From the IMG/VR virus record IMGVR_UViG_3300021376_000096, positions 1 to 48,934 of that record: 48,934 nt of DNA; one strand, given 5' to 3'. The stretch is from a virus. The position numbers were made by a program, and so were the translations under genes. Shown piece after piece: positions 1-48,934 of the stretch. The notes under the pieces are model-generated. The model searched no databases. It was given only the letters and a program-made list of their open reading frames with translations, and had not been told where the DNA came from. Position 1 is the stretch's first letter; every line of letters begins with the position of its first letter.

Positions 1-1143
1 ATTATCAGGAGCCCTTAGTGTGGCTACTACTGTAACAACAGCTTTCTTAAACCCAAATCCACTGACATCTTTATCATGGTATAAGCTAATTCTTTCTACT
101 TTAGCTGATGTGTTTGAGGATAATGTTTGTTGAGTGACTGTGTCACCTGTTGTCTCTAACGTAAATGTAATTGTGCCTTGAGCAAATTCTGGTGATACAG
201 AATTATGTACTGCTGTAATATCAATAGTTGAATACTGGCTGGCAGAATTAGAAAATTGATTATTGGATAATGCAGTTGGTGTTAGGGATGTAATCTGCCT
301 ATCAATAAACTGGGCTCTAATATCAACAATAGAAGTATTAGCTCTAATCTTTATATTATTTTGGAACATTTCTGTCAGTAATGAATATACTGCAGAGTTG
401 ACTAATGGTGCTGCTGCTGTTGCAGTGAAGATAACATTATCAGAATTAATAATAGGCGATAATGGACCTGTACCAGAAACAAATGTAGGAGTGAATCTAT
501 ACGTCACCCCTGTTAATGAAGTGTTAGAAGTTGCAGTGACCGTAATAGCAGCTGTCTGAGCAGTAACACCTGATGCGTTGACTGTAAAGGAAGGAGTGGC
601 TGTAACCTGAAACGCAGTGTTGACAGCATTGACAGTTAATAAAATATCTTTTGTACAAGTATTAATTGTATGACCAGCTACCGTCATTACGCCAGTAACC
701 GTTAGGTTAGCAACCTTTGTTCCGCTTAATGATGTTAGTTTTACTAGTGCTGATTTATTAGTAGGCTTTGTAATTACAAGATCTGCAGCACTTACATCTT
801 GAGAACCAGAATTAAGAACATATGACCAATTAATTGTTGGCTCATACATGTCACTATTTGCTTGTAGTGTAAGCTGGGATGTGATTGGATTATCTTCTGT
901 TGCCACACCACCTTGAGTGTTTGATGTGGATACTGCAATAATCTCAGAGAATGCAACCTTGTTGCTTAGATCGCTAAAGAGGATTTCACTGCCAGCTACT
1001 GATTTAGCAGCAGTACCAGCTAACTGTCTAACTGAATTATTGGCACCAACATCTTGTTGAATACCAGAACCATCACCAGGGTTAATTTCATCCCTAATGT
1101 CAGATACTTCTAGTGCATTTGCTGGTACTTGAGGGGTGGTCAT
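1..1143 (-). CDS. Partial virion/tail-fibre-like protein, cut by window start
   Basis: The reading frame is open from an ATG at 1143 to the left edge, so 381 codons are visible and the C-terminus is missing. The N-terminus (MTTPQVPANALEVSDIRDEI) resembles a type of short N-terminal segment common on phage structural proteins. The rest is Ser/Thr/Asn/Val-rich with several beta-sandwich-like stretches, which suggests an extended fibre or decoration protein. A good Shine-Dalgarno (AGGG, 6 nt from ATG) and an exact late promoter at 1174-1181 precede it. A terminator separates it from the preceding gene, so it is its own late unit. No enzymatic motif is visible; the structural role is inferred from composition and context. 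Confidence 0.7.
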   Translation of the reverse strand, partial: MTTPQVPANALEVSDIRDEINPGDGSGIQQDVGANNSVRQLAGTAAKSVAGSEILFSDLSNKVAFSEIIAVSTSNTQGGVATEDNPITSQLTLQANSDMYEPTINWSYVLNSGSQDVSAADLVITKPTNKSALVKLTSLSGTKVANLTVTGVMTVAGHTINTCTKDILLTVNAVNTAFQVTATPSFTVNASGVTAQTAAITVTATSNTSLTGVTYRFTPTFVSGTGPLSPIINSDNVIFTATAAAPLVNSAVYSLLTEMFQNNIKIRANTSIVDIRAQFIDRQITSLTPTALSNNQFSNSASQYSTIDITAVHNSVSPEFAQGTITFTLETTGDTVTQQTLSSNTSAKVERISLYHDKDVSGFGFKKAVVTVVATLRAPDN

Positions 1144-1152
1144 TTCAAACCC

Positions 1153-1189
1153 TATAAAAAAAGGCTACGTATCTATTTATACGTAGCCT
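1153..1189 (-). terminator. Intrinsic terminator with late promoter in its loop
   Basis: Perfect 11-bp stem (AGGCTACGTAT at 1162-1172, ATACGTAGCCT at 1179-1189) with a 6-nt loop. On the minus strand it is followed by a run of seven T at 1155-1161. It lies directly after the stop of the coiled-coil gene ending at 1207. Confidence 0.88.
1174..1181 (-). promoter_or_regulatory. T4-type late promoter TATAAATA
   Basis: Exact TATAAATA on the minus strand. It occupies the loop and the first three bases of one arm of the terminator hairpin. With the usual T4 spacing the start would be near 1168, inside the hairpin, giving a leader of about 25 nt with a Shine-Dalgarno for the gene starting at 1143. 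Confidence 0.8.
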
Positions 1190-1206
1190 CAGTTGAGATT
1201 TGAAGC

Positions 1207-1443
1207 CTACTTCTGTTCTTGTTTTTGTGCCTGTTGAACTGGCTTTTGACTTCTAATGGCTTCTATCTGCTTCTTCAAGTTTTGTATTGTATTATCTTGT
1301 TCTTGTATCTTTTCTTCTAGTTTCTTTATATTATCGTTTGCTATTTCTAACTGCGATTTCTGAACTATGTTTAAACTTGAAGCTTCTATCCACGCGTTTC
1401 TATAATTATTGAATACTTTTTCAACTAAGTCATTATTTTCCAT
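1207..1443 (-). CDS. Short coiled-coil protein downstream of tail fibre
   Basis: A 78-residue protein. Residues about 28-65 form a clear heptad-type coiled coil (LEIANDNIKKLEEKIQEQ onwards), ending in a Gln/Lys-rich tail. ATG at 1443 has the Shine-Dalgarno AGAGG 8 nt upstream, just after the stop of the 689-residue fibre. It is the last gene before the terminator at 1162-1189. A second short coiled-coil protein with a similar position next to a fibre gene is at 5254-5463. Such proteins are common beside fibre genes in marine T4-like phages. A role as fibre chaperone or trimeric linker is a guess; no function is recognised. Confidence 0.75.
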   Translation of the reverse strand: MENNDLVEKVFNNYRNAWIEASSLNIVQKSQLEIANDNIKKLEEKIQEQDNTIQNLKKQIEAIRSQKPVQQAQKQEQK

Positions 1444-1454
1444 TATTAAACCTC

Positions 1455-3524
1455 TTAGAATGCGCCTCCATCTAGGTCAGCAAATACTGGAAAACCAGTT
1501 GAATTTGCTTGGAGAACTTGGCCGTCTGTACCAGCTGCGGTTATACCTAGTGGACCAGTTGTGTTGCCGTATAGAACACCTTTTGCTGTTACAGTCACCA
1601 ACCCCGTACCACCAGAACCAACTCCTAGAGCTGTTGATAGTGATAGGCTGTTAGCTGTAATATTAACATTGACTGTCGAGTTAGCAGTAATTGTGACTGC
1701 TAGGCTGTTAGATACCAATGCACCAGATATTAGGAAGGCATTCAAGTCAGCTACAACAAATGTTGGGTCTGCTGTATTGACAGTTAGTTGTGCTTCTAGG
1801 TCTTGGGTTAATCCCTTAAACAAATAGAACTGATCAACAGATGCATCTCTAATCAAACCAGCATGCTTGCTTGTGGCACTCTGGAAGTAATTACCAACAA
1901 AACCAATATCAACCAAGTCGCTGGACGTATTATTACCAGCTAGGTAAATCATTGGGTCGGAAATTACAACCGACTGGACGTTTGTTGTAACAAGATTGCC
2001 CGCTACTGTCAAGTCGCCGTAGATGGCAACATCATGCTCAAAGTAGCCATAATCAGCATGGACATTACCAGTATGGACTTCCGCCCAATATAGGGTATTG
2101 TTACCTAAGCTATAGGTTAAGTTGGCATGAGGGATAATGTGTGTATTAACTTGAGAGATAAACGATACAACATCACCAGATGTTGAGTTACCTAGCTTTG
2201 TATTACCTTGGATTTCAAGGTCACCACTTACAACAAGATTTGCAATCTGCAGTGAGCCAGTTGAAACGCTTGATGAGTTAATAACAGTGTTGACAGTTGA
2301 GTTACCAACAAAGATTGTTGATGTGCTTACAGAAACATTTGCACCAACTGTTATAATACTATCAACTGCAACATTTGTTGCTAGAACATTATTAGCATTT
2401 ACCTCACCCCATCTTAAATCAGCACGACCTAACTTAAAGTTGTTATTGGCTGATGGAGAGATTTCTGTATTAACTGTTGCATTAATTGATATGACGTCAG
2501 CAGCAAAGCTGTTACCAAGAGCAGTGTTGCCACGTACAACTAGGTCGCCATCAATTGTAGTATTACCAAACTGTAGGCCACCACTCATCGTGATGGCTGA
2601 TGAGTTGACCGTTACGTTCTGAGTTGAGTTACCAACACTAATCTGATTATCAGTTAATGTTAAGTTTGCACCTAGAGTTAGCTGGGTACCTTGTAGAGCA
2701 ATGTTACCAGCAGTAATTGTTGTGTTTGTAGTACTATTGCCAACAAACAATGTTGATGTGTTGACAGCGACTGTACCAATTACTAATGCTGTTGAATTGA
2801 CAAATGCATTGATAGTTGAGTTGCCAACTGTGATAGATGTTGTATCAAGAGTGACGTTTGAACCAACTAGTAAGTGTGTTGAGTTGGCTGTTACATTGAC
2901 TGTAGAGTTGCCAATCTTAATGCTTGATTGGTTCAGAAGTACATTTGAACCAACAGCTAAGGCTGAAGAATTGACAACTGCGTTGACTGTAGAGTTGCCA
3001 ACGACTAGAGTTGATGTATCAAGTTTTACGTTCGAACCAACAGCAACATGAGAGGAGTTTACTGCTACGTTGACTGAGGAATTACCAATTGTTAGAACAA
3101 CATTAGTCTTATTAAATGTGAAGTCTGCTGAACCACCAAGGTCGCCGCTATCATTGAACTGGATGTTTGTATTGGCGCCGCCAACAGCAGTTTGTAGATC
3201 GCTTGGATCAATCCAGTAGGCGTTGGCGCCGGCACCACCAGAACCTAGAATGAAACCATTTGAACCAGAAGAGCCATTTGCATAAACTTCTGTGATGTTT
3301 AGGTTGGCAACAATAATCTTATCAATTTGACTTGTAGCATTTGCAACAAGAGCTTGATTAGCTGTTAGGACACCAGGACTGTGGGTGCCACCAATAGGAA
3401 TAACAGCTGAGCTGTTACCAATAAAGAGTTTACCAGATAGGTACGAAAACGCTAATTCACCTTCTGCAAGTGACCCAGGCGCCGCTGTACTCGTACTTCT
3501 TTTGATTTTAATTAAATTTGCCAT
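1455..3524 (-). CDS. Tail-fibre-like protein with 29-residue repeats (689 aa)
   Basis: The N-terminus (MANLIKIKRSTSTAAPGSLA) and the EGELAFSYLSGKLFIG segment match a recurring head of cyanophage/pelagiphage tail-fibre-like proteins. From about residue 146 there are four tandem 29-residue units with the pattern [VI]GNS[ST]xN, xxNS[ST] and VGSN, then more degenerate copies, suggesting a beta-solenoid shaft. The protein ends LDGGAF. An in-frame ATG lies 6 codons upstream, but the start at 3524 has a strong GGAGGT 10 nt before it, so 3524 is preferred. Neighbours are all fibre-type genes. Probable role: distal fibre or receptor-binding structure; the receptor is unknown. Confidence 0.8.
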   Translation of the reverse strand: MANLIKIKRSTSTAAPGSLAEGELAFSYLSGKLFIGNSSAVIPIGGTHSPGVLTANQALVANATSQIDKIIVANLNITEVYANGSSGSNGFILGSGGAGANAYWIDPSDLQTAVGGANTNIQFNDSGDLGGSADFTFNKTNVVLTIGNSSVNVAVNSSHVAVGSNVKLDTSTLVVGNSTVNAVVNSSALAVGSNVLLNQSSIKIGNSTVNVTANSTHLLVGSNVTLDTTSITVGNSTINAFVNSTALVIGTVAVNTSTLFVGNSTTNTTITAGNIALQGTQLTLGANLTLTDNQISVGNSTQNVTVNSSAITMSGGLQFGNTTIDGDLVVRGNTALGNSFAADVISINATVNTEISPSANNNFKLGRADLRWGEVNANNVLATNVAVDSIITVGANVSVSTSTIFVGNSTVNTVINSSSVSTGSLQIANLVVSGDLEIQGNTKLGNSTSGDVVSFISQVNTHIIPHANLTYSLGNNTLYWAEVHTGNVHADYGYFEHDVAIYGDLTVAGNLVTTNVQSVVISDPMIYLAGNNTSSDLVDIGFVGNYFQSATSKHAGLIRDASVDQFYLFKGLTQDLEAQLTVNTADPTFVVADLNAFLISGALVSNSLAVTITANSTVNVNITANSLSLSTALGVGSGGTGLVTVTAKGVLYGNTTGPLGITAAGTDGQVLQANSTGFPVFADLDGGAF

Positions 3525-3525
3525 T

Positions 3526-3795
3526 TTAGAATGTACCTCCATCCATAGTCGTATCTACACTAGCTATGGGTTTTACTTCGTATTTATCTGTTGCAGCGTT
3601 GTAAGTCACTACATCGCCATTACCAGGAGTACCTTCTACAACATCCAAAAGTTGATCAAATCTTTGGCCGGGGGTTGAAATCAAACTGATAGGGTTAACC
3701 TTAGCAGTTTGCTGCAATCCTCCGTTCACGTTTTTTACAGTGACAACACCAGCTTGTTTCTGGCCTGCTACTGTAACTTTACTTATAATTGCCAT
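3526..3795 (-). CDS. Small fibre-module protein, possibly leaderless
   Basis: An 89-residue protein starting MAIISKVTVAGQKQAG and ending MDGGTF, the same C-terminal motif type as the following fibre protein (LDGGAF). The last codons contain GGAGGT, which serves as the Shine-Dalgarno of the next gene. An exact TATAAATA (3800-3807) ends only 4 nt before the ATG and no Shine-Dalgarno exists. No later ATG is available, so the message may start at or within the AUG. Function not recognised; it is probably a small tail-fibre component given its neighbours and shared C-terminus. Confidence 0.72.
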   Translation of the reverse strand: MAIISKVTVAGQKQAGVVTVKNVNGGLQQTAKVNPISLISTPGQRFDQLLDVVEGTPGNGDVVTYNAATDKYEVKPIASVDTTMDGGTF

Positions 3796-3799
3796 AAGT

Positions 3800-3807
3800 T
3801 ATTTATA
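3800..3807 (-). promoter_or_regulatory. T4-type late promoter abutting start codon
   Basis: Exact TATAAATA on the minus strand, in the 15-nt gap between genes, with only ACTT between it and the ATG at 3795. Predicted transcription start is at the start codon. Confidence 0.75.
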
Positions 3808-3810
3808 ATT

Positions 3811-4137
3811 CTACCTAGTTACGTTTGGTGTTACAGTCACTATACCTTCAATTAATCTCGAAATAACATTTGATCCATCCGTTACCTCTAGATCATATAC
3901 ATATCTACCAGCCACTAAATTGCCGGTTTGATTGGCAGTTAACCCTAATGTCACAATACCATTTGATGTCAGGCTGACAGAGAAACTTGTAGAATTTGAA
4001 GATGTAAAGTGCTTTCTCATCTGGGCTGCGCCAGAATAAGAAGAAAAGTTAATAGTATTACCGTTCTCATCATTGAAGGTAATAGAGGTTGAAAATGTTG
4101 AACCTTGGTCGACGACCAAATTAACTTTTGTTGCCAT
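3811..4137 (-). CDS. BppU-like fibre connector, copy 1 (108 aa)
   Basis: Starts MATKVNLVVDQGSTFSTSI, which fits the N-terminal beta-sandwich of BppU-type baseplate upper proteins found on tail-fibre components. It has a clear paralogue in this window at 45171-45515: both share SNGIVT followed by QTxNL and a YxYDLxx strand near the end, then the ending EGxxxVxP. It sits immediately after the S74 fibre (stop TAA, one base, ATG). Probable role: adaptor linking a fibre to the baseplate or to another fibre segment. The fold assignment is by pattern, not by search. Confidence 0.7.
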   Translation of the reverse strand: MATKVNLVVDQGSTFSTSITFNDENGNTINFSSYSGAAQMRKHFTSSNSTSFSVSLTSNGIVTLGLTANQTGNLVAGRYVYDLEVTDGSNVISRLIEGIVTVTPNVTR

Positions 4138-4138
4138 C

Positions 4139-5263
4139 TTATCTACTACTACTGCGGTATTTATCTTCTAGCTCAGCTTCCACTATATTAAGTCTATAGC
4201 TGAGTTCCTTAATAGCTTCAATTAGCACTGGAACAAGTTTACTATAATCTACAGCCTTATAGCCATCTTCTCTTTCTGTGACAGCCTGAGGAAATACTTT
4301 CTCAACTTCCTGGGCAATCAAACCAATATCTTTATCAGGCTTTGGGCCAATAAATGGTGAGTCGGCAATCTTATCAAGATCCCATGTAAATTCAACACCA
4401 TTTAACCATCTTACTTTTTCGAGAGGATTATCAAGTCTGACTACATCCTTCTTCAATCTTTGGTCAGATGTATAAAATGCCGTAATGTCACCAGTAGCAT
4501 AAACAGCACCCTGAACGTGTAATGGTGCTTGAGGACTTGTAACACCACCGACACCAATTCTAGCTACTGTATTAGAAACAAATAATGATGATGTTGTACC
4601 ACCAAAGTTTGTATTGGCATTAACTCTCACCTCACCAGCTGCAGCATTAGCTGTCACCAAACCAAGTGTTAGGGCATCAATTTCTTGAGTCTGAAGATGA
4701 GTTAATCTTGTTCTTACAAACTTGCTAGCTGATGAATCATAGGCAATAACATCAAATGTTGTGTTAGTAGCTGTTGTATAAGGACCAAGATTTGATGTCA
4801 ATACAAATTCATTTGGATCTAGGTCAGTGCCTTTGACATTAAGATTGGCAATTAAAACATATCCAGTTGAGTTGGCCTTCAACCAACCTGTGTTTGCTGA
4901 GTATGTTGTGGATCTATCGGCAAATCGTAACTTAGCAGTAGTATCAATAATAATATTACCTTTGACATTTAAATCACCAACAGTATATAATTTGAATGCT
5001 GACTTCAATTCAAGGTTAGCCTCAATAGCTACATTTGCACCAGTAACATTTGATGTTATAGTGTTGCCAACTAGAATCGTATTAGCTGCAAACTTGCCAA
5101 ACAACTTGGCATTGAAGTTCACAGTAGAATTGCCTGTAATGCCTTCTGTGGTGTTGGCTGTAATAACAGAATTACTAATAGTTTGGGCCATCTGGTTAGT
5201 AATAGCAACCCAACTTGCAAATGTATCTGAGTTTGCATCAATTGAATTAATTGTTACTGACAT
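4139..5263 (-). CDS. Tail fibre with C-terminal peptidase S74 chaperone domain
   Basis: A 374-residue protein. Residues 1-260 are an Asn/Thr/Ala-rich beta-structured shaft. The last 109 residues are an intramolecular chaperone autoprocessing (peptidase S74) domain: it begins at Ser266-Asp267 in YTSDQRLKKDV, the conserved self-cleavage site with its nearby Lys, and contains DIGLIAQEVEKVFP and the C-terminal helix KAVDYSKLVPVLIEAIKEL. In the known family this domain trimerises the fibre and then cuts itself off. Shine-Dalgarno GAGGAA precedes the ATG. It overlaps the upstream coiled-coil gene by 10 nt. Likely a receptor-binding or side fibre. Confidence 0.9.
   Translation of the reverse strand: MSVTINSIDANSDTFASWVAITNQMAQTISNSVITANTTEGITGNSTVNFNAKLFGKFAANTILVGNTITSNVTGANVAIEANLELKSAFKLYTVGDLNVKGNIIIDTTAKLRFADRSTTYSANTGWLKANSTGYVLIANLNVKGTDLDPNEFVLTSNLGPYTTATNTTFDVIAYDSSASKFVRTRLTHLQTQEIDALTLGLVTANAAAGEVRVNANTNFGGTTSSLFVSNTVARIGVGGVTSPQAPLHVQGAVYATGDITAFYTSDQRLKKDVVRLDNPLEKVRWLNGVEFTWDLDKIADSPFIGPKPDKDIGLIAQEVEKVFPQAVTEREDGYKAVDYSKLVPVLIEAIKELSYRLNIVEAELEDKYRSSSR
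4158..4165 (-). promoter_or_regulatory. Near-consensus late promoter GATAAATA
   Basis: Seven of eight bases match TATAAATA. It lies in the last codons of the S74 fibre gene, 20 nt upstream of the BppU-like gene. The same variant occurs upstream of two other genes (30636-30643, 41123-41130), which is the only support. Confidence 0.3.
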
Positions 5264-5463
5264 TTTCTTTCCTCAAGGACTGCTTGGAGAAGGGCCTTTA
5301 GTTCCGCCACTTCACTTTGTAGATCCTGTATCTTTTTGTTCTGCTTCTTTCTAAGTTTATATTCTCTTAACTTAGCTGTATTAGTATTTAACACAGCATT
5401 TGTTTCTATGTCTCTTATGTAGTCAGGATTTTCCTGGACTCTATAAATTATATCTCTTTCCAT
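5254..5463 (-). CDS. Short coiled-coil protein between fibre genes (69 aa)
   Basis: Begins MERDIIYRVQENPDYIRDIE, then TNAVLNTN, a segment seen in small proteins of many marine T4-like phages. The C-terminal half is a coiled coil (KIQDLQSEVAELKALLQAVL). No Shine-Dalgarno is evident; the start follows the upstream stop as TAA-T-ATG, which suggests translational coupling. It overlaps the S74 fibre start by 10 nt. Function unknown; it may assist fibre assembly or attachment. Confidence 0.8.
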   Translation of the reverse strand: MERDIIYRVQENPDYIRDIETNAVLNTNTAKLREYKLRKKQNKKIQDLQSEVAELKALLQAVLEERKCQ

Positions 5464-5464
5464 A

Positions 5465-7174
5465 TTATATCTGCAATGCTATGACTCTTAGATCATTTAC
5501 CTTAGGATAGATATATTCCAATTCATCATCAGAAGTTAACACAAGTTTAACTGCAAACTTTTTAATGACTTTATTATAACCACTACCACCATATACTGGA
5601 CCACCAGTTACTCCACCGGTTGAATTTGCACTAAGGTATGATACAGGTACTGTGTTATTTGCTTGGAATGCTGCTAATGCATTACCAGCAAGTGTTGCAG
5701 TAGATGCAAATGAGTAAACATATTCAAGATATTCATCTGGAGCATTAGTATTTCTAACAGTTGCTGGATATTCATATGTCATCTTTGACCAGACCTTACT
5801 GTCAAATGGTTCTGGATCTGTGTCATTCCACACTTTTGTATAGACGTGAATTTCAGTATTAGCTGGTTTATTGGCGGTGATAAAGATTCTCAAATCTTCT
5901 GCTTCCTGTTCATCTTCTAGAGTAATAATCTTAGAAATATATCTTGATTTAGCTCCGCCGCCATTTTTATGTTCATTTGTTGTATTAGCATTAATAACAT
6001 TACGTAATAAAATAACATTATTACGAGTTAGGTCAATGGCTGGAGAAATATAATCATTATCTGAATTAATAGCAGCCTCAATAATAATAGAAGAATTAGA
6101 ACATTGTAGACCTGATGGAGTAACACCTGTTGTAAATTCATTACTTGCAGATTTTTCATCTGTCTCACCTAGCCAGTATCTTGCTCTATCTCTAAACTCT
6201 AACTCAACATTATTGTCAATCAACTTAGCGTCATCTTGGACATATTTCGTACCATTATATTTGGCACCCTTATACCTAAATGTAACACCAGTAAATGGAA
6301 TTTTATTTACAGCTAGCTTTGGTACAATTCCATGATATTCAAATTTGGTTAAACCATTATTAGCTGTACTATCAATTCTAGCAATACCCAACATACCAGA
6401 ATTATTGGATGTTGGGTCCCCTTCTTCACCAGTTCTTATAAATGCAATGTCTGTGTTTGCTGTAAAGTTACCCGAAGAATTTTTTACATATAATAAATTA
6501 TTAACCATATCAAGTTTAGTTACTATAGCATTAGCAGATGTATTAACATATGAATTGGACCAGGCATAAATGTGGTCTCCTGCTCTAATGTCAACTGTAC
6601 CTGAGATATTTGATAAGTTGTAAAATGAAATAATTTCTGTATTATTATTTCTTAATGCTGCAGTACCACTACTAGCAGTAAATCTTGCTCTATAAAGATT
6701 AAACTTAATATCTTGGTTAATGAGATCAGCATATTTTTGTTTATTACCAGCAAAGTATGCAGTCTCAACTACTGGGTTTGAACCAATTGGCTTATCTGTA
6801 GCTAAGTCTCTTCTACCTAGCTCACCAACCCAAATTTCATAATCGGGTGTGTTACCAATGGCCTTAACACCAAACGCATAGGTTTCACCTGCACTTAGAT
6901 ATACGAGTTGTGGAAACGTAAATGTTGTTTCTGAAGAACCATCTGTTGAAACTGCTACATTTTCCGAATCAACTGATACTAAAGAATTTTGAAGAATTTT
7001 ATCTGAATCTGGTAAGTTATTTGTTACCTGCATTAAAAAAGCCTGGACACCTAACGAATCAGATTTCTTTTTAAAAAATAAGCCTAGCTTTGAAACATAT
7101 ACTCCAGGAACTCCTGGAGGAGCTGTTACTCTAAATGTTTGCGAAAGACTTGTATATTTAATTGCATCTGTCAT
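5465..7174 (-). CDS. Virion structural protein downstream of DUF4815 protein (569 aa)
   Basis: Starts MTDAIKYTSLSQTFRV with Shine-Dalgarno GAGGAA. The N-terminal 150 residues look like a beta-sandwich (YVSKLGLFFKKKS, then LSAGETYAFGVKA), a segment frequent in phage baseplate-attached proteins. The rest is mixed beta, Asn/Thr-rich. It follows the 1936-residue DUF4815 protein by 13 nt and precedes the fibre genes, so it probably belongs to the outer baseplate or fibre attachment zone (gp9/gp10 territory in T4). No specific T4 counterpart could be assigned. Confidence 0.75.
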   Translation of the reverse strand: MTDAIKYTSLSQTFRVTAPPGVPGVYVSKLGLFFKKKSDSLGVQAFLMQVTNNLPDSDKILQNSLVSVDSENVAVSTDGSSETTFTFPQLVYLSAGETYAFGVKAIGNTPDYEIWVGELGRRDLATDKPIGSNPVVETAYFAGNKQKYADLINQDIKFNLYRARFTASSGTAALRNNNTEIISFYNLSNISGTVDIRAGDHIYAWSNSYVNTSANAIVTKLDMVNNLLYVKNSSGNFTANTDIAFIRTGEEGDPTSNNSGMLGIARIDSTANNGLTKFEYHGIVPKLAVNKIPFTGVTFRYKGAKYNGTKYVQDDAKLIDNNVELEFRDRARYWLGETDEKSASNEFTTGVTPSGLQCSNSSIIIEAAINSDNDYISPAIDLTRNNVILLRNVINANTTNEHKNGGGAKSRYISKIITLEDEQEAEDLRIFITANKPANTEIHVYTKVWNDTDPEPFDSKVWSKMTYEYPATVRNTNAPDEYLEYVYSFASTATLAGNALAAFQANNTVPVSYLSANSTGGVTGGPVYGGSGYNKVIKKFAVKLVLTSDDELEYIYPKVNDLRVIALQI

Positions 7175-7187
7175 TGTTATTCCTCAA

Positions 7188-10100
7188 TTATTTTGTTTTC
7201 ACATACGTGCCGCCAGTACCTGGTAACCCAATACCACCCCAGTTGCCCACATTGATAGGTGGGCTCACGATTGGTGTCTCTGATGTTGTCTTCAATGTAA
7301 AGTGTTGTGACGTGTTACCAATTGAATTAGCATATCCATTTGAAAGATAAAAATCACCTTTAACAAGTACAATTGTTTCTGTATCTGGACCTGTGTTTGA
7401 GTACAATGTAATTGAGTCATTAGCAACTCTTGGTGAATCAGTTGGTGTTGAATTAAATACAACACCAGGTACTAGCGTTAATATAGCACCAGTACCACTA
7501 GATGTATTACCATTGGTGCTATTAGCAGGATTTGTTGTATTAGCAATTTGTACTCTAATTTGACTTGATGGCTTAAAGTTAGTACCTGGTGTTACTCCTG
7601 TTACATTATAAGAGACAACAACAACATCTGGACTTACGGCAAAATCAAGAGCATTTGTAAATGCTAATGTTGTTCCACCACCAGTCACAGTATAATCTGT
7701 TGTTGGTGTTTGAACCAGTCCATTAACTGTAACTAGTATACTTGCAGTTGTACTTGAAACAGACAACGTAAAGTTTTGATTGACGGTGCTATTTGCAGTA
7801 AATGTTTCTTGCGTAACTGGAGTACCATCTGTAAAGTTGCCACGTGATGCTAGCTCAACATATGAGATGCTACCAACATCGTCTGTAAAGATTGTAGCAA
7901 AAGCATCAACCTGACCATTAGAGAATCTAATTGTGTCATTGTTTGAGTAGCCGCTACCACCTGTATTAACATAAACTTGGGTTAAGTTTGCCTGGGTAAA
8001 TGTTCTCAATGATGTAGCGGAAACAGGTGTTACAGTCCAGCCAATGTAGCCTTCATAATCAATTGATGGCTTAGCAATAATTTTAATAACTGTGTTTGTG
8101 CCTAATGATGTACTTGTGTTATATGTGAGACCATAGTATGGTAGATTTAAGCCTCCGATGAGGAAGCTTGGTTCAAATTCACGTATACCCCAGTGATGGT
8201 AAATGAATGGATCTGCAATTGAGTTGATTTCTGATGCTACAAATGTTAAAGCCACATTTGGTACAGTTGGTGGTGTAGCTGGTGGTTGAACAATAATAGG
8301 TGGCTTGACTAACTTAGTCAATCTGATTAACTGACTGTTACGCTTAATTTGGCTTGCTGAATCAGTAATTGATAAAGTTACTGTAACGTCCTGGATAGCC
8401 TTGTCAGTCTTAAATTTAATATCATGTGGACCCACCCCAGTTAGTGTTGTATTAGAATCTAAAATTTCAATCTCTGGAGAATTATCAGTATTGAAATTCC
8501 ATTGATAAGCTGTAATTGATCCATTCTTAACAAAGCTATCATCGGTGAATACTAAGTTAAATATACCATTGGAAACATAACCATTTGCATCCTGCTGTAT
8601 TGTTATATAGGTATCACCAGTATATGTGAATCTTGCAAATGCCTCAGGCAATGAAACAACAGTGTTTGTTGAATTATTGCTTGGAGGAGGTAAGTTAGTA
8701 TTTGCTGGTGTATTAGCATCTGGTGGTGGTGGACGAGGTGGATCAACAACAATAGGTGGTTGTTGTAATGTAATATCGATTGTAAAATATGCATCTGCAT
8801 ATGATTCATCAATACCACGGTTTAATGTATTTCTATTTCTAAGTGTTAATTTGTGAGTACCTGATCTTAGAGAAAGTGATGGTACAATAAACTTACCAAT
8901 AATCTCACCACGAGAATCTGACTCAATAACAGTACCCCATGGAGTAGTTCTTGTTACAAATGTTTCATCTGCTGCATTTGGTGATGCACTTATTTCACCA
9001 AGAGCAGCAAACTGTGAATTATTATTATCATTAATAAACAAATAATGAATTGTATTTGGCTTTAAACCAACAGCCTTGAAGGCATACACTCTTTCCTTTG
9101 AAAGGAATACAATGCCAGTCTGATTTTTTTCTCCACTTTGAGTTGTTACTGACTTATTTGATTCAATTGGAATTGATGTTGCATTTCTTGCATCATTAGA
9201 ACTAGATTTAATATTGTAATCGTCATTATTCTGAATTCCTTCTCTCCACCAACCGTATTGCGTAATACCCGGTGTAACAGAGGCCATTGATTCATAAGAT
9301 TGAGCAATTTTAGATGTACTACCAACTGAAACTGGTCTTGCTAGGAATTCAATATCATTTCTGACTGTTGGTCTTACATCAATTGTACCCCTGAAGGCAA
9401 TTGGTATACCTGATACATTAATTGGGTCAGAAGCATGTGGTTGGTCAATATACACTTCATGGACATATGGAAGTGTAACCATATTACCAGTTACTTGAAC
9501 ATTATTAGAGGAAGCTGGATTATTATCAAACTCCATCTCAATAACCTGTGGTTCAAACAATGGTCTTAGAAGACCATTCTGTTCGTCGATAGCAATTTTA
9601 TAATCTGGGTCTTCTGTTCTACCAAATGCATGGCTATTGAATGGATCAACAAAGAAACCATTCTGAAATCTTTGGTCGCCATTATTATCAGCAATTACAG
9701 TAGATAGTGCAATATTTTCCAACATATTGAGAGTAGTATAGTACTCTAGTCTTTCTATTCTTTTCTCAAGAACTGAAATGTCTCTCATGGTGAAGCGTTT
9801 ATTTGTCAGAATATCAATCTGAATACTGTTATTTGGCTTATTTACAACTAATTTTTCTGTATCAGATAGAGATGGATAAGCTGGAACATTTACTTCAGCA
9901 ACATTTAGAACATCTGGTAACATTGGTGAAAATCTTGGATTGATACCAGGTAGACCTTCTTCAACTTTAAATGCACCCTCTGGTGTTAGAACTAATCTAT
10001 CTTTTCTACCAATATAATAAGTAAAATTTGTTACTAATGTAGAACCAGGATATGGAATGTATGATGTTGTATTAGAATTAAATGTATTTGTTGAAGGTGG

Positions 10101-12998
10101 ATTAATTGTAGCGCTAGTAAATGAAGATGTAATGTTTGCTGTGTTAGCCTTATAAGGTCTGAAGTCAATAATATCTCTCAAGTCATATGTTACTGTTGTA
10201 TTGGCAATAGTGGTTGTATAAGACGGAATCTCATACGTTCTTAAAGTCAATTCTGTATTGGCTGCAAGTGAATCATTTGCTTGATATGATTCAACGGAGA
10301 AAAATCCTTCACCAGTTGTAACATTTGCTGTAAAACAATCAAACTGGACCAGCAAGTGTGTATTTACTGAAAGTGTTAGAGCGGATGTTGGTGCAAGAAG
10401 GATTTTGGCATGGTCATAATGTGTATCTCTTTGACCATTATCAAGAATAAAATCATTCATTTTATTTGATTGTGTTACGAAGTTTGATGAATTGGAGCCA
10501 ACAAATACACCAGTTAATCTTAGAACATCAGGAACACCCAGTGACCATGGACCTGTTGTATTGGCAGCATTATTTGATGTATCAATAATAACTACCGTGT
10601 TTCTTTTAACTGTTTTAATTATTGGATTGGCTTCATTATTAAAAGCTTGGAATCTAACAATAACATTTGTTGTACCAACATAGCTGTTACTAAGATTAAT
10701 TGTGGCTGTTTCCGTACCTGGATTGACAACCATTGTTCTCTTTGAGCCAGCAGCTGGATTTAATGCAATAGCTGAACCTCTCAAGTGCACTCTAGTATAT
10801 GTATTTGCTGCAACAGTGACAGCTGTGTTGATTGTCATTGATGTTGCATTAGTAATAGATACAATTCTATGGGTGTTAGCTGAAGGTAGACCACCAAATC
10901 TAATACATTCACCTGGAATGAAATCTTCTGTGAATAGTGTACTTGTACCTGTAATAACATTTGTGGCTGATGCTGCTACAGTGCCAACTAGAGCGCTCGC
11001 ACATTGAGCATTAGCATCTGCGACAATAATATCAACTTTTAATTCATCTGTGTTGCTACCACTAGTAAACCCAAGAATGCCCTTTAGAGCACCAATACCA
11101 AATGTTAATATACCAGTTGATTGAAGTTGAGCACCTGAGGTGTTAGCAGCTGTATAAAAATAATTTGTATCAAGGACGTTATTACTATTCCTTAAATTTT
11201 TAACAGCCTTAGCATTTAGATTGAAGAATAACGGAGTTTGAGTGCTTTCTTCTAAGACAGGAAGACCGTTTGTTAACACAAGATCAGCAAACGCTTGATC
11301 ATTTGTACCATCATTATAAACAACTGATCTTGCATCCTGAAATGTGAAGTTAGATTCAGCTCTATAGTTAAAAATGTATAATCTGTATTGAGCAAGGTGT
11401 GAACCTTTAGGGGCAGTACTTGAATCAATGTATCTTATTGCCCTAATATTTGCATAGCCAACAATTGTACCAGTTGCAGTATTAGCAACAGGTAATCTTT
11501 CACCTGTTACAGCATTTTGAGCAGTATTGTAGAATCTTACTTCTACTGATTGATCAACTGGGAAGTACCCTCTTAAATCATCAACAACAACATAGTTGCC
11601 ATAAGCCATAGTGATTGGCTGTTCTGATTCAGATACTGTATCAACACCTTTTCTTCCTTCAATATTTTGGTTGTTTTGAAATTCAATTCTTTTACCTTTA
11701 ACATACGACAAACCCTGACCAACTTCATATACAAACTTGTCTGAATCGCTACCATGTGGTTTTGTTAGAATTGTAAATGGCTTGATAACATAATGACCTG
11801 ACTCTTCATATGTCCTCTTTGCTAATTCATCACCGATAATATTATATTCAGTGTTTGTCTTTTGGAAAATTGGACCGTTGTTACCAAACTCAACAATTGG
11901 GAATGCAATGTCTGTATTAGAGATAGTGTTAGCACCATTTTTATCTCTAGCAATTAATGTTGATGTTAGCTTTAATCTATGAGAACCTGGTGCATTAATG
12001 TTTGTTGTACCAGAGGCATTATCATAAAGAGAGGAATCATCTGTTTCTTTGATAACACTTTCTTCTGTCTTGAAGTATAAAATTTTACCACTTGGGTCTG
12101 GTGTGTTTTCATTTGTAATTGTTGTATGGGTATCGACTTTAACAAAGTGACCTTTATGGAAAATAATACCAGGAGATACAACGACACCATGAGCAAAGCC
12201 AAGAGAGGTGTATCCAAGTTCCGCATTATTAGAAAGTGTTGTTATTGTATCAATTAACGAATTTGCAAAACTCTCAAAATTTACACTAACAACATTTGCA
12301 CTAACTGCCGTATCTGTTGAAAGCACTAGTTGATTACCAACTACAAATGTTTTTCTTACATTTCTCAATTCTATAAAGTTACCAAGTGTATTAGCATACG
12401 CATTGATAACAAAGCCACGAGCTTTGTTTACATTATTAATTAGCTTAGAGCCAACAGGGAAGTTTGTTGTATTAACAGTAACTGCTGTATTAACTTGAAC
12501 AATAACTTTATCGATGTATGATTTACCAGGCTGATAAAGACTAATAGTTTCATTTTGATCAAATGTTCTCTGATCGTTAAAACCAGGCTGGGTGTATTGA
12601 ATAAAGAATCTGGCTGGATTAGATGAAGCCTTGAAACCTTCTCTTGCTGAAATAATCTGGGCAACTACACCAGAATTTGCACCAACTGCAATAGCATTAA
12701 CAAACTGACTATTAGTGGATGATAATGATGTATTACTATTAAATTGGTCATTAATAGAAACATAATCAATTCTATCAAGATAAGAAAGACTACAACCCTT
12801 GATAATACTACCGTCTTTGAAGATATGCTGGCCAAATCTCTCAATTTGATTTTGAAGAATGGACTGTATTTGGTTTAGTTCACGGGCTTGGACAGCAACA
12901 GATGGTCTAAAGAGAACTCTATGAAAGTTCTTACTCTCATTATAGTCATCAAAATAAGGTGATGCATTTAATACTGTGTTTGCGATATCAAGAGCCAT
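7188..12998 (-). CDS. Giant DUF4815-type baseplate/tail protein (1936 aa)
   Basis: The N-terminus (ASPYFDDYNESKNFHRVLFR, then PSVAVQARELNQIQSIL) is the hallmark of DUF4815 proteins, large structural proteins of T4-like cyanophages and relatives. Around residues 1410-1440 is a Pro-rich linker (PPRPPPPDANTP), then a PKD-like domain (ITAYQWNFNTDNSP) and a C-terminal region carrying GGSGYSNND and a VNGLVQTPTTDYTVTG module that recur in other proteins here. Shine-Dalgarno AGAGG precedes ATG 12998. It follows gp8 by 11 nt in the baseplate operon, so it is probably an outer baseplate wedge or short-fibre-like component. Its exact role is unknown. Confidence 0.82.
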   Translation of the reverse strand: MALDIANTVLNASPYFDDYNESKNFHRVLFRPSVAVQARELNQIQSILQNQIERFGQHIFKDGSIIKGCSLSYLDRIDYVSINDQFNSNTSLSSTNSQFVNAIAVGANSGVVAQIISAREGFKASSNPARFFIQYTQPGFNDQRTFDQNETISLYQPGKSYIDKVIVQVNTAVTVNTTNFPVGSKLINNVNKARGFVINAYANTLGNFIELRNVRKTFVVGNQLVLSTDTAVSANVVSVNFESFANSLIDTITTLSNNAELGYTSLGFAHGVVVSPGIIFHKGHFVKVDTHTTITNENTPDPSGKILYFKTEESVIKETDDSSLYDNASGTTNINAPGSHRLKLTSTLIARDKNGANTISNTDIAFPIVEFGNNGPIFQKTNTEYNIIGDELAKRTYEESGHYVIKPFTILTKPHGSDSDKFVYEVGQGLSYVKGKRIEFQNNQNIEGRKGVDTVSESEQPITMAYGNYVVVDDLRGYFPVDQSVEVRFYNTAQNAVTGERLPVANTATGTIVGYANIRAIRYIDSSTAPKGSHLAQYRLYIFNYRAESNFTFQDARSVVYNDGTNDQAFADLVLTNGLPVLEESTQTPLFFNLNAKAVKNLRNSNNVLDTNYFYTAANTSGAQLQSTGILTFGIGALKGILGFTSGSNTDELKVDIIVADANAQCASALVGTVAASATNVITGTSTLFTEDFIPGECIRFGGLPSANTHRIVSITNATSMTINTAVTVAANTYTRVHLRGSAIALNPAAGSKRTMVVNPGTETATINLSNSYVGTTNVIVRFQAFNNEANPIIKTVKRNTVVIIDTSNNAANTTGPWSLGVPDVLRLTGVFVGSNSSNFVTQSNKMNDFILDNGQRDTHYDHAKILLAPTSALTLSVNTHLLVQFDCFTANVTTGEGFFSVESYQANDSLAANTELTLRTYEIPSYTTTIANTTVTYDLRDIIDFRPYKANTANITSSFTSATINPPSTNTFNSNTTSYIPYPGSTLVTNFTYYIGRKDRLVLTPEGAFKVEEGLPGINPRFSPMLPDVLNVAEVNVPAYPSLSDTEKLVVNKPNNSIQIDILTNKRFTMRDISVLEKRIERLEYYTTLNMLENIALSTVIADNNGDQRFQNGFFVDPFNSHAFGRTEDPDYKIAIDEQNGLLRPLFEPQVIEMEFDNNPASSNNVQVTGNMVTLPYVHEVYIDQPHASDPINVSGIPIAFRGTIDVRPTVRNDIEFLARPVSVGSTSKIAQSYESMASVTPGITQYGWWREGIQNNDDYNIKSSSNDARNATSIPIESNKSVTTQSGEKNQTGIVFLSKERVYAFKAVGLKPNTIHYLFINDNNNSQFAALGEISASPNAADETFVTRTTPWGTVIESDSRGEIIGKFIVPSLSLRSGTHKLTLRNRNTLNRGIDESYADAYFTIDITLQQPPIVVDPPRPPPPDANTPANTNLPPPSNNSTNTVVSLPEAFARFTYTGDTYITIQQDANGYVSNGIFNLVFTDDSFVKNGSITAYQWNFNTDNSPEIEILDSNTTLTGVGPHDIKFKTDKAIQDVTVTLSITDSASQIKRNSQLIRLTKLVKPPIIVQPPATPPTVPNVALTFVASEINSIADPFIYHHWGIREFEPSFLIGGLNLPYYGLTYNTSTSLGTNTVIKIIAKPSIDYEGYIGWTVTPVSATSLRTFTQANLTQVYVNTGGSGYSNNDTIRFSNGQVDAFATIFTDDVGSISYVELASRGNFTDGTPVTQETFTANSTVNQNFTLSVSSTTASILVTVNGLVQTPTTDYTVTGGGTTLAFTNALDFAVSPDVVVVSYNVTGVTPGTNFKPSSQIRVQIANTTNPANSTNGNTSSGTGAILTLVPGVVFNSTPTDSPRVANDSITLYSNTGPDTETIVLVKGDFYLSNGYANSIGNTSQHFTLKTTSETPIVSPPINVGNWGGIGLPGTGGTYVKTK

Positions 12999-13009
12999 TC
13001 TTAGAACCT

Positions 13010-15061
13010 CTAGAACTTAACTACTAGTCTAATTTGTTCGTTTGTTGTATTTGATCTTTGTATTGGTAATAGGTTTTGTAGATACAAAATTTCACCAGTA
13101 TACAATTTCAAATCAGGAACCGTTGTAATAGCTGAATTACCAGCCGCCTTAGAGTATTTAGCTCCCGATGCAGTGATAGTTGGCGTATCAGCGCCATTTA
13201 CATCGTAGCCAACCCCATCCATAACAACATCATTAACAAATGTTACAACGCTATTATTACCTTGTGCTTGAGATCTATCTAAACCAGTTAATATTACTTT
13301 AGACGTGTTAGCAAATGCAACCTTAGCTCGTATCTGAGAACCACCGCCGGCGCCATCAGATCCTAAGATGAATTCACCTGGTTCAAATACAGATGGTGTT
13401 GTATTAGAAGCTGTAACAGCTACTGTTTGATTGAAAAATGCATTGAAAAATCTTTTTCTAATATCAAATGATTCAGCTACCACTGTGTATGAAAATGGGT
13501 TTTTTATTGTCAAACTTGTGTTGTTGGCAATCGACTTAATTTCTTTTTCTTCATCAAGATATATGATATTATCACCAATGTTTAATTCAGTTGTAAACTT
13601 GGTGCCAAGTCCAACAACACTTAAACTATTAGCAACAAGATCTACAGTCCCTGTACCATCTAAAGCTGTAGAAGAAAGAGGATTTTTTAAGATACCAACT
13701 GTTCTAAATTCAACATCTGATGAAAATGAAAATGTAGCTGTATTTGAGAACTCTACACCAATACCAACAGACTCACAATACAGCTCATCTTTAACATTTG
13801 AACCGTGGCCACCAGACGGGGATATAATAGCTCTTACTTGGGCGCCACTACCAAAACCAACTGATGTTTGTACTGTAACATTTGCTTGCTTATAATTTCT
13901 GCCTGGATTAATGATATCAACCATTTCAACACTACCAGTAAAATTGGTATTTGAAATATTTTGCATTACAGCAGAGGCAACACAATTAGAACCAGTTTTA
14001 GAATCAATCTTAATAAATGGACCAATTGAATAAGGGTTATTATTTGATACTTGACCTGTAGAGAATGGTACCTTCAAAATAATAAAGTTACCTGCTGCAT
14101 TACAAACATAGTCTCTAATTTCCTTAACATGAGTCAAATTTGTTGAATCATTAATAATAGTAATTGCGCAGTTAGCAAAAAAGTCATTAGATGTTGATGT
14201 TCCTGTTCTAATTTTAATAATATGATTATTACCATCTGGATCTGTTTTAATATTACCATTATCTGCTGGATATGAGGAACCATTGGCTTCTACTATAATA
14301 TTAAAAATAGAACCATCAATAGCTGAACTTTTTACGTTAGCATTTTCAATAATAGGAATATAATTCTCTGTAGCATATGTTAGATAATCAATATTATCAA
14401 TTGTATACAAAAACATCCATCTATAGCCATCTGACTCTACAGGCGGGAATCCCAATTGTGTGTGTGATGGTTCAACTGTTGATTTATCACCAAGGTTATT
14501 GTCAATACACTTATAAACTTTATTTTCTGATGTTATAATATAAAAAATTTTGGATGTAATCTCTTTATCTTTATCATCATAAATGGCATATATTGTATTT
14601 GCTTGCCATTCTCTTTTTGTTGCCATTGGTAATACATCATCATCTGTAATTTTCATACCAAACATTAGTTCATCTTGAACAAATATTTGAGATTCATAAT
14701 CATCATCAATTGTGTTTGCTACAACACTATCATTTTCATATGGTGACTGCCTGGCAGCAAAAACATAATAACTATCATTTTCTAATCTACCTTTTTTATA
14801 GGTGTTAGCAGAAGCATTGGCTGAGTAAGCTGAACCGACAATCATTAATGTATTATTAACTATTGAAATAATCTGTCTAGATTCAGAACCAATAAACAAA
14901 CGATCATCTACTGTAAAATCTACAGTAAAGTTTGTTCCTGAACCAGTTACGTTGGCAGAAGAATTGTTGACAGTTACAGTGCCGGATAGGTCTGTGCTTA
15001 GCGTATTAGCCACAGAATCTATAAAAAGGTCAACTACATTTCGCTTAAATTTGGTTAACAT
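13010..15061 (-). CDS. 8: Baseplate wedge protein, gp8-like (683 aa)
   Basis: Features typical of T4-type gp8 are visible: YYVFAARQSPYENDS near residue 95, the segment MATKREWQANTIYAIYDDKD, and VYKCIDNNLG with PSHTQ and DGYRWMFLYTI. In T4, gp8 is a wedge subunit linking gp7 and gp6. The protein is longer than T4 gp8 (about 330 residues); residues beyond about 350 hold extra beta-rich repeats such as INPGRNYKQANVTV and a glycine-rich insertion. Shine-Dalgarno AGGA precedes ATG 15061, and an exact late promoter lies 27 nt upstream at 15089-15096. Gene order (after gp6 and the gp7-position gene) supports the call. Confidence 0.8.
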   Translation of the reverse strand: MLTKFKRNVVDLFIDSVANTLSTDLSGTVTVNNSSANVTGSGTNFTVDFTVDDRLFIGSESRQIISIVNNTLMIVGSAYSANASANTYKKGRLENDSYYVFAARQSPYENDSVVANTIDDDYESQIFVQDELMFGMKITDDDVLPMATKREWQANTIYAIYDDKDKEITSKIFYIITSENKVYKCIDNNLGDKSTVEPSHTQLGFPPVESDGYRWMFLYTIDNIDYLTYATENYIPIIENANVKSSAIDGSIFNIIVEANGSSYPADNGNIKTDPDGNNHIIKIRTGTSTSNDFFANCAITIINDSTNLTHVKEIRDYVCNAAGNFIILKVPFSTGQVSNNNPYSIGPFIKIDSKTGSNCVASAVMQNISNTNFTGSVEMVDIINPGRNYKQANVTVQTSVGFGSGAQVRAIISPSGGHGSNVKDELYCESVGIGVEFSNTATFSFSSDVEFRTVGILKNPLSSTALDGTGTVDLVANSLSVVGLGTKFTTELNIGDNIIYLDEEKEIKSIANNTSLTIKNPFSYTVVAESFDIRKRFFNAFFNQTVAVTASNTTPSVFEPGEFILGSDGAGGGSQIRAKVAFANTSKVILTGLDRSQAQGNNSVVTFVNDVVMDGVGYDVNGADTPTITASGAKYSKAAGNSAITTVPDLKLYTGEILYLQNLLPIQRSNTTNEQIRLVVKF

Positions 15062-15083
15062 TACGTGTCCTAAATCCTATGCT

Positions 15084-18000
15084 CTAGTTATTTATAATAA
15101 CAGTTTCATATGTTGTTTGAATAGCTGTATCGTAATTTGTGTCAGTAGATTTATCAGTTACTCGAGATGTTGCTTTCATTGTACCAGCTCCAGAGTCTGT
15201 TTGGTATGATGTAACAACAGAAGTAGTTCTTGTCGTATCAATTACAAGCTCTGATGTTTCAGTATTAGTTAGTATCTGAGTTGTTCTATCTGTTTGACGG
15301 TCTCCAGACTCATAAACAGTATCCGTTTCAATTGATGTTAAAGTTAGATATTCAGTATTTCTAATGCTGAAGTCAATAACCGTTTCAGTGCTAACGGATG
15401 TTTCAAATACTGTGGCGCCGCTTGCTGTTGTATACTCAGTTTCTGTACCGTATGAGGTTGTAGTTGATGTATTAACTAACGTTCCCTGATCAGTCTGTGT
15501 AGTTGTAGATTTACTTGTTAGAATATCACTGATAGTTACAGTTGTTGTATTGAATGAAGTTACTGTGCCAGTAAATGTATTTCTAGATGTGTCATAAAGT
15601 GTACCAGCCCCTGAATCTGTCTGGAATGCAGTAGACGTGCCTCTAGCTGTATCGGTATCAACTGTAGTTGTTGTAGCAAATTGAGTAATCTTACCAGAGC
15701 CAGTAATTCTGGCTGTCTCAGTAACAAACGCAGTTGATGTTGTTAAGAATGTAGCTGTTTCTCTTGTTGTAGGAATACCAGTACTATAGACAGTGTCGTA
15801 GGTTGTGGTTGTTGCCTTTTGAGTCAATGGACCTGTGGCATAGATTGTATCAAACGCTGTGGTTGTAGTTTTACCAGAAGTTGTCGTTGTGTTCTTAGAA
15901 GTTCCAAACTGAGTAAAGAGAGTTGCATAAACAGTTAGTGTGTTCTTAGATGTACCAAATGATGTTGTTACAAATGGATTTGTAGCATATGCTGTAGCAA
16001 ACACGGTAGATGTTTGCTTACCACCAGCATATCTTGTATAGCTTGTTATTGTATTCTGAGATGTATCCTTTAACGTACCGCTGCCAGAGTCAGTTTGGAA
16101 TGTGGTAGCTATAGAAATAACAGATTGTGTAATTAGGTAAACTGTGTCAAATGCTGTTGTTGTATTCTTAACTGTATTGAACAATGTCCCACTAGCTGCA
16201 GCTGTCTGGAATATAGTTTCTGTAGTCTTAGATGTACCAAATGTTGTTAAAGCTTGCGTCTGTCTACTTGTATCAATTACAGTTGAATAAGATGACAAGT
16301 AAGTTGTTGTTGTATTAATTGTTGACTGATAAGCAGTTAAGTAAATTGTTGTAGTGTTTTGTGATGTGCTTGTCTGTGCAATAGTTAACCCAGCAACTGT
16401 ATTTCTTATTGTATCATAATTTGAAATAGTATTTTTAGATGTAACATAATAAGTGCCACTTGCTGTTAATGTATTTCTTGATGTTGCTGTTCCTTTATTT
16501 GTATTTGTTGAAATATTAGTTGATGTGGTCTTAGATGTACCAATCATTGTACCAGTACCAGAGTCAGTCTGGTATAATGTTGTTGTATTAAAGACAGAAG
16601 ATGTCTGGAAAATTGTTTGTGTATTAAATGTTGTAGTTGTATCGTATGCAGAACTAATAACAGTTTCAAACACAGTAGATGTCCCAAAACTACTTGACAT
16701 CAAGTATTGAGTTTCTGTACTTTTTGTTGTATCAATTGTAGTTAGCTTAGCTGTAACAGTTGATGTTAATGTGCCTGTTAATTTGGTTACTAAAGAAGAA
16801 ACAGTTGTTAGTGTACCGCTACCTAAATCAGTTTGGAAAGTTGTCTGGTATGTTGTACTTGTATTATTAACAGTGCTCTTAGATGTATCATACGTTGTAG
16901 TTACAAGAGAGGATGTTGATGTAAATGTGTTTGTGTTTGTTGATGTTGTTTTTGATGTAGCAAACGTGGAATCAAACAATGTAACAAATGTTGTTGCCAA
17001 CTCACTCTGGGTTGTTCTCGCTGTTTCAAATGTTGTGTTGCGGTTTGTTTGTGTGTCGAAAGCTGTTGTTGTATCGGTAGATGTAGCAATGTTTGTTACC
17101 TTAGATGTACCCACCAAAGTATTATAATGACTTAGCGTGCTCTTGCCAGTGATTGTTGTTGTAGTCTTGTTTAGCGTTGTAGCAAAGCTAGTTAAGAATG
17201 ATGTTGAGCCATCAAACACAGTTGTTTGATTTGTACCTCTCTTAGTATCAAATGCCGTTGTTTCAGTTGTTGATGTGTTGAACTGAGTTGTACGAGATAC
17301 AGTGGTGAAGTCACTAACATAAACGGTTTGGCGTGTTGTGCTTGTAGGCTTAAATGTGGCTTGTGATGTACCAAAGAACGTAATGATCTCTGTATCTTTT
17401 GAAAGTGCTGTATTTCTTGATGTCAGCTGGCTTGTATTAAATGTTGAAACAGTTAAGAATGCTGTAACAAATAATGATGTTGTGGTTACGTTTGTATCAT
17501 AACCTGTATTGTATATTGTTGGTGTGTCAGTTTGATATAAGGAAGTTGTTGTTCTAGATGTGCCAGTAGCATATATAGTTTCTCTACTTGTATTAAATAC
17601 AGTTGAAGAAGTTATTAGAGTATTGCGAGATGTTGATGATGAAACTACAGTTAGTGCGTTAAATAAAGTTGTAGTATTAAATACAGTCGATGTTGCCTTA
17701 TCAAATACTGTTGAAGTATTCTTACTTGTTTCAAATGCAGTGTTGAATGTTACATAATGTGTGACCTGATTTGTATTATATGATGTTTGAAATAGTGTTG
17801 TCGTAGCAATCAAAGTTGGATTTGTTGTTTGAAATGCTGTATCTCTTAGAGTGTTTCTACTTTCAAATGCAAAAGAAGTGTCTGTTGTCTTATTGGTAAT
17901 AATGTTAGTATCAATTGTTGTTAAGACACCAGCAATTGTTTCGTATGTTGTTTGGATAACAGTACTGAATAATGTCTGAGTTACAACAATTCTATATTCA

Positions 18001-21000
18001 GTTAAAATAGATGTATCAGTATTCTTTAATGTGGTTGATGTGGTAGCATAAACAGATTGCGTCAATGTATTTCTTGTTGTATTTGGGCTCGTGTCAAATA
18101 CAGTAGTTGTGGCATATGCTGTGTTATATGTACTTGTTGTTGATCTGGATGTTTCTATTAGAGTTTCATAGCCAGTTTCAAATGTTGTTGATGTTGTTAT
18201 ATTAGTTAGGTTTGTTGTAAATCTGGATGTTGCCGTAGCAATGTTGGTTGCATAGGCAGTGTCAATTGTTGTATTAAATACACTTGTAGTGTTCTTTGCT
18301 GTGTTGAACACTGTATTTATTGTAGACTGAGTTAGTTTGTTAGTTTCATATGTTGTATCAATGGCAGTTTCAAATAATGTTGAAGTGCTCTTATCCGTCA
18401 AGATTACTGTGACACTGGATGTATCAGTAACTATTGTAGTATCAAATGTTGTATTTTTATTAGTTTCAAACGTAGTGTCTGTGTTGTAGGCAGTTGTCGT
18501 TTGAAACACAGTTGATGTTGATTTATCTGTTGATTTTGAAGTAGCAGTTGAAGTGTCTGTTGTTTTATTGGTTTGGAACAATGTACCAAACACTGTATCA
18601 TAAGAGGTAGTTGTAGCATAGGCAGTGCCATATACTGTTGTTGTGGCAGTACTTTTTGTTGTAGCACCAACAGTGTTAAATGCAGTGTTGAATATAGTTG
18701 CTGTTAAAACACTTGTACCAAGGTTAGTTTCAAATATTGTAGTTGTAGATTTTGATGTGTCTCTAGCTGTTGCAACATTTGTATCATACGCAGTAGTTGT
18801 ATCAAATACTGTTGTTGTTGATGCGCTTGTTGCAGTTACTCTATTAGTTGAAAGTGCTGTGGCTACTAACGTGTTGTATGCAGTTGATGTTAATACGCTT
18901 GTTCCGGTAGTGGCGGCAGTACTCCTTGCTGTATCAAATACTGTTGTAGTACCTTTAGACGTTGCAAATACAGTTGTTGTAGCAGATTGATAAGTTGTAG
19001 GAAATGTTGTAGATGTTATTGATGATGTTAATGTATTTCTTAAAAACACTGTTACTTTATCTGTACTTGTGTTTCTCGCCGTGTCTTTTGTTGTATCAAA
19101 GACTGTTGTTGTGCCTCTCAATGTCACAAATACAGTTGTTGTAGCAGATTGATAAGTTGTAGGAAATGTTGTAGATGTTACTGAGGATGTTGATGTATTT
19201 CTTAAAAACACTGTTACTTTATCTGTACTTGTGTTTCTGGCCGTGTTTTTTGTTGTATCAAATACAGTTGTAGTACCTCTATTAGTACCAAATACTGTTA
19301 ATGTTTGAAAAGCAGTAACAAACGCTGTGGTTGTTTGGTATGTTGTACCAAATGTTGTTGTTGTATTGAAAGCTGTAGTTGTATTTTTAGATGTTGCAGT
19401 AGCTTTAGATGTTCCCGTTGCTCTGTTTGTTGAGCCAGTTGTGTCAGTGGATTTAGATGTGTCAGTGGATTTAGATGTATTGAAATAAAATGTGGTATCA
19501 AATGTAGTATCAAAACCAATATCGCTTGTTATCTTGCTTGTTAAGGTATTTCTACTTGTTGCTCGGCTTGTGAATACGCTAACTGTATAGAATTGTGGTT
19601 CTTGCCACAAGTATCCACCTAATTCTACATATACTGTACTAAATGTGGTTGTGAACGTCGTTTGTGTTTCATATGTTGTTATAAATTGAGGAATTGTTGT
19701 ACGGGTAGTGACGCTCACCCTTGTTGTGATGAAGGTTGTTGTTGTTTGGAATGTTGTCGTTGTGGCAAATACGGTGCCATATACTGTTGTTGTATTAAAT
19801 GATGTTGTGGTGTTAAACGTAGTTGTTGTTGATCTGGATGTTCCTGTAGCCTTGTTTGTTGAGCCAGTTGTGTCAGTAGCAATATTTGTTCCGCGGTTGG
19901 TTTCGGTTAAGAAGTTTGTTACAAACGCTGTCTCGGTACCAAAATTTGTGGCATATGTGGTATTAAATGTTGTGGATGTTGTACCACTTGTTGATGTGGC
20001 AACAGTTGTTAAGGTATTAAATATAGTTGTTGTGTTTCTTGCCGTATTTTTAGTTATAGTTGTTTGAGTACCAAAGTTTGTTATAAACGCTGTCTCGGTA
20101 CCAAAATTTGTAGCATATGTGGTACCAAATGTTGTGGATGTTGTACCACTTGTTGATGTGGCAACAGTGGTTAAGGTATTAAATACCGTAGTTGTGTTTC
20201 TTGCCGTATTTTTAGTTATAGTTGTTTGAGTGCCAAAGTTTGTATCAAACGTTGACGTTGTGGCAAAGTTGGTAGCATATGCTGTATTGAATGTGGTTGT
20301 TGTATTGAATAGTGACGTTGTTTGTTTGCTAGTGTTATAACCAGTATCAAAAATTGTATCAAATACAGTTGATGTATTAAATATAGTTGTCGTTGACTTA
20401 TTAGTGGCTGTTAATTTGCTAGTACCAAATACTGTATCAAACGTCGTGCCAAATACTGTTGATGTAGATTTAGATGTATTAAATACAGTTACAAATAAGG
20501 AAGTTGTATTTCTTGATGTTGAGCCAGTTGTATCAAAGATTGTAGCAAAAGCAGTTGTTGTGTTTGTTGCTTTTGAGGTATTAATAACTGTATCAGTAGA
20601 TTTAGATGTTAGTATGTTTGTATCTTTGGATGTGTCAAATACTGTTGTTGTTCCATAAGAAGATGCATACAATGTGTCGTAAACAGTTGACGTTGATTTA
20701 GATGTGTCTGTGTTCTTGCTTGTTTGAGTAGCAAAATTTGTATTATAGATTGTATTTCTAGCGGTATTGTAAGCAGTCTCAGTGGCATATGTTGTGGTAT
20801 AAGCAGTGCTATAGATTGTGGTTGTTGATCTGCTGTTATCGTAAATTGTTGTTTTTGTTGTATTATAGACAGTAGATGTGTCTACATTTGTTACTCCAGT
20901 TGTCTCAAATACAGTAGATGTTGTTTTTGTTGTTGCATATGTTGTGGCAATAACAGTATCAAAAGTTGATGTTGTATTAAATACAGTCTGGTAGGCTGTA

Positions 21001-21395
21001 ACAAATTGGGATACAGTATTTCTAGATGTGGCAACAACTGTATCAAATTCTGAAATATATGCTGTTGTCGTTGATTTAGATGTGGCAACAGTTGTGTCGG
21101 TTGCCTTAGATGTTGAATATGCTGTAACAAATGTTGTGGTAGTACCTGTGCCAACATTAGTATTAAATGTTGAAGATACAATTGTTTGTGTAGCGTATGC
21201 AGTGAGTAGTTCTGTTAGTCTTATTTGTTCAATTTTAAAACTAGTCTCTAAGACACTTCTTGGTGTTTCCTTTCTAACCTCAATAGTATCACTTGCTCCT
21301 GGAGCATCGGCAAATACAATATTGTTACCGGAAATAGTATAGTCAGTACCTAGTACCTGTACTATTCCATTTACTTTAACTATTAGTGTACTCAC
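15084..21395 (-). CDS. Giant threonine-rich repetitive fibre protein (2103 aa)
   Basis: Residues 1-45 form a small module (STLIVKVNGIVQVLGTDYTI) also present in the DUF4815 protein. Almost all of the remaining 2000 residues are low complexity: short units such as T-x-[FY]-[DNG]-T, NTSKST and ATTYAT. In a sampled 50-residue stretch near the N-terminus 21 residues are Thr. [FY]xT motifs are often 4 or 6 residues apart, as expected for alternating strands of a beta fibre. A single Gly/Trp/Pro break (ELGGYLWQEPQFYTV) lies near residue 598. Start is GTG, overlapping the upstream stop as GTGA, with Shine-Dalgarno AGGTGG. Probably a very long baseplate-attached fibre or adhesin; no family could be named. 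Confidence 0.75.
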   Translation of the reverse strand: MSTLIVKVNGIVQVLGTDYTISGNNIVFADAPGASDTIEVRKETPRSVLETSFKIEQIRLTELLTAYATQTIVSSTFNTNVGTGTTTTFVTAYSTSKATDTTVATSKSTTTAYISEFDTVVATSRNTVSQFVTAYQTVFNTTSTFDTVIATTYATTKTTSTVFETTGVTNVDTSTVYNTTKTTIYDNSRSTTTIYSTAYTTTYATETAYNTARNTIYNTNFATQTSKNTDTSKSTSTVYDTLYASSYGTTTVFDTSKDTNILTSKSTDTVINTSKATNTTTAFATIFDTTGSTSRNTTSLFVTVFNTSKSTSTVFGTTFDTVFGTSKLTATNKSTTTIFNTSTVFDTIFDTGYNTSKQTTSLFNTTTTFNTAYATNFATTSTFDTNFGTQTTITKNTARNTTTVFNTLTTVATSTSGTTSTTFGTTYATNFGTETAFITNFGTQTTITKNTARNTTTIFNTLTTVATSTSGTTSTTFNTTYATNFGTETAFVTNFLTETNRGTNIATDTTGSTNKATGTSRSTTTTFNTTTSFNTTTVYGTVFATTTTFQTTTTFITTRVSVTTRTTIPQFITTYETQTTFTTTFSTVYVELGGYLWQEPQFYTVSVFTSRATSRNTLTSKITSDIGFDTTFDTTFYFNTSKSTDTSKSTDTTGSTNRATGTSKATATSKNTTTAFNTTTTFGTTYQTTTAFVTAFQTLTVFGTNRGTTTVFDTTKNTARNTSTDKVTVFLRNTSTSSVTSTTFPTTYQSATTTVFVTLRGTTTVFDTTKDTARNTSTDKVTVFLRNTLTSSITSTTFPTTYQSATTTVFATSKGTTTVFDTARSTAATTGTSVLTSTAYNTLVATALSTNRVTATSASTTTVFDTTTAYDTNVATARDTSKSTTTIFETNLGTSVLTATIFNTAFNTVGATTKSTATTTVYGTAYATTTSYDTVFGTLFQTNKTTDTSTATSKSTDKSTSTVFQTTTAYNTDTTFETNKNTTFDTTIVTDTSSVTVILTDKSTSTLFETAIDTTYETNKLTQSTINTVFNTAKNTTSVFNTTIDTAYATNIATATSRFTTNLTNITTSTTFETGYETLIETSRSTTSTYNTAYATTTVFDTSPNTTRNTLTQSVYATTSTTLKNTDTSILTEYRIVVTQTLFSTVIQTTYETIAGVLTTIDTNIITNKTTDTSFAFESRNTLRDTAFQTTNPTLIATTTLFQTSYNTNQVTHYVTFNTAFETSKNTSTVFDKATSTVFNTTTLFNALTVVSSSTSRNTLITSSTVFNTSRETIYATGTSRTTTSLYQTDTPTIYNTGYDTNVTTTSLFVTAFLTVSTFNTSQLTSRNTALSKDTEIITFFGTSQATFKPTSTTRQTVYVSDFTTVSRTTQFNTSTTETTAFDTKRGTNQTTVFDGSTSFLTSFATTLNKTTTTITGKSTLSHYNTLVGTSKVTNIATSTDTTTAFDTQTNRNTTFETARTTQSELATTFVTLFDSTFATSKTTSTNTNTFTSTSSLVTTTYDTSKSTVNNTSTTYQTTFQTDLGSGTLTTVSSLVTKLTGTLTSTVTAKLTTIDTTKSTETQYLMSSSFGTSTVFETVISSAYDTTTTFNTQTIFQTSSVFNTTTLYQTDSGTGTMIGTSKTTSTNISTNTNKGTATSRNTLTASGTYYVTSKNTISNYDTIRNTVAGLTIAQTSTSQNTTTIYLTAYQSTINTTTTYLSSYSTVIDTSRQTQALTTFGTSKTTETIFQTAAASGTLFNTVKNTTTAFDTVYLITQSVISIATTFQTDSGSGTLKDTSQNTITSYTRYAGGKQTSTVFATAYATNPFVTTSFGTSKNTLTVYATLFTQFGTSKNTTTTSGKTTTTAFDTIYATGPLTQKATTTTYDTVYSTGIPTTRETATFLTTSTAFVTETARITGSGKITQFATTTTVDTDTARGTSTAFQTDSGAGTLYDTSRNTFTGTVTSFNTTTVTISDILTSKSTTTQTDQGTLVNTSTTTSYGTETEYTTASGATVFETSVSTETVIDFSIRNTEYLTLTSIETDTVYESGDRQTDRTTQILTNTETSELVIDTTRTTSVVTSYQTDSGAGTMKATSRVTDKSTDTNYDTAIQTTYETVIINN
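15089..15096 (-). promoter_or_regulatory. T4-type late promoter inside end of Thr-rich gene
   Basis: Exact TATAAATA on the minus strand, formed by the last sense codons of the 2103-codon gene (protein end VIINN). It is 27 nt upstream of the gp8 start and gives gp8 its own late start point. Confidence 0.75.
18966..19289 (-). repeat. Tandem duplication, 162-bp unit, in Thr-rich gene
   Basis: Two nearly identical in-frame copies, 18966-19127 and 19128-19289, each 54 codons. The copies include the segments TSTDKVTVFLRNT and TTFPTTYQSATTTVF. The few differences are scattered single bases, suggesting a fairly recent duplication. Confidence 0.85.
19924..20285 (-). repeat. Second 162-bp tandem repeat in Thr-rich gene
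   Basis: Copies at 19924-20085 and 20086-20247 are nearly identical, and a degenerate third begins in phase at 20248. The unit is again 54 codons (containing TNFGTQTTITKNTARNTTT). Copy edges are approximate. Confidence 0.82.
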
Positions 21396-23377
21396 GCCCC
21401 ACCTGGGATAGCAAACGTTGTTGTTGATCCATCGCCTATATATGCTTGCTGTACAACATCAGGTGTGGCTGTTGTTACTTCACTACTTACAAGAACACGT
21501 CCAAACTTTTCAACACCAGCTGGGTGCCAAAGCTTTCTTAAAAGATCGCTATACTTGTTAAATACAATAGATGATCTTACTTCATAAGAAAAATCTTGAT
21601 AATAATAGCCATCGTGAATATATTTGTCGGAGTTTAAAAATCCACGAGATGATTTAAAGTTACCCTCACCCTGCCCCTGTCTTGTTAGTAAGACAGTACC
21701 AGATGTAATCAAGTTTGTATTTGCCAAGGATACCAAAGTTGCTTCTTCTTCTTGCTCATATCCTAGACCTGAGTCAATGACCTTAACTTCACCTAGAGCA
21801 TCTGAACCAAATCCACTAACACCAATTACAACTGCATTATTGCCAAGATATCCATTACCCAGCTCACCACGACCTGCTGGATGTTCTTGGTCTAACAATT
21901 CCATTAATCCTATTACAGTATCAGTTACAGTAATTTGGACGTTAGTTGTGTAATCTTGGCCTGGATTTGTTGTAAAAATCTTAGATATTGTACCAACCTC
22001 ATAATTTTGAAAGCTAAGAGCATCTTTGAGGATTGTATCAAAGCCAGCCGCTACATTAGATGCTAACCCATAACCCGTACCAGTTGGGTAAGATAGTTCA
22101 CCAATCAACATATTATCAACATTATTGGCAGTGCCAATATAGTTTAGTGTTTGACCAATTGTACTAATCTTTATAGCTGAAGAGAAAATGTTTTTAATAT
22201 TGGATAATGCGCCAATTCTCAATCCAGCTTCATCACCACCACCAGCAATTATTGGAACTAGGTTTGCACCACTACCTGCCGAAGCTCCTCCAGTGGAGTT
22301 TGCTATTGTAACCGTAACAGTAAATACATTTGTTGTTAAAAATCCATTCCCGCCATTAACTACATTAATATTGTTAGCAAGAATTGCGCCGCCACCACCT
22401 AAAGCACTAACTAAGGTTATTGTTGCATTTGCTGTTCCATTTGAACATGTAATAACATCCGTATTACTATAACCTGAACCACCAGCCTCTACAACAAGTC
22501 CTGTGACAGGGCCTTTTATTAAGAAGACAGTATTGTTAGCTGTATAACCAGAACCACCATCTTCAAGCGTAAATGTGATTGTGCCATCGAGCTCCTTTAT
22601 CTTTGTTACAACTACCCTACCACTTGATCCCCTACCTTGAACTTGTAAAATATCTCCTACTGTGTAACCAAACGGTGAGCTTCTATTTGAAACATCCACC
22701 TCCGACATAGAGCCAACAATTTTTGGAGAATTGATTGCTGATACAGCTGGTACCTCTCCATCCAATAATTTTGATTCATCAATCAAAACAACCTCATCAT
22801 GTCTAAAATTACCAACAACATCTGTTAAGTAAAATATGTTTATGTTTTTATTATTAACATATTTTGTTTGAAAACTTTCTACATAAGCTCTTGCCCCAGA
22901 TATACGACCAATTATAAATTCGCCAACAAATAAACTATTATATGGCTTGAAAGATACTTCTAGGTATATGTCTCTATTCCATTCTCCATCTGATAATCTT
23001 AAAACATCATCGCCTGGTCTATATACAGTTACACTATCACTAAACAATAATTGGAACAATAGTTTTAGGCCGCGCTCTGTACCCTTTGATCCATATACTT
23101 CTTTAATATGTTTTTGTAGTAAGACCTTATCACCAGCAATATCTTCTGGGATAGGAAACATATACTTCTTTTTAAAGTTATTAATAAACACATCTATTGT
23201 TTTATCAATATCTCTATACTCTAACAATCTCCTTGAATCATAGGTAACTTGGTCACTACTTTCAAGCCATTCAAAATACGCTTTAACAAAGTCAATAAAT
23301 AATGGGCCTTCTTCCTTATAGATTGAAGGAAATTGACTTGCAATGAATGGCGATATAAACTTTTCTAATTCTTTCAT
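21392..23377 (-). CDS. Baseplate wedge-region protein in gp7 position (661 aa)
   Basis: The N-terminal 140 residues are a strongly conserved block in marine T4-like phages: FPSIYKEEGPLFIDFVKAYF, EYRDIDKTIDVF, YGSKGTERGLKLLFQLLFSD and YRPGDDVLRLSDGEW. Residues about 280-480 hold Gly-rich beta repeats (GGSGYSNTD). The C-terminus ends in YIGDGSTTTFAIPGGA, which looks like the first half of a module completed in the next gene. It lies between gp6 and the Thr-rich fibre/gp8, the position of gp7 in T4, but I cannot show homology to gp7. The ATG overlaps the gp6 stop by one base (TAATG). Confidence 0.72.
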   Translation of the reverse strand: MKELEKFISPFIASQFPSIYKEEGPLFIDFVKAYFEWLESSDQVTYDSRRLLEYRDIDKTIDVFINNFKKKYMFPIPEDIAGDKVLLQKHIKEVYGSKGTERGLKLLFQLLFSDSVTVYRPGDDVLRLSDGEWNRDIYLEVSFKPYNSLFVGEFIIGRISGARAYVESFQTKYVNNKNINIFYLTDVVGNFRHDEVVLIDESKLLDGEVPAVSAINSPKIVGSMSEVDVSNRSSPFGYTVGDILQVQGRGSSGRVVVTKIKELDGTITFTLEDGGSGYTANNTVFLIKGPVTGLVVEAGGSGYSNTDVITCSNGTANATITLVSALGGGGAILANNINVVNGGNGFLTTNVFTVTVTIANSTGGASAGSGANLVPIIAGGGDEAGLRIGALSNIKNIFSSAIKISTIGQTLNYIGTANNVDNMLIGELSYPTGTGYGLASNVAAGFDTILKDALSFQNYEVGTISKIFTTNPGQDYTTNVQITVTDTVIGLMELLDQEHPAGRGELGNGYLGNNAVVIGVSGFGSDALGEVKVIDSGLGYEQEEEATLVSLANTNLITSGTVLLTRQGQGEGNFKSSRGFLNSDKYIHDGYYYQDFSYEVRSSIVFNKYSDLLRKLWHPAGVEKFGRVLVSSEVTTATPDVVQQAYIGDGSTTTFAIPGGA

Positions 23378-25176
23378 TATGCTCTAATACCACGAGCTGT
23401 GACAACTAGGTAACTGGCCTCAATTTGAAGTACTTTATTGGCATTTGTTTCTAGGTCAAGTTTTTTTGTCTTACCATAAATTTTTAATTCATTATCTAAA
23501 CCAACATCTTCAAAAATAATAGGACCAATTGATATTGTACCGTTTGTGTAATTTACAGTACCAATTCTATCTTTTAATAGTTGTACTACGCCATTAACAG
23601 TAGAAACAATCATTAAATTGCCTTGTGTGTCATCTTTAATCTTAGCAAGAAAATCAACATTATTTAAATTGAATGTAAAGAGAGAAGATTCAATTGTAGA
23701 TGATGTATCCTCATAAATTTTTCTTGTTGAAGATACTTCTTGCTTCAATTCATTTTCAAAAGAAAAAGCAATTCTTGCTGGAACACCTGTATTTACTTCA
23801 ACATCTTTAACAATTCTTAATTCTGTATTGTTACTAATGATAGCAGTTTCTGAATCATCAATTGCTTTAATTAATTTTGAGTATCTTAGATCAGAACCAA
23901 ATTTGGCAAGATTAGTATTACCAAAATTAATAATAGTTGATTCAACAAGCGCTTCAATATCTCTCTGTGATCTTGTTGTTAAATTAATATTATAAAGAAC
24001 TTCTGTTACAACTTCAGCAAAGAAATATTCCGGATCTACAATAACTGGATCGATAGAGATTGCAGATCTTTCTTTGAGGAAATTAAAAATTTGTGTTTTT
24101 AGTGGTGTAGGTAGTTTGATACCACCAATTGGTTTTGCAGCAACAATTACCTTACCATACTGCTTAGGTTCAGTCTCTTCACCACCATACGCTGTAACAA
24201 TTTCTAGAGATGGGAATGCTTGCTTTGTTAATGCAATATAATCTTCTACTGTTACAGCTCTATTTTGTGTTGGGAAGAAGCGGGGTGCATTAAATTTAAT
24301 TTCTTCGTCTGTTTCATGCTCGGCACCTTGAGAAGCTGGAGATACAGTTGTTAGAGCAATATTTGTATATCCTTGAATTGCATTGGGAGCTGTAAATCTT
24401 TCAACACCATTTGCATCTAAACCATTTGTTTCTCTATAATTAATTGTGACTAAATTACCATCTGTTAATGCATTACCAATATCTCCATTACCAAATACTA
24501 CTTCAAACAAATGGTCTTCAGCACCTTGAATAAAATAAATATTATCAGTGTTATCTAAGCCAAATAAAAATGTTTCCTTATTAAATTTTGTTTCTATAGT
24601 TGCTGTATTTGATTCTTTCACTGTTACACTAATTGATTGAACATCAACATTAGCAGACTGTAGTAGATAGCGTGTTGAGGAGTTAGCAATAAAAATTTCT
24701 TTAACAATATTACCTTCATACACAGCAACATTGGCTGCCTTATAGACGTTATTGTTAGCTCTAATTATAATGGCCTCATCCGTGGTAAAGAAATATGTTG
24801 TATCATCTTCTGTTCTACCATTTATTTCATAATACTTTGGAATTGTAATAGAATCAGGAGTATCTGTTGGTGTGATAGTTAAGTCAATGTATGCAACCGC
24901 AGATGTTCTAGAACGAGGAGTATAGTTTAATTCCTTAGCATGAGATACAATAGATTCTCTAAGCTGGGCAGTATCCAAGAACATTTCACTACCAACAAGG
25001 TTTAGATACACACCATTCATGTAAGTATTATAAGCTAGAAGATCTAGTAACACAGCCATGTTTGATCCTTCAAAGTCATAGTCTTTGAATTGATCTTGCT
25101 GAGTTAGGAATGTCTTTAGGCTAGTTTTGTAGCTTTGTAGGTCTAGCTCTGAGGTTGTTAGGAATCCATTTGCCAT
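23377..25176 (-). CDS. 6: Baseplate wedge protein gp6
   Basis: A 599-residue protein with the T4 gp6/gpJ-type start: LQSYKTSLKTFLTQQDQFKD, YDFEGSNMAVLLDLLAYNTY and MFLDTAQLRESIVSHAKELN. The middle has the gp6-family segment EIKFNAPRFFPTQNRAVTVE followed by DYIAL, then an AYGGEETEPKQYGKV strand. In T4, gp6 dimers form the inner ring of the baseplate. Length is close to T4 gp6 (660). Shine-Dalgarno GAGAGGG; start follows the gp25 stop as TAA-T-ATG. Confident by motif and order (gp25 then gp6). Confidence 0.92.
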   Translation of the reverse strand: MANGFLTTSELDLQSYKTSLKTFLTQQDQFKDYDFEGSNMAVLLDLLAYNTYMNGVYLNLVGSEMFLDTAQLRESIVSHAKELNYTPRSRTSAVAYIDLTITPTDTPDSITIPKYYEINGRTEDDTTYFFTTDEAIIIRANNNVYKAANVAVYEGNIVKEIFIANSSTRYLLQSANVDVQSISVTVKESNTATIETKFNKETFLFGLDNTDNIYFIQGAEDHLFEVVFGNGDIGNALTDGNLVTINYRETNGLDANGVERFTAPNAIQGYTNIALTTVSPASQGAEHETDEEIKFNAPRFFPTQNRAVTVEDYIALTKQAFPSLEIVTAYGGEETEPKQYGKVIVAAKPIGGIKLPTPLKTQIFNFLKERSAISIDPVIVDPEYFFAEVVTEVLYNINLTTRSQRDIEALVESTIINFGNTNLAKFGSDLRYSKLIKAIDDSETAIISNNTELRIVKDVEVNTGVPARIAFSFENELKQEVSSTRKIYEDTSSTIESSLFTFNLNNVDFLAKIKDDTQGNLMIVSTVNGVVQLLKDRIGTVNYTNGTISIGPIIFEDVGLDNELKIYGKTKKLDLETNANKVLQIEASYLVVTARGIRA

Positions 25177-25177
25177 A

Positions 25178-25600
25178 TTATCTTACCCTCTCAAGAGCAA
25201 CTGTTAGTGTTTGGGGTTGCTCGACTGAGTTAATTCTGAATTGTATTGTTACTTCGTACGAGTTTCTATCATAATCAGGGTCGGCAACCACCTTATCTAG
25301 GATTGCTCTCGGCTCATAATTCTTAATTGTATCGGTGATATAATCTTCTAAAACTGTAGTTGTCATTGTGGACATTGGTTCAAACAATAGTGCTCTAATG
25401 TTTCCACCAATACCAGGATCTAACAGTCTTTCATATCTATTTGTTAATATAAGACTTTTAACAGATCTTTTAACGCTATCAACTTCTGTTATCCTATTAA
25501 CATCACTATTAAAAGGGTTTTTACCAAAGTTAATGCTTAGATCCGAATATCTAACATTTTTCTTGATAAAAGATGAAGTTGTTTTTGTATAGCTAGACAT
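25178..25600 (-). CDS. 25: Baseplate wedge protein gp25 (140 aa)
   Basis: Contains the diagnostic gp25 signature RLLDPGIGGNIRALLFEP at about residues 60-77, followed by the YEPRAILDKV and YEVTIQFRI strands. gp25 is the wedge core protein related to T6SS TssE. A frame extension to a TTG at 25618 exists, but the ATG at 25600 has GGGGAT 5 nt upstream and is preferred. An exact late promoter lies 21 nt further upstream. It follows the PAAR gene and precedes gp6 by one base. Confidence 0.93.
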   Translation of the reverse strand: MSSYTKTTSSFIKKNVRYSDLSINFGKNPFNSDVNRITEVDSVKRSVKSLILTNRYERLLDPGIGGNIRALLFEPMSTMTTTVLEDYITDTIKNYEPRAILDKVVADPDYDRNSYEVTIQFRINSVEQPQTLTVALERVR

Positions 25601-25621
25601 ATGAATCCCCAGTATCAAGGT

Positions 25622-25629
25622 TATTTATA
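25622..25629 (-). promoter_or_regulatory. T4-type late promoter for gp25-gp6 operon
   Basis: Exact TATAAATA on the minus strand, just after the PAAR stop codon at 25630. Predicted leader is about 15 nt and includes the Shine-Dalgarno of gp25. Confidence 0.82.
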
Positions 25630-25956
25630 TTAACCATTTGCAAATACATTTGGTGATCCTTCAGTGATTGTATTCTGCTCAGGGGTACCTGTGGCATAAT
25701 GATCATCCTTTCTTCCTATCTCTTTACCACCAATAAAAACATTAGGCGAGTATTTGTCTAGTATAGACTCGTCAGGCTCACAGCCCTTTCTTTTATGTGG
25801 AGCTATTTTGTTTCCCTTAACAGGAATCAGTTTATTGTTGGCAAACACTGAAGCTAAATTTACTTCACCAACAGCTGTATCAACTGGGTTACCACATCGT
25901 GTACCTATACCAGTTGGTGAATAAACCTTGTCATCCTTTCTTGCTACTGCCGTCAT
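25630..25956 (-). CDS. 5.4: PAAR spike-tip protein (gp5.4-like)
   Basis: A 108-residue PAAR-type protein: MTAVARKDDKVYSPTGIGTR, central Pro/His/Cys segment KIAPHKRKGCEP, and a closing repeat PNVFIGGKEIGRKDDHYATG ending SPNVFANG. PAAR proteins form a metal-binding cone capping the trimeric central spike of contractile injection machines; T4 has gp5.4 here. It overlaps the spike gene by ATGA, so the two are translationally coupled, consistent with stoichiometric assembly. Confidence 0.9.
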   Translation of the reverse strand: MTAVARKDDKVYSPTGIGTRCGNPVDTAVGEVNLASVFANNKLIPVKGNKIAPHKRKGCEPDESILDKYSPNVFIGGKEIGRKDDHYATGTPEQNTITEGSPNVFANG

Positions 25957-27617
25957 CCTGCTCTCACCCCAGGCTTCAAGTCAATAAATTCATTGCGGGC
26001 ATACACTGCATTATTTCTGAATGTAGCCATTGGCAATACATGTTTATTACCCTCTTGAAATGCAATATGAATCCAACCAGGTCCTGCAGCATACTCTAGC
26101 AGGAATTGTTTGGATATCTTACCAACAATTTGATATATTTTGTTGGCACCCTCAAACGCTGACATACCAAGAACATTAATATCAATGGCTCTACCAAAGT
26201 TATGGTCCGATGTTGCCTTACTTCCTGGTGCATCGCCTGGTCTTCTCCAGCATGATGTAATATTGAATTTAATACCAGCAGCTTTGATTGGTTCGCAAAT
26301 ATTCTCAGCTACCTTAACAATGTTACATAAAATATCTGCTTCTGTTGAACCCATATGAGCTTGTAATTTTCTTTTACCACCTTGCGTGAAATCTGCAAGA
26401 GTAAAGTTTTTTGATACCTTAACTTTAGAGTAATCATCAAGCAATTGAATAGCTCCACACTTAACATCTTTCTTTTCGCCACCAGCTTCTGGTCTAGCTT
26501 TATCACCTTCTGTAGCTGGTGCAGTGTTAGCAGGAGGTAATCCAGCTGCTATGAGAATTGCATTATATTCTTCAATTGTTTTTGGTTCATCATCATCTTG
26601 AGCAAGAATTTCAAATACAGTTGGACCACCAGATGACTTAGTAATTGTTTCAGGGGCATTAATAGAGCCAAGCTGTCTTGGCGATGGTTTATTGAAGTGC
26701 ACCTGGCTACCTTGTAGCTCCACATTGCCACCGGAATAAATTAATGCAGTACCACCTGAGTCAATATTGGTTGATCCTGCAACAGCAACATCAAAGTTTC
26801 CACCAATATCCATTCTTAGGTTACCACCAACTCTCCATGTAGCATCGCCGCCAGTAGAGATGTTAGTGTTAGCACCAGATAAAATATTAACTGCTCCAAC
26901 TACAGACATGTTCATATTACCACCAGCATATAGATTTTCATTTTCAAAAACTATATGGTAACGATCCTTTGCTCCTCTATGGACAATTGATCCATTAGGA
27001 TGAAATTCAACAAATGATCCCCTCTTATGGAATATTTGGATTCTTTCTGCTCCTGGTGTATCATCTAACTCAATAACATTGCCGGCATCTGTCTCTATCA
27101 CATGGTTAAATGGATATCTTGCATCAAACTCAGATAATGGTTCTGCAAACTTAGTTCCATCTGCAGAAGGAATATTTGGAGTGGCAGAGGCCCTTGAATA
27201 AGCTACAGCATTTCTATCTTCTGTTCCTACTTCACCTCTTGCATGTCTTGCGTTTGTACCTTCACCTGGAAACCTTGGATGGATTCCAGCTGGATCATAA
27301 AACCCTTGATTTGGATTTGCTTGTTCTTCTGGTTTACCAACAATTGATCCAAGAACTACCGGCTGCTGAGCTTGTTCACCATCAATAAAAAATCCAACCA
27401 CCCAATCACCTTGGTTAACAAGTGGAGCAGACATTTGAGCAGTAGATGATATAAATGGTGCCCAGGGTAAATCATCTGTTGGCATTAATGTCTTATCCGC
27501 TGTGTGGTAACCAATACAGCGGACTTTTACTCTATTAATCATTTCTGGATCATTAATGTCTTCAACAACACCCATGAACCAAACCATATTTTTAAAATTA
27601 GATTGACCTGTTTCCAT
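25953..27617 (-). CDS. 5: Baseplate central spike (gp5-like) with M15-type peptidase
   Basis: A 554-residue protein. Residues about 10-95 are the gp5/VgrG OB-fold (MVWFMGVVEDINDPEM, with QQPVVLGSIVGK at its end). Residues about 170-305 are gp5-type needle beta-helix repeats (GGNMNMSV, GGNLRMDI, GGNVELQG). Residues about 405-530 form an M15/VanY-type zinc peptidase: SDHNFGRAIDI gives His472 and Asp479, and Glu508 with GWIHIA gives His517. T4 gp5 has a lysozyme between OB-fold and needle; here a peptide-cutting domain sits after the needle. Likely cuts peptidoglycan crosslinks during injection. Start follows the hub stop by two bases; Shine-Dalgarno weak. Confidence 0.9.
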   Translation of the reverse strand: METGQSNFKNMVWFMGVVEDINDPEMINRVKVRCIGYHTADKTLMPTDDLPWAPFISSTAQMSAPLVNQGDWVVGFFIDGEQAQQPVVLGSIVGKPEEQANPNQGFYDPAGIHPRFPGEGTNARHARGEVGTEDRNAVAYSRASATPNIPSADGTKFAEPLSEFDARYPFNHVIETDAGNVIELDDTPGAERIQIFHKRGSFVEFHPNGSIVHRGAKDRYHIVFENENLYAGGNMNMSVVGAVNILSGANTNISTGGDATWRVGGNLRMDIGGNFDVAVAGSTNIDSGGTALIYSGGNVELQGSQVHFNKPSPRQLGSINAPETITKSSGGPTVFEILAQDDDEPKTIEEYNAILIAAGLPPANTAPATEGDKARPEAGGEKKDVKCGAIQLLDDYSKVKVSKNFTLADFTQGGKRKLQAHMGSTEADILCNIVKVAENICEPIKAAGIKFNITSCWRRPGDAPGSKATSDHNFGRAIDINVLGMSAFEGANKIYQIVGKISKQFLLEYAAGPGWIHIAFQEGNKHVLPMATFRNNAVYARNEFIDLKPGVRAG

Positions 27618-27619
27618 AA

Positions 27620-28984
27620 TTATTGCTTAGGTTGAATTAAAATACTATTGGTGTCTTTTCTGAAGTTTGATATATCAAACTCATACCCATCCTTAAATAA
27701 ATCAATAATTGTTTCATAAGTTCCAGCATCTAGCACAACATGCATAGCACTGCCAACTAAAAACTTACCATTCAAGAAAGGGTCACGTTGTTCTAGATCA
27801 GATGGATCAGATTGCGCAGCCTTGAGCTCAATTATATCGCCAGGTTTAATTTTTGGATTACCAAGAACTCTACATGATATTACAGTTTGGTTCATTAGTT
27901 CATACTGAGCTTGGGTTGGTCCCCTTTTTATACTAATAAAATCTTCTTGTTGATCATAGGATTTATTACTACATCTAGCAAAAACATTTTGTTCTTCGTC
28001 AGTTGTTCTCTGATCATCTCCAACAAGATTATCAATTTCATCTATATCAAATGCTAGATTATCACCCATTAACAAAATATCTTTATAGTTGTCTTTAAGT
28101 TTGAATGTATTTTTTTCTACCTTCCTGGATATAAAGTCAAATGTTAAAGTTTGGTTTTCTAAAGCCCCTTCTTCTACTTTTTGTCTTTGATTATTTGTTG
28201 TCTTTACTTCAAACTCAAGAATTCTAAAGTAATCTTTATCTTTTGATTCTTGACTTCTGTTCTTATCGGCTGGAATAATATAGTTAAATGTATTAGCATC
28301 CTGGACTATCTTTCTAAGTGACTTATAGATAACGCCCTCTCTTGTTTCATAAAAAAAGAAATTGTTATCGCCAGCTCTATTGGCAGTGGATATAGCTTGA
28401 CTATTAACTCTCTCGATAATACTAAATGGTGGTAGGGAAGAAGCTGATATGTTCAATACACCAAACGTCTCTTCAATATTATTTGCACTAACCTTACCTG
28501 GTTCAAGGTCAAAAAACTTATCACAAATCTGTTGTATAATTTCTGATGCCTTACCAGAAAAAGATCTTTTCACTTTAGACTTCAATCCCATGAATCCAAT
28601 TTTTGATACGGCTCTGAACGTAAATATCTCACCTTTACCGCTAACAAGTCTTGTGGCGCTACCAACTGATTCAATGTAAAAATCGTTTGAAATAATATCA
28701 TCGAGCGAATCTTCTGGCTCTTTGAATAAGTCAATTCTAACAATGTCGCCAGCCTGGAGACCAACAGTCTTTACAAATCCAGCACCATCAAAAATCTGTC
28801 CCTCAACATACATGAACTTTGAAAACATACCTTCAAACAAAGAAAACCTTTGGAGATAAGTTGTAAAGTTGAACTGTGCTTTTGAGTTATTTGTGTTTTT
28901 AATTAATAATGCCTTGTATCCAAATTGATCAACTTGTCTATTATTAATAACAAATGGTTGGGCTACAATATTTTGTTGTGTCAT
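27620..28984 (-). CDS. 27: Baseplate hub protein, gp27-like (454 aa)
   Basis: Shows gp27/gpD-type hub features: an N-terminal strand set (FVINNRQVDQFGYKALLI), FEGMFSKFMYVEGQIFDGAG, the SGKASEIIQQICDKFFDL segment, FFFYETREGVIYKSL and a C-terminal strand FLVGSAMHVVLDAGTYETI. In T4 the gp27 trimer joins the tail tube to the gp5 spike. It is placed directly upstream of gp5 and downstream of gp53. The start overlaps the gp53 stop by ATGA. Homology is inferred from motifs and gene order. Confidence 0.8.
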   Translation of the reverse strand: MTQQNIVAQPFVINNRQVDQFGYKALLIKNTNNSKAQFNFTTYLQRFSLFEGMFSKFMYVEGQIFDGAGFVKTVGLQAGDIVRIDLFKEPEDSLDDIISNDFYIESVGSATRLVSGKGEIFTFRAVSKIGFMGLKSKVKRSFSGKASEIIQQICDKFFDLEPGKVSANNIEETFGVLNISASSLPPFSIIERVNSQAISTANRAGDNNFFFYETREGVIYKSLRKIVQDANTFNYIIPADKNRSQESKDKDYFRILEFEVKTTNNQRQKVEEGALENQTLTFDFISRKVEKNTFKLKDNYKDILLMGDNLAFDIDEIDNLVGDDQRTTDEEQNVFARCSNKSYDQQEDFISIKRGPTQAQYELMNQTVISCRVLGNPKIKPGDIIELKAAQSDPSDLEQRDPFLNGKFLVGSAMHVVLDAGTYETIIDLFKDGYEFDISNFRKDTNSILIQPKQ

Positions 28985-29520
28985 ACTTTATTAACCTTTT
29001 TCAACACTCTTTCTAATTCAAATGACACATCAACTGCTATCGATCTATCTAGAAGTTTAATCTTTCTTTTTTCTTCGTTTTCAAAAAGTTCATAATCATA
29101 GTTGGACACAGCTAGCCACCCAGTTCTTTCTGCAGCAGATATATTATCGTAGGTTGTCTTTGTCATATAATATGAATAATTATTATTACGATAATATGAA
29201 CTTTCAGCTAGGTTTGTTGCAGCAGCCACACTACCATATTTTTTCTTAATATATTGATTAAAAATATCATCATCCATTGGAAAATCATAATATGGATCCA
29301 CCATATCATTGACTAAGAAAATTAACCACACATATTCAACTGAACCATAATAATCATATGCTAAAGAAGTTGGAGTTTCACCTGCCTTAATTGTATAAGG
29401 ATAATAAGAATCATACGATTGAATTAAATCTTTACCAATTTTTGCTTTAAGTATAATATTTCTAAGAGCATTTTTGTCATATTGAACAACGGGAAAATTT
29501 TTAAAGTAGTTTATTGCCAT
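28981..29520 (-). CDS. 53: Baseplate wedge protein gp53
   Basis: A 179-residue protein. The N-terminus MAINYFKNFPVVQYD and the LysM-like block YYPYTIKAGETPTSLAYDYY, then VWLIFLVNDMVDPYYDFPM, are characteristic of T4-family gp53, which binds gp6/gp25 wedges. Length is close to T4 gp53 (196). Strong Shine-Dalgarno AGGAGA, 8 nt before ATG. It follows gp48 by 15 nt. Confidence 0.92.
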   Translation of the reverse strand: MAINYFKNFPVVQYDKNALRNIILKAKIGKDLIQSYDSYYPYTIKAGETPTSLAYDYYGSVEYVWLIFLVNDMVDPYYDFPMDDDIFNQYIKKKYGSVAAATNLAESSYYRNNNYSYYMTKTTYDNISAAERTGWLAVSNYDYELFENEEKRKIKLLDRSIAVDVSFELERVLKKVNKV

Positions 29521-29535
29521 TAATTGTCTCCTGGC

Positions 29536-30558
29536 TTAGCCACCACCCTTATATTTTAAGGGTGGGTTGTTTGTGCCTGATCTCAATTTGTTACCAGGCT
29601 GCTCAGCACTTGGTACTGACTCTGCACCTTCTGGGGATTGTGGTCCACTCAAATCCATATTATTAAATTCAGCTTGATATGATGCCTTTGTTAGCTGTTC
29701 AATTTCACTTAACTCAATCTGCAATTCAACAGCTTGTGGAGCCCCCACTAACTTACTTTCTCCTGTATTCTTAAAGAATGCTGGAACATTTTGAGGTGCA
29801 TAGTTCACCTGAATTCTTTTAATTACACATCTAGCAAAACCGTACAATGCATTGGTACCAAAGAACATCACATCTACTTCATCAGGCATAGAGAGGAAGG
29901 AGCTACTTGCAGTGCCACCAGGTAAAGCATGAAACTTTAGCTCACTAATAATCTTTGCAATCATTACTGAGTCTTCTGGCGTTTCGGGTGTTAGTCTAAA
30001 TGTAAAGTTGTGTTGTCTAATTTCAACATTCTTGAAGATAGCTGTTTGGAATGGATTAGGAACATCGCCTGAAGCTAGATTCAACAATCCACCAACAGCC
30101 CCTGATACTTGAGCTAAAGATCTTAGAACAAATTCAGTTGTTCCACCAGCAGTTGTCTGGCCTGTGTCCTTACCCTCAGCTGTCTTTTCTTGACCGGCAA
30201 TAAAGTTCTTTAATCCTTCAGCCGTAGTTGCTTGTTGGCCAGCTTTAAACCCTAGAGCTGCTAATCCTAAATCAGCAGTTTCGTAGTTGATACCGATACT
30301 ATCAACTAAGTTTTCTGGTAATGGTAAAGCGATATGTGCTTGAGTAACATCTGTTGCAATAGTTGCCTTTTTACCTGGACCACCATAGCTAAACTTCTTA
30401 AATGCAAACAACATCCCCATCCCAAGTTTTTCCGGGGCAGCTGGAAAATGCAAGAGAGCTTCTGAAGCTCTACCGCGTGAACCTGAGCCTCTACCTGCTC
30501 TATCAGCTCCTAAAACAACGTTAGGGTTGTTGGATCTTGCAACAGTTGTACCAGCCAT
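29536..30558 (-). CDS. 48: Baseplate tube cap protein, gp48-like (340 aa)
   Basis: Starts MAGTTVARSNNPNVVLG at 30558, with AGGT about 6 nt upstream; a longer frame to 30609 would run into gp4 and has no ribosome site. The C-terminal half has the gp48/gp54-type tube fold strands: NPFQTAIFKNVEIRQHNFTF, FRLTPETPEDSVMIAKII and FARCVIKRIQVNYAP. In T4, gp48 caps the hub and nucleates tube growth. Residues about 120-170 are an Ala/Gly/Thr-rich insertion. It is the first gene of the minus-strand baseplate operon, divergent from gp4 by 12 nt. The C-terminal codons contain a 9-bp inverted repeat. Confidence 0.83.
   Translation of the reverse strand: MAGTTVARSNNPNVVLGADRAGRGSGSRGRASEALLHFPAAPEKLGMGMLFAFKKFSYGGPGKKATIATDVTQAHIALPLPENLVDSIGINYETADLGLAALGFKAGQQATTAEGLKNFIAGQEKTAEGKDTGQTTAGGTTEFVLRSLAQVSGAVGGLLNLASGDVPNPFQTAIFKNVEIRQHNFTFRLTPETPEDSVMIAKIISELKFHALPGGTASSSFLSMPDEVDVMFFGTNALYGFARCVIKRIQVNYAPQNVPAFFKNTGESKLVGAPQAVELQIELSEIEQLTKASYQAEFNNMDLSGPQSPEGAESVPSAEQPGNKLRSGTNNPPLKYKGGG
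29543..29565 (-). other. Hairpin in gp48 3' end, before gp53 ribosome site
   Basis: Inverted repeat CCACCCTTA (29543-29551) and TAAGGGTGG (29557-29565) with a 5-nt loop, inside the last codons of gp48 (ending PPLKYKGGG). No T run follows on either strand, so it is not an intrinsic terminator. Confidence 0.6.
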
Positions 30559-30565
30559 ATAAATA
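30558..30565 (+). promoter_or_regulatory. T4-type late promoter abutting gp4 start codon
   Basis: Exact TATAAATA on the plus strand, followed by CCTAT and the gp4 ATG. The first T of the octamer is also the complement of the first base of the gp48 start codon on the other strand. Confidence 0.8.
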
Positions 30566-30570
30566 CCTAT

Positions 30571-31014
30571 ATGAGTTATAAGGGGCGTTATAAAGTCAAA
30601 AATCCACAAAAATACAAAGGTGACCCCACCAATGTTATTTATCGTTCATCTTTAGAGCTTAAATTGATGAACTATCTTGACATCCATCCTGACATAATAG
30701 AGTGGTCGAGTGAGGAGTTTTTTGTACCTTATCTGTCGCCAATTGATGGTAGATACCATAGATACTTTCCTGATTTTAGTATAAGGAGACGAGATAAGAA
30801 TGGTAATGTTGATAGGATTGTAATAGAAATTAAACCATCTTCTCAGACCAAGGCTCCGGAAAGGAAAAGTAGAGCAACACCAAGATATATTAACGATGTT
30901 AAGAACTGGGGCATTAATAACGCCAAATGGAAAGCATGTAAAGAGTTCTGTGATGAAAGGAAGTGGAAGTTCCAAATCTTAACAGAACGAGAGATCAATG
31001 GATACAACTACTAA
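30571..31014 (+). CDS. 4: Head completion nuclease gp4
   Basis: A 147-residue protein, the usual length of T4 gp4 (also called gp50). It carries a PD-(D/E)XK nuclease core: Pro67-Asp68 in RYFPDFS and Glu86-x-Lys88 in IVIEIK, with a conserved upstream Glu in YRSSLELKLM. The N-terminus (MSYKGRYKVKNPQKYKGDP) is typical. In T4 it is needed to complete filled heads before tail joining. No Shine-Dalgarno is visible; TATAAATA ends 5 nt before the ATG, so the mRNA may begin at AUG. First gene of the plus-strand tail operon; divergent from gp48. Confidence 0.92.
   Translation: MSYKGRYKVKNPQKYKGDPTNVIYRSSLELKLMNYLDIHPDIIEWSSEEFFVPYLSPIDGRYHRYFPDFSIRRRDKNGNVDRIVIEIKPSSQTKAPERKSRATPRYINDVKNWGINNAKWKACKEFCDERKWKFQILTEREINGYNY
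30636..30643 (-). promoter_or_regulatory. Possible late promoter GATAAATA for gp48
   Basis: Seven of eight matches to TATAAATA on the minus strand, inside the gp4 gene, 77 nt upstream of the gp48 start. No better candidate precedes gp48. Confidence 0.3.
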
Positions 31015-31603
31015 TGTTCGTGGATTTCAAAAGCTCCTAATAGAAGCAGAGAGGGATGGCATTGTATTAGATAATTCAGCTGAATCTCTATCGTGGCTAA
31101 GGCAAAACTATGCTACACTCTCCCCAAGGGATGTCATGCCTAGAGAGTTTATTAAAGATACTAATAGGTATAGAAAAACACCATTAATTGGTAGACTATA
31201 CATGTTTCTATATAAGGCTAAATATAAGAATGAGTTACCATATTATGATAGATTTCCACTAGTGTTTCCAATAAGAAGAGTTGGTGGTGGATTTTATGGG
31301 TTAAATATCCATTATCTTGCTCCAAGATTTAGAGCACTTTTAATGGATTCACTATATAGTACAATCAGCAATACAAAGTTTGATGAGACGACAAGATTGA
31401 GGATCAACTATGATATTCTTAATTCAGCATCTAAATATAGATGGTTTAGACCTTGTGTAAAACATTATTTGACACCATATTTGTCATCGCAATTACTTTA
31501 TATTGACCCTAAAGAATGGAACCTAGCTTTATTTGTTCCATCAGAACAGTTTAGAGGTGCAAACAAGAACAAGGTCTGGACAGATTCAAGAGAGATGTTT
31601 TAA
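30998..31603 (+). CDS. Conserved T4-like tail-region protein, unassigned (201 aa)
   Basis: Basic, aromatic-rich protein with the highly recognisable segment YYDRFPLVFPIRRVGGGFYG, then LNIHYLAPRFRALLMDSL, found in many T4-like phages next to gp4 and tube genes. I do not know its established T4 name with confidence. The start overlaps the gp4 end by 17 nt and has GAGAG upstream. It ends with TAATG overlap into the gp54-like gene, so it is made from the same message as head and tail completion proteins. A virion morphogenesis role is inferred only from context. Confidence 0.8.
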   Translation: MDTTTNVRGFQKLLIEAERDGIVLDNSAESLSWLRQNYATLSPRDVMPREFIKDTNRYRKTPLIGRLYMFLYKAKYKNELPYYDRFPLVFPIRRVGGGFYGLNIHYLAPRFRALLMDSLYSTISNTKFDETTRLRINYDILNSASKYRWFRPCVKHYLTPYLSSQLLYIDPKEWNLALFVPSEQFRGANKNKVWTDSREMF

Positions 31604-32607
31604 TGGCATTCAACATAGAAAAATTTAAATCAGCAACAAGCGGCGGCTTCATTAGGCCGTCAAATTTTTTGGTTTATATTCTGCCTCCAACATGGGCTTT
31701 AAATACTGAATATGATTATGACTTAGCCTATCTGACTTCAGCGGCATCGCTTCCTGGAATGCAAATTCTTACTCAAGAAGCAAGAATATATGGTGCTGGT
31801 CCAATTGTTAAGATGCCATACGATATTGCAACAACAGATATCTCAATGACATTTTATGTTGATGCTGATGGTATTTCAATCAACTATTTCTATGAATGGT
31901 TAAGAAATGTTGTTAATCTAAGTCACGACCAACTAGAAGTAAGGTCAGGGGCATTTAGCAACCAAATTGCATATAGAAGCTGGTACTCCACAAAGATAGA
32001 CATCATGTTATTCAATGATAAACCAGGTGGTAATCTTGAATCTCCTCAGGATGCAGCTCTAGCAATCTACACTCTATTTGATGTCTACCCAATTGGTATA
32101 TCTGAACCAGCTCTAAGCTGGCAGACAGGCAATGAAATACTACAATTCAATGTCACATTCTCATATAGATCATTTGAAAGAACAGTAGTCAATGTACCGG
32201 CAAAAAGAACTATTAGTATTCCTGGTGTGCCTATTCCTCCAAATGTTCCGCAGGCTCCATCAAGACCAATTCCAGTGCCACCTACTCTTTCGCATGAGCC
32301 TCCTCAGTCCTCTTCAAGACAATCAGGCAAGGCATCAAACAACACTAGACTTCAGGCTGTCAATGACTTTGCTAGAAGTTTGAGAGATGGTGCAATGAAG
32401 GTACGTACAGAATCAGTTTCTAAGGTTAATGATATTAGACAAGCAACAATGGGCAATGAATTTGTTCAGACTGGTGTTAATATCCTTAACACTGCTAATG
32501 AAATAAAGAGTACATTGGGTACTCTAAAACAACTAAACACTTCGCTAAAGAAGAATCTAATTCAAGATCTAAAAGGTGCAGTGAAGGGAAAGATTCCAGG
32601 TTTATAA
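31603..32607 (+). CDS. 54: Baseplate tube initiator, gp54-like (334 aa)
   Basis: The first 200 residues have the tail-tube fold pattern of gp19/gp48/gp54: MAFNIEKFKSATSGGFIRPS, LPGMQILTQEARIYGAGP, DISMTFYVDADGISINYFYE and the closing YPIGISEPALSWQTGNE, then FNVTFSYRSFE. In T4, gp54 sits on gp48 and starts tube polymerisation. Residues about 205-240 are a Pro-rich linker (VPIPPNVPQAPSRPIPVP) before a helical tail, an extension beyond the tube fold. Shine-Dalgarno GAGAG 9 nt before ATG; overlaps the preceding stop by TAATG. Confidence 0.8.
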   Translation: MAFNIEKFKSATSGGFIRPSNFLVYILPPTWALNTEYDYDLAYLTSAASLPGMQILTQEARIYGAGPIVKMPYDIATTDISMTFYVDADGISINYFYEWLRNVVNLSHDQLEVRSGAFSNQIAYRSWYSTKIDIMLFNDKPGGNLESPQDAALAIYTLFDVYPIGISEPALSWQTGNEILQFNVTFSYRSFERTVVNVPAKRTISIPGVPIPPNVPQAPSRPIPVPPTLSHEPPQSSSRQSGKASNNTRLQAVNDFARSLRDGAMKVRTESVSKVNDIRQATMGNEFVQTGVNILNTANEIKSTLGTLKQLNTSLKKNLIQDLKGAVKGKIPGL

Positions 32608-32627
32608 TTTAACAATTGAGGTGCATT

Positions 32628-33323
32628 ATGCCATTACCAAAGATTAGTCAGCCAATTTTTCAGCTTACATTACCATCAACAGGTAAAGTGGTTCACTATA
32701 GACCATTCACCGTCAGAGAAGAAAAGCTTCTCCTTATGGCTCAGGAGTCAAATGAGAAGAAAGATATTATTAATGTATATAAGCAGCTCATCAACAACTG
32801 TGCAATTGATCCAGTTGATGTGGATAATCTTGCTGCAATTGATTTGGAATACTTTTTTGTTTGTCTAAGAGCTAAGTCTGTTTCCAACATCTCTAAGATT
32901 ATGGTTACAGATAAAGACGATAACGAGACATATGAAGTGGAAATCAATCTTGATAAGATTGAAATTCAAAGAAAAGAAAACGTGTCAAGTAACGTGAAGC
33001 TAACAGACACAATTGGTGTAATCTTAAAGTATCCTACTTTCAATACGCTTACAAAAATTGATGAATCTTCTCAAGTGGATTCAACATTAGCAATTCTTAG
33101 GGGATGCATTGACCAGATTTATGAAGGCGAGGAAGTGTTTGACACGGCCAACTACTCAAAGCAAGAATTAGATGACTTTATTTTATCTTTGAATAAAAAC
33201 CAGATTGAAGAGATTCAAAAGTTTTTTGAAGCAATGCCAAAGTTAATCTATAATGCTAAGTATATGACTAAGGAAAAGGTTGTTAAGGACCTCAAGATAG
33301 AGGGCCTCGAGAATTTTTTCTAG
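32628..33323 (+). CDS. 26: gp26-family baseplate/tail assembly protein (frameshift upstream partner)
   Basis: A 231-residue protein of the T4 baseplate hub assembly (gp26-type) family, recognised from LPSTGKVVHYRPFTVREEKL, LLMAQESNEKKDI and DLEYFFVCLRAKSVSNI. ATG 32628 has GAGGTG 6 nt upstream; a frame extension to TTG 32616 is rejected. The last codons AAT TTT TTC TAG contain the heptamer T TTT TTC with a hairpin 4 nt later, predicted to send some ribosomes into the -1 frame and make a 295-residue product with the next ORF. Its place just before the tape-measure gene matches tail assembly chaperones of other tailed phages. The chaperone role is inferred. Confidence 0.85.
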   Translation: MPLPKISQPIFQLTLPSTGKVVHYRPFTVREEKLLLMAQESNEKKDIINVYKQLINNCAIDPVDVDNLAAIDLEYFFVCLRAKSVSNISKIMVTDKDDNETYEVEINLDKIEIQRKENVSSNVKLTDTIGVILKYPTFNTLTKIDESSQVDSTLAILRGCIDQIYEGEEVFDTANYSKQELDDFILSLNKNQIEEIQKFFEAMPKLIYNAKYMTKEKVVKDLKIEGLENFF

Positions 33324-33352
33324 TATTGGCTGGGTATAACAACCTAGCCAAT
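33314..33352 (+). promoter_or_regulatory. Programmed -1 ribosomal frameshift signal
   Basis: Slippery heptamer T TTT TTC at 33314-33320 in the correct phase with the gp26-family frame, stop TAG at 33321, a 4-nt spacer, then a hairpin: ATTGGCTGGGT (33325-33335), loop ATAACA, ACCTAGCCAAT (33342-33352), 11 pairs with one G-U. The -1 frame is open across the site and continues into the 62-codon ORF. Confidence 0.85.
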
Positions 33353-33514
33353 TACTATCAGACTATATTTGCATTATGCCAACACCATAAATATTCTATT
33401 AGTGATGTTGAAAATCTTTTGCCATTTGAACGTGACATTTATATTGCTATGCTAATTGATTATCTTGAAAAAGAGAAAGAACGATTACGTAAACAAGGAT
33501 ATAAAGACGTATAA
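33326..33514 (+). CDS. Short -1 frame extension of gp26-family protein (62 codons)
   Basis: The only possible independent start is TTG at 33326, with no Shine-Dalgarno, so the segment is most likely expressed by -1 frameshifting from the preceding gene, adding Leu-Val before this ORF. The sequence (AGYNNLANYYQTIFALCQHH, then LPFERDIYIAMLIDYLEKEK) is helical; FERDIYIxMLxxYL-type segments also occur in small proteins next to gp26 in other T4-like phages. It ends with TAATG overlap into the tape measure gene. In phages with known tail assembly chaperones, the analogous T domain binds the tape measure; that role here is inference. Confidence 0.82.
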   Translation: MAGYNNLANYYQTIFALCQHHKYSISDVENLLPFERDIYIAMLIDYLEKEKERLRKQGYKDV

Positions 33515-35769
33515 TGGCTTTACCAAAATTAGACAATACAGACATAGAGAAGAACCAAAAGATCATTATCCAAAAGATGGATGGTCTTAGTGCTGTATTA
33601 ACAGAAAAATTAGTTCCTACTATTCAAAAATTGTCGACAGAGTCCACTGTTGATAAAATGTTTCCTTTTGTTGTTCAGATTGCTGATAACATCTACAACA
33701 TTGCTGACAAACTAGAGGCCCAAGTTACTTCACTAAAAGAAGTCAAAGATGCTATAGAATTGTCAAAGCCTAAGGCTCCGGATGAAGGAGCTAGCATTGA
33801 GGCTGAGAGAGAAAAGCAGAAAGAAAAGAAAGAGCCTGAAAGGAAAGAAAAGAAACAAAAATCCTTTTTAGAAAGGTTGGGTGAGATATTTGAGAAGGTA
33901 CTAATACCGCTTATTTTTGGATTTGTTATTGGACTATCTAAAGCGCTTGGTGGATTTGAATCTACGGTTGGTAGGATAATTACTATATTTGCTGCTCTCT
34001 ATCTTGCATTATCGGGATTCAGAAAGAAAGTTAATGAACTAGTAGTTTCTGGATTTAAGAAACTATTTGGTGGTGGCAAACCACCTGTACCAGCTGGAGG
34101 TGCGCCAGCCGCAGTACCTGGAGTTCCAGGTAAGGCACCAACCCCAGGAGCTCCTCCAGGCGCGCCTGGCGCACCTGGCGCACCTGATCTGAAGGGAGGC
34201 AAGCCAGGACCATCAGGACTAGATAAGTTTCTAGAAGGTGCCAAGAAAGTCGGCAAATCCATTAAAGATTTATTTGTTGGTATTGCTGATACTATCAAGC
34301 AAGTATTAGGCAAGTTGTCAGAAGGCATTAAGCAATTCATCACCAAAGTATCAGAAGGCATCAAAGCCCTATTACAAAATATAGCTAAAGGTATCGAAAG
34401 CTTTGGTAAGACATCTGTCCTCAAAGGCGCCGCCGCCTTATTGGTTGTATCAGGTGCGCTGTTTGTAGCAGCCAAAGCATTCAAACAATTTGCTGATGTA
34501 ACCTGGGATGGTGTAGCTAAAGGTGTCGTAGCTATTACAGCACTCGTTGGTGTTACTAAACTATTAGAAAAGTCATCAATGAGTATGATTAAGGGTGCGT
34601 TTGCTCTTGGTGTCCTTGGTGGCGCATTGTTTGTAGCGGCTAAAGGCTTTGAAGTATTTACTAAGATAAGTTGGGAAGATTTAGCAAAAGCTGGTGTTGC
34701 CATTGTTGGATTAACAGCAGCTGTTATCGGGTTAGGTTTGGCAGCTCCTCTCGTTACGGCTGGTACTGTTGCGCTTGGTATCATGTCTGTTGGTTTAGTT
34801 GCATTTGCTGGAGCTGTAGCATTACTTGGAGCTGGGTTATCAACATTAACAACTTTCTTCCAACAAGTGGCGGCCCTTGATGGTGGTCAGTTGGCAGCAG
34901 CCGCAGCTGGCATTACAGCAATTGGTATATCTCTAGCTGCTCTTGGCGCAGGACAGGTCATTGGTGCTCTTGGCAACTTTGCATCCTCGATTCTAAGCTT
35001 TGGTAAGGACGATATATTTACTAAGCTAACAAAGCTAGGTGAAGTGGCTGGTGATTTAAATCAACTACCAGGTACAATTGAAGCTTTAGGCAAACTATCA
35101 AACTTCAAAGTCTCAAATGACTTTATGAAGAATGTCGATATGCTATCAGCTGGTCTGAAGAAGATTGCTGAGTCAGCAAAAGGATTTGAAAAGACAGGTG
35201 ATTCATTAACTGCTCTAGCTAAGATTGCTGAGGTAATGAATAAGCCAGCTGCTGGTGGCACACCAGGAGGTGCTCAGCCAGGAGCAGCACCAGGTAAGCC
35301 TGCTGCAGGTCAGCCTCAAGCAGCCCCTGGTAGACAAGTAAATCCTGAAGTAGAGAAGGATGCTCGCGCTCTAGAAGAACGTGCAGCCAAGCAAGAACAA
35401 CTAGCGGCTAATATGCGTAAGTCTGGTAACGAATCATCCGCAAAAATTATAGAAAACAAAGCGGCAGGTGATCGCCGCTTAGCAGCTCAGCTGCGAAATC
35501 CTGTGGATTCAAAGGGTCGCCCATTAACGGAAGAACAGCAACGAGCAATTATTGAAGGTAGACCAGCTAAGGTAGGCGAACAACTAACAACAGACTCACA
35601 AAAGGTAGAAGCTGCTAAGGGTGGTGCTGGTGGTGGTTCAACTAATGTTGTCAATGCACCACAGCAATCTGTTGTTAATGCTCCACAGAGCCAGACAGTT
35701 AATACACCACTAAGTGCCTTTGGCACATTTGGTGGTAGAGTAAGTAGAGCTGTTTCAGCTCTGTTCTAA
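33514..35769 (+). CDS. 29: Tape-measure/hub protein, gp29-like (751 aa)
   Basis: Architecture of a tape measure: N-terminal helical region with a charged coiled coil (residues about 90-125), then several hydrophobic segments (LIPLIFGFVIGLSKALGG, IITIFAALYLALSGF, GAAALLVVSGALFVAAKAF, a long Ala/Gly/Val block around 390-470) and a Gln/Ala-rich C-terminus. A collagen-like stretch GAPPGAPGAPGAP lies near residues 209-226. In T4, gp29 fixes tail length and sits inside the tube. It follows the gp26-family frameshift pair by TAATG overlap. Homology to gp29 is inferred from position and architecture, since tape measures diverge fast. No membrane function is implied before injection. Confidence 0.8.
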   Translation: MALPKLDNTDIEKNQKIIIQKMDGLSAVLTEKLVPTIQKLSTESTVDKMFPFVVQIADNIYNIADKLEAQVTSLKEVKDAIELSKPKAPDEGASIEAEREKQKEKKEPERKEKKQKSFLERLGEIFEKVLIPLIFGFVIGLSKALGGFESTVGRIITIFAALYLALSGFRKKVNELVVSGFKKLFGGGKPPVPAGGAPAAVPGVPGKAPTPGAPPGAPGAPGAPDLKGGKPGPSGLDKFLEGAKKVGKSIKDLFVGIADTIKQVLGKLSEGIKQFITKVSEGIKALLQNIAKGIESFGKTSVLKGAAALLVVSGALFVAAKAFKQFADVTWDGVAKGVVAITALVGVTKLLEKSSMSMIKGAFALGVLGGALFVAAKGFEVFTKISWEDLAKAGVAIVGLTAAVIGLGLAAPLVTAGTVALGIMSVGLVAFAGAVALLGAGLSTLTTFFQQVAALDGGQLAAAAAGITAIGISLAALGAGQVIGALGNFASSILSFGKDDIFTKLTKLGEVAGDLNQLPGTIEALGKLSNFKVSNDFMKNVDMLSAGLKKIAESAKGFEKTGDSLTALAKIAEVMNKPAAGGTPGGAQPGAAPGKPAAGQPQAAPGRQVNPEVEKDARALEERAAKQEQLAANMRKSGNESSAKIIENKAAGDRRLAAQLRNPVDSKGRPLTEEQQRAIIEGRPAKVGEQLTTDSQKVEAAKGGAGGGSTNVVNAPQQSVVNAPQSQTVNTPLSAFGTFGGRVSRAVSALF

Positions 35770-35798
35770 AAAGAATGGGGGCCAGGAAACTGGCCCCC
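35769..35798 (-). terminator. Intrinsic terminator after gp32, convergent point
   Basis: GGGGGCCAG (35777-35785), GAAA tetraloop, CTGGCCCCC (35790-35798). On the minus strand a T-rich run (ATTCTTTTT) follows, so it ends gp32 transcription. On the plus strand only AAAACATC follows, so it is at best a weak stop for the tape-measure operon. Confidence 0.85.
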
Positions 35799-35839
35799 AA
35801 AACATCACCATGAACGCACTCCGTGCTTATTAGCGACGT

Positions 35840-36766
35840 TTATTCTTCAGCTAACTTCTTAAAGAAGTTTGGAAGATCGTCTTCCGAGTCAGAAGGCGTG
35901 AATGCCTCATCATCAGAATTCCAACTCTCCTTTTGTGCTTTGGCAGGAGCAGCCTTAGGACGGTATGCGGCAACCTCTTCCACATCCTCCTCTTCCATTT
36001 CAACAGCTCGGCCGGCTGGAGCACTTTGTCCAAGAGCCTTAGCCAAACGAGCACTCAAGTCGTTATAGTTCTTGAATTCCTTCTTGTCAGTGAATTGAGC
36101 AAGAGAGTGTTCTGATTGCCAGAGTTTCTCTAACTTACTATCATCGTCAAGTAAAGGAGCAGCTGAATCAAACTCCGACTTATCGTAGTTACGATAGCCT
36201 TCAACCTTACGAATCTTTAACTTGAAGTCAGCACCTTCCCACATATCAAATGGGTTGACAGACTTCTCATCTTCGAACTCTGGGTACATGGCGTTGTTGA
36301 TCTTATCATAAATCTTCTTGCCATACTTAAACAAGAATACCTTACCTTCATTAGTAGGGTTAGCTGGATCACGAACAACATATATGTTTGAGATAAAATT
36401 AAGCTTACGCTTACGAGCAGAAACAATCTTCTTGTTTGCTTCTATACCACTGTTCCAGAGCTTAGTGTTTTCCTCACAGGCAGGACACTTCTCGTTAAGT
36501 GTAGTTGGGCAGTTCTCAATGAACCAGCCACCAGGACCCTGGAAGCCATGAGAGAACACGCGGACGAAAGGATTGTCTTCACCAGCAGGAGCAGGAAGGA
36601 ATCGAATGACGGCAAAGCCGTTACCTGCTTGGTCAACACCAGGCTGCCAGAAACGATTGTCTTCGTTACCACCACCCTGCTTGTCGTTTAGCTTCTTTAC
36701 CGTATCAGCCAACTTGTCGAAGTCGGTCTTACGGGAGCGCTTTAATTGATCGAATGAACTTGCCAT
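35840..36766 (-). CDS. 32: Single-stranded DNA-binding protein gp32
   Basis: A 308-residue protein, close to T4 gp32 (301). The basic N-terminal segment LKRSRKTDFDKL corresponds to the cooperativity domain. The zinc site is His73, Cys86, Cys94, Cys97 (FSHGF, ENCPTTLNEKCPACEEN). The LAST-like segment ARKRKLNFISNIYVV and the core FDMWEGADFKLKIRKVEGY are typical. The acidic tail (residues about 245-308, e.g. EMEEEDVEEV and SDSEDDLPNFF) is the protein-protein arm. It coats single-stranded DNA in replication and recombination. Shine-Dalgarno GGAGA 10 nt before ATG; an exact TATAAATA lies 65 nt upstream. Gene order gp59-gp32 resembles the gp32/gp59 cluster in T4. Confidence 0.95.
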   Translation of the reverse strand: MASSFDQLKRSRKTDFDKLADTVKKLNDKQGGGNEDNRFWQPGVDQAGNGFAVIRFLPAPAGEDNPFVRVFSHGFQGPGGWFIENCPTTLNEKCPACEENTKLWNSGIEANKKIVSARKRKLNFISNIYVVRDPANPTNEGKVFLFKYGKKIYDKINNAMYPEFEDEKSVNPFDMWEGADFKLKIRKVEGYRNYDKSEFDSAAPLLDDDSKLEKLWQSEHSLAQFTDKKEFKNYNDLSARLAKALGQSAPAGRAVEMEEEDVEEVAAYRPKAAPAKAQKESWNSDDEAFTPSDSEDDLPNFFKKLAEE

Positions 36767-36791
36767 ATAATTGTATCTCCGTATTGAATGT

Positions 36792-36834
36792 ATAGTGTAT
36801 TAGTTTGTTCACAAATAAACATAATATACACTAT
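36792..36834. repeat. 9-bp inverted repeat upstream of gp32
   Basis: ATAGTGTAT (36792-36800) and ATACACTAT (36826-36834) separated by 25 nt, between gp59 and gp32. The right arm touches the late promoter octamer at 36832-36839. Confidence 0.5.
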
Positions 36835-36839
36835 TTATA
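36832..36839 (-). promoter_or_regulatory. T4-type late promoter upstream of gp32
   Basis: Exact TATAAATA on the minus strand, in the gp59-gp32 gap, 65 nt before the gp32 ATG. gp32 is needed early in T4, so an additional early or middle promoter would be expected; none was convincingly seen. Confidence 0.7.
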
Positions 36840-36845
36840 ATAACT

Positions 36846-37430
36846 CTAAATGCCAAAATAGTCAACAGTTATTTTCTTTATCTTTTGTTTGTCGTATTTA
36901 ACAAACGGTTTGTACTTCAGAAGTTTGTTATGCTCGGTTGGCCAGATAGCCGGATCTATGATCTCCTCTTCCCAATAAGGAAAGAAGTTCAATTGGGAAT
37001 TTAGCAAGATTACGGTTTCTGGATAAATAGTAGTCCCAATAAGAAGTTTTAGTAGCCTTGGATGCTGGCCATTGACTACCCTTAACGATTCATCTATATC
37101 GTTAGATAACTTCTTCACATCTTCATGGTAGGTGTATGTGATAGAGTCTTGTCTCTTCTTCCAACGAAGATAGACATCCTCACTCATCTCGGCATTAACA
37201 ATGTCACCAATCCAAGCGTTAGGATCGTCGACAAAATTAGATACAAGAAGACCAATAGGATCACTATGTTTCTGAAGCTTCGAAAAGAAATACTTGTCCT
37301 TGCGAACTTCAAAAGCAGTGAACTGAACTTTGACTTTGCCATTGTATTTAAAAAAGTCGTAACTAGTATGAAAGTGATTCTTGATCGCTACGTAAAGTTG
37401 ATACGCTTCGTACGCGCTTTGTAGTTGCAT
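36846..37430 (-). CDS. 59: gp59-like loader of the replicative helicase (194 aa)
   Basis: Matches the T4 gp59 pattern: AYEAYQLYVAIKNHF at the N-terminus, YDFFKYNGKVKVQF, FEVRKDKYFFSKLQKH and LLVSNFVDDPNAWIGDI. T4 gp59 (217 residues) binds fork DNA and gp32 and loads the gp41 helicase. The start MQLQSAYEAY at 37430 fits the family N-terminus; an earlier ATG at 37472 adds 14 residues. Either choice overlaps the upstream gene (by 68 or 110 nt), an unusually long overlap here. Directly upstream of gp32. Confidence 0.88.
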   Translation of the reverse strand: MQLQSAYEAYQLYVAIKNHFHTSYDFFKYNGKVKVQFTAFEVRKDKYFFSKLQKHSDPIGLLVSNFVDDPNAWIGDIVNAEMSEDVYLRWKKRQDSITYTYHEDVKKLSNDIDESLRVVNGQHPRLLKLLIGTTIYPETVILLNSQLNFFPYWEEEIIDPAIWPTEHNKLLKYKPFVKYDKQKIKKITVDYFGI

Positions 37431-37989
37431 CTGTATACCACTTAGGAGGGGTTGTGAATCGCCAGCGAGCAAACTTAGACTTGCTGCCGATATAAAAATT
37501 TCTATAAGCTTTTACTGGGTCTGCGTCTTTATATTGATCAGGCATTGCCTGGACAAATGAATGGTTACCAAATAATCTTTTACCGATTGTATGGTTGGGA
37601 ATGTTCTTAGGAGCACCAACACCAATCAAATATTCAAGTATACTATGGCAGGCATGAGTCTTTTTATACCGCTTTGTATACTCGTGATTGAGAACAAGAG
37701 TATGGGTCATTAACCACTCATAGTGAATGAGGTCTTCTCTAATCCAAATGTTACACGGATGCTTAAAGTGGACAGCATGGTAGAGAACTCCATCACGATC
37801 ATCATCCAAACGGTAACGAGGAACATTCCTCTTACCAGATACAGAAGGAGCAATCTCCATCTTGCCATCTAACACTCTATGGCAAGTAGATAGCATCTGA
37901 GCGCTTTCGGTGACCATCTTAACAACATGCTGGTCACATAGCATTTCAGCCGCTATGGTTGGATTACGGTCAACTATGAAAATGTTCAT
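37363..37989 (-). CDS. Conserved phage protein, MNIF...AQML family (208 aa)
   Basis: Recognisable conserved family of many tailed phages: MNIFIVDRNPTIAAEMLCDQ, HVVKMVTESAQMLSTCHRVL, then HPCNIWIRE, and QAMPDQYKDADPVKAYRNFY with SKFARW near the end. Conserved His and Asp/Glu residues hint at an enzyme or nucleic-acid-binding protein, but I know no proven function. It overlaps gp59 in another frame at its 3' end and overlaps the upstream oxygenase gene by ATGA. Confidence 0.82.
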   Translation of the reverse strand: MNIFIVDRNPTIAAEMLCDQHVVKMVTESAQMLSTCHRVLDGKMEIAPSVSGKRNVPRYRLDDDRDGVLYHAVHFKHPCNIWIREDLIHYEWLMTHTLVLNHEYTKRYKKTHACHSILEYLIGVGAPKNIPNHTIGKRLFGNHSFVQAMPDQYKDADPVKAYRNFYIGSKSKFARWRFTTPPKWYTDATTKRVRSVSTLRSDQESLSY

Positions 37990-38495
37990 ATCATAAATCC
38001 AAACTGGTACACAACTCTATTCTCAGGGCCTTTGATAATGGCAGTTTTGTGTTCAAGTTTTGTAGCATTGAATACCCAACCATCACATTTACCAACTTCA
38101 TATACTTTACCATCTATAATAGGATTATAACTGATATCGTCGCCCCTGTCAACCATTATATTGAATCTTAGGTTATGGTTATTTTTGTGTTCAGTCTTTG
38201 GGTAAAGGTCTCTATGTAGATGAATAAATCCGCCAGGCTTTATTACGCTAACTATCTGACCAAGCATTGGGTCAATGACAGGAACTTCAATTCCAATGGT
38301 GTTAGCTATTCTATTAAATAATTGGTTGACTAAGTCATTTGCAAGAGGTGAACCGTCAATCCTTCTATAGTTGCGAGTACCGTATGGTGCCTTAATGTGG
38401 TTAATAAAAAGTTCCATGTCGGTAGCGTGATGTAAAAGGCTTAGCCGCTCATCCTCAGTTATAAATTTTTTATATATCCTGGGGTCTAGTCCCAT
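37986..38495 (-). CDS. 2OG-Fe(II) oxygenase, aspartyl-hydroxylase-like (169 aa)
   Basis: Iron ligands fit the family: HxD at His94-Arg95-Asp96 (GGFIHLHRDLYP) and distal His149 (KLEHKT), with Arg160 (NRVVYQF) placed to bind 2-oxoglutarate. Core strands LGQIVSVIKPGGF and LRFNIMV support a double-stranded beta-helix. Such small 2OG oxygenases are frequent in marine T4-like phages; substrates (protein side chains or nucleic acids) are mostly unknown. Shine-Dalgarno AGGATGAG; stop overlaps the next gene by ATGA. Confidence 0.82.
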   Translation of the reverse strand: MGLDPRIYKKFITEDERLSLLHHATDMELFINHIKAPYGTRNYRRIDGSPLANDLVNQLFNRIANTIGIEVPVIDPMLGQIVSVIKPGGFIHLHRDLYPKTEHKNNHNLRFNIMVDRGDDISYNPIIDGKVYEVGKCDGWVFNATKLEHKTAIIKGPENRVVYQFGFMI

Positions 38496-38500
38496 ACAAA

Positions 38501-38776
38501 TTACTCATCCTGAGGATTTGTAGTAAGCAGTTTATCTCTTTCATAATGAACGTCAAACGTACGGTCCTTCTCTTCCCAATACTCTTCAATTGCCTTCTTG
38601 GCATACTCTTGCTCAATGTACTGACCAACAATCAATTCATCTGTTGCATTGATAGGAATCTTTGCACCCCAGACAATTGTATAGGCAAGGTTATACACTT
38701 GACCAATTATTCTACCATCATGGGTCTGAAAGTAGTAATGGTTGTTCTTATCGACACACCGCCATTGGCGTCTCAT
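38501..38776 (-). CDS. Hypothetical small phage protein (91 aa)
   Basis: Start chosen at ATG 38776 (MRRQWRCVDKNNHYYF), one base after the upstream stop (TAA-T-ATG) with GGGAT 5 nt before it; the frame extends to 38824 without a ribosome site. The N-terminal half is beta-rich (YYFQTHDGRIIGQVYNLAYT), the C-terminal half helical and charged (YAKKAIEEYWEEKD). No family recognised. In an operon of small genes upstream of gp59. Confidence 0.72.
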   Translation of the reverse strand: MRRQWRCVDKNNHYYFQTHDGRIIGQVYNLAYTIVWGAKIPINATDELIVGQYIEQEYAKKAIEEYWEEKDRTFDVHYERDKLLTTNPQDE

Positions 38777-38777
38777 A

Positions 38778-39329
38778 TTAATCCCACAATCCGTTATAGT
38801 ACTTACCAAATAGCAAGAAGCCATTCTTCATACGGGCATCGTGAGCCTTGAAACCTTCCATATCCATCTTGAATGTGTGGTTTGGGCCAGGAATCAGCTG
38901 ACTATACTTGAAGCCCTTTGGACCCTTGTCAGGCCACTTATAGGGTTCACCAATCTTTTGGTCGTTGTCATCGTAGGCCTGATGTAGGTAATCAGCCTTA
39001 CCAGAGTGGTACTGATCTTCCCAGTCAGTAATCTTCTGACCAAATGCCCAAATCATTTCGTCGAGAACATAGTTCCAACGATCGAAATGGAATGCATCAA
39101 CATCCCAGTCATTCTCTTTTGGTGGAGCACTAGTTGATTTAAGGTTATCAGGAACATCGCTATCATCAACATGAGGGGCCCCATGCGTTGATTGCTTTAG
39201 CTGAATAAGCATAGGAAGGATAATATGCGCTAGCGTATCGTCCATATTCCACGTGTCCCACTTATCAATCTGGACACGAATCTTTCTGTCGCTTCCGTTC
39301 TTGGGATAACGGCCCATGTAAATTTTCAT
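38778..39329 (-). CDS. Conserved phage protein, WDTWxMDxTLAHIILP family (183 aa)
   Basis: The segment KWDTWNMDDTLAHIILPML, then HGAPHVDDSDVP, DRWNYVLDEMIWAFGQK and the ending NGFLLFGKYYNGLWD, mark a widely distributed marine phage protein of unknown function. The conserved Trp/Asp/His content is striking, but no catalytic pattern is established. Starts by ATGA overlap with the membrane protein gene; ends one base before the next start. Confidence 0.83.
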   Translation of the reverse strand: MKIYMGRYPKNGSDRKIRVQIDKWDTWNMDDTLAHIILPMLIQLKQSTHGAPHVDDSDVPDNLKSTSAPPKENDWDVDAFHFDRWNYVLDEMIWAFGQKITDWEDQYHSGKADYLHQAYDDNDQKIGEPYKWPDKGPKGFKYSQLIPGPNHTFKMDMEGFKAHDARMKNGFLLFGKYYNGLWD

Positions 39330-39589
39330 GTGAATATTACTTTTAGTATTCCACCAAACAAAACAACGCCAATGACACCATTGAGAATCATTAGCGCTCT
39401 ATCATTCCATTTGAATCCAACAAAGAACCAGCCGCAAGCACCAATCCAGCTACAGACAAGATCAATCCATTGGAATTGAATAAGACCACTAGCCCTTACT
39501 GTAATACCAACTAAGGTAATTAGGCTGGCGATCCACTTCACATACCAAGTAATATCATACTTGGGTGTAACTGAATTTACTTTTGTCAC
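39326..39589 (-). CDS. Small three-helix membrane protein (87 aa)
   Basis: Three hydrophobic segments: WIASLITLVGITVRASG (about 19-35), WIDLVCSWIGACGWFFVGF (about 41-59) and ALMILNGVIGVVLFGGIL (about 65-82). Start is GTG at 39589, overlapping the preceding peptide stop as GTGA. Inner-membrane location is predicted. Function unknown; a holin-like role is possible but nothing specific supports it. Confidence 0.75.
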   Translation of the reverse strand: MTKVNSVTPKYDITWYVKWIASLITLVGITVRASGLIQFQWIDLVCSWIGACGWFFVGFKWNDRALMILNGVIGVVLFGGILKVIFT

Positions 39590-39675
39590 TGCTTCTTACG
39601 GCGAGCCTTACGCTTCTTAGAACCTAGCTTAGCACGGCCCTTACCGTAACCTTTGATACCTGTTTTAGCTGGCAT
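39586..39675 (-). CDS. 29-residue very basic peptide
   Basis: ATG 39675 preceded by the strong Shine-Dalgarno AGAGGA, and by TAA-T-ATG linkage to the upstream gene. The peptide begins MPAKTGIKGYGKGRAKLG and continues with Lys/Arg-rich SKKRKARRKKQ; about half of all residues are Lys or Arg. It ends by GTGA overlap with the membrane protein gene. The tight packing and ribosome site argue that it is real. It could bind nucleic acid or membranes; both are guesses. Confidence 0.7.
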   Translation of the reverse strand: MPAKTGIKGYGKGRAKLGSKKRKARRKKQ

Positions 39676-39676
39676 A

Positions 39677-40048
39677 TTAATAATCCTCTGGCTTATAATT
39701 TAAATCTGGAATAGAGCTGAAGTGTTGCTCTTTACCATTTGCATCATACTCTACCCATTCGTTTGGAACAGGAGTTTCGAATCCAAAGGCCTGCTGATAA
39801 GCCTTGGCCTCAGCCTCTTCATCACTCGTGTTGTTGGGATATTCAATATCTGGAGTCTTGAAATCGTTCGCAACATCAAAGTAGTCATCGATGTCAAAGC
39901 AATAGCCAGTAGCTCTCAAGAAGTTCATAAACTCCTCAAGCACTTCTGGCACCCTCGGATCTTGCTTATTGAAGTTTAAAGTAACTTCTTTACCATCAGA
40001 CATGAAGTTGAAGGTAAAGTAAGACTTCGTATCCTTATCTTCCATCAT
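39677..40048 (-). CDS. Hypothetical acidic protein (123 aa)
   Basis: Acidic, with an N-terminal beta segment (YFTFNFMSDGKEVTLNF) and helical QDPRVPEVLEEFMNFLRAT. The C-terminal half is Asp/Glu/Pro-rich and probably flexible. Starts MM; the first ATG overlaps the preceding stop as ATGA and is preferred. No family identified. Lies in the small-gene operon downstream of the tRNA. Confidence 0.75.
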   Translation of the reverse strand: MMEDKDTKSYFTFNFMSDGKEVTLNFNKQDPRVPEVLEEFMNFLRATGYCFDIDDYFDVANDFKTPDIEYPNNTSDEEAEAKAYQQAFGFETPVPNEWVEYDANGKEQHFSSIPDLNYKPEDY

Positions 40049-40281
40049 AATTCTTTCTCCCGCCTCAATTGTTCTTTCTCAACAGCAGCCATCATTCTGT
40101 TTTCATCAAACTTTAGCTGCTCTGTACCTTCTTTGATTGCGTTTAGTAGACATGCTACCTGCAATTCAACCTTGGCATCTGCCTTTGTCTTATGGATAGC
40201 CATTAGTGCTTCAGCGCAAACCTTAGATAGTTCACTTGCCTCTAGCATTAAGTATTGTAATGTTTGTTGTCTTGAATCCAT
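40045..40281 (-). CDS. Hypothetical helical protein after tRNA (78 aa)
   Basis: All-alpha prediction: SRQQTLQYLMLEASELSKV, ALMAIHKTKADAKVELQV and a charged C-terminus (VEKEQLRREKEL). ATG lies 10 nt downstream of the tRNA 3' CCA and has no Shine-Dalgarno, so after tRNA processing the message would have a very short leader. Function unknown. Confidence 0.72.
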   Translation of the reverse strand: MDSRQQTLQYLMLEASELSKVCAEALMAIHKTKADAKVELQVACLLNAIKEGTEQLKFDENRMMAAVEKEQLRREKEL

Positions 40282-40291
40282 AATATTAAAT

Positions 40292-40367
40292 TGGTGGGCC
40301 CACTAGGATTTGAACCTAGAGTCAAAGGATTATGAGTCCTCTGCATTAACCGTTATGCTATAGGCCC
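40292..40367 (-). tRNA. tRNA with CAU anticodon, probably tRNA-Ile2 (or Met)
   Basis: A 76-nt cloverleaf on the minus strand: acceptor GGGCCTA/TGGGCCC (one G-U), D arm GCAT/ATGC, anticodon stem GAGGA/TCCTT with loop CTCATAA, T arm CTAGG/CCTAG with loop TTCAAAT, discriminator A and encoded CCA. Pairs C4-G69 and C5-G68, associated with TilS recognition of tRNA-Ile2 in E. coli, are present. This favours an AUA-reading lysidine tRNA over elongator Met, but the distinction is an inference. Confidence 0.95.
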
Positions 40368-40373
40368 TTTTGT

Positions 40374-40724
40374 TTAGGACCTTGAAAATATTCGAGCAAA
40401 CCAACCCTTCTTAGGGGGCTCAGCTTGCTCGCTTGTCGTGTATTGAGTGAAGGAATCAGCAACAGGGTCTTCAACAACATCCGTATTGACATCCATCTCT
40501 AGCACAACATCCTGGAGCGAAAAGAAACCACCTTGCGCCTTTAGAGTATCTGCCTTTTGTTTAGCATCAACAAAGTCACGATACTGTCCTTCTACGTTCC
40601 AGAAATTGAAGAACCACTTCTTGGCACGGTACTCCACATTCCACTTTCCGTCTTGGAAGCGAACGCGGACCTTATTGATAGGCCTTAGTACTAACTCTTT
40701 GCCGAAGTAGTCGATTGTGTTCAT
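40374..40724 (-). CDS. Hypothetical protein with acidic linker and basic tail (116 aa)
   Basis: N-terminal 65 residues are a compact beta/alpha unit rich in Trp and Phe (VRVRFQDGKWNVEYRAKKWF, FFNFWNVEGQYRDF). An acidic stretch (VNTDVVEDPVADS) follows, then a C-terminal KKGWFARIF segment. Similar Trp/Arg tails can bind membranes or partners, but nothing specific is shown. ATGA overlap with the upstream gene; ends 6 nt before the tRNA. Confidence 0.75.
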   Translation of the reverse strand: MNTIDYFGKELVLRPINKVRVRFQDGKWNVEYRAKKWFFNFWNVEGQYRDFVDAKQKADTLKAQGGFFSLQDVVLEMDVNTDVVEDPVADSFTQYTTSEQAEPPKKGWFARIFSRS

Positions 40725-40936
40725 TCAGAACTTTCTTCCATTGAGATGTTCTGGCCAACAGCCATTGCACCACGCTTATTGTAATAATCACGATGGTGGG
40801 CGTGAGCCTTCAACCAGATACGTTTAAGCTCACCACGTTCGTTCTTATCTTTAACCCAGCCAAGAGCCTCCTCCATAGCAAGCATACGCTTAAGCTGGCG
40901 AGGAAAGTCAGATTGGAAGTCACTTCTATTTGCCAT
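40721..40936 (-). CDS. Conserved small T4-like protein, xDFQSxFPRQxKRM type (71 aa)
   Basis: Begins MANRSDFQSDFPRQLKRMLA and contains KRIWLKAHAHHRDYYNKR, a pattern found in small uncharacterised proteins across marine T4-like phages. Helical, basic, with clustered His. Shine-Dalgarno GAGG 6 nt before ATG. Overlaps the preceding 58-codon gene by 11 nt. Function unknown. Confidence 0.8.
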   Translation of the reverse strand: MANRSDFQSDFPRQLKRMLAMEEALGWVKDKNERGELKRIWLKAHAHHRDYYNKRGAMAVGQNISMEESSE

Positions 40937-41102
40937 TCTGGACCTCTTCAGAGGGTTGGGCTTGAAGCTGCTGCTGAGCCTGGGCAGTAACCTTACTAAT
41001 TAAGTTCATAGAAACTTTAGCTGGAAGTTCTGCTAAGGCAGATAGAACTAAGTTTAGTTCATCTACAGTCAGGGCAAGGTTTAACATCTTTTCGTTAGAC
41101 AC
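40926..41102 (-). CDS. Small helical protein with GTG start (58 aa)
   Basis: The frame runs MSNEKMLNLALTVDELNLVL, SALAELPAKVSMNLISKV, then a Gln/Ala-rich tail. LTVxELNxVLxALxELPxK-type helices are common in small cyanophage and pelagiphage proteins. GTG 41102 has GAGG 7 nt upstream and is preferred over ATG 41087, which lacks a ribosome site. A GATAAATA promoter-like octamer lies at 41123-41130. Function unknown; overlaps the following gene by 11 nt. Confidence 0.75.
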   Translation of the reverse strand: MSNEKMLNLALTVDELNLVLSALAELPAKVSMNLISKVTAQAQQQLQAQPSEEVQNGK

Positions 41103-41122
41103 TTCAATACCTCAAATAGAAA

Positions 41123-41130
41123 TATTTATC
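41123..41130 (-). promoter_or_regulatory. Possible late promoter GATAAATA
   Basis: Seven of eight matches to TATAAATA, in the 60-nt gap between DNA ligase and the GTG-start gene, 20 nt before that start. Confidence 0.4.
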
Positions 41131-41162
41131 ACTATACTATATGTATACAAGAAACACAACAG

Positions 41163-42482
41163 TTATTTAATACTCTTCGAATGATCAGCCTTGTCCTTAT
41201 CGTTTCTTACTTCGATGAAGACTGGGAGGAACAAACTGCTAACACCAGATCTAGTATCTACAATACGACCATTATACTTGATAGCAATGACCTTACCAAT
41301 AACTTTGTTACTGATACGGTCTCTATCGTGGTCAGTAAATCCAGTGCCGACGTTTACCTTAATCGCACCGTCGGAAGACTCAAGAACCAGGGCACCTAAG
41401 CGACCGGCATTCTTACCAGTGCCCTCGACCCAGTCGACGCAAACCAAGTCGCACTCGAGTTCACCTTTGAACTTGATCTGATGTTTAGCCCGCTTGTCCT
41501 CCCATTGAGCGACCAGGTCTTTTAAAATAATACCTTCTTGTCCTTGTGTTAGCATTTCTTCAAATACCTCTTGAGCCTGTTGAATGTTATTAACATTTTT
41601 ATTCCAAACCTTATGAACCTTGCCAACCTTAAATTGATCCTTCTCGAAGTTAGCGTTATCCATAGAAGCGAACAATGAGTTCAGACGCATGCGGTATGGC
41701 ATAGTACAAGTGCCAGTTAAGAAGTTAGCATATGGAATCCAATCCCAAACAGTAGCATGGATCAGAGTAGCATCGCCAAGTGTCAATGTGCCCTTCTGTG
41801 CCTTTGATAGAATGCCGTTGCCAATCTGCCTTGCCATGAACTGCATTGTGTCGTTATCCATGACATTCAGCTCACCATCGAAGACAACTTCGTCGTTGCC
41901 AGCAATAGCCAAGAACTCTTGCTCAAGCTGACCAAGAAGGTTCAACAACTTACCATTCCGGGAACGAAATTCAACAGTCCCCCTCTTAACGATAGCATTG
42001 AACCTCATACCATCCAACTTCAGCTGGACGTTAGCTGGCCAATTGATCTTGCTGACAAGTTTATCATCATAGCCAGAAGCCAACATACAAGGATATGTCG
42101 GAACAAGGTCAGGCCAAATCTTATTGACCGTAGCCTCAGATACTCCACAGCGAAGATCCTTTTCGATTACTCGCTCGACAACCTTTGCATCTTCTGGCTC
42201 AAGTTCTTCTAACACCTTTGTTAAGAATTCGATTGCAGCATTGCCAGTTACCTGTCTCATCGAGAGAGCAAGCAACCTATCAAGAGCATGCTGCAAAGTT
42301 GTATAGGGACCAATTCCTGTCTTATACTTCGGAATCTTCCTAATGTAAAAGTTAGTGAATGGGTCAAGTGCTAAGAAACATGCCTGCTTCAGCACTCGGT
42401 TGTTCTTGTTGGCAGTTAGAATAGCCTCTTTCTCAAGACGAGAAGATGTTGCAGCCAACTCATTAAATATACTGTTAACCAT
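41163..42482 (-). CDS. 30: ATP-dependent DNA ligase, gp30-like (439 aa)
   Basis: Nucleotidyltransferase motifs in order: motif I KLDGMR with adenylated Lys155, then EFRSRNGK, VFDGELNV, EGIILKD and the motif V-like KHQIKFKGE. The C-terminal OB domain follows (CDLVCVDWVEGTGKNAGRLG). Length is near T4 gp30 (487). It seals nicks in replicated phage DNA. Start taken at ATG 42482, which overlaps the metallopeptidase stop as TAATG; a TTG two codons earlier is less likely. Confidence 0.95.
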   Translation of the reverse strand: MVNSIFNELAATSSRLEKEAILTANKNNRVLKQACFLALDPFTNFYIRKIPKYKTGIGPYTTLQHALDRLLALSMRQVTGNAAIEFLTKVLEELEPEDAKVVERVIEKDLRCGVSEATVNKIWPDLVPTYPCMLASGYDDKLVSKINWPANVQLKLDGMRFNAIVKRGTVEFRSRNGKLLNLLGQLEQEFLAIAGNDEVVFDGELNVMDNDTMQFMARQIGNGILSKAQKGTLTLGDATLIHATVWDWIPYANFLTGTCTMPYRMRLNSLFASMDNANFEKDQFKVGKVHKVWNKNVNNIQQAQEVFEEMLTQGQEGIILKDLVAQWEDKRAKHQIKFKGELECDLVCVDWVEGTGKNAGRLGALVLESSDGAIKVNVGTGFTDHDRDRISNKVIGKVIAIKYNGRIVDTRSGVSSLFLPVFIEVRNDKDKADHSKSIK

Positions 42483-42937
42483 TACCAAATGTCCGCATCA
42501 GGTTCTTCTAGTAGACCATACGTTACACCAATCTCACGGAGATCACGCTTGCTACTTACCTTATAATAATCCAACAATTCGAAGTATTTGTCAACAAATT
42601 CTTCATCATGGTCATCATAACCAAGGGCATGAACCATCTCATGGATCAAGACATACTTCTTACGCTCACCGCGAGCAAGTTCTATACGTTCGCCATCGCA
42701 ATAAGAATAATACCTGCCATTATACCTAATTCCTTTACCGGCCACAACAGCAGGCATTGGCTTAACTTTGTCACCATAGTAGTGACCAGTATGTCCAGCT
42801 TCTTTCCAAATATCATATGCAAGATCCTGTAGTACCTTCATCGGAAGGTTTGGCTCACCACGGAACCATTCCTTCTCAAACTTGTACAGACGACGAGTGT
42901 CGAGTGTACGCTTACGTTGGCTCTTAGTAATGTTCAT
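42482..42937 (-). CDS. Zinc metallopeptidase-like protein (HExxH, 151 aa)
   Basis: Zinc-binding signature HEMVHALGYDDHDEEF with His99, Glu100, His103 and a third candidate ligand His110, resembling SprT-type and other zincins. The N-terminus is basic (KSQRKRTLDTRRLYKF); residues about 65-92 form strands (GIRYNGRYYSYCDGERIEL) before the catalytic helix. Substrate unknown; cytoplasmic, as no signal peptide is seen. Overlaps the upstream gene by 14 nt and DNA ligase by one base, so it is coexpressed with DNA metabolism genes. Confidence 0.82.
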   Translation of the reverse strand: MNITKSQRKRTLDTRRLYKFEKEWFRGEPNLPMKVLQDLAYDIWKEAGHTGHYYGDKVKPMPAVVAGKGIRYNGRYYSYCDGERIELARGERKKYVLIHEMVHALGYDDHDEEFVDKYFELLDYYKVSSKRDLREIGVTYGLLEEPDADIW

Positions 42938-43139
42938 CTCCTAACCACTCCGGTTCGTTTACGAGGTCATCGTAACTAACCACATCCCCATCGAGAATGC
43001 TGTGGTCAAACTCTTGACCAAAGTACATATCGAGTTCTCGTTCAGATAAGAACGGATACTTTGCCAGCACCTCATCTCGAGTTGCGCCAGATGAAACCAT
43101 ATCATTGATTTCAATATCAAGTTCGCTAAAAAAGCCCAT
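42924..43139 (-). CDS. Hypothetical acidic protein (71 aa)
   Basis: Acidic protein MGFFSELDIEINDMVSSGAT with RDEVLAKYPFLSERELDMYF, then a flexible acidic C-terminus (LVNEPEWLGDEHY). The RDEVLAKYPFLSERELDMYF helix resembles short helix-turn-helix-like repeats in other small phage proteins, but DNA binding is unproven. Shine-Dalgarno AAGGAG; start overlaps the preceding stop as TAATG. Confidence 0.78.
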   Translation of the reverse strand: MGFFSELDIEINDMVSSGATRDEVLAKYPFLSERELDMYFGQEFDHSILDGDVVSYDDLVNEPEWLGDEHY

Positions 43140-43384
43140 TATTCGTACTCCTTAAAATTGCCAGCAGCTTGATTGTCCCGCCAACCGCAAATATATTGTT
43201 TGCACTCTTCGAGTGTCATACGGTCTTGACCGATCTCTTCACTCATGTGAGTGTTACCAACAAAGTAGTGGGGACGGAATGGTCGCTGATAGTAGCTATC
43301 GGCGCGTCCACGATCATAAGGACCACCATGACGGTAAAAATTAATGGCCTCGACCATAACCTCAGTTGGTGTGGTGTTACTCAT
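43139..43384 (-). CDS. Hypothetical small protein (81 aa)
   Basis: Start MSNTTPTEVMVEAINFYRHG at 43384, preceded by GAGGAA; a longer frame to 43408 lacks a ribosome site. Tyr/Arg/His-rich middle (GPYDRGRADSYYQRPFRPHY) and a C-terminal LEECKQYICGWRDNQ. Overlaps the upstream gene by 8 nt. No family recognised. Confidence 0.73.
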   Translation of the reverse strand: MSNTTPTEVMVEAINFYRHGGPYDRGRADSYYQRPFRPHYFVGNTHMSEEIGQDRMTLEECKQYICGWRDNQAAGNFKEYE

Positions 43385-43589
43385 TGTGCATTTCCTCATA
43401 AAGAACAAACGAAACCTCTTCGCGTACCGCAGTGTCGACAGCTTCCTCGAAGCCTTTGACCTTGCTGAGTTTCTCCAGCATCTGCAACACCACTATCCAA
43501 GAGATATCAAGGAGATGTGCTGTAGTGACAATATCGTGGACTGCAGCATTGCCTTCGTCCGTAAACATTCCGTAGTAAGGAGTTTTCAT
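43377..43589 (-). CDS. Hypothetical small helical protein (70 aa)
   Basis: Start MKTPYYGMFTDEGNAAVHDI at 43589, one base after the upstream stop (TAA-T-ATG), with GGAAG upstream. The frame is open further (to 43772) but that part overlaps the upstream gene entirely. Helical, with VVLQMLEKLSKVKGFEEAV and an acidic end. Function unknown. Confidence 0.72.
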   Translation of the reverse strand: MKTPYYGMFTDEGNAAVHDIVTTAHLLDISWIVVLQMLEKLSKVKGFEEAVDTAVREEVSFVLYEEMHNE

Positions 43590-43590
43590 A

Positions 43591-43785
43591 TTACTTCCAC
43601 GAAGTAGGATCGTTGGTGAGAGCGTTATAGCAGGCTTGGGAACCATCACAAGAATCATCCCAACCACCGAGGCGACTCTCGGCATAGGCAAGCATCTCTT
43701 GCTCCTCTTGCTCGGCGTCCAAAACACCCTGGACGAGTTCGTACTCGAACCAGGCCTCTTGTTCAATTGCATTCATATCTAACAT
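43591..43785 (-). CDS. Hypothetical acidic helical protein (64 aa)
   Basis: Starts MLDMNAIEQEAWFEYELVQG at 43785; ATG 43776 is an equally possible start and the Shine-Dalgarno is poor for both. A TTG further upstream (43833) is unlikely. Highly acidic helix (VLDAEQEEQEMLAYAESRLG), then a Cys/Asp-containing C-terminus (GWDDSCDGSQACYNALTND). First gene of the operon running to DNA ligase. A sigma70-like promoter lies just upstream. Confidence 0.65.
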   Translation of the reverse strand: MLDMNAIEQEAWFEYELVQGVLDAEQEEQEMLAYAESRLGGWDDSCDGSQACYNALTNDPTSWK

Positions 43786-43792
43786 GCCGCCC

Positions 43793-43820
43793 ACTATACG
43801 CGAATGGTCAACTAAGGCAA
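43793..43820 (-). promoter_or_regulatory. Possible sigma70-type early promoter
   Basis: TTGCCT (43815-43820) and TATAGT (43793-43798) separated by 16 nt on the minus strand, upstream of the small-gene operon. Match quality is moderate; it would explain early expression of ligase and neighbours. Confidence 0.4.
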
Positions 43821-43827
43821 CACGTAA

Positions 43828-43854
43828 AATCAAGGAGTTAGTAACTGCTTGATT
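43828..43854 (-). terminator. Interrupted palindrome, possible weak terminator
   Basis: AATCAAG / CTTGATT outer arms (7 bp), a G-G (plus) or C-C (minus) mismatch, AGTT/AACT inner arms, 3-nt loop. On the minus strand the last arm runs into TTTT. It lies 37 nt after the methyltransferase stop. It could also be an operator next to the adjacent promoter. Confidence 0.4.
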
Positions 43855-43890
43855 CTAAAGGGATTGTAACTTATTGATTTTAAAGGACTT

Positions 43891-44472
43891 TTAGGAATCG
43901 CGTGGTTTTGCGAGCAAACATTGAGTGGCTTGCGATTGGTTTGATATGAAATGGTCAAGAACTTGGAACCTAGAATCGATATACCGTCCAAACTCTTCTA
44001 ACGTCCATTCTCTTACATGGCAGATGTTATCAGGAGGACCATCATGGCCTTTTTGGAATAACATTCGCTCAGGAGTAGAGAAGACGATCAACTTTGGCTT
44101 GGCTTGTTCGATAGTATCTAAGATGCAATCAGGATCAACAATGTGTTCGATAACATCAGAGCAGATGATCATATCATAACCATGGAAGACTTCAAAACTA
44201 TCAGACCAGTCTCTATTTGGATAGGTCTTCTTTAACCAATTGACAGTTGGTGTAAGATCAGTACCAAGAGTTCTCACATCACCAAAGTTTTGTAAGAGCT
44301 TATACCCTGAGCCCGTTCCAATATCCCAAACGCTTTGAAGGTTGTGAAGCTCAAATTGAAGACGAGCATAGACATAGACTTCCTTCTGCCATTCGTCCTT
44401 CATGTTCGTATCATTGTAGAACATATTCTCTAGACGAACCTTATAGCTATCTTTTATAAAATAGTTTTTCAT
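43891..44472 (-). CDS. Class I SAM-dependent methyltransferase (193 aa)
   Basis: SAM-binding motif I is VWDIGTGSGYKLL (Asp50, Gly52, Gly54, Gly56); motif II-like LGTDLTP, and SDVIEHIVDP in the position typical of UbiE/Methyltransf_11-type enzymes. FSTPERMLFQKGHDGPPDNI with CHVREWTLEEF follows, as in small-molecule or glycan methyltransferases. Substrate not evident. It overlaps the TylF-like methyltransferase gene by ATGA, so the two probably act together. Confidence 0.85.
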   Translation of the reverse strand: MKNYFIKDSYKVRLENMFYNDTNMKDEWQKEVYVYARLQFELHNLQSVWDIGTGSGYKLLQNFGDVRTLGTDLTPTVNWLKKTYPNRDWSDSFEVFHGYDMIICSDVIEHIVDPDCILDTIEQAKPKLIVFSTPERMLFQKGHDGPPDNICHVREWTLEEFGRYIDSRFQVLDHFISNQSQATQCLLAKPRDS

Positions 44473-45101
44473 CGTTTATGTATTACCAATGAACCATCTT
44501 CAACAGATAGGTTGTAATCATCATCAATGCTAGCTAGGTACTCATCCACAGCTCGCTTACAGCCAGGCCAGTCTGAGTAGTCATCAACAATAATATAGCC
44601 ACCCCTAACTACTCTTGGATAAAGAACTTCCATTTCAATCTTTGTAGATGAATACCAATCAGTGTCTAATCTACAAAGCGCAACTTTGGTTGGTCCAAAT
44701 GCCTTTAGTGTATCTTCTACCTTTCCAGAAATTAAAAAGCAGTGGTCACCGTAATTAGCTGTTACTTGGGAAAGAGTGTGTTCTACGATATCAATACCAG
44801 CCCTACACCAGTCTGAATATTCGCCATCTTTTTTCTCATGGAACATTCTAACTGCTTCTGGGTGGTCTTTATCGCCAGGCTCTGGCATCCCTTCAAATGT
44901 ATCGTAAATGAAGATTGTTTTGTTTAGATCATGGTCAATAACATGCTGGAGCATCATGGCAGCTAACCCACCACGCCAAGTTCCGCATTCAACAATGCAA
45001 CCAGGAATGTTTGATATCTTTTGTAGTATAGAGTAGAGGGATTGGATTCTCTTCTCACTACACATTGTATTTTTGGTTACTACTTCAGGAAGCATGAACA
45101 T
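44469..45101 (-). CDS. TylF/macrocin-O-methyltransferase-like enzyme (210 aa)
   Basis: TylF-family features: GCIVECGTWRGGLAAMML (SAM-binding loop, Glu38, Gly40), IFIYDTFEGMPEP, RLDTDWYSSTKIEMEVL and RGGYIIVDDYSDWPGCKRAV, which carry metal-binding Asp residues in the family. Known members methylate sugar hydroxyls. ATG 45101 or 45095 could be the start (MFM). In phages such enzymes accompany glycan-modification or adhesin regions; here the next gene on the other side is a fibre cassette. Cytoplasmic. Confidence 0.86.
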   Translation of the reverse strand: MFMLPEVVTKNTMCSEKRIQSLYSILQKISNIPGCIVECGTWRGGLAAMMLQHVIDHDLNKTIFIYDTFEGMPEPGDKDHPEAVRMFHEKKDGEYSDWCRAGIDIVEHTLSQVTANYGDHCFLISGKVEDTLKAFGPTKVALCRLDTDWYSSTKIEMEVLYPRVVRGGYIIVDDYSDWPGCKRAVDEYLASIDDDYNLSVEDGSLVIHKR

Positions 45102-45115
45102 CCAGTTTTTTGTTT

Positions 45116-45123
45116 AATAAATA
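45116..45123 (+). promoter_or_regulatory. Weak late-promoter-like AATAAATA for adhesin cassette
   Basis: One mismatch to TATAAATA in the 69-nt divergent gap, 47 nt before the BppU-like start. The first position is wrong and no other promoter was seen for this plus-strand cassette. Confidence 0.25.
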
Positions 45124-45170
45124 TTGTTAATTATACCAATTCTTGGCCTAACTATCAACAGGTAAGACAC

Positions 45171-45515
45171 ATGGCAGCAGATAATACAGTTAACCTAATA
45201 ATCAATCAAAAAGCCAACTTCCAAGTTAGTTTTACGATTACAGAAAGCGGTTCTGTTAAGAACCTAGCTAACCACAGTGTTATTGCTGAATACAAAATTG
45301 ATTTCTCAGCTCCTGATACCAGTGCTCTATCATTCACCTGTAACACGCAAGCATCTAACGGTATAGTAACAATCTCGCTAGACCATACACAAACGGCCAA
45401 TCTTATTTATGGCCAAAAGTACTACTATGATCTTGTACTAATAAACGATTCAACAAGCTTCAGAACTCGTGTTGTTGAAGGCTCTATTAAGGTCAGCCCT
45501 GGAGTTGCAATCTAA
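45171..45515 (+). CDS. BppU-like fibre connector, copy 2 (114 aa)
   Basis: Starts [20 protein letters not shown] with Shine-Dalgarno AGGTAAG; the upstream open frame lacks a ribosome site. It is a paralogue of the protein at 3811-4137: shared SNGIVT, QTANL, YYYDL and [11 protein letters not shown]. It immediately precedes a collagen-like fibre (TAATG overlap), just as copy 1 adjoins fibre genes. Probable N-terminal adaptor that docks a fibre to the virion. Confidence 0.78.
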
Positions 45516-46915
45516 TGGCTACAGTAGTTACAGTAGAATCAGGTAACGTAGTTTCTGTCGGTGTTGTCACTAGTCCAACAGTTTTTGCTGTAAATGTTGG
45601 TAGTGGTGTTCAAGGCCCTGCTGGTGCAACTGGCGCCACCGGTGCCCAAGGTCCAACTGGAGCAACTGGTGCAACTGGACCAGCTGGTGCAAATGGTGTG
45701 AGTATCACAGCTGCTAATATTGTTAGCGGTAATCTTGTTTTAACATTCTCAAATACAGCAACACTAGATGTAGGCAATGTTGTTGGTCCAACAGGTGCCA
45801 CTGGCGCCACTGGTGATACGGGTGCTACCGGTGCGCAAGGCGACCCTGGTGTAAGTATCACAGCAGCAAGTGTTGTTAGTGGCAACCTAGTCATAACTTT
45901 CTCTAACACTACAACCACAGACGCTGGTAATGTAGTTGGCCCAACTGGAGCAACTGGAGCAACTGGCGATACAGGTGCTACTGGACCAGCTGGCGTAAGT
46001 ATTACACAGGCAAATGTCGCTAGTGGTAACTTAATTATCACATTCTCTAATACAGCAACAGCAGATGCTGGAAATGTTGCTGTATTGGCTTCTAATGCAA
46101 CAAATTTAACTACTGGCACATTAGACGCAGCTAGATTGCCAGCTACTGTCAATGTTGTCACAGCCGTTAATGTCGGCAATAGTACTTCCAATGTTGCCAT
46201 ATCATCTGGCAATATTACTCTAACAGGCAACATAGCTGCTGCAGCATTGAGTGGTAATGGTGCTTCCATTACTTCTGTTAATGCTGCTACGGTTGGTGGT
46301 AATACAGCTGCTACTTTAAGATCTTATAGTGACACGGTTGCTGCCACTGCATTTAGTAATGCTGCAGCTAGAGCTGATGCGGCATACTCTAATGCCATTG
46401 CATATTCTGGCAATGCAGCATTAGCTTATAGCAATGCAACATCATTTGCATCCAATGCTAGCAATATTTCTAGCGGTACGCTTAACACAGCAAGATTACC
46501 AGCTACAATAAACGTAACAACTGTCAATGCAACTAATTTAGTAACAACCACACTAACAACTAAAAAAGCTGAAGAGTCATTTACAACAATTTCAGGTGCA
46601 ACTGGAACCGTCACACACAATTGCTCTTCAAATCATATATTCAGCCATTCAAGTATTGCTAATAACTTCACTGCAAATTTTACAAACTTAAATCTCACAA
46701 ACAATCATACCACAACTTTAATCCTCGTTCTCAATCAAGGTGCAACAGCATACATTGCTAATGCAGTGCAGATCAGTGGCGTCTCACAAACAGTCAATTG
46801 GCAGGGAACAACTTCACCAACTGGCAGTTCAGGTAAAAAGGATATAATGTCTTTCAGTATTTTAAATTCTTCAGGGACATATACTGTGCTTGGCCAATTA
46901 ACGTCATTTGGATAA
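45515..46915 (+). CDS. Collagen-like tail fibre (466 aa)
   Basis: After a short N-terminal domain ([19 protein letters not shown]) come three collagen-type Gly-X-Y blocks ([57 protein letters not shown]), each followed by a beta module VSITxAxxxSGNLxxTFSNT. The middle is an Ala/Asn-rich helical part ([20 protein letters not shown]) and the C-terminus a beta domain. Collagen repeats favour trimers. GGAG is 10 nt upstream of ATG. Likely shaft of a receptor-binding fibre with the following Gly-rich adhesin as tip. Confidence 0.85.
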
Positions 46916-46919
46916 TTGC

Positions 46920-47801
46920 ATGCGTGGTTTTTTTACTAAATCATTTGGATTTGGCGGAGTTGGAAGATTCTCTGGAACAATCTATAATACAATTTTCATC
47001 ACTCCTGGAACATACTACTGGACAGCTCCTCAGGACGTTACAAGTGTTTGTGTTGTCTGTGTTGGAGGAGGGGGCGGGGGTATTAAATCAAGTTCTGGAA
47101 ATTCTCCTCATGGCGGAGGAGGAGGTGGTCTTGGCTGGAAAAATAATATTTCTGTAGTGCCAGGACAGAATTACCTAGTTGTAGTCGGAGACGGAGGGCG
47201 AGGTGGCGACAATGTTAATGCTATTCGTATAAACGGAGGAAATAGCTATTTTATAAGTACATCTACTGTTATGGGCGGCGGCGGCATTTCCGCCGGTTGG
47301 AATACTAATAATTCTTTTGGGGGAATTCACATCGGTGACGGAGGCGGCAACGGTGGAGATGGCGGCATGGGTGGCCTAGGTGGTGGCGGTGGCGGAGCTG
47401 GTGGATACACAGGTAACGGCGGAAATGGTGGCACAAGTACTTTTGGATTTGCGGGTGCTACTGATTCAGGAGCCGCAGGCGGCGGCGGAGCTTCTGTTTC
47501 GTACGGCACTGCGGGCGGTGGTGTAGGAATTTTTGGAAAAGGAGCAACCGGAGCAGCTGGGTTTGGAGACACATTTTCTACCTCAGGACAAGCAGGTGGT
47601 GGCGGATCAGGGGGCACGGGTTCTTTTCCTTCAACTACCTCAGGACAAGTAAGTCCTGGCGGAATTTACGGCGGAGGAGGTGCTGGTTTCCAGTCATTTA
47701 GCGAAAACGGACAAAACGGTGGCAATGGTGCTAGTGGAGCCGTTAGAATTGTATGGGGTATTGGAATTTCATTTCCTAATAATGCTGGTAACCCAAATTA
47801 A
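46920..47801 (+). CDS. Glycine-rich tail fibre adhesin (293 aa)
   Basis: Start MRGFFTKSFGFGGVGRFSG at 46920 with GGA 7 nt upstream. A beta segment (FITPGTYYWTAPQDVTSVCV) leads to more than 200 residues dominated by poly-Gly runs (GGGGGGLG, GGNGGDGGMGGLGGGGGGAG), as in polyglycine-II sandwich adhesins such as gp38-type tips. It ends GAVRIVWGIGISFPNNAGNP, a terminus common in marine phage Gly-rich proteins. Runs of GGC/GGA make it locally much more GC-rich than its surroundings. Last gene of the plus-strand cassette; likely receptor-binding tip and host-range determinant. Confidence 0.83.
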   Translation: MRGFFTKSFGFGGVGRFSGTIYNTIFITPGTYYWTAPQDVTSVCVVCVGGGGGGIKSSSGNSPHGGGGGGLGWKNNISVVPGQNYLVVVGDGGRGGDNVNAIRINGGNSYFISTSTVMGGGGISAGWNTNNSFGGIHIGDGGGNGGDGGMGGLGGGGGGAGGYTGNGGNGGTSTFGFAGATDSGAAGGGGASVSYGTAGGGVGIFGKGATGAAGFGDTFSTSGQAGGGGSGGTGSFPSTTSGQVSPGGIYGGGGAGFQSFSENGQNGGNGASGAVRIVWGIGISFPNNAGNPN

Positions 47802-47815
47802 ATAATATTTGTTGG

Positions 47816-48058
47816 TTAGTCTTCCTTAACCATCTGCTCAAACTGTCTAAACAACTCTTCAAACTTGGCTTCGTAGAGAGCCTCAATACCAATTAGCATA
47901 TTGGCAATCTTATCTTCACGACCAGGCTCTAATGGAGCATCCATAAGATATATGGATACTGTTTTAACATCCTTAGTAACATTCCAGCAATCCATGATCT
48001 GCTGTTCAAATTCAAATCTATCGAACTGTGTATTAAAAGGTTTATCAATTGTTGTCAT
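47816..48058 (-). CDS. Hypothetical small protein (80 aa)
   Basis: Start MTTIDKPFNTQFDRFEFEQQ at 48058 with GGAGAA upstream; the longer frame to 48091 has no ribosome site. Mixed alpha/beta with a helical acidic C-terminus (YEAKFEELFRQFEQMVKED) and a QQIMDCWNVTKDVKTVSIYL segment of the kind seen in small T4-like proteins. Convergent with the adhesin gene, 14 nt apart. Overlaps the upstream gene by 14 nt. Function unknown. Confidence 0.78.
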   Translation of the reverse strand: MTTIDKPFNTQFDRFEFEQQIMDCWNVTKDVKTVSIYLMDAPLEPGREDKIANMLIGIEALYEAKFEELFRQFEQMVKED

Positions 48059-48527
48059 CTTTGTTCTCCAAAGTTTGCAAAATAGCACCAACTGGATTTA
48101 TAAAAACCTTCAAAGTCTTATCATCGTCTTGTAGATGATATTCAACTGTTTCTCTATTTGAAAGATGCCTTGTATAAGCACGACCATCAGTATCAATCAC
48201 CTCAATGCGATTAACTGCTTCCATCTTATCAAAAGTATCAGCACCACACAAGGCATTGTGAATTTCTAGATAGTTTGCCATCTGAGCAGGAGCATAGGCT
48301 TCTGGACCAAACCCAAACACATCATATAACACATAGCGATAAGTTCCGCGCTCAACAAGTTCGCCCTGATAGATCCTGCGACTTACAGCACAGAATGCTT
48401 TGAGTTGTTCTTCCTTGGAAAGACTGTTCCAATAAGCTTCAGAGTTTTTTTTAACCTCAGCCATTGCTTCGTTGAAGGTCTTACTAATCTCTTCTAAAGC
48501 TTTCAGACGATCATTGTTATCACTCAT
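48045..48527 (-). CDS. Hypothetical protein (160 aa)
   Basis: Start MSDNNDRLKALEEISKTFNE at 48527 with GAGGA upstream, overlapping the upstream gene by 8 nt. Helical first half (KKNSEAYWNSLSKEEQLKAF), then YRYVLYDVFGFGPEAYAPAQ and a beta-rich end (EVIDTDGRAYTRHLSNRETV). No family recognised. It forms a three-gene operon with its neighbours. Confidence 0.75.
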   Translation of the reverse strand: MSDNNDRLKALEEISKTFNEAMAEVKKNSEAYWNSLSKEEQLKAFCAVSRRIYQGELVERGTYRYVLYDVFGFGPEAYAPAQMANYLEIHNALCGADTFDKMEAVNRIEVIDTDGRAYTRHLSNRETVEYHLQDDDKTLKVFINPVGAILQTLENKDDNN

Positions 48528-48930
48528 CTTCTTTATCCTCTTCCCTCGTATGTTCGTCACATGCGGTATACATCCACATAACACCACGCTGTTTGCCGGG
48601 CTTGCCGCAAACTTCGCAAGTCACTTCACTCATGTATTCGGCAAATGCTACAGCACCATCTATATAGTCATCGCCACCAGTATAGTAAAATCGTAGTCCA
48701 CCATACTTTTCCTTGACCTGCGTAGCAACGACTGGAGAATATTCCTTTTTATGTAGTGTTAGATTATACTCACGATTCTTGATAGTGGCACAGAGATTGT
48801 CAATGATGTTATACCAACCATCACCACAATCAAAACCCCAGCACATGGCGGTTTCACGCATGTCACCATGGCGATCCTTGAAGATCTCAGGATATTTTGC
48901 GCACAGTGCTTCGTCAAGTTCCCTTTTCAT
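48520..48930 (-). CDS. Phage protein with zinc-ribbon-like Cys motif (136 aa)
   Basis: Conserved type in tailed phages: CWGFDCGDGWYNIIDNLC, VKEKYGGLRFYYTGGDDYID, and C-terminal CEVCGKPGKQRGVMWMYTAC with DEHTREE, where CxxC plus a later Cys and His suggest a zinc site. ATG 48930 lies 4 nt from the window edge, so its ribosome site is not visible. Function unknown. Confidence 0.8.
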   Translation of the reverse strand: MKRELDEALCAKYPEIFKDRHGDMRETAMCWGFDCGDGWYNIIDNLCATIKNREYNLTLHKKEYSPVVATQVKEKYGGLRFYYTGGDDYIDGAVAFAEYMSEVTCEVCGKPGKQRGVMWMYTACDEHTREEDKEDE

Positions 48931-48934
48931 CTTT

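Follow-up and report, generated by a model that had tools for sequence, protein, structure and literature searches.

Many uncultured relatives of phage T4 probably translate the head closure/completion protein gp4 from a leaderless message, unlike T4 itself. The underlying arrangement is found in the window (i.e., the whole 48,934-base stretch of DNA analyzed here, an IMG/VR fragment of a T4-like phage), where a late octamer is followed by exactly 5 nt and the gp4 start codon. It is quite likely that a late (gp55-type) promoter of gp4 starts transcription at, or within 1-2 bases of, the AUG, so that the message would carry no leader; the distance between octamer and AUG would be kept by selection, and the promoter of the divergent gene gp48 would be located inside gp4.

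The gp4-gp48 junction

Positions 30555-30573 of the window (CCATATAAATACCTATATG) consist, in this order, of CCA, TATAAATA, CCTAT, and ATG. The octamer (30558-30565, + strand) is assigned as the T4-type late promoter of gp4 on its sequence and on its conserved position in relatives. The 5-nt spacer CCTAT (30566-30570, +), conserved in length and not in letters, separates it from the ATG of gp4 at 30571 (30571-31014, +; 147 aa; PHROG phrog_218, E 3.6e-55), precisely as described in a sequence-only reading of this DNA. Since the alignment with T4 gp4 (36% identity) begins residue 1 to residue 1, the start codon is considered sound. On the opposite strand, gp48 (baseplate tail tube cap; 29536-30558, -; phrog_230, E 8e-48) starts with an ATG at 30558-30556. 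Base 30558 is common to this codon and the gp4 octamer, whose first T is the last base of CAT, the complement of the gp48 ATG; the one-base overlap reported earlier is therefore real.

Between the two start codons lie 12 nt (30559-30570). The earlier suggestion that this gap also serves gp48 stands in part: the gp4 spacer contains AGG (the complement of CCT; 30566-30568, -), a weak Shine-Dalgarno (SD)-like site of gp48, while no gp48 late promoter is present in the gap. The nearest octamer on the gp48 side (GATAAATA, one mismatch; 30643-30636, -) is located within gp4.

In T4 numbering, the late octamer begins at -13, as given in an excerpt of PMC2988020. Together with the conserved spacing, this numbering puts the predicted transcription start of gp4 at 30571 (+), the A of the AUG, in agreement with the sequence-only reading; the prediction may be off by 1-2 nt. 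The octamer occupies -13 to -6 by its position, the value of -13 itself presuming a start at the AUG. The gp55-type promoter would serve gp4 and its operon, with RNA polymerase starting at or near the A of the AUG. Genes located 3' of gp4 (30998-35769, +) correspond to the gp2 DNA end protector, a tail-tube-like protein, the baseplate hub, a hub assembly catalyst, and a tape-measure-like protein. In the window, no other exact octamer is found upstream of them on the + strand, that of gp4 being the only exact TATAAATA on this strand, nor did a search for sigma-70 promoters between 29900 and 31100 yield any match on it.

A close relative, G001 (188 kb), encodes both gp55 (41% identity to that of T4) and gp45; neither was found in the window, itself a fragment. 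G001 also encodes 22 tRNAs and a tmRNA (L089 15321-15701, +) matching the permuted and betaproteobacterial Rfam families, which hints at a betaproteobacterial host.

Octamer counts within the window alone equal chance (6 exact copies of TATAAATA vs 5.24 expected; 105 one-mismatch copies vs 114 expected) and were set aside as uninformative. All six exact octamers are located 4-65 nt 5' of an ORF start, on the same strand as the ORF.

Conservation of the octamer-AUG distance among relatives

From one site, the 5-nt spacing is not judgeable; across relatives, it is far above chance. The comparison covered 253 gp4 loci from three viral-contig scans (best 80 of at least 599 candidates each), 14 named phage records, and the window. 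After removal of five loci without an ATG and two with less than 40 nt upstream, 246 were kept, and identical upstreams were collapsed, some contigs having been fetched more than once. One set, of 107 clusters, was built by upstream DNA similarity, blind to the state of gp4. For another, of 98 representatives, 171 proteins were grouped at 80% identity separately for each state, so that near relatives of different state stay apart; the 171 exclude identical proteins, loci with less than 55 nt upstream, and loci lacking a complete gp4 of at least 125 aa.

An octamer with at most one mismatch occurs at a spacer of 5 in 75 of the 246 listed loci (exact in 37/246), in 43 of their 152 distinct upstreams (exact in 26/152), and in 21 of the 107 upstream clusters. 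In 300 shuffles of these clusters, the mean at spacer 5 was 0.39 and the maximum 3, with a maximum of 4 at any spacer; the exact octamer is present at spacer 5 in 13/107 clusters (shuffle mean 0.03, maximum 1). That the spacing might be kept in related phages, a point raised by the sequence-only reading, holds for many lineages, whose spacer letters are unrelated and whose gp48 neighbors differ. Within the clade of the window, the 13 nt of octamer and spacer are identical in nine of ten distinct sequences, and the adjoining gp48 N-terminus differs. Across the spacer-5 representatives the spacer letters are variable, T being present at -1 in 16/19.

In the 98 representatives of the listed loci, the nearest exact octamer is located at 4 nt (1), 5 nt (14), or 23-44 nt (22), and none occurs at 6-22 nt. 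The exact octamers of the 107 clusters are likewise confined to 4-5 nt (14) and 23-44 nt. One-mismatch octamers are found at 6-22 nt in small numbers, and 32/98 representatives contain no octamer with at most one mismatch within 52 nt upstream. These distances suggest two states of gp4: either the spacer is 5 and the predicted RNA is leaderless, or the leader measures at least ~18 nt. The spacer-5 state requires a minimum of 14 changes on the gp4 tree, six of which are forced by well-supported branches; the support of most forks is weak.

In four close relatives (L013, L014, L016, and L017), the promoter is kept, the ATG is replaced by ATT, and a different gp4 start is found ~30 nt downstream; in these phages, the leaderless state may have been lost naturally in favor of a longer leader. 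In L070, the palindrome TATAAATATTTATA precedes the gp4 ATG and gives rise to overlapping late octamers on both strands.

The closest competitor to a start at the AUG accepts the octamer as the promoter and places initiation 1-3 nt before the AUG; the leader would be ultra-short and the message functionally near-leaderless. Spacers of 4 and 6 do occur, core octamers stand at 6-10 nt in some lineages, and initiation at the A found at -2 in the window could leave a leader of 2 nt. However, the spike lies exactly at 5, in most of the phages T occupies -1 and is followed by A at +1, and exact octamers are absent from the range of 6-22 nt; such a displaced start is rather unlikely. Far less probable still is that the spacing reflects a passive squeeze between divergent genes, with no translational meaning and with gp4 read from a longer upstream transcript. 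Compaction is clear in the 12-nt gap of the window, but the octamer remains at 5 where the gap reaches 22-38 nt (L160, L142, L150, L156, L186, L185, L070, and L242), and the + strand of the window offers neither a further exact octamer nor, in the region scanned, a sigma-70 match. Chance placement of an AT-rich octamer near an ATG, with which the octamer total of the window would agree, is refuted by the 21/107 clusters that share a single spacer, where shuffles reached 3 at most, and can practically be dismissed.

With a leaderless gp4 message as the preferred reading, selection would hold the exact distance between octamer and AUG because gp48 leaves only 12-25 nt between the start codons in most of the phages, and this gap also holds the SD of gp48. 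A spacer of 5 nt would be favored as the smallest distance that leaves the whole AUG in the RNA.

Other genes of the same contigs

Short spacers are concentrated at gp4. Among non-redundant octamer-gene pairs from the same contigs, spacers of 4-6 nt account for 15/40 pairs of gp4 vs 5/114 of other genes (Fisher p 1e-6, two pairs at 3 nt or less being left out). Three of these five pairs involve gp2-like genes that directly follow gp4 in other lineages, and the remaining two belong to the ORF family of window positions 3526-3795. A control with the reversed octamer ATAAATAT was discarded, as it overlaps TATAAATA.

The gp2 DNA end protector genes with their own TATAAATA, 5 nt, and ATG are located at L036 4499, L040 3248, and L044 683 (all +). 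Their assignment as gp2 is based on the phrog_429 profile for L036 and L040 and on a similar N-terminus only for L044; an assignment of this second spacer-5 gene as gp48 was rejected, given the phrog_429 matches of L036 and L040.

The ORF at 3526-3795 (-) of the window encodes 89 aa without a PHROG match, and its ATG follows TATAAATA at a distance of 4 nt. Among relatives, the spacer is 4 in G001, 3 in G003, and 13 with a GAGG SD in G002. The ORF is a second candidate for a leaderless late gene, with one relative apparently leadered.

Translation signals at gp4 and gp48

The lack of an SD at gp4, already noticed in the window, is confirmed there and recurs in relatives: an SD 4-mer is found upstream of gp4 in 0/29 spacer-5 representatives (19 A5 and 10 B5) and in 6/43 of the leader class. 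The GAGG of the spacer-5 locus L271 precedes the octamer and is not part of the predicted RNA. Compared with the leader class (n = 43), the spacer-5 class (n = 29) has a weaker SD duplex energy at gp4 (p 5e-5); -2 kcal/mol is reached by 28/43 and 6/29, respectively. For gp48, the median duplex energy is -4.2 in the 19 A5 phages, and the AGG yields -3.7, computed for L154, which has the same upstream sequence as the window. As gp48 has an SD and gp4 has none, SDs are used by spacer-5 phages, with gp4 as an exception. If the gp4 message lacks a leader, ribosomes would have to start on its 5'-terminal AUG instead of via an SD. RNA folding is unremarkable for both the 60-nt 5' end of gp4 (z 0.02) and the gp48 leader (z 0.50).

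Three relatives, L091 (3623-3697, +), L096 (1102-1176, -), and L099 (18319-18393, -), encode a tRNA-Met(CAT) whose first acceptor pair is mismatched (T.T). These three presumably resemble initiator tRNA-fMet, but contain CAGC/GCTG in the anticodon stem. Raised levels of fMet-tRNA boost leaderless translation, according to a review.

An antisense octamer within gp4

The one-mismatch octamer GATAAATA, antisense within gp4, is a candidate promoter of gp48. The core TATTTAT (complement ATAAATA) covers conserved gp4 codons for I/V-I-Y-R. It is present within gp4 in 16 of the 17 spacer-5 representatives without a minus-strand octamer in the gap, against 1.8 expected from codon use; a lesser excess is observed where the gap does hold an octamer (11/33 in the leader class, 2.3 expected; 4/12 in spacer-5 representatives, 0.5 expected). 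The raw association of the antisense core with an octamer-free gap, kinship ignored, gives a Fisher p of 7e-4, and the kinship-corrected pair test, with only five independent pairs on starred branches, has no power. Among the ten distinct sequences of the window clade, synonymous codons are invariant in 21/28 testable cases up to codon 30 and in 16/84 after it, a pattern to be expected of a stretch with signals on both strands.

The gp48 promoter would have moved into gp4 in the form of the antisense octamer. In the window, GATAAATA predicts a gp48 start at the G at 30630 and a leader of 72 nt; with the gp48 promoter inside gp4, the 5'-terminal 60 nt of the predicted gp4 and gp48 messages would overlap.

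A broader interpretation is possible, though doubtful: interlocked opposed late promoters might have evolved repeatedly in uncultured T4-like phages, with a leaderless gp4 transcribed from a promoter overlapping the gp48 start codon and gp48 from an octamer in conserved gp4 codons. Complementary 5' ends of 60 nt and head-on polymerases would then couple the head-closure and baseplate operons, and an initiator-like phage tRNA might favor the leaderless message. The gp4/gp48 pair presumably resembles pR/pL of phage 186, which are face-to-face promoters with transcripts overlapping by ~60 nt. The latter pair constitutes a lysis-lysogeny switch, whereas gp4 and gp48 would belong to late structural operons, with the second promoter being predicted.

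Comparison with known systems and implications

The gp4 promoter shares the octamer TATAAATA, the expected start distance, and the gene class with the T4 late promoter, which depends on gp55, gp33, and gp45. T4 likewise contains opposed late octamers, between gp4 and gp53. T4 gp4 differs from that of spacer-5 phages in its AAGGAG SD and its spacer of 26 nt, and 17/17 octamers of a 50-kb late region of T4 have spacers of 14-94 nt. No octamer with at most one mismatch is present at spacer 5 of gp4 in the 22 named phage records. Given these records and the T4 spacers of at least 14 nt, no well-studied phage supports a leaderless gp4. A cultured relative closer to the window was sought and not found, the best gp4 identity being below 60%.

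Cyanophages possess a related octamer, and gp48 and gp4 are divergent in several of their records. The late promoter of S-PM2 and Syn9 is given as NATAAATA in an excerpt of PMC2984593. In the cyanophage gp4 genes examined, spacers are 21-32 nt where an octamer is seen; the exception is a second, looser core of S-H38 (ACTAAATA) at spacer 5, in addition to its exact octamer at 26.

In leaderless bacterial mRNAs and in lambda cI, a TA-like signal ~10 bp upstream of the start codon is taken to mark a leaderless gene, according to excerpts of PMC3160421 and PMC9031893. In the known leaderless cases, a host -10 element or a lambda promoter supplies the box, which here is the late octamer of a phage sigma factor at a virion gene. 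T4 late promoters and leaderless mRNAs are each known already; searches of an open-access library, with subscription papers largely outside their reach, turned up no report of the two in conserved combination at gp4.

The T4 late genes serve as the textbook example of late transcription combined with SD-led translation. A widespread T4-like group appears to translate an essential virion protein leaderless, while its divergent neighbor keeps an SD. Gene callers that depend on SDs could misplace such starts. As one gene occurs in both states in related phages, gp4 provides a natural test of leader loss, of the start distance of gp55-type promoters, and of the efficiency of leaderless translation late in infection.

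Follow-up and report, generated by a model that had tools for sequence, protein, structure and literature searches.

The locus immediately before the tape measure gene in the contig analysed here, which comes from a marine relative of phage T4 (IMG/VR record IMGVR_UViG_3300021376_000096, taken at its full length of 48,934 nt and referred to below as the window) is very probably a tail-assembly-chaperone (TAC) locus, whose sequence signals predict a programmed −1 ribosomal frameshift and, with it, two products, TAC-N and TAC-NC. The TAC-N gene (positions 32,628–33,323, plus strand, as are the other features of the locus) belongs to the gp26 family and encodes 231 aa ending in Phe-Phe; its product matches the profiles PF12322 (T4_baseplate, E 2.4e-52) and phrog_150 (baseplate hub, E 4e-59). 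The 3′ end of the gene reads GAGGGCCTCGAGAA-TTTTTTC-TAG, with GAG AAT TTT TTC TAG as the codons at 33,309–33,323. The slippery heptamer T TTT TTC (33,314–33,320) is in phase and abuts the frame-0 stop TAG (33,321–33,323), no sense codon lying between the two, which bears out the canonical −1 heptamer, in the right phase and directly before the stop, that a preliminary description of this DNA had claimed. Among the 29 long ORFs of the window, this is the single case of an in-phase heptamer of the T6 type within 10 codons of the ORF end. A search of the region 32,600–33,700 against Rfam gave no matches.

After the predicted slip, the −1 frame (TAC-C, 33,320–33,514) begins with the codon CTA at 33,320–33,322, reads CTA GTA TTG (Leu-Val-Leu) and stays open for 64 codons up to the TAA at 33,512–33,514. 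The TAC-C product matches phrog_634 (baseplate hub assembly catalyst, E 2.5e-23), with a weaker match to the C-terminal end of phrog_150. The short ORF of the preliminary description thus keeps its frame and extent and is now identified more closely as homologous to the C-terminal part of T4 gp51. Taken as a 62-residue ORF on its own, it has no ATG before residue 43, and its only early start-like codon is a TTG at 33,326, 3 nt past the gp26 stop, for which no Shine-Dalgarno (SD) sequence was found in the preceding 15 nt. Judged by the signals and by the gp51 homology, the frameshift product TAC-NC (32,628–33,514) would have 295 aa (229 + 66) and would be the counterpart of T4 gp51. The gene that follows (33,514–35,769), whose ATG overlaps the TAC-C stop, encodes a tape measure protein of 751 aa (phrog_4372, tail length tape measure, E 2.2e-13). 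The reading of Leu-Val into the short ORF, the want of an ATG and an SD sequence of its own, the 295-residue length of the fusion and the location just before the tape measure, all put forward in the preliminary description, agree with these data.

Relatives of the locus were gathered from IMG/VR and from GenBank phages by gp26 similarity, not by the presence of the heptamer, and the 199 loci obtained fell into 109 clusters at 85% clustering. An in-phase T TTT TTC, T TTT TTT, T TTT TTA or T TTT TTG, separated by 0 to 8 codons from the stop of gp26, was present in 198 of the 199 loci and in 108 of the 109 clusters, although here, as in the counts for the reading frame and for the SD-like element given below, kinship makes the clusters less independent than they appear. 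The −1 frame was open for 53–75 codons in all 105 clusters that could be tested (i.e., those in which it was not cut by the end of the contig). The conservation of TAC-C sets in immediately past the slip, ahead of any ATG, and includes near-invariant residues (Pro.99, Glu.99 and Tyr.96). Among the nearest relatives of the window, most of the changes in TAC-C are at the third positions of the −1-frame codons (e.g., 7, 0 and 15 changes at positions 1, 2 and 3, respectively). The arrangement was seen in phages of Synechococcus, Prochlorococcus, Methylophilales, Stenotrophomonas and Vibrio (KVP40), and also in those of Aeromonas, Agrobacterium, Ochrobactrum and Rhizobium. As far as sequence comparison goes, the heptamer and the −1 frame at the gp26 junction of T4-like phages are not a matter of chance, and the conservation check that had been proposed for both of them came out in favour of the frameshift.

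The same comparison bears on the other ways in which such a junction could arise. Two ordinary adjacent genes might produce it if the heptamer were only a by-product of the codons used for a conserved Phe-Phe and the open frame were accidental; the C-terminal Phe-Phe of gp26 is itself conserved, and TTT accounts for 70% of the Phe codons. However, T-TTT makes up only 46% of the [N/S/D]-Phe dicodons of the same contigs, against the 108 of 109 clusters in which it was found (binomial 4e-35, a value that overstates the strength of the result because the clusters are related by descent). In addition, Leu replaces Phe as the second residue in 10 clusters (TTTTTTA/G) and the six Ts are still present, which indicates that it is the T run, rather than the amino acids, that has been retained. 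The conservation of the −1 frame also contradicts this explanation, and an assembly error that splits one gene is excluded, since about 200 contigs and isolates that were assembled independently share the arrangement. Ordinary genes or a broken assembly are the least credible of the readings considered. Slippage of the RNA polymerase, rather than of the ribosome, on the homopolymeric T run of the junction is only marginally more credible. This run reaches 8 Ts in 11 of 108 clusters, but it has just 6 Ts in 60 of them, the window included, whereas the slippage described in bacteria involves stretches of some 9 As or Ts (PMC5009743). The run also always lies in the X_XXY_YYZ phase, which slippage of this kind does not require. 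Readthrough of the stop was also considered and discarded, since frame 0 closes 7 codons past the TAG and almost nothing (7 residues) would be gained.

Coupled re-initiation at the gp26 stop, by which the short ORF would be translated separately into a free TAC-C, has more to be said for it than the previous alternatives and is still improbable for the locus in the window. A start could be provided there by the TTG 3 nt past the stop; in KVP40 the two ORFs are joined by TAATG, an ATG is found within a few codons in DLP6, in locus L020 and in others, and gp51 is given as a separate gene in public annotations. Nevertheless, the first 12 codons of the −1 frame contain no ATG in 84 of 108 clusters, an SD sequence accompanies only one of the early ATGs of the remaining 24, and conserved residues precede any start. 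Furthermore, re-initiation leaves unexplained that the heptamer has been retained so widely. It may apply to the Vibrio phages K364, K448 and D528 (L009, L215 and L216), which have lost the heptamer, the gp26 gene ending in CTT TTT GCG TAA or CTT TTC AAG TAA, and in which the C ORF is in the −1 frame with an ATG that overlaps the gp26 stop (TAATG). In this group a switch from frameshifting to re-initiation is possible, judging from the junction sequences. A start codon of its own for the short ORF, together with the lack of the heptamer, is the pattern that had been named beforehand as speaking against a frameshift; it was present only in this distant Vibrio outgroup and not elsewhere.

The programmed −1 frameshift proposed for the window is also consistent with what the profile searches revealed about the T4 proteins. 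T4 gp51 is matched by PF12322 over residues 1–201 and by phrog_634 over residues 147–246 (E 1.2e-23), whereas T4 gp26 is matched by PF12322 only; hence, gp51 is an in-frame N+C protein and gp26 an N-only protein, and in T4 their two genes lie on opposite strands. That the C part is homologous to gp51 of T4 is, like the signals, their conservation and the order of the genes, established at the level of sequence, and the locus in the window would carry both of the T4-type products (N and N+C) provided that the frameshift occurs. An AlphaFold2 model of the window gp26 (pLDDT 83) matched models of viral gp26 proteins with E values down to 2e-17, and the model of a T4-type gp51 likewise matched gp26-family models of viral proteins. 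Helices and strands follow one another in the same order in the two models, with additional C-terminal helices in gp51. When the window gp26 model was compared with the PDB by Foldseek, nothing was found below E 0.26, solved TAC structures included, and no sequence relatives of gp26 were found in the PDB. In an older review, gp26 and gp51 are classed as hub assembly chaperones, and T4 gp51 is described as absent from the particle (PMC3004832). The old puzzle of a T4 protein that is essential and yet absent from the particle can be read simply as the long form of the chaperone, a reading published in 2022.

Candidate stimulatory elements were found on both sides of the heptamer. On the 3′ side, a stem-loop (33,321–33,357) has an 11-bp core (33,325–33,335 paired with 33,342–33,352) that contains one G.U pair and is separated from the heptamer by a 4-nt spacer. 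In the minimum-energy fold the stem is extended to 33,321–33,357, with 15 bp, one bulge and −19.8 kcal/mol, and the z-score ranged from −5.1 to −6.1 when dinucleotides were shuffled and was −5.3 when synonymous codons were. The near relatives L013–L021 share the stem of the window, their changes falling mostly in the loop. In the other clades, a few have a strong hairpin (z −4 to −6) with the stem in a different register, and in one of them two stem pairs were changed on both sides, so that these compensatory changes support a real RNA stem in that clade. A single hairpin conserved across the family was rejected, as the mean z against shuffles of synonymous codons was only −1.1, with p ≤ 0.05 in 29% of the clusters. 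The 11-bp hairpin with its 4-nt spacer, as previously claimed, hence stands for the window but is not general in the family. On the 5′ side, an SD-like GAGGG (33,300–33,304) precedes the heptamer by 9 nt. A GAGG-type tetramer 8–11 nt upstream was present in 64 of 108 clusters, a modest enrichment over synonymous shuffles (55.7 ± 1.9 expected; the highest of 500 shuffles gave 61). Before GG, GAG was used rather than GAA in 28 of 44 cases, against a background of 29% in the same contigs. We regard the heptamer and the frame as what is essential in the signal, and the stem and the SD-like element as lineage-specific boosters, as their distribution among the sequences suggests.

In cassettes of the dnaX type, an SD-like element is located 8–14 nt before the heptamer. 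The three parts of such a cassette, as known from Escherichia coli dnaX (upstream SD-like element, homopolymeric heptamer and a 10–11-bp hairpin a few nt downstream; PMC7282821), are all present in the window, with GAGGG at 9 nt and a stable hairpin at 4 nt, although the hairpin is not found in most of the other clades. The two systems differ in that dnaX uses A AAA AAG, with about 50% slippage that shortens the product, whereas the heptamer of the window is U-rich and slippage on it would lengthen the product.

In the mechanism that we propose, the majority of the ribosomes would terminate at the TAG at 33,321 and release TAC-N (231 aa), and a minority would pause at the downstream stem, probably aided by the SD-like GAGGG 9 nt upstream, and slip on U UUU UUC, so that UUU-UUC would be exchanged for UUU-UUU and CUA GUA would be read next. 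The slipped ribosomes would then translate 64 more codons, giving TAC-NC (295 aa). By analogy with gpG and gpGT of phage lambda, the tape measure protein, the product of the adjacent gene, would be coated with many copies of TAC-N and a few of TAC-NC, and the subunits of the tail tube would be recruited by the C domain. The occurrence of slippage at this site, its rate and the action of the products as chaperones are predictions drawn from the signals, and lambda-like binding of the tape measure and the tube by the proteins of the window would be expected from the analogy.

Frameshifting at TAC genes is reportedly conserved in several groups of T4-like phages, with T4 itself using genes 26 and 51, according to the abstract of the study by Vladimirov et al. 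(2022). The preliminary description had suggested that the T4-like gp26 locus can act as a tail assembly chaperone pair, which our data support and which was already published: the identification of the TAC genes of T4-like phages is credited to Vladimirov, Gautam and Davidson (Virology 2022;566:9-15) in two later papers (PMC10885494, PMC12846349). According to the account in one of these papers, some T4-like phages, instead of frameshifting, have a short gene and a separate long one that is a fusion (PMC10885494), and the other cites the same study for poly-T slippery sequences in their TAC-N genes (PMC12846349). As far as these accounts describe it, the system is the same as that of the window in its protein family (PF12322), its N and N+C products and its poly-T site in TAC-N; the window differs in nothing of kind and represents a further phage clade, whereas T4 has the two products in the separate genes 26 and 51. 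Frameshifting at the TAC genes of T4-like phages is in this sense already known, and the window adds a further member. What may be new here is the large census, the SD-like GAGG element and the finding of lineage-specific hairpins beside a near-universal heptamer and −1 frame.

The arrangement of the window also resembles the lambda G/GT genes of the Xu-Hendrix-Duda type, i.e., a pair of ORFs just before the tape measure gene that are joined by −1 slippage close to the 3′ end of the upstream one. In lambda, N binds the tape measure, C binds the tail tube, and the chaperone is absent from the virion (PMC5009743). Unlike lambda, which uses G GGA AAG, the window has U UUU UUC with the stop directly after the heptamer, and its N protein is unrelated in sequence and, in Foldseek searches, without a match in the PDB. 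A TAC-N/TAC-NC pair produced by −1 frameshifting before the tape measure is likewise found in the Vandenendeviridae and Andersonviridae (phage Adele; PMC12846349), in which the motif is a T-rich GTTTTT and the C part is usually misannotated as a separate gene; the protein families and the motif differ from those of the window.

A more speculative extension, which we regard as possible though somewhat doubtful, is that in the TAC locus of T4-like phages the heptamer and the −1 frame are retained everywhere while the stimulators (hairpins in different registers and the SD-like GAGG) are gained and lost by lineage, so that the ratio of TAC-N to TAC-NC would be tuned phage by phage, and that frameshifting has been replaced in T4 by the separate genes 26 and 51 and in the Vibrio K364 group by TAATG and a free TAC-C. 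If true, there would be three solutions to one dosage problem within a single protein family. The lineage-specific stimulators would also provide natural variants for studying how the ratio of the short to the long chaperone is controlled.

A frameshift at this junction would explain a gene that is routinely misannotated, its C part being entered as a separate, truncated gp51 that starts from an internal ATG, or being missed. In Synechococcus phage ACG-2014b (L220) and in Syn19 (L002), the public annotation omits the C part, as in ACG-2014b, or begins it at an internal ATG, which skips about 17 conserved codons; the junction peptide predicted for Syn19 is ...FFRIALLHNTLENYFQTNFALMHHHK... Several hundred records of T4-like marine phages are probably affected. 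In a T4-like contig (L213:2501-3246), gp51 is split by a change of frame near codon 120. This break was rejected as a frameshift site, since it lies in the middle of the domain and not at the N/C junction, and it is probably due to a mutation or a sequencing error.

Some observations concern the neighbouring genes. A paralogue of the tail tube protein (31,603–32,607; phrog_45, E 1.6e-34) immediately precedes the chaperone gene, as it does in other T4-like marine phages and in KVP40, where a duplicated tail tube protein is annotated. The heptamer of lambda G/GT, G GGA AAG, occurs in phase four codons before the stop of this tail-tube-like gene (32,580–32,607); it was rejected as a frameshift site because only a few codons are open in the −1 frame, and its presence is probably due to chance. 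Further upstream, the gene at 30,571–31,014 encodes a head-completion (gp4-like) protein that strongly matches the TnsA-like endonuclease N-terminal domain (PF08722, E 7e-22).
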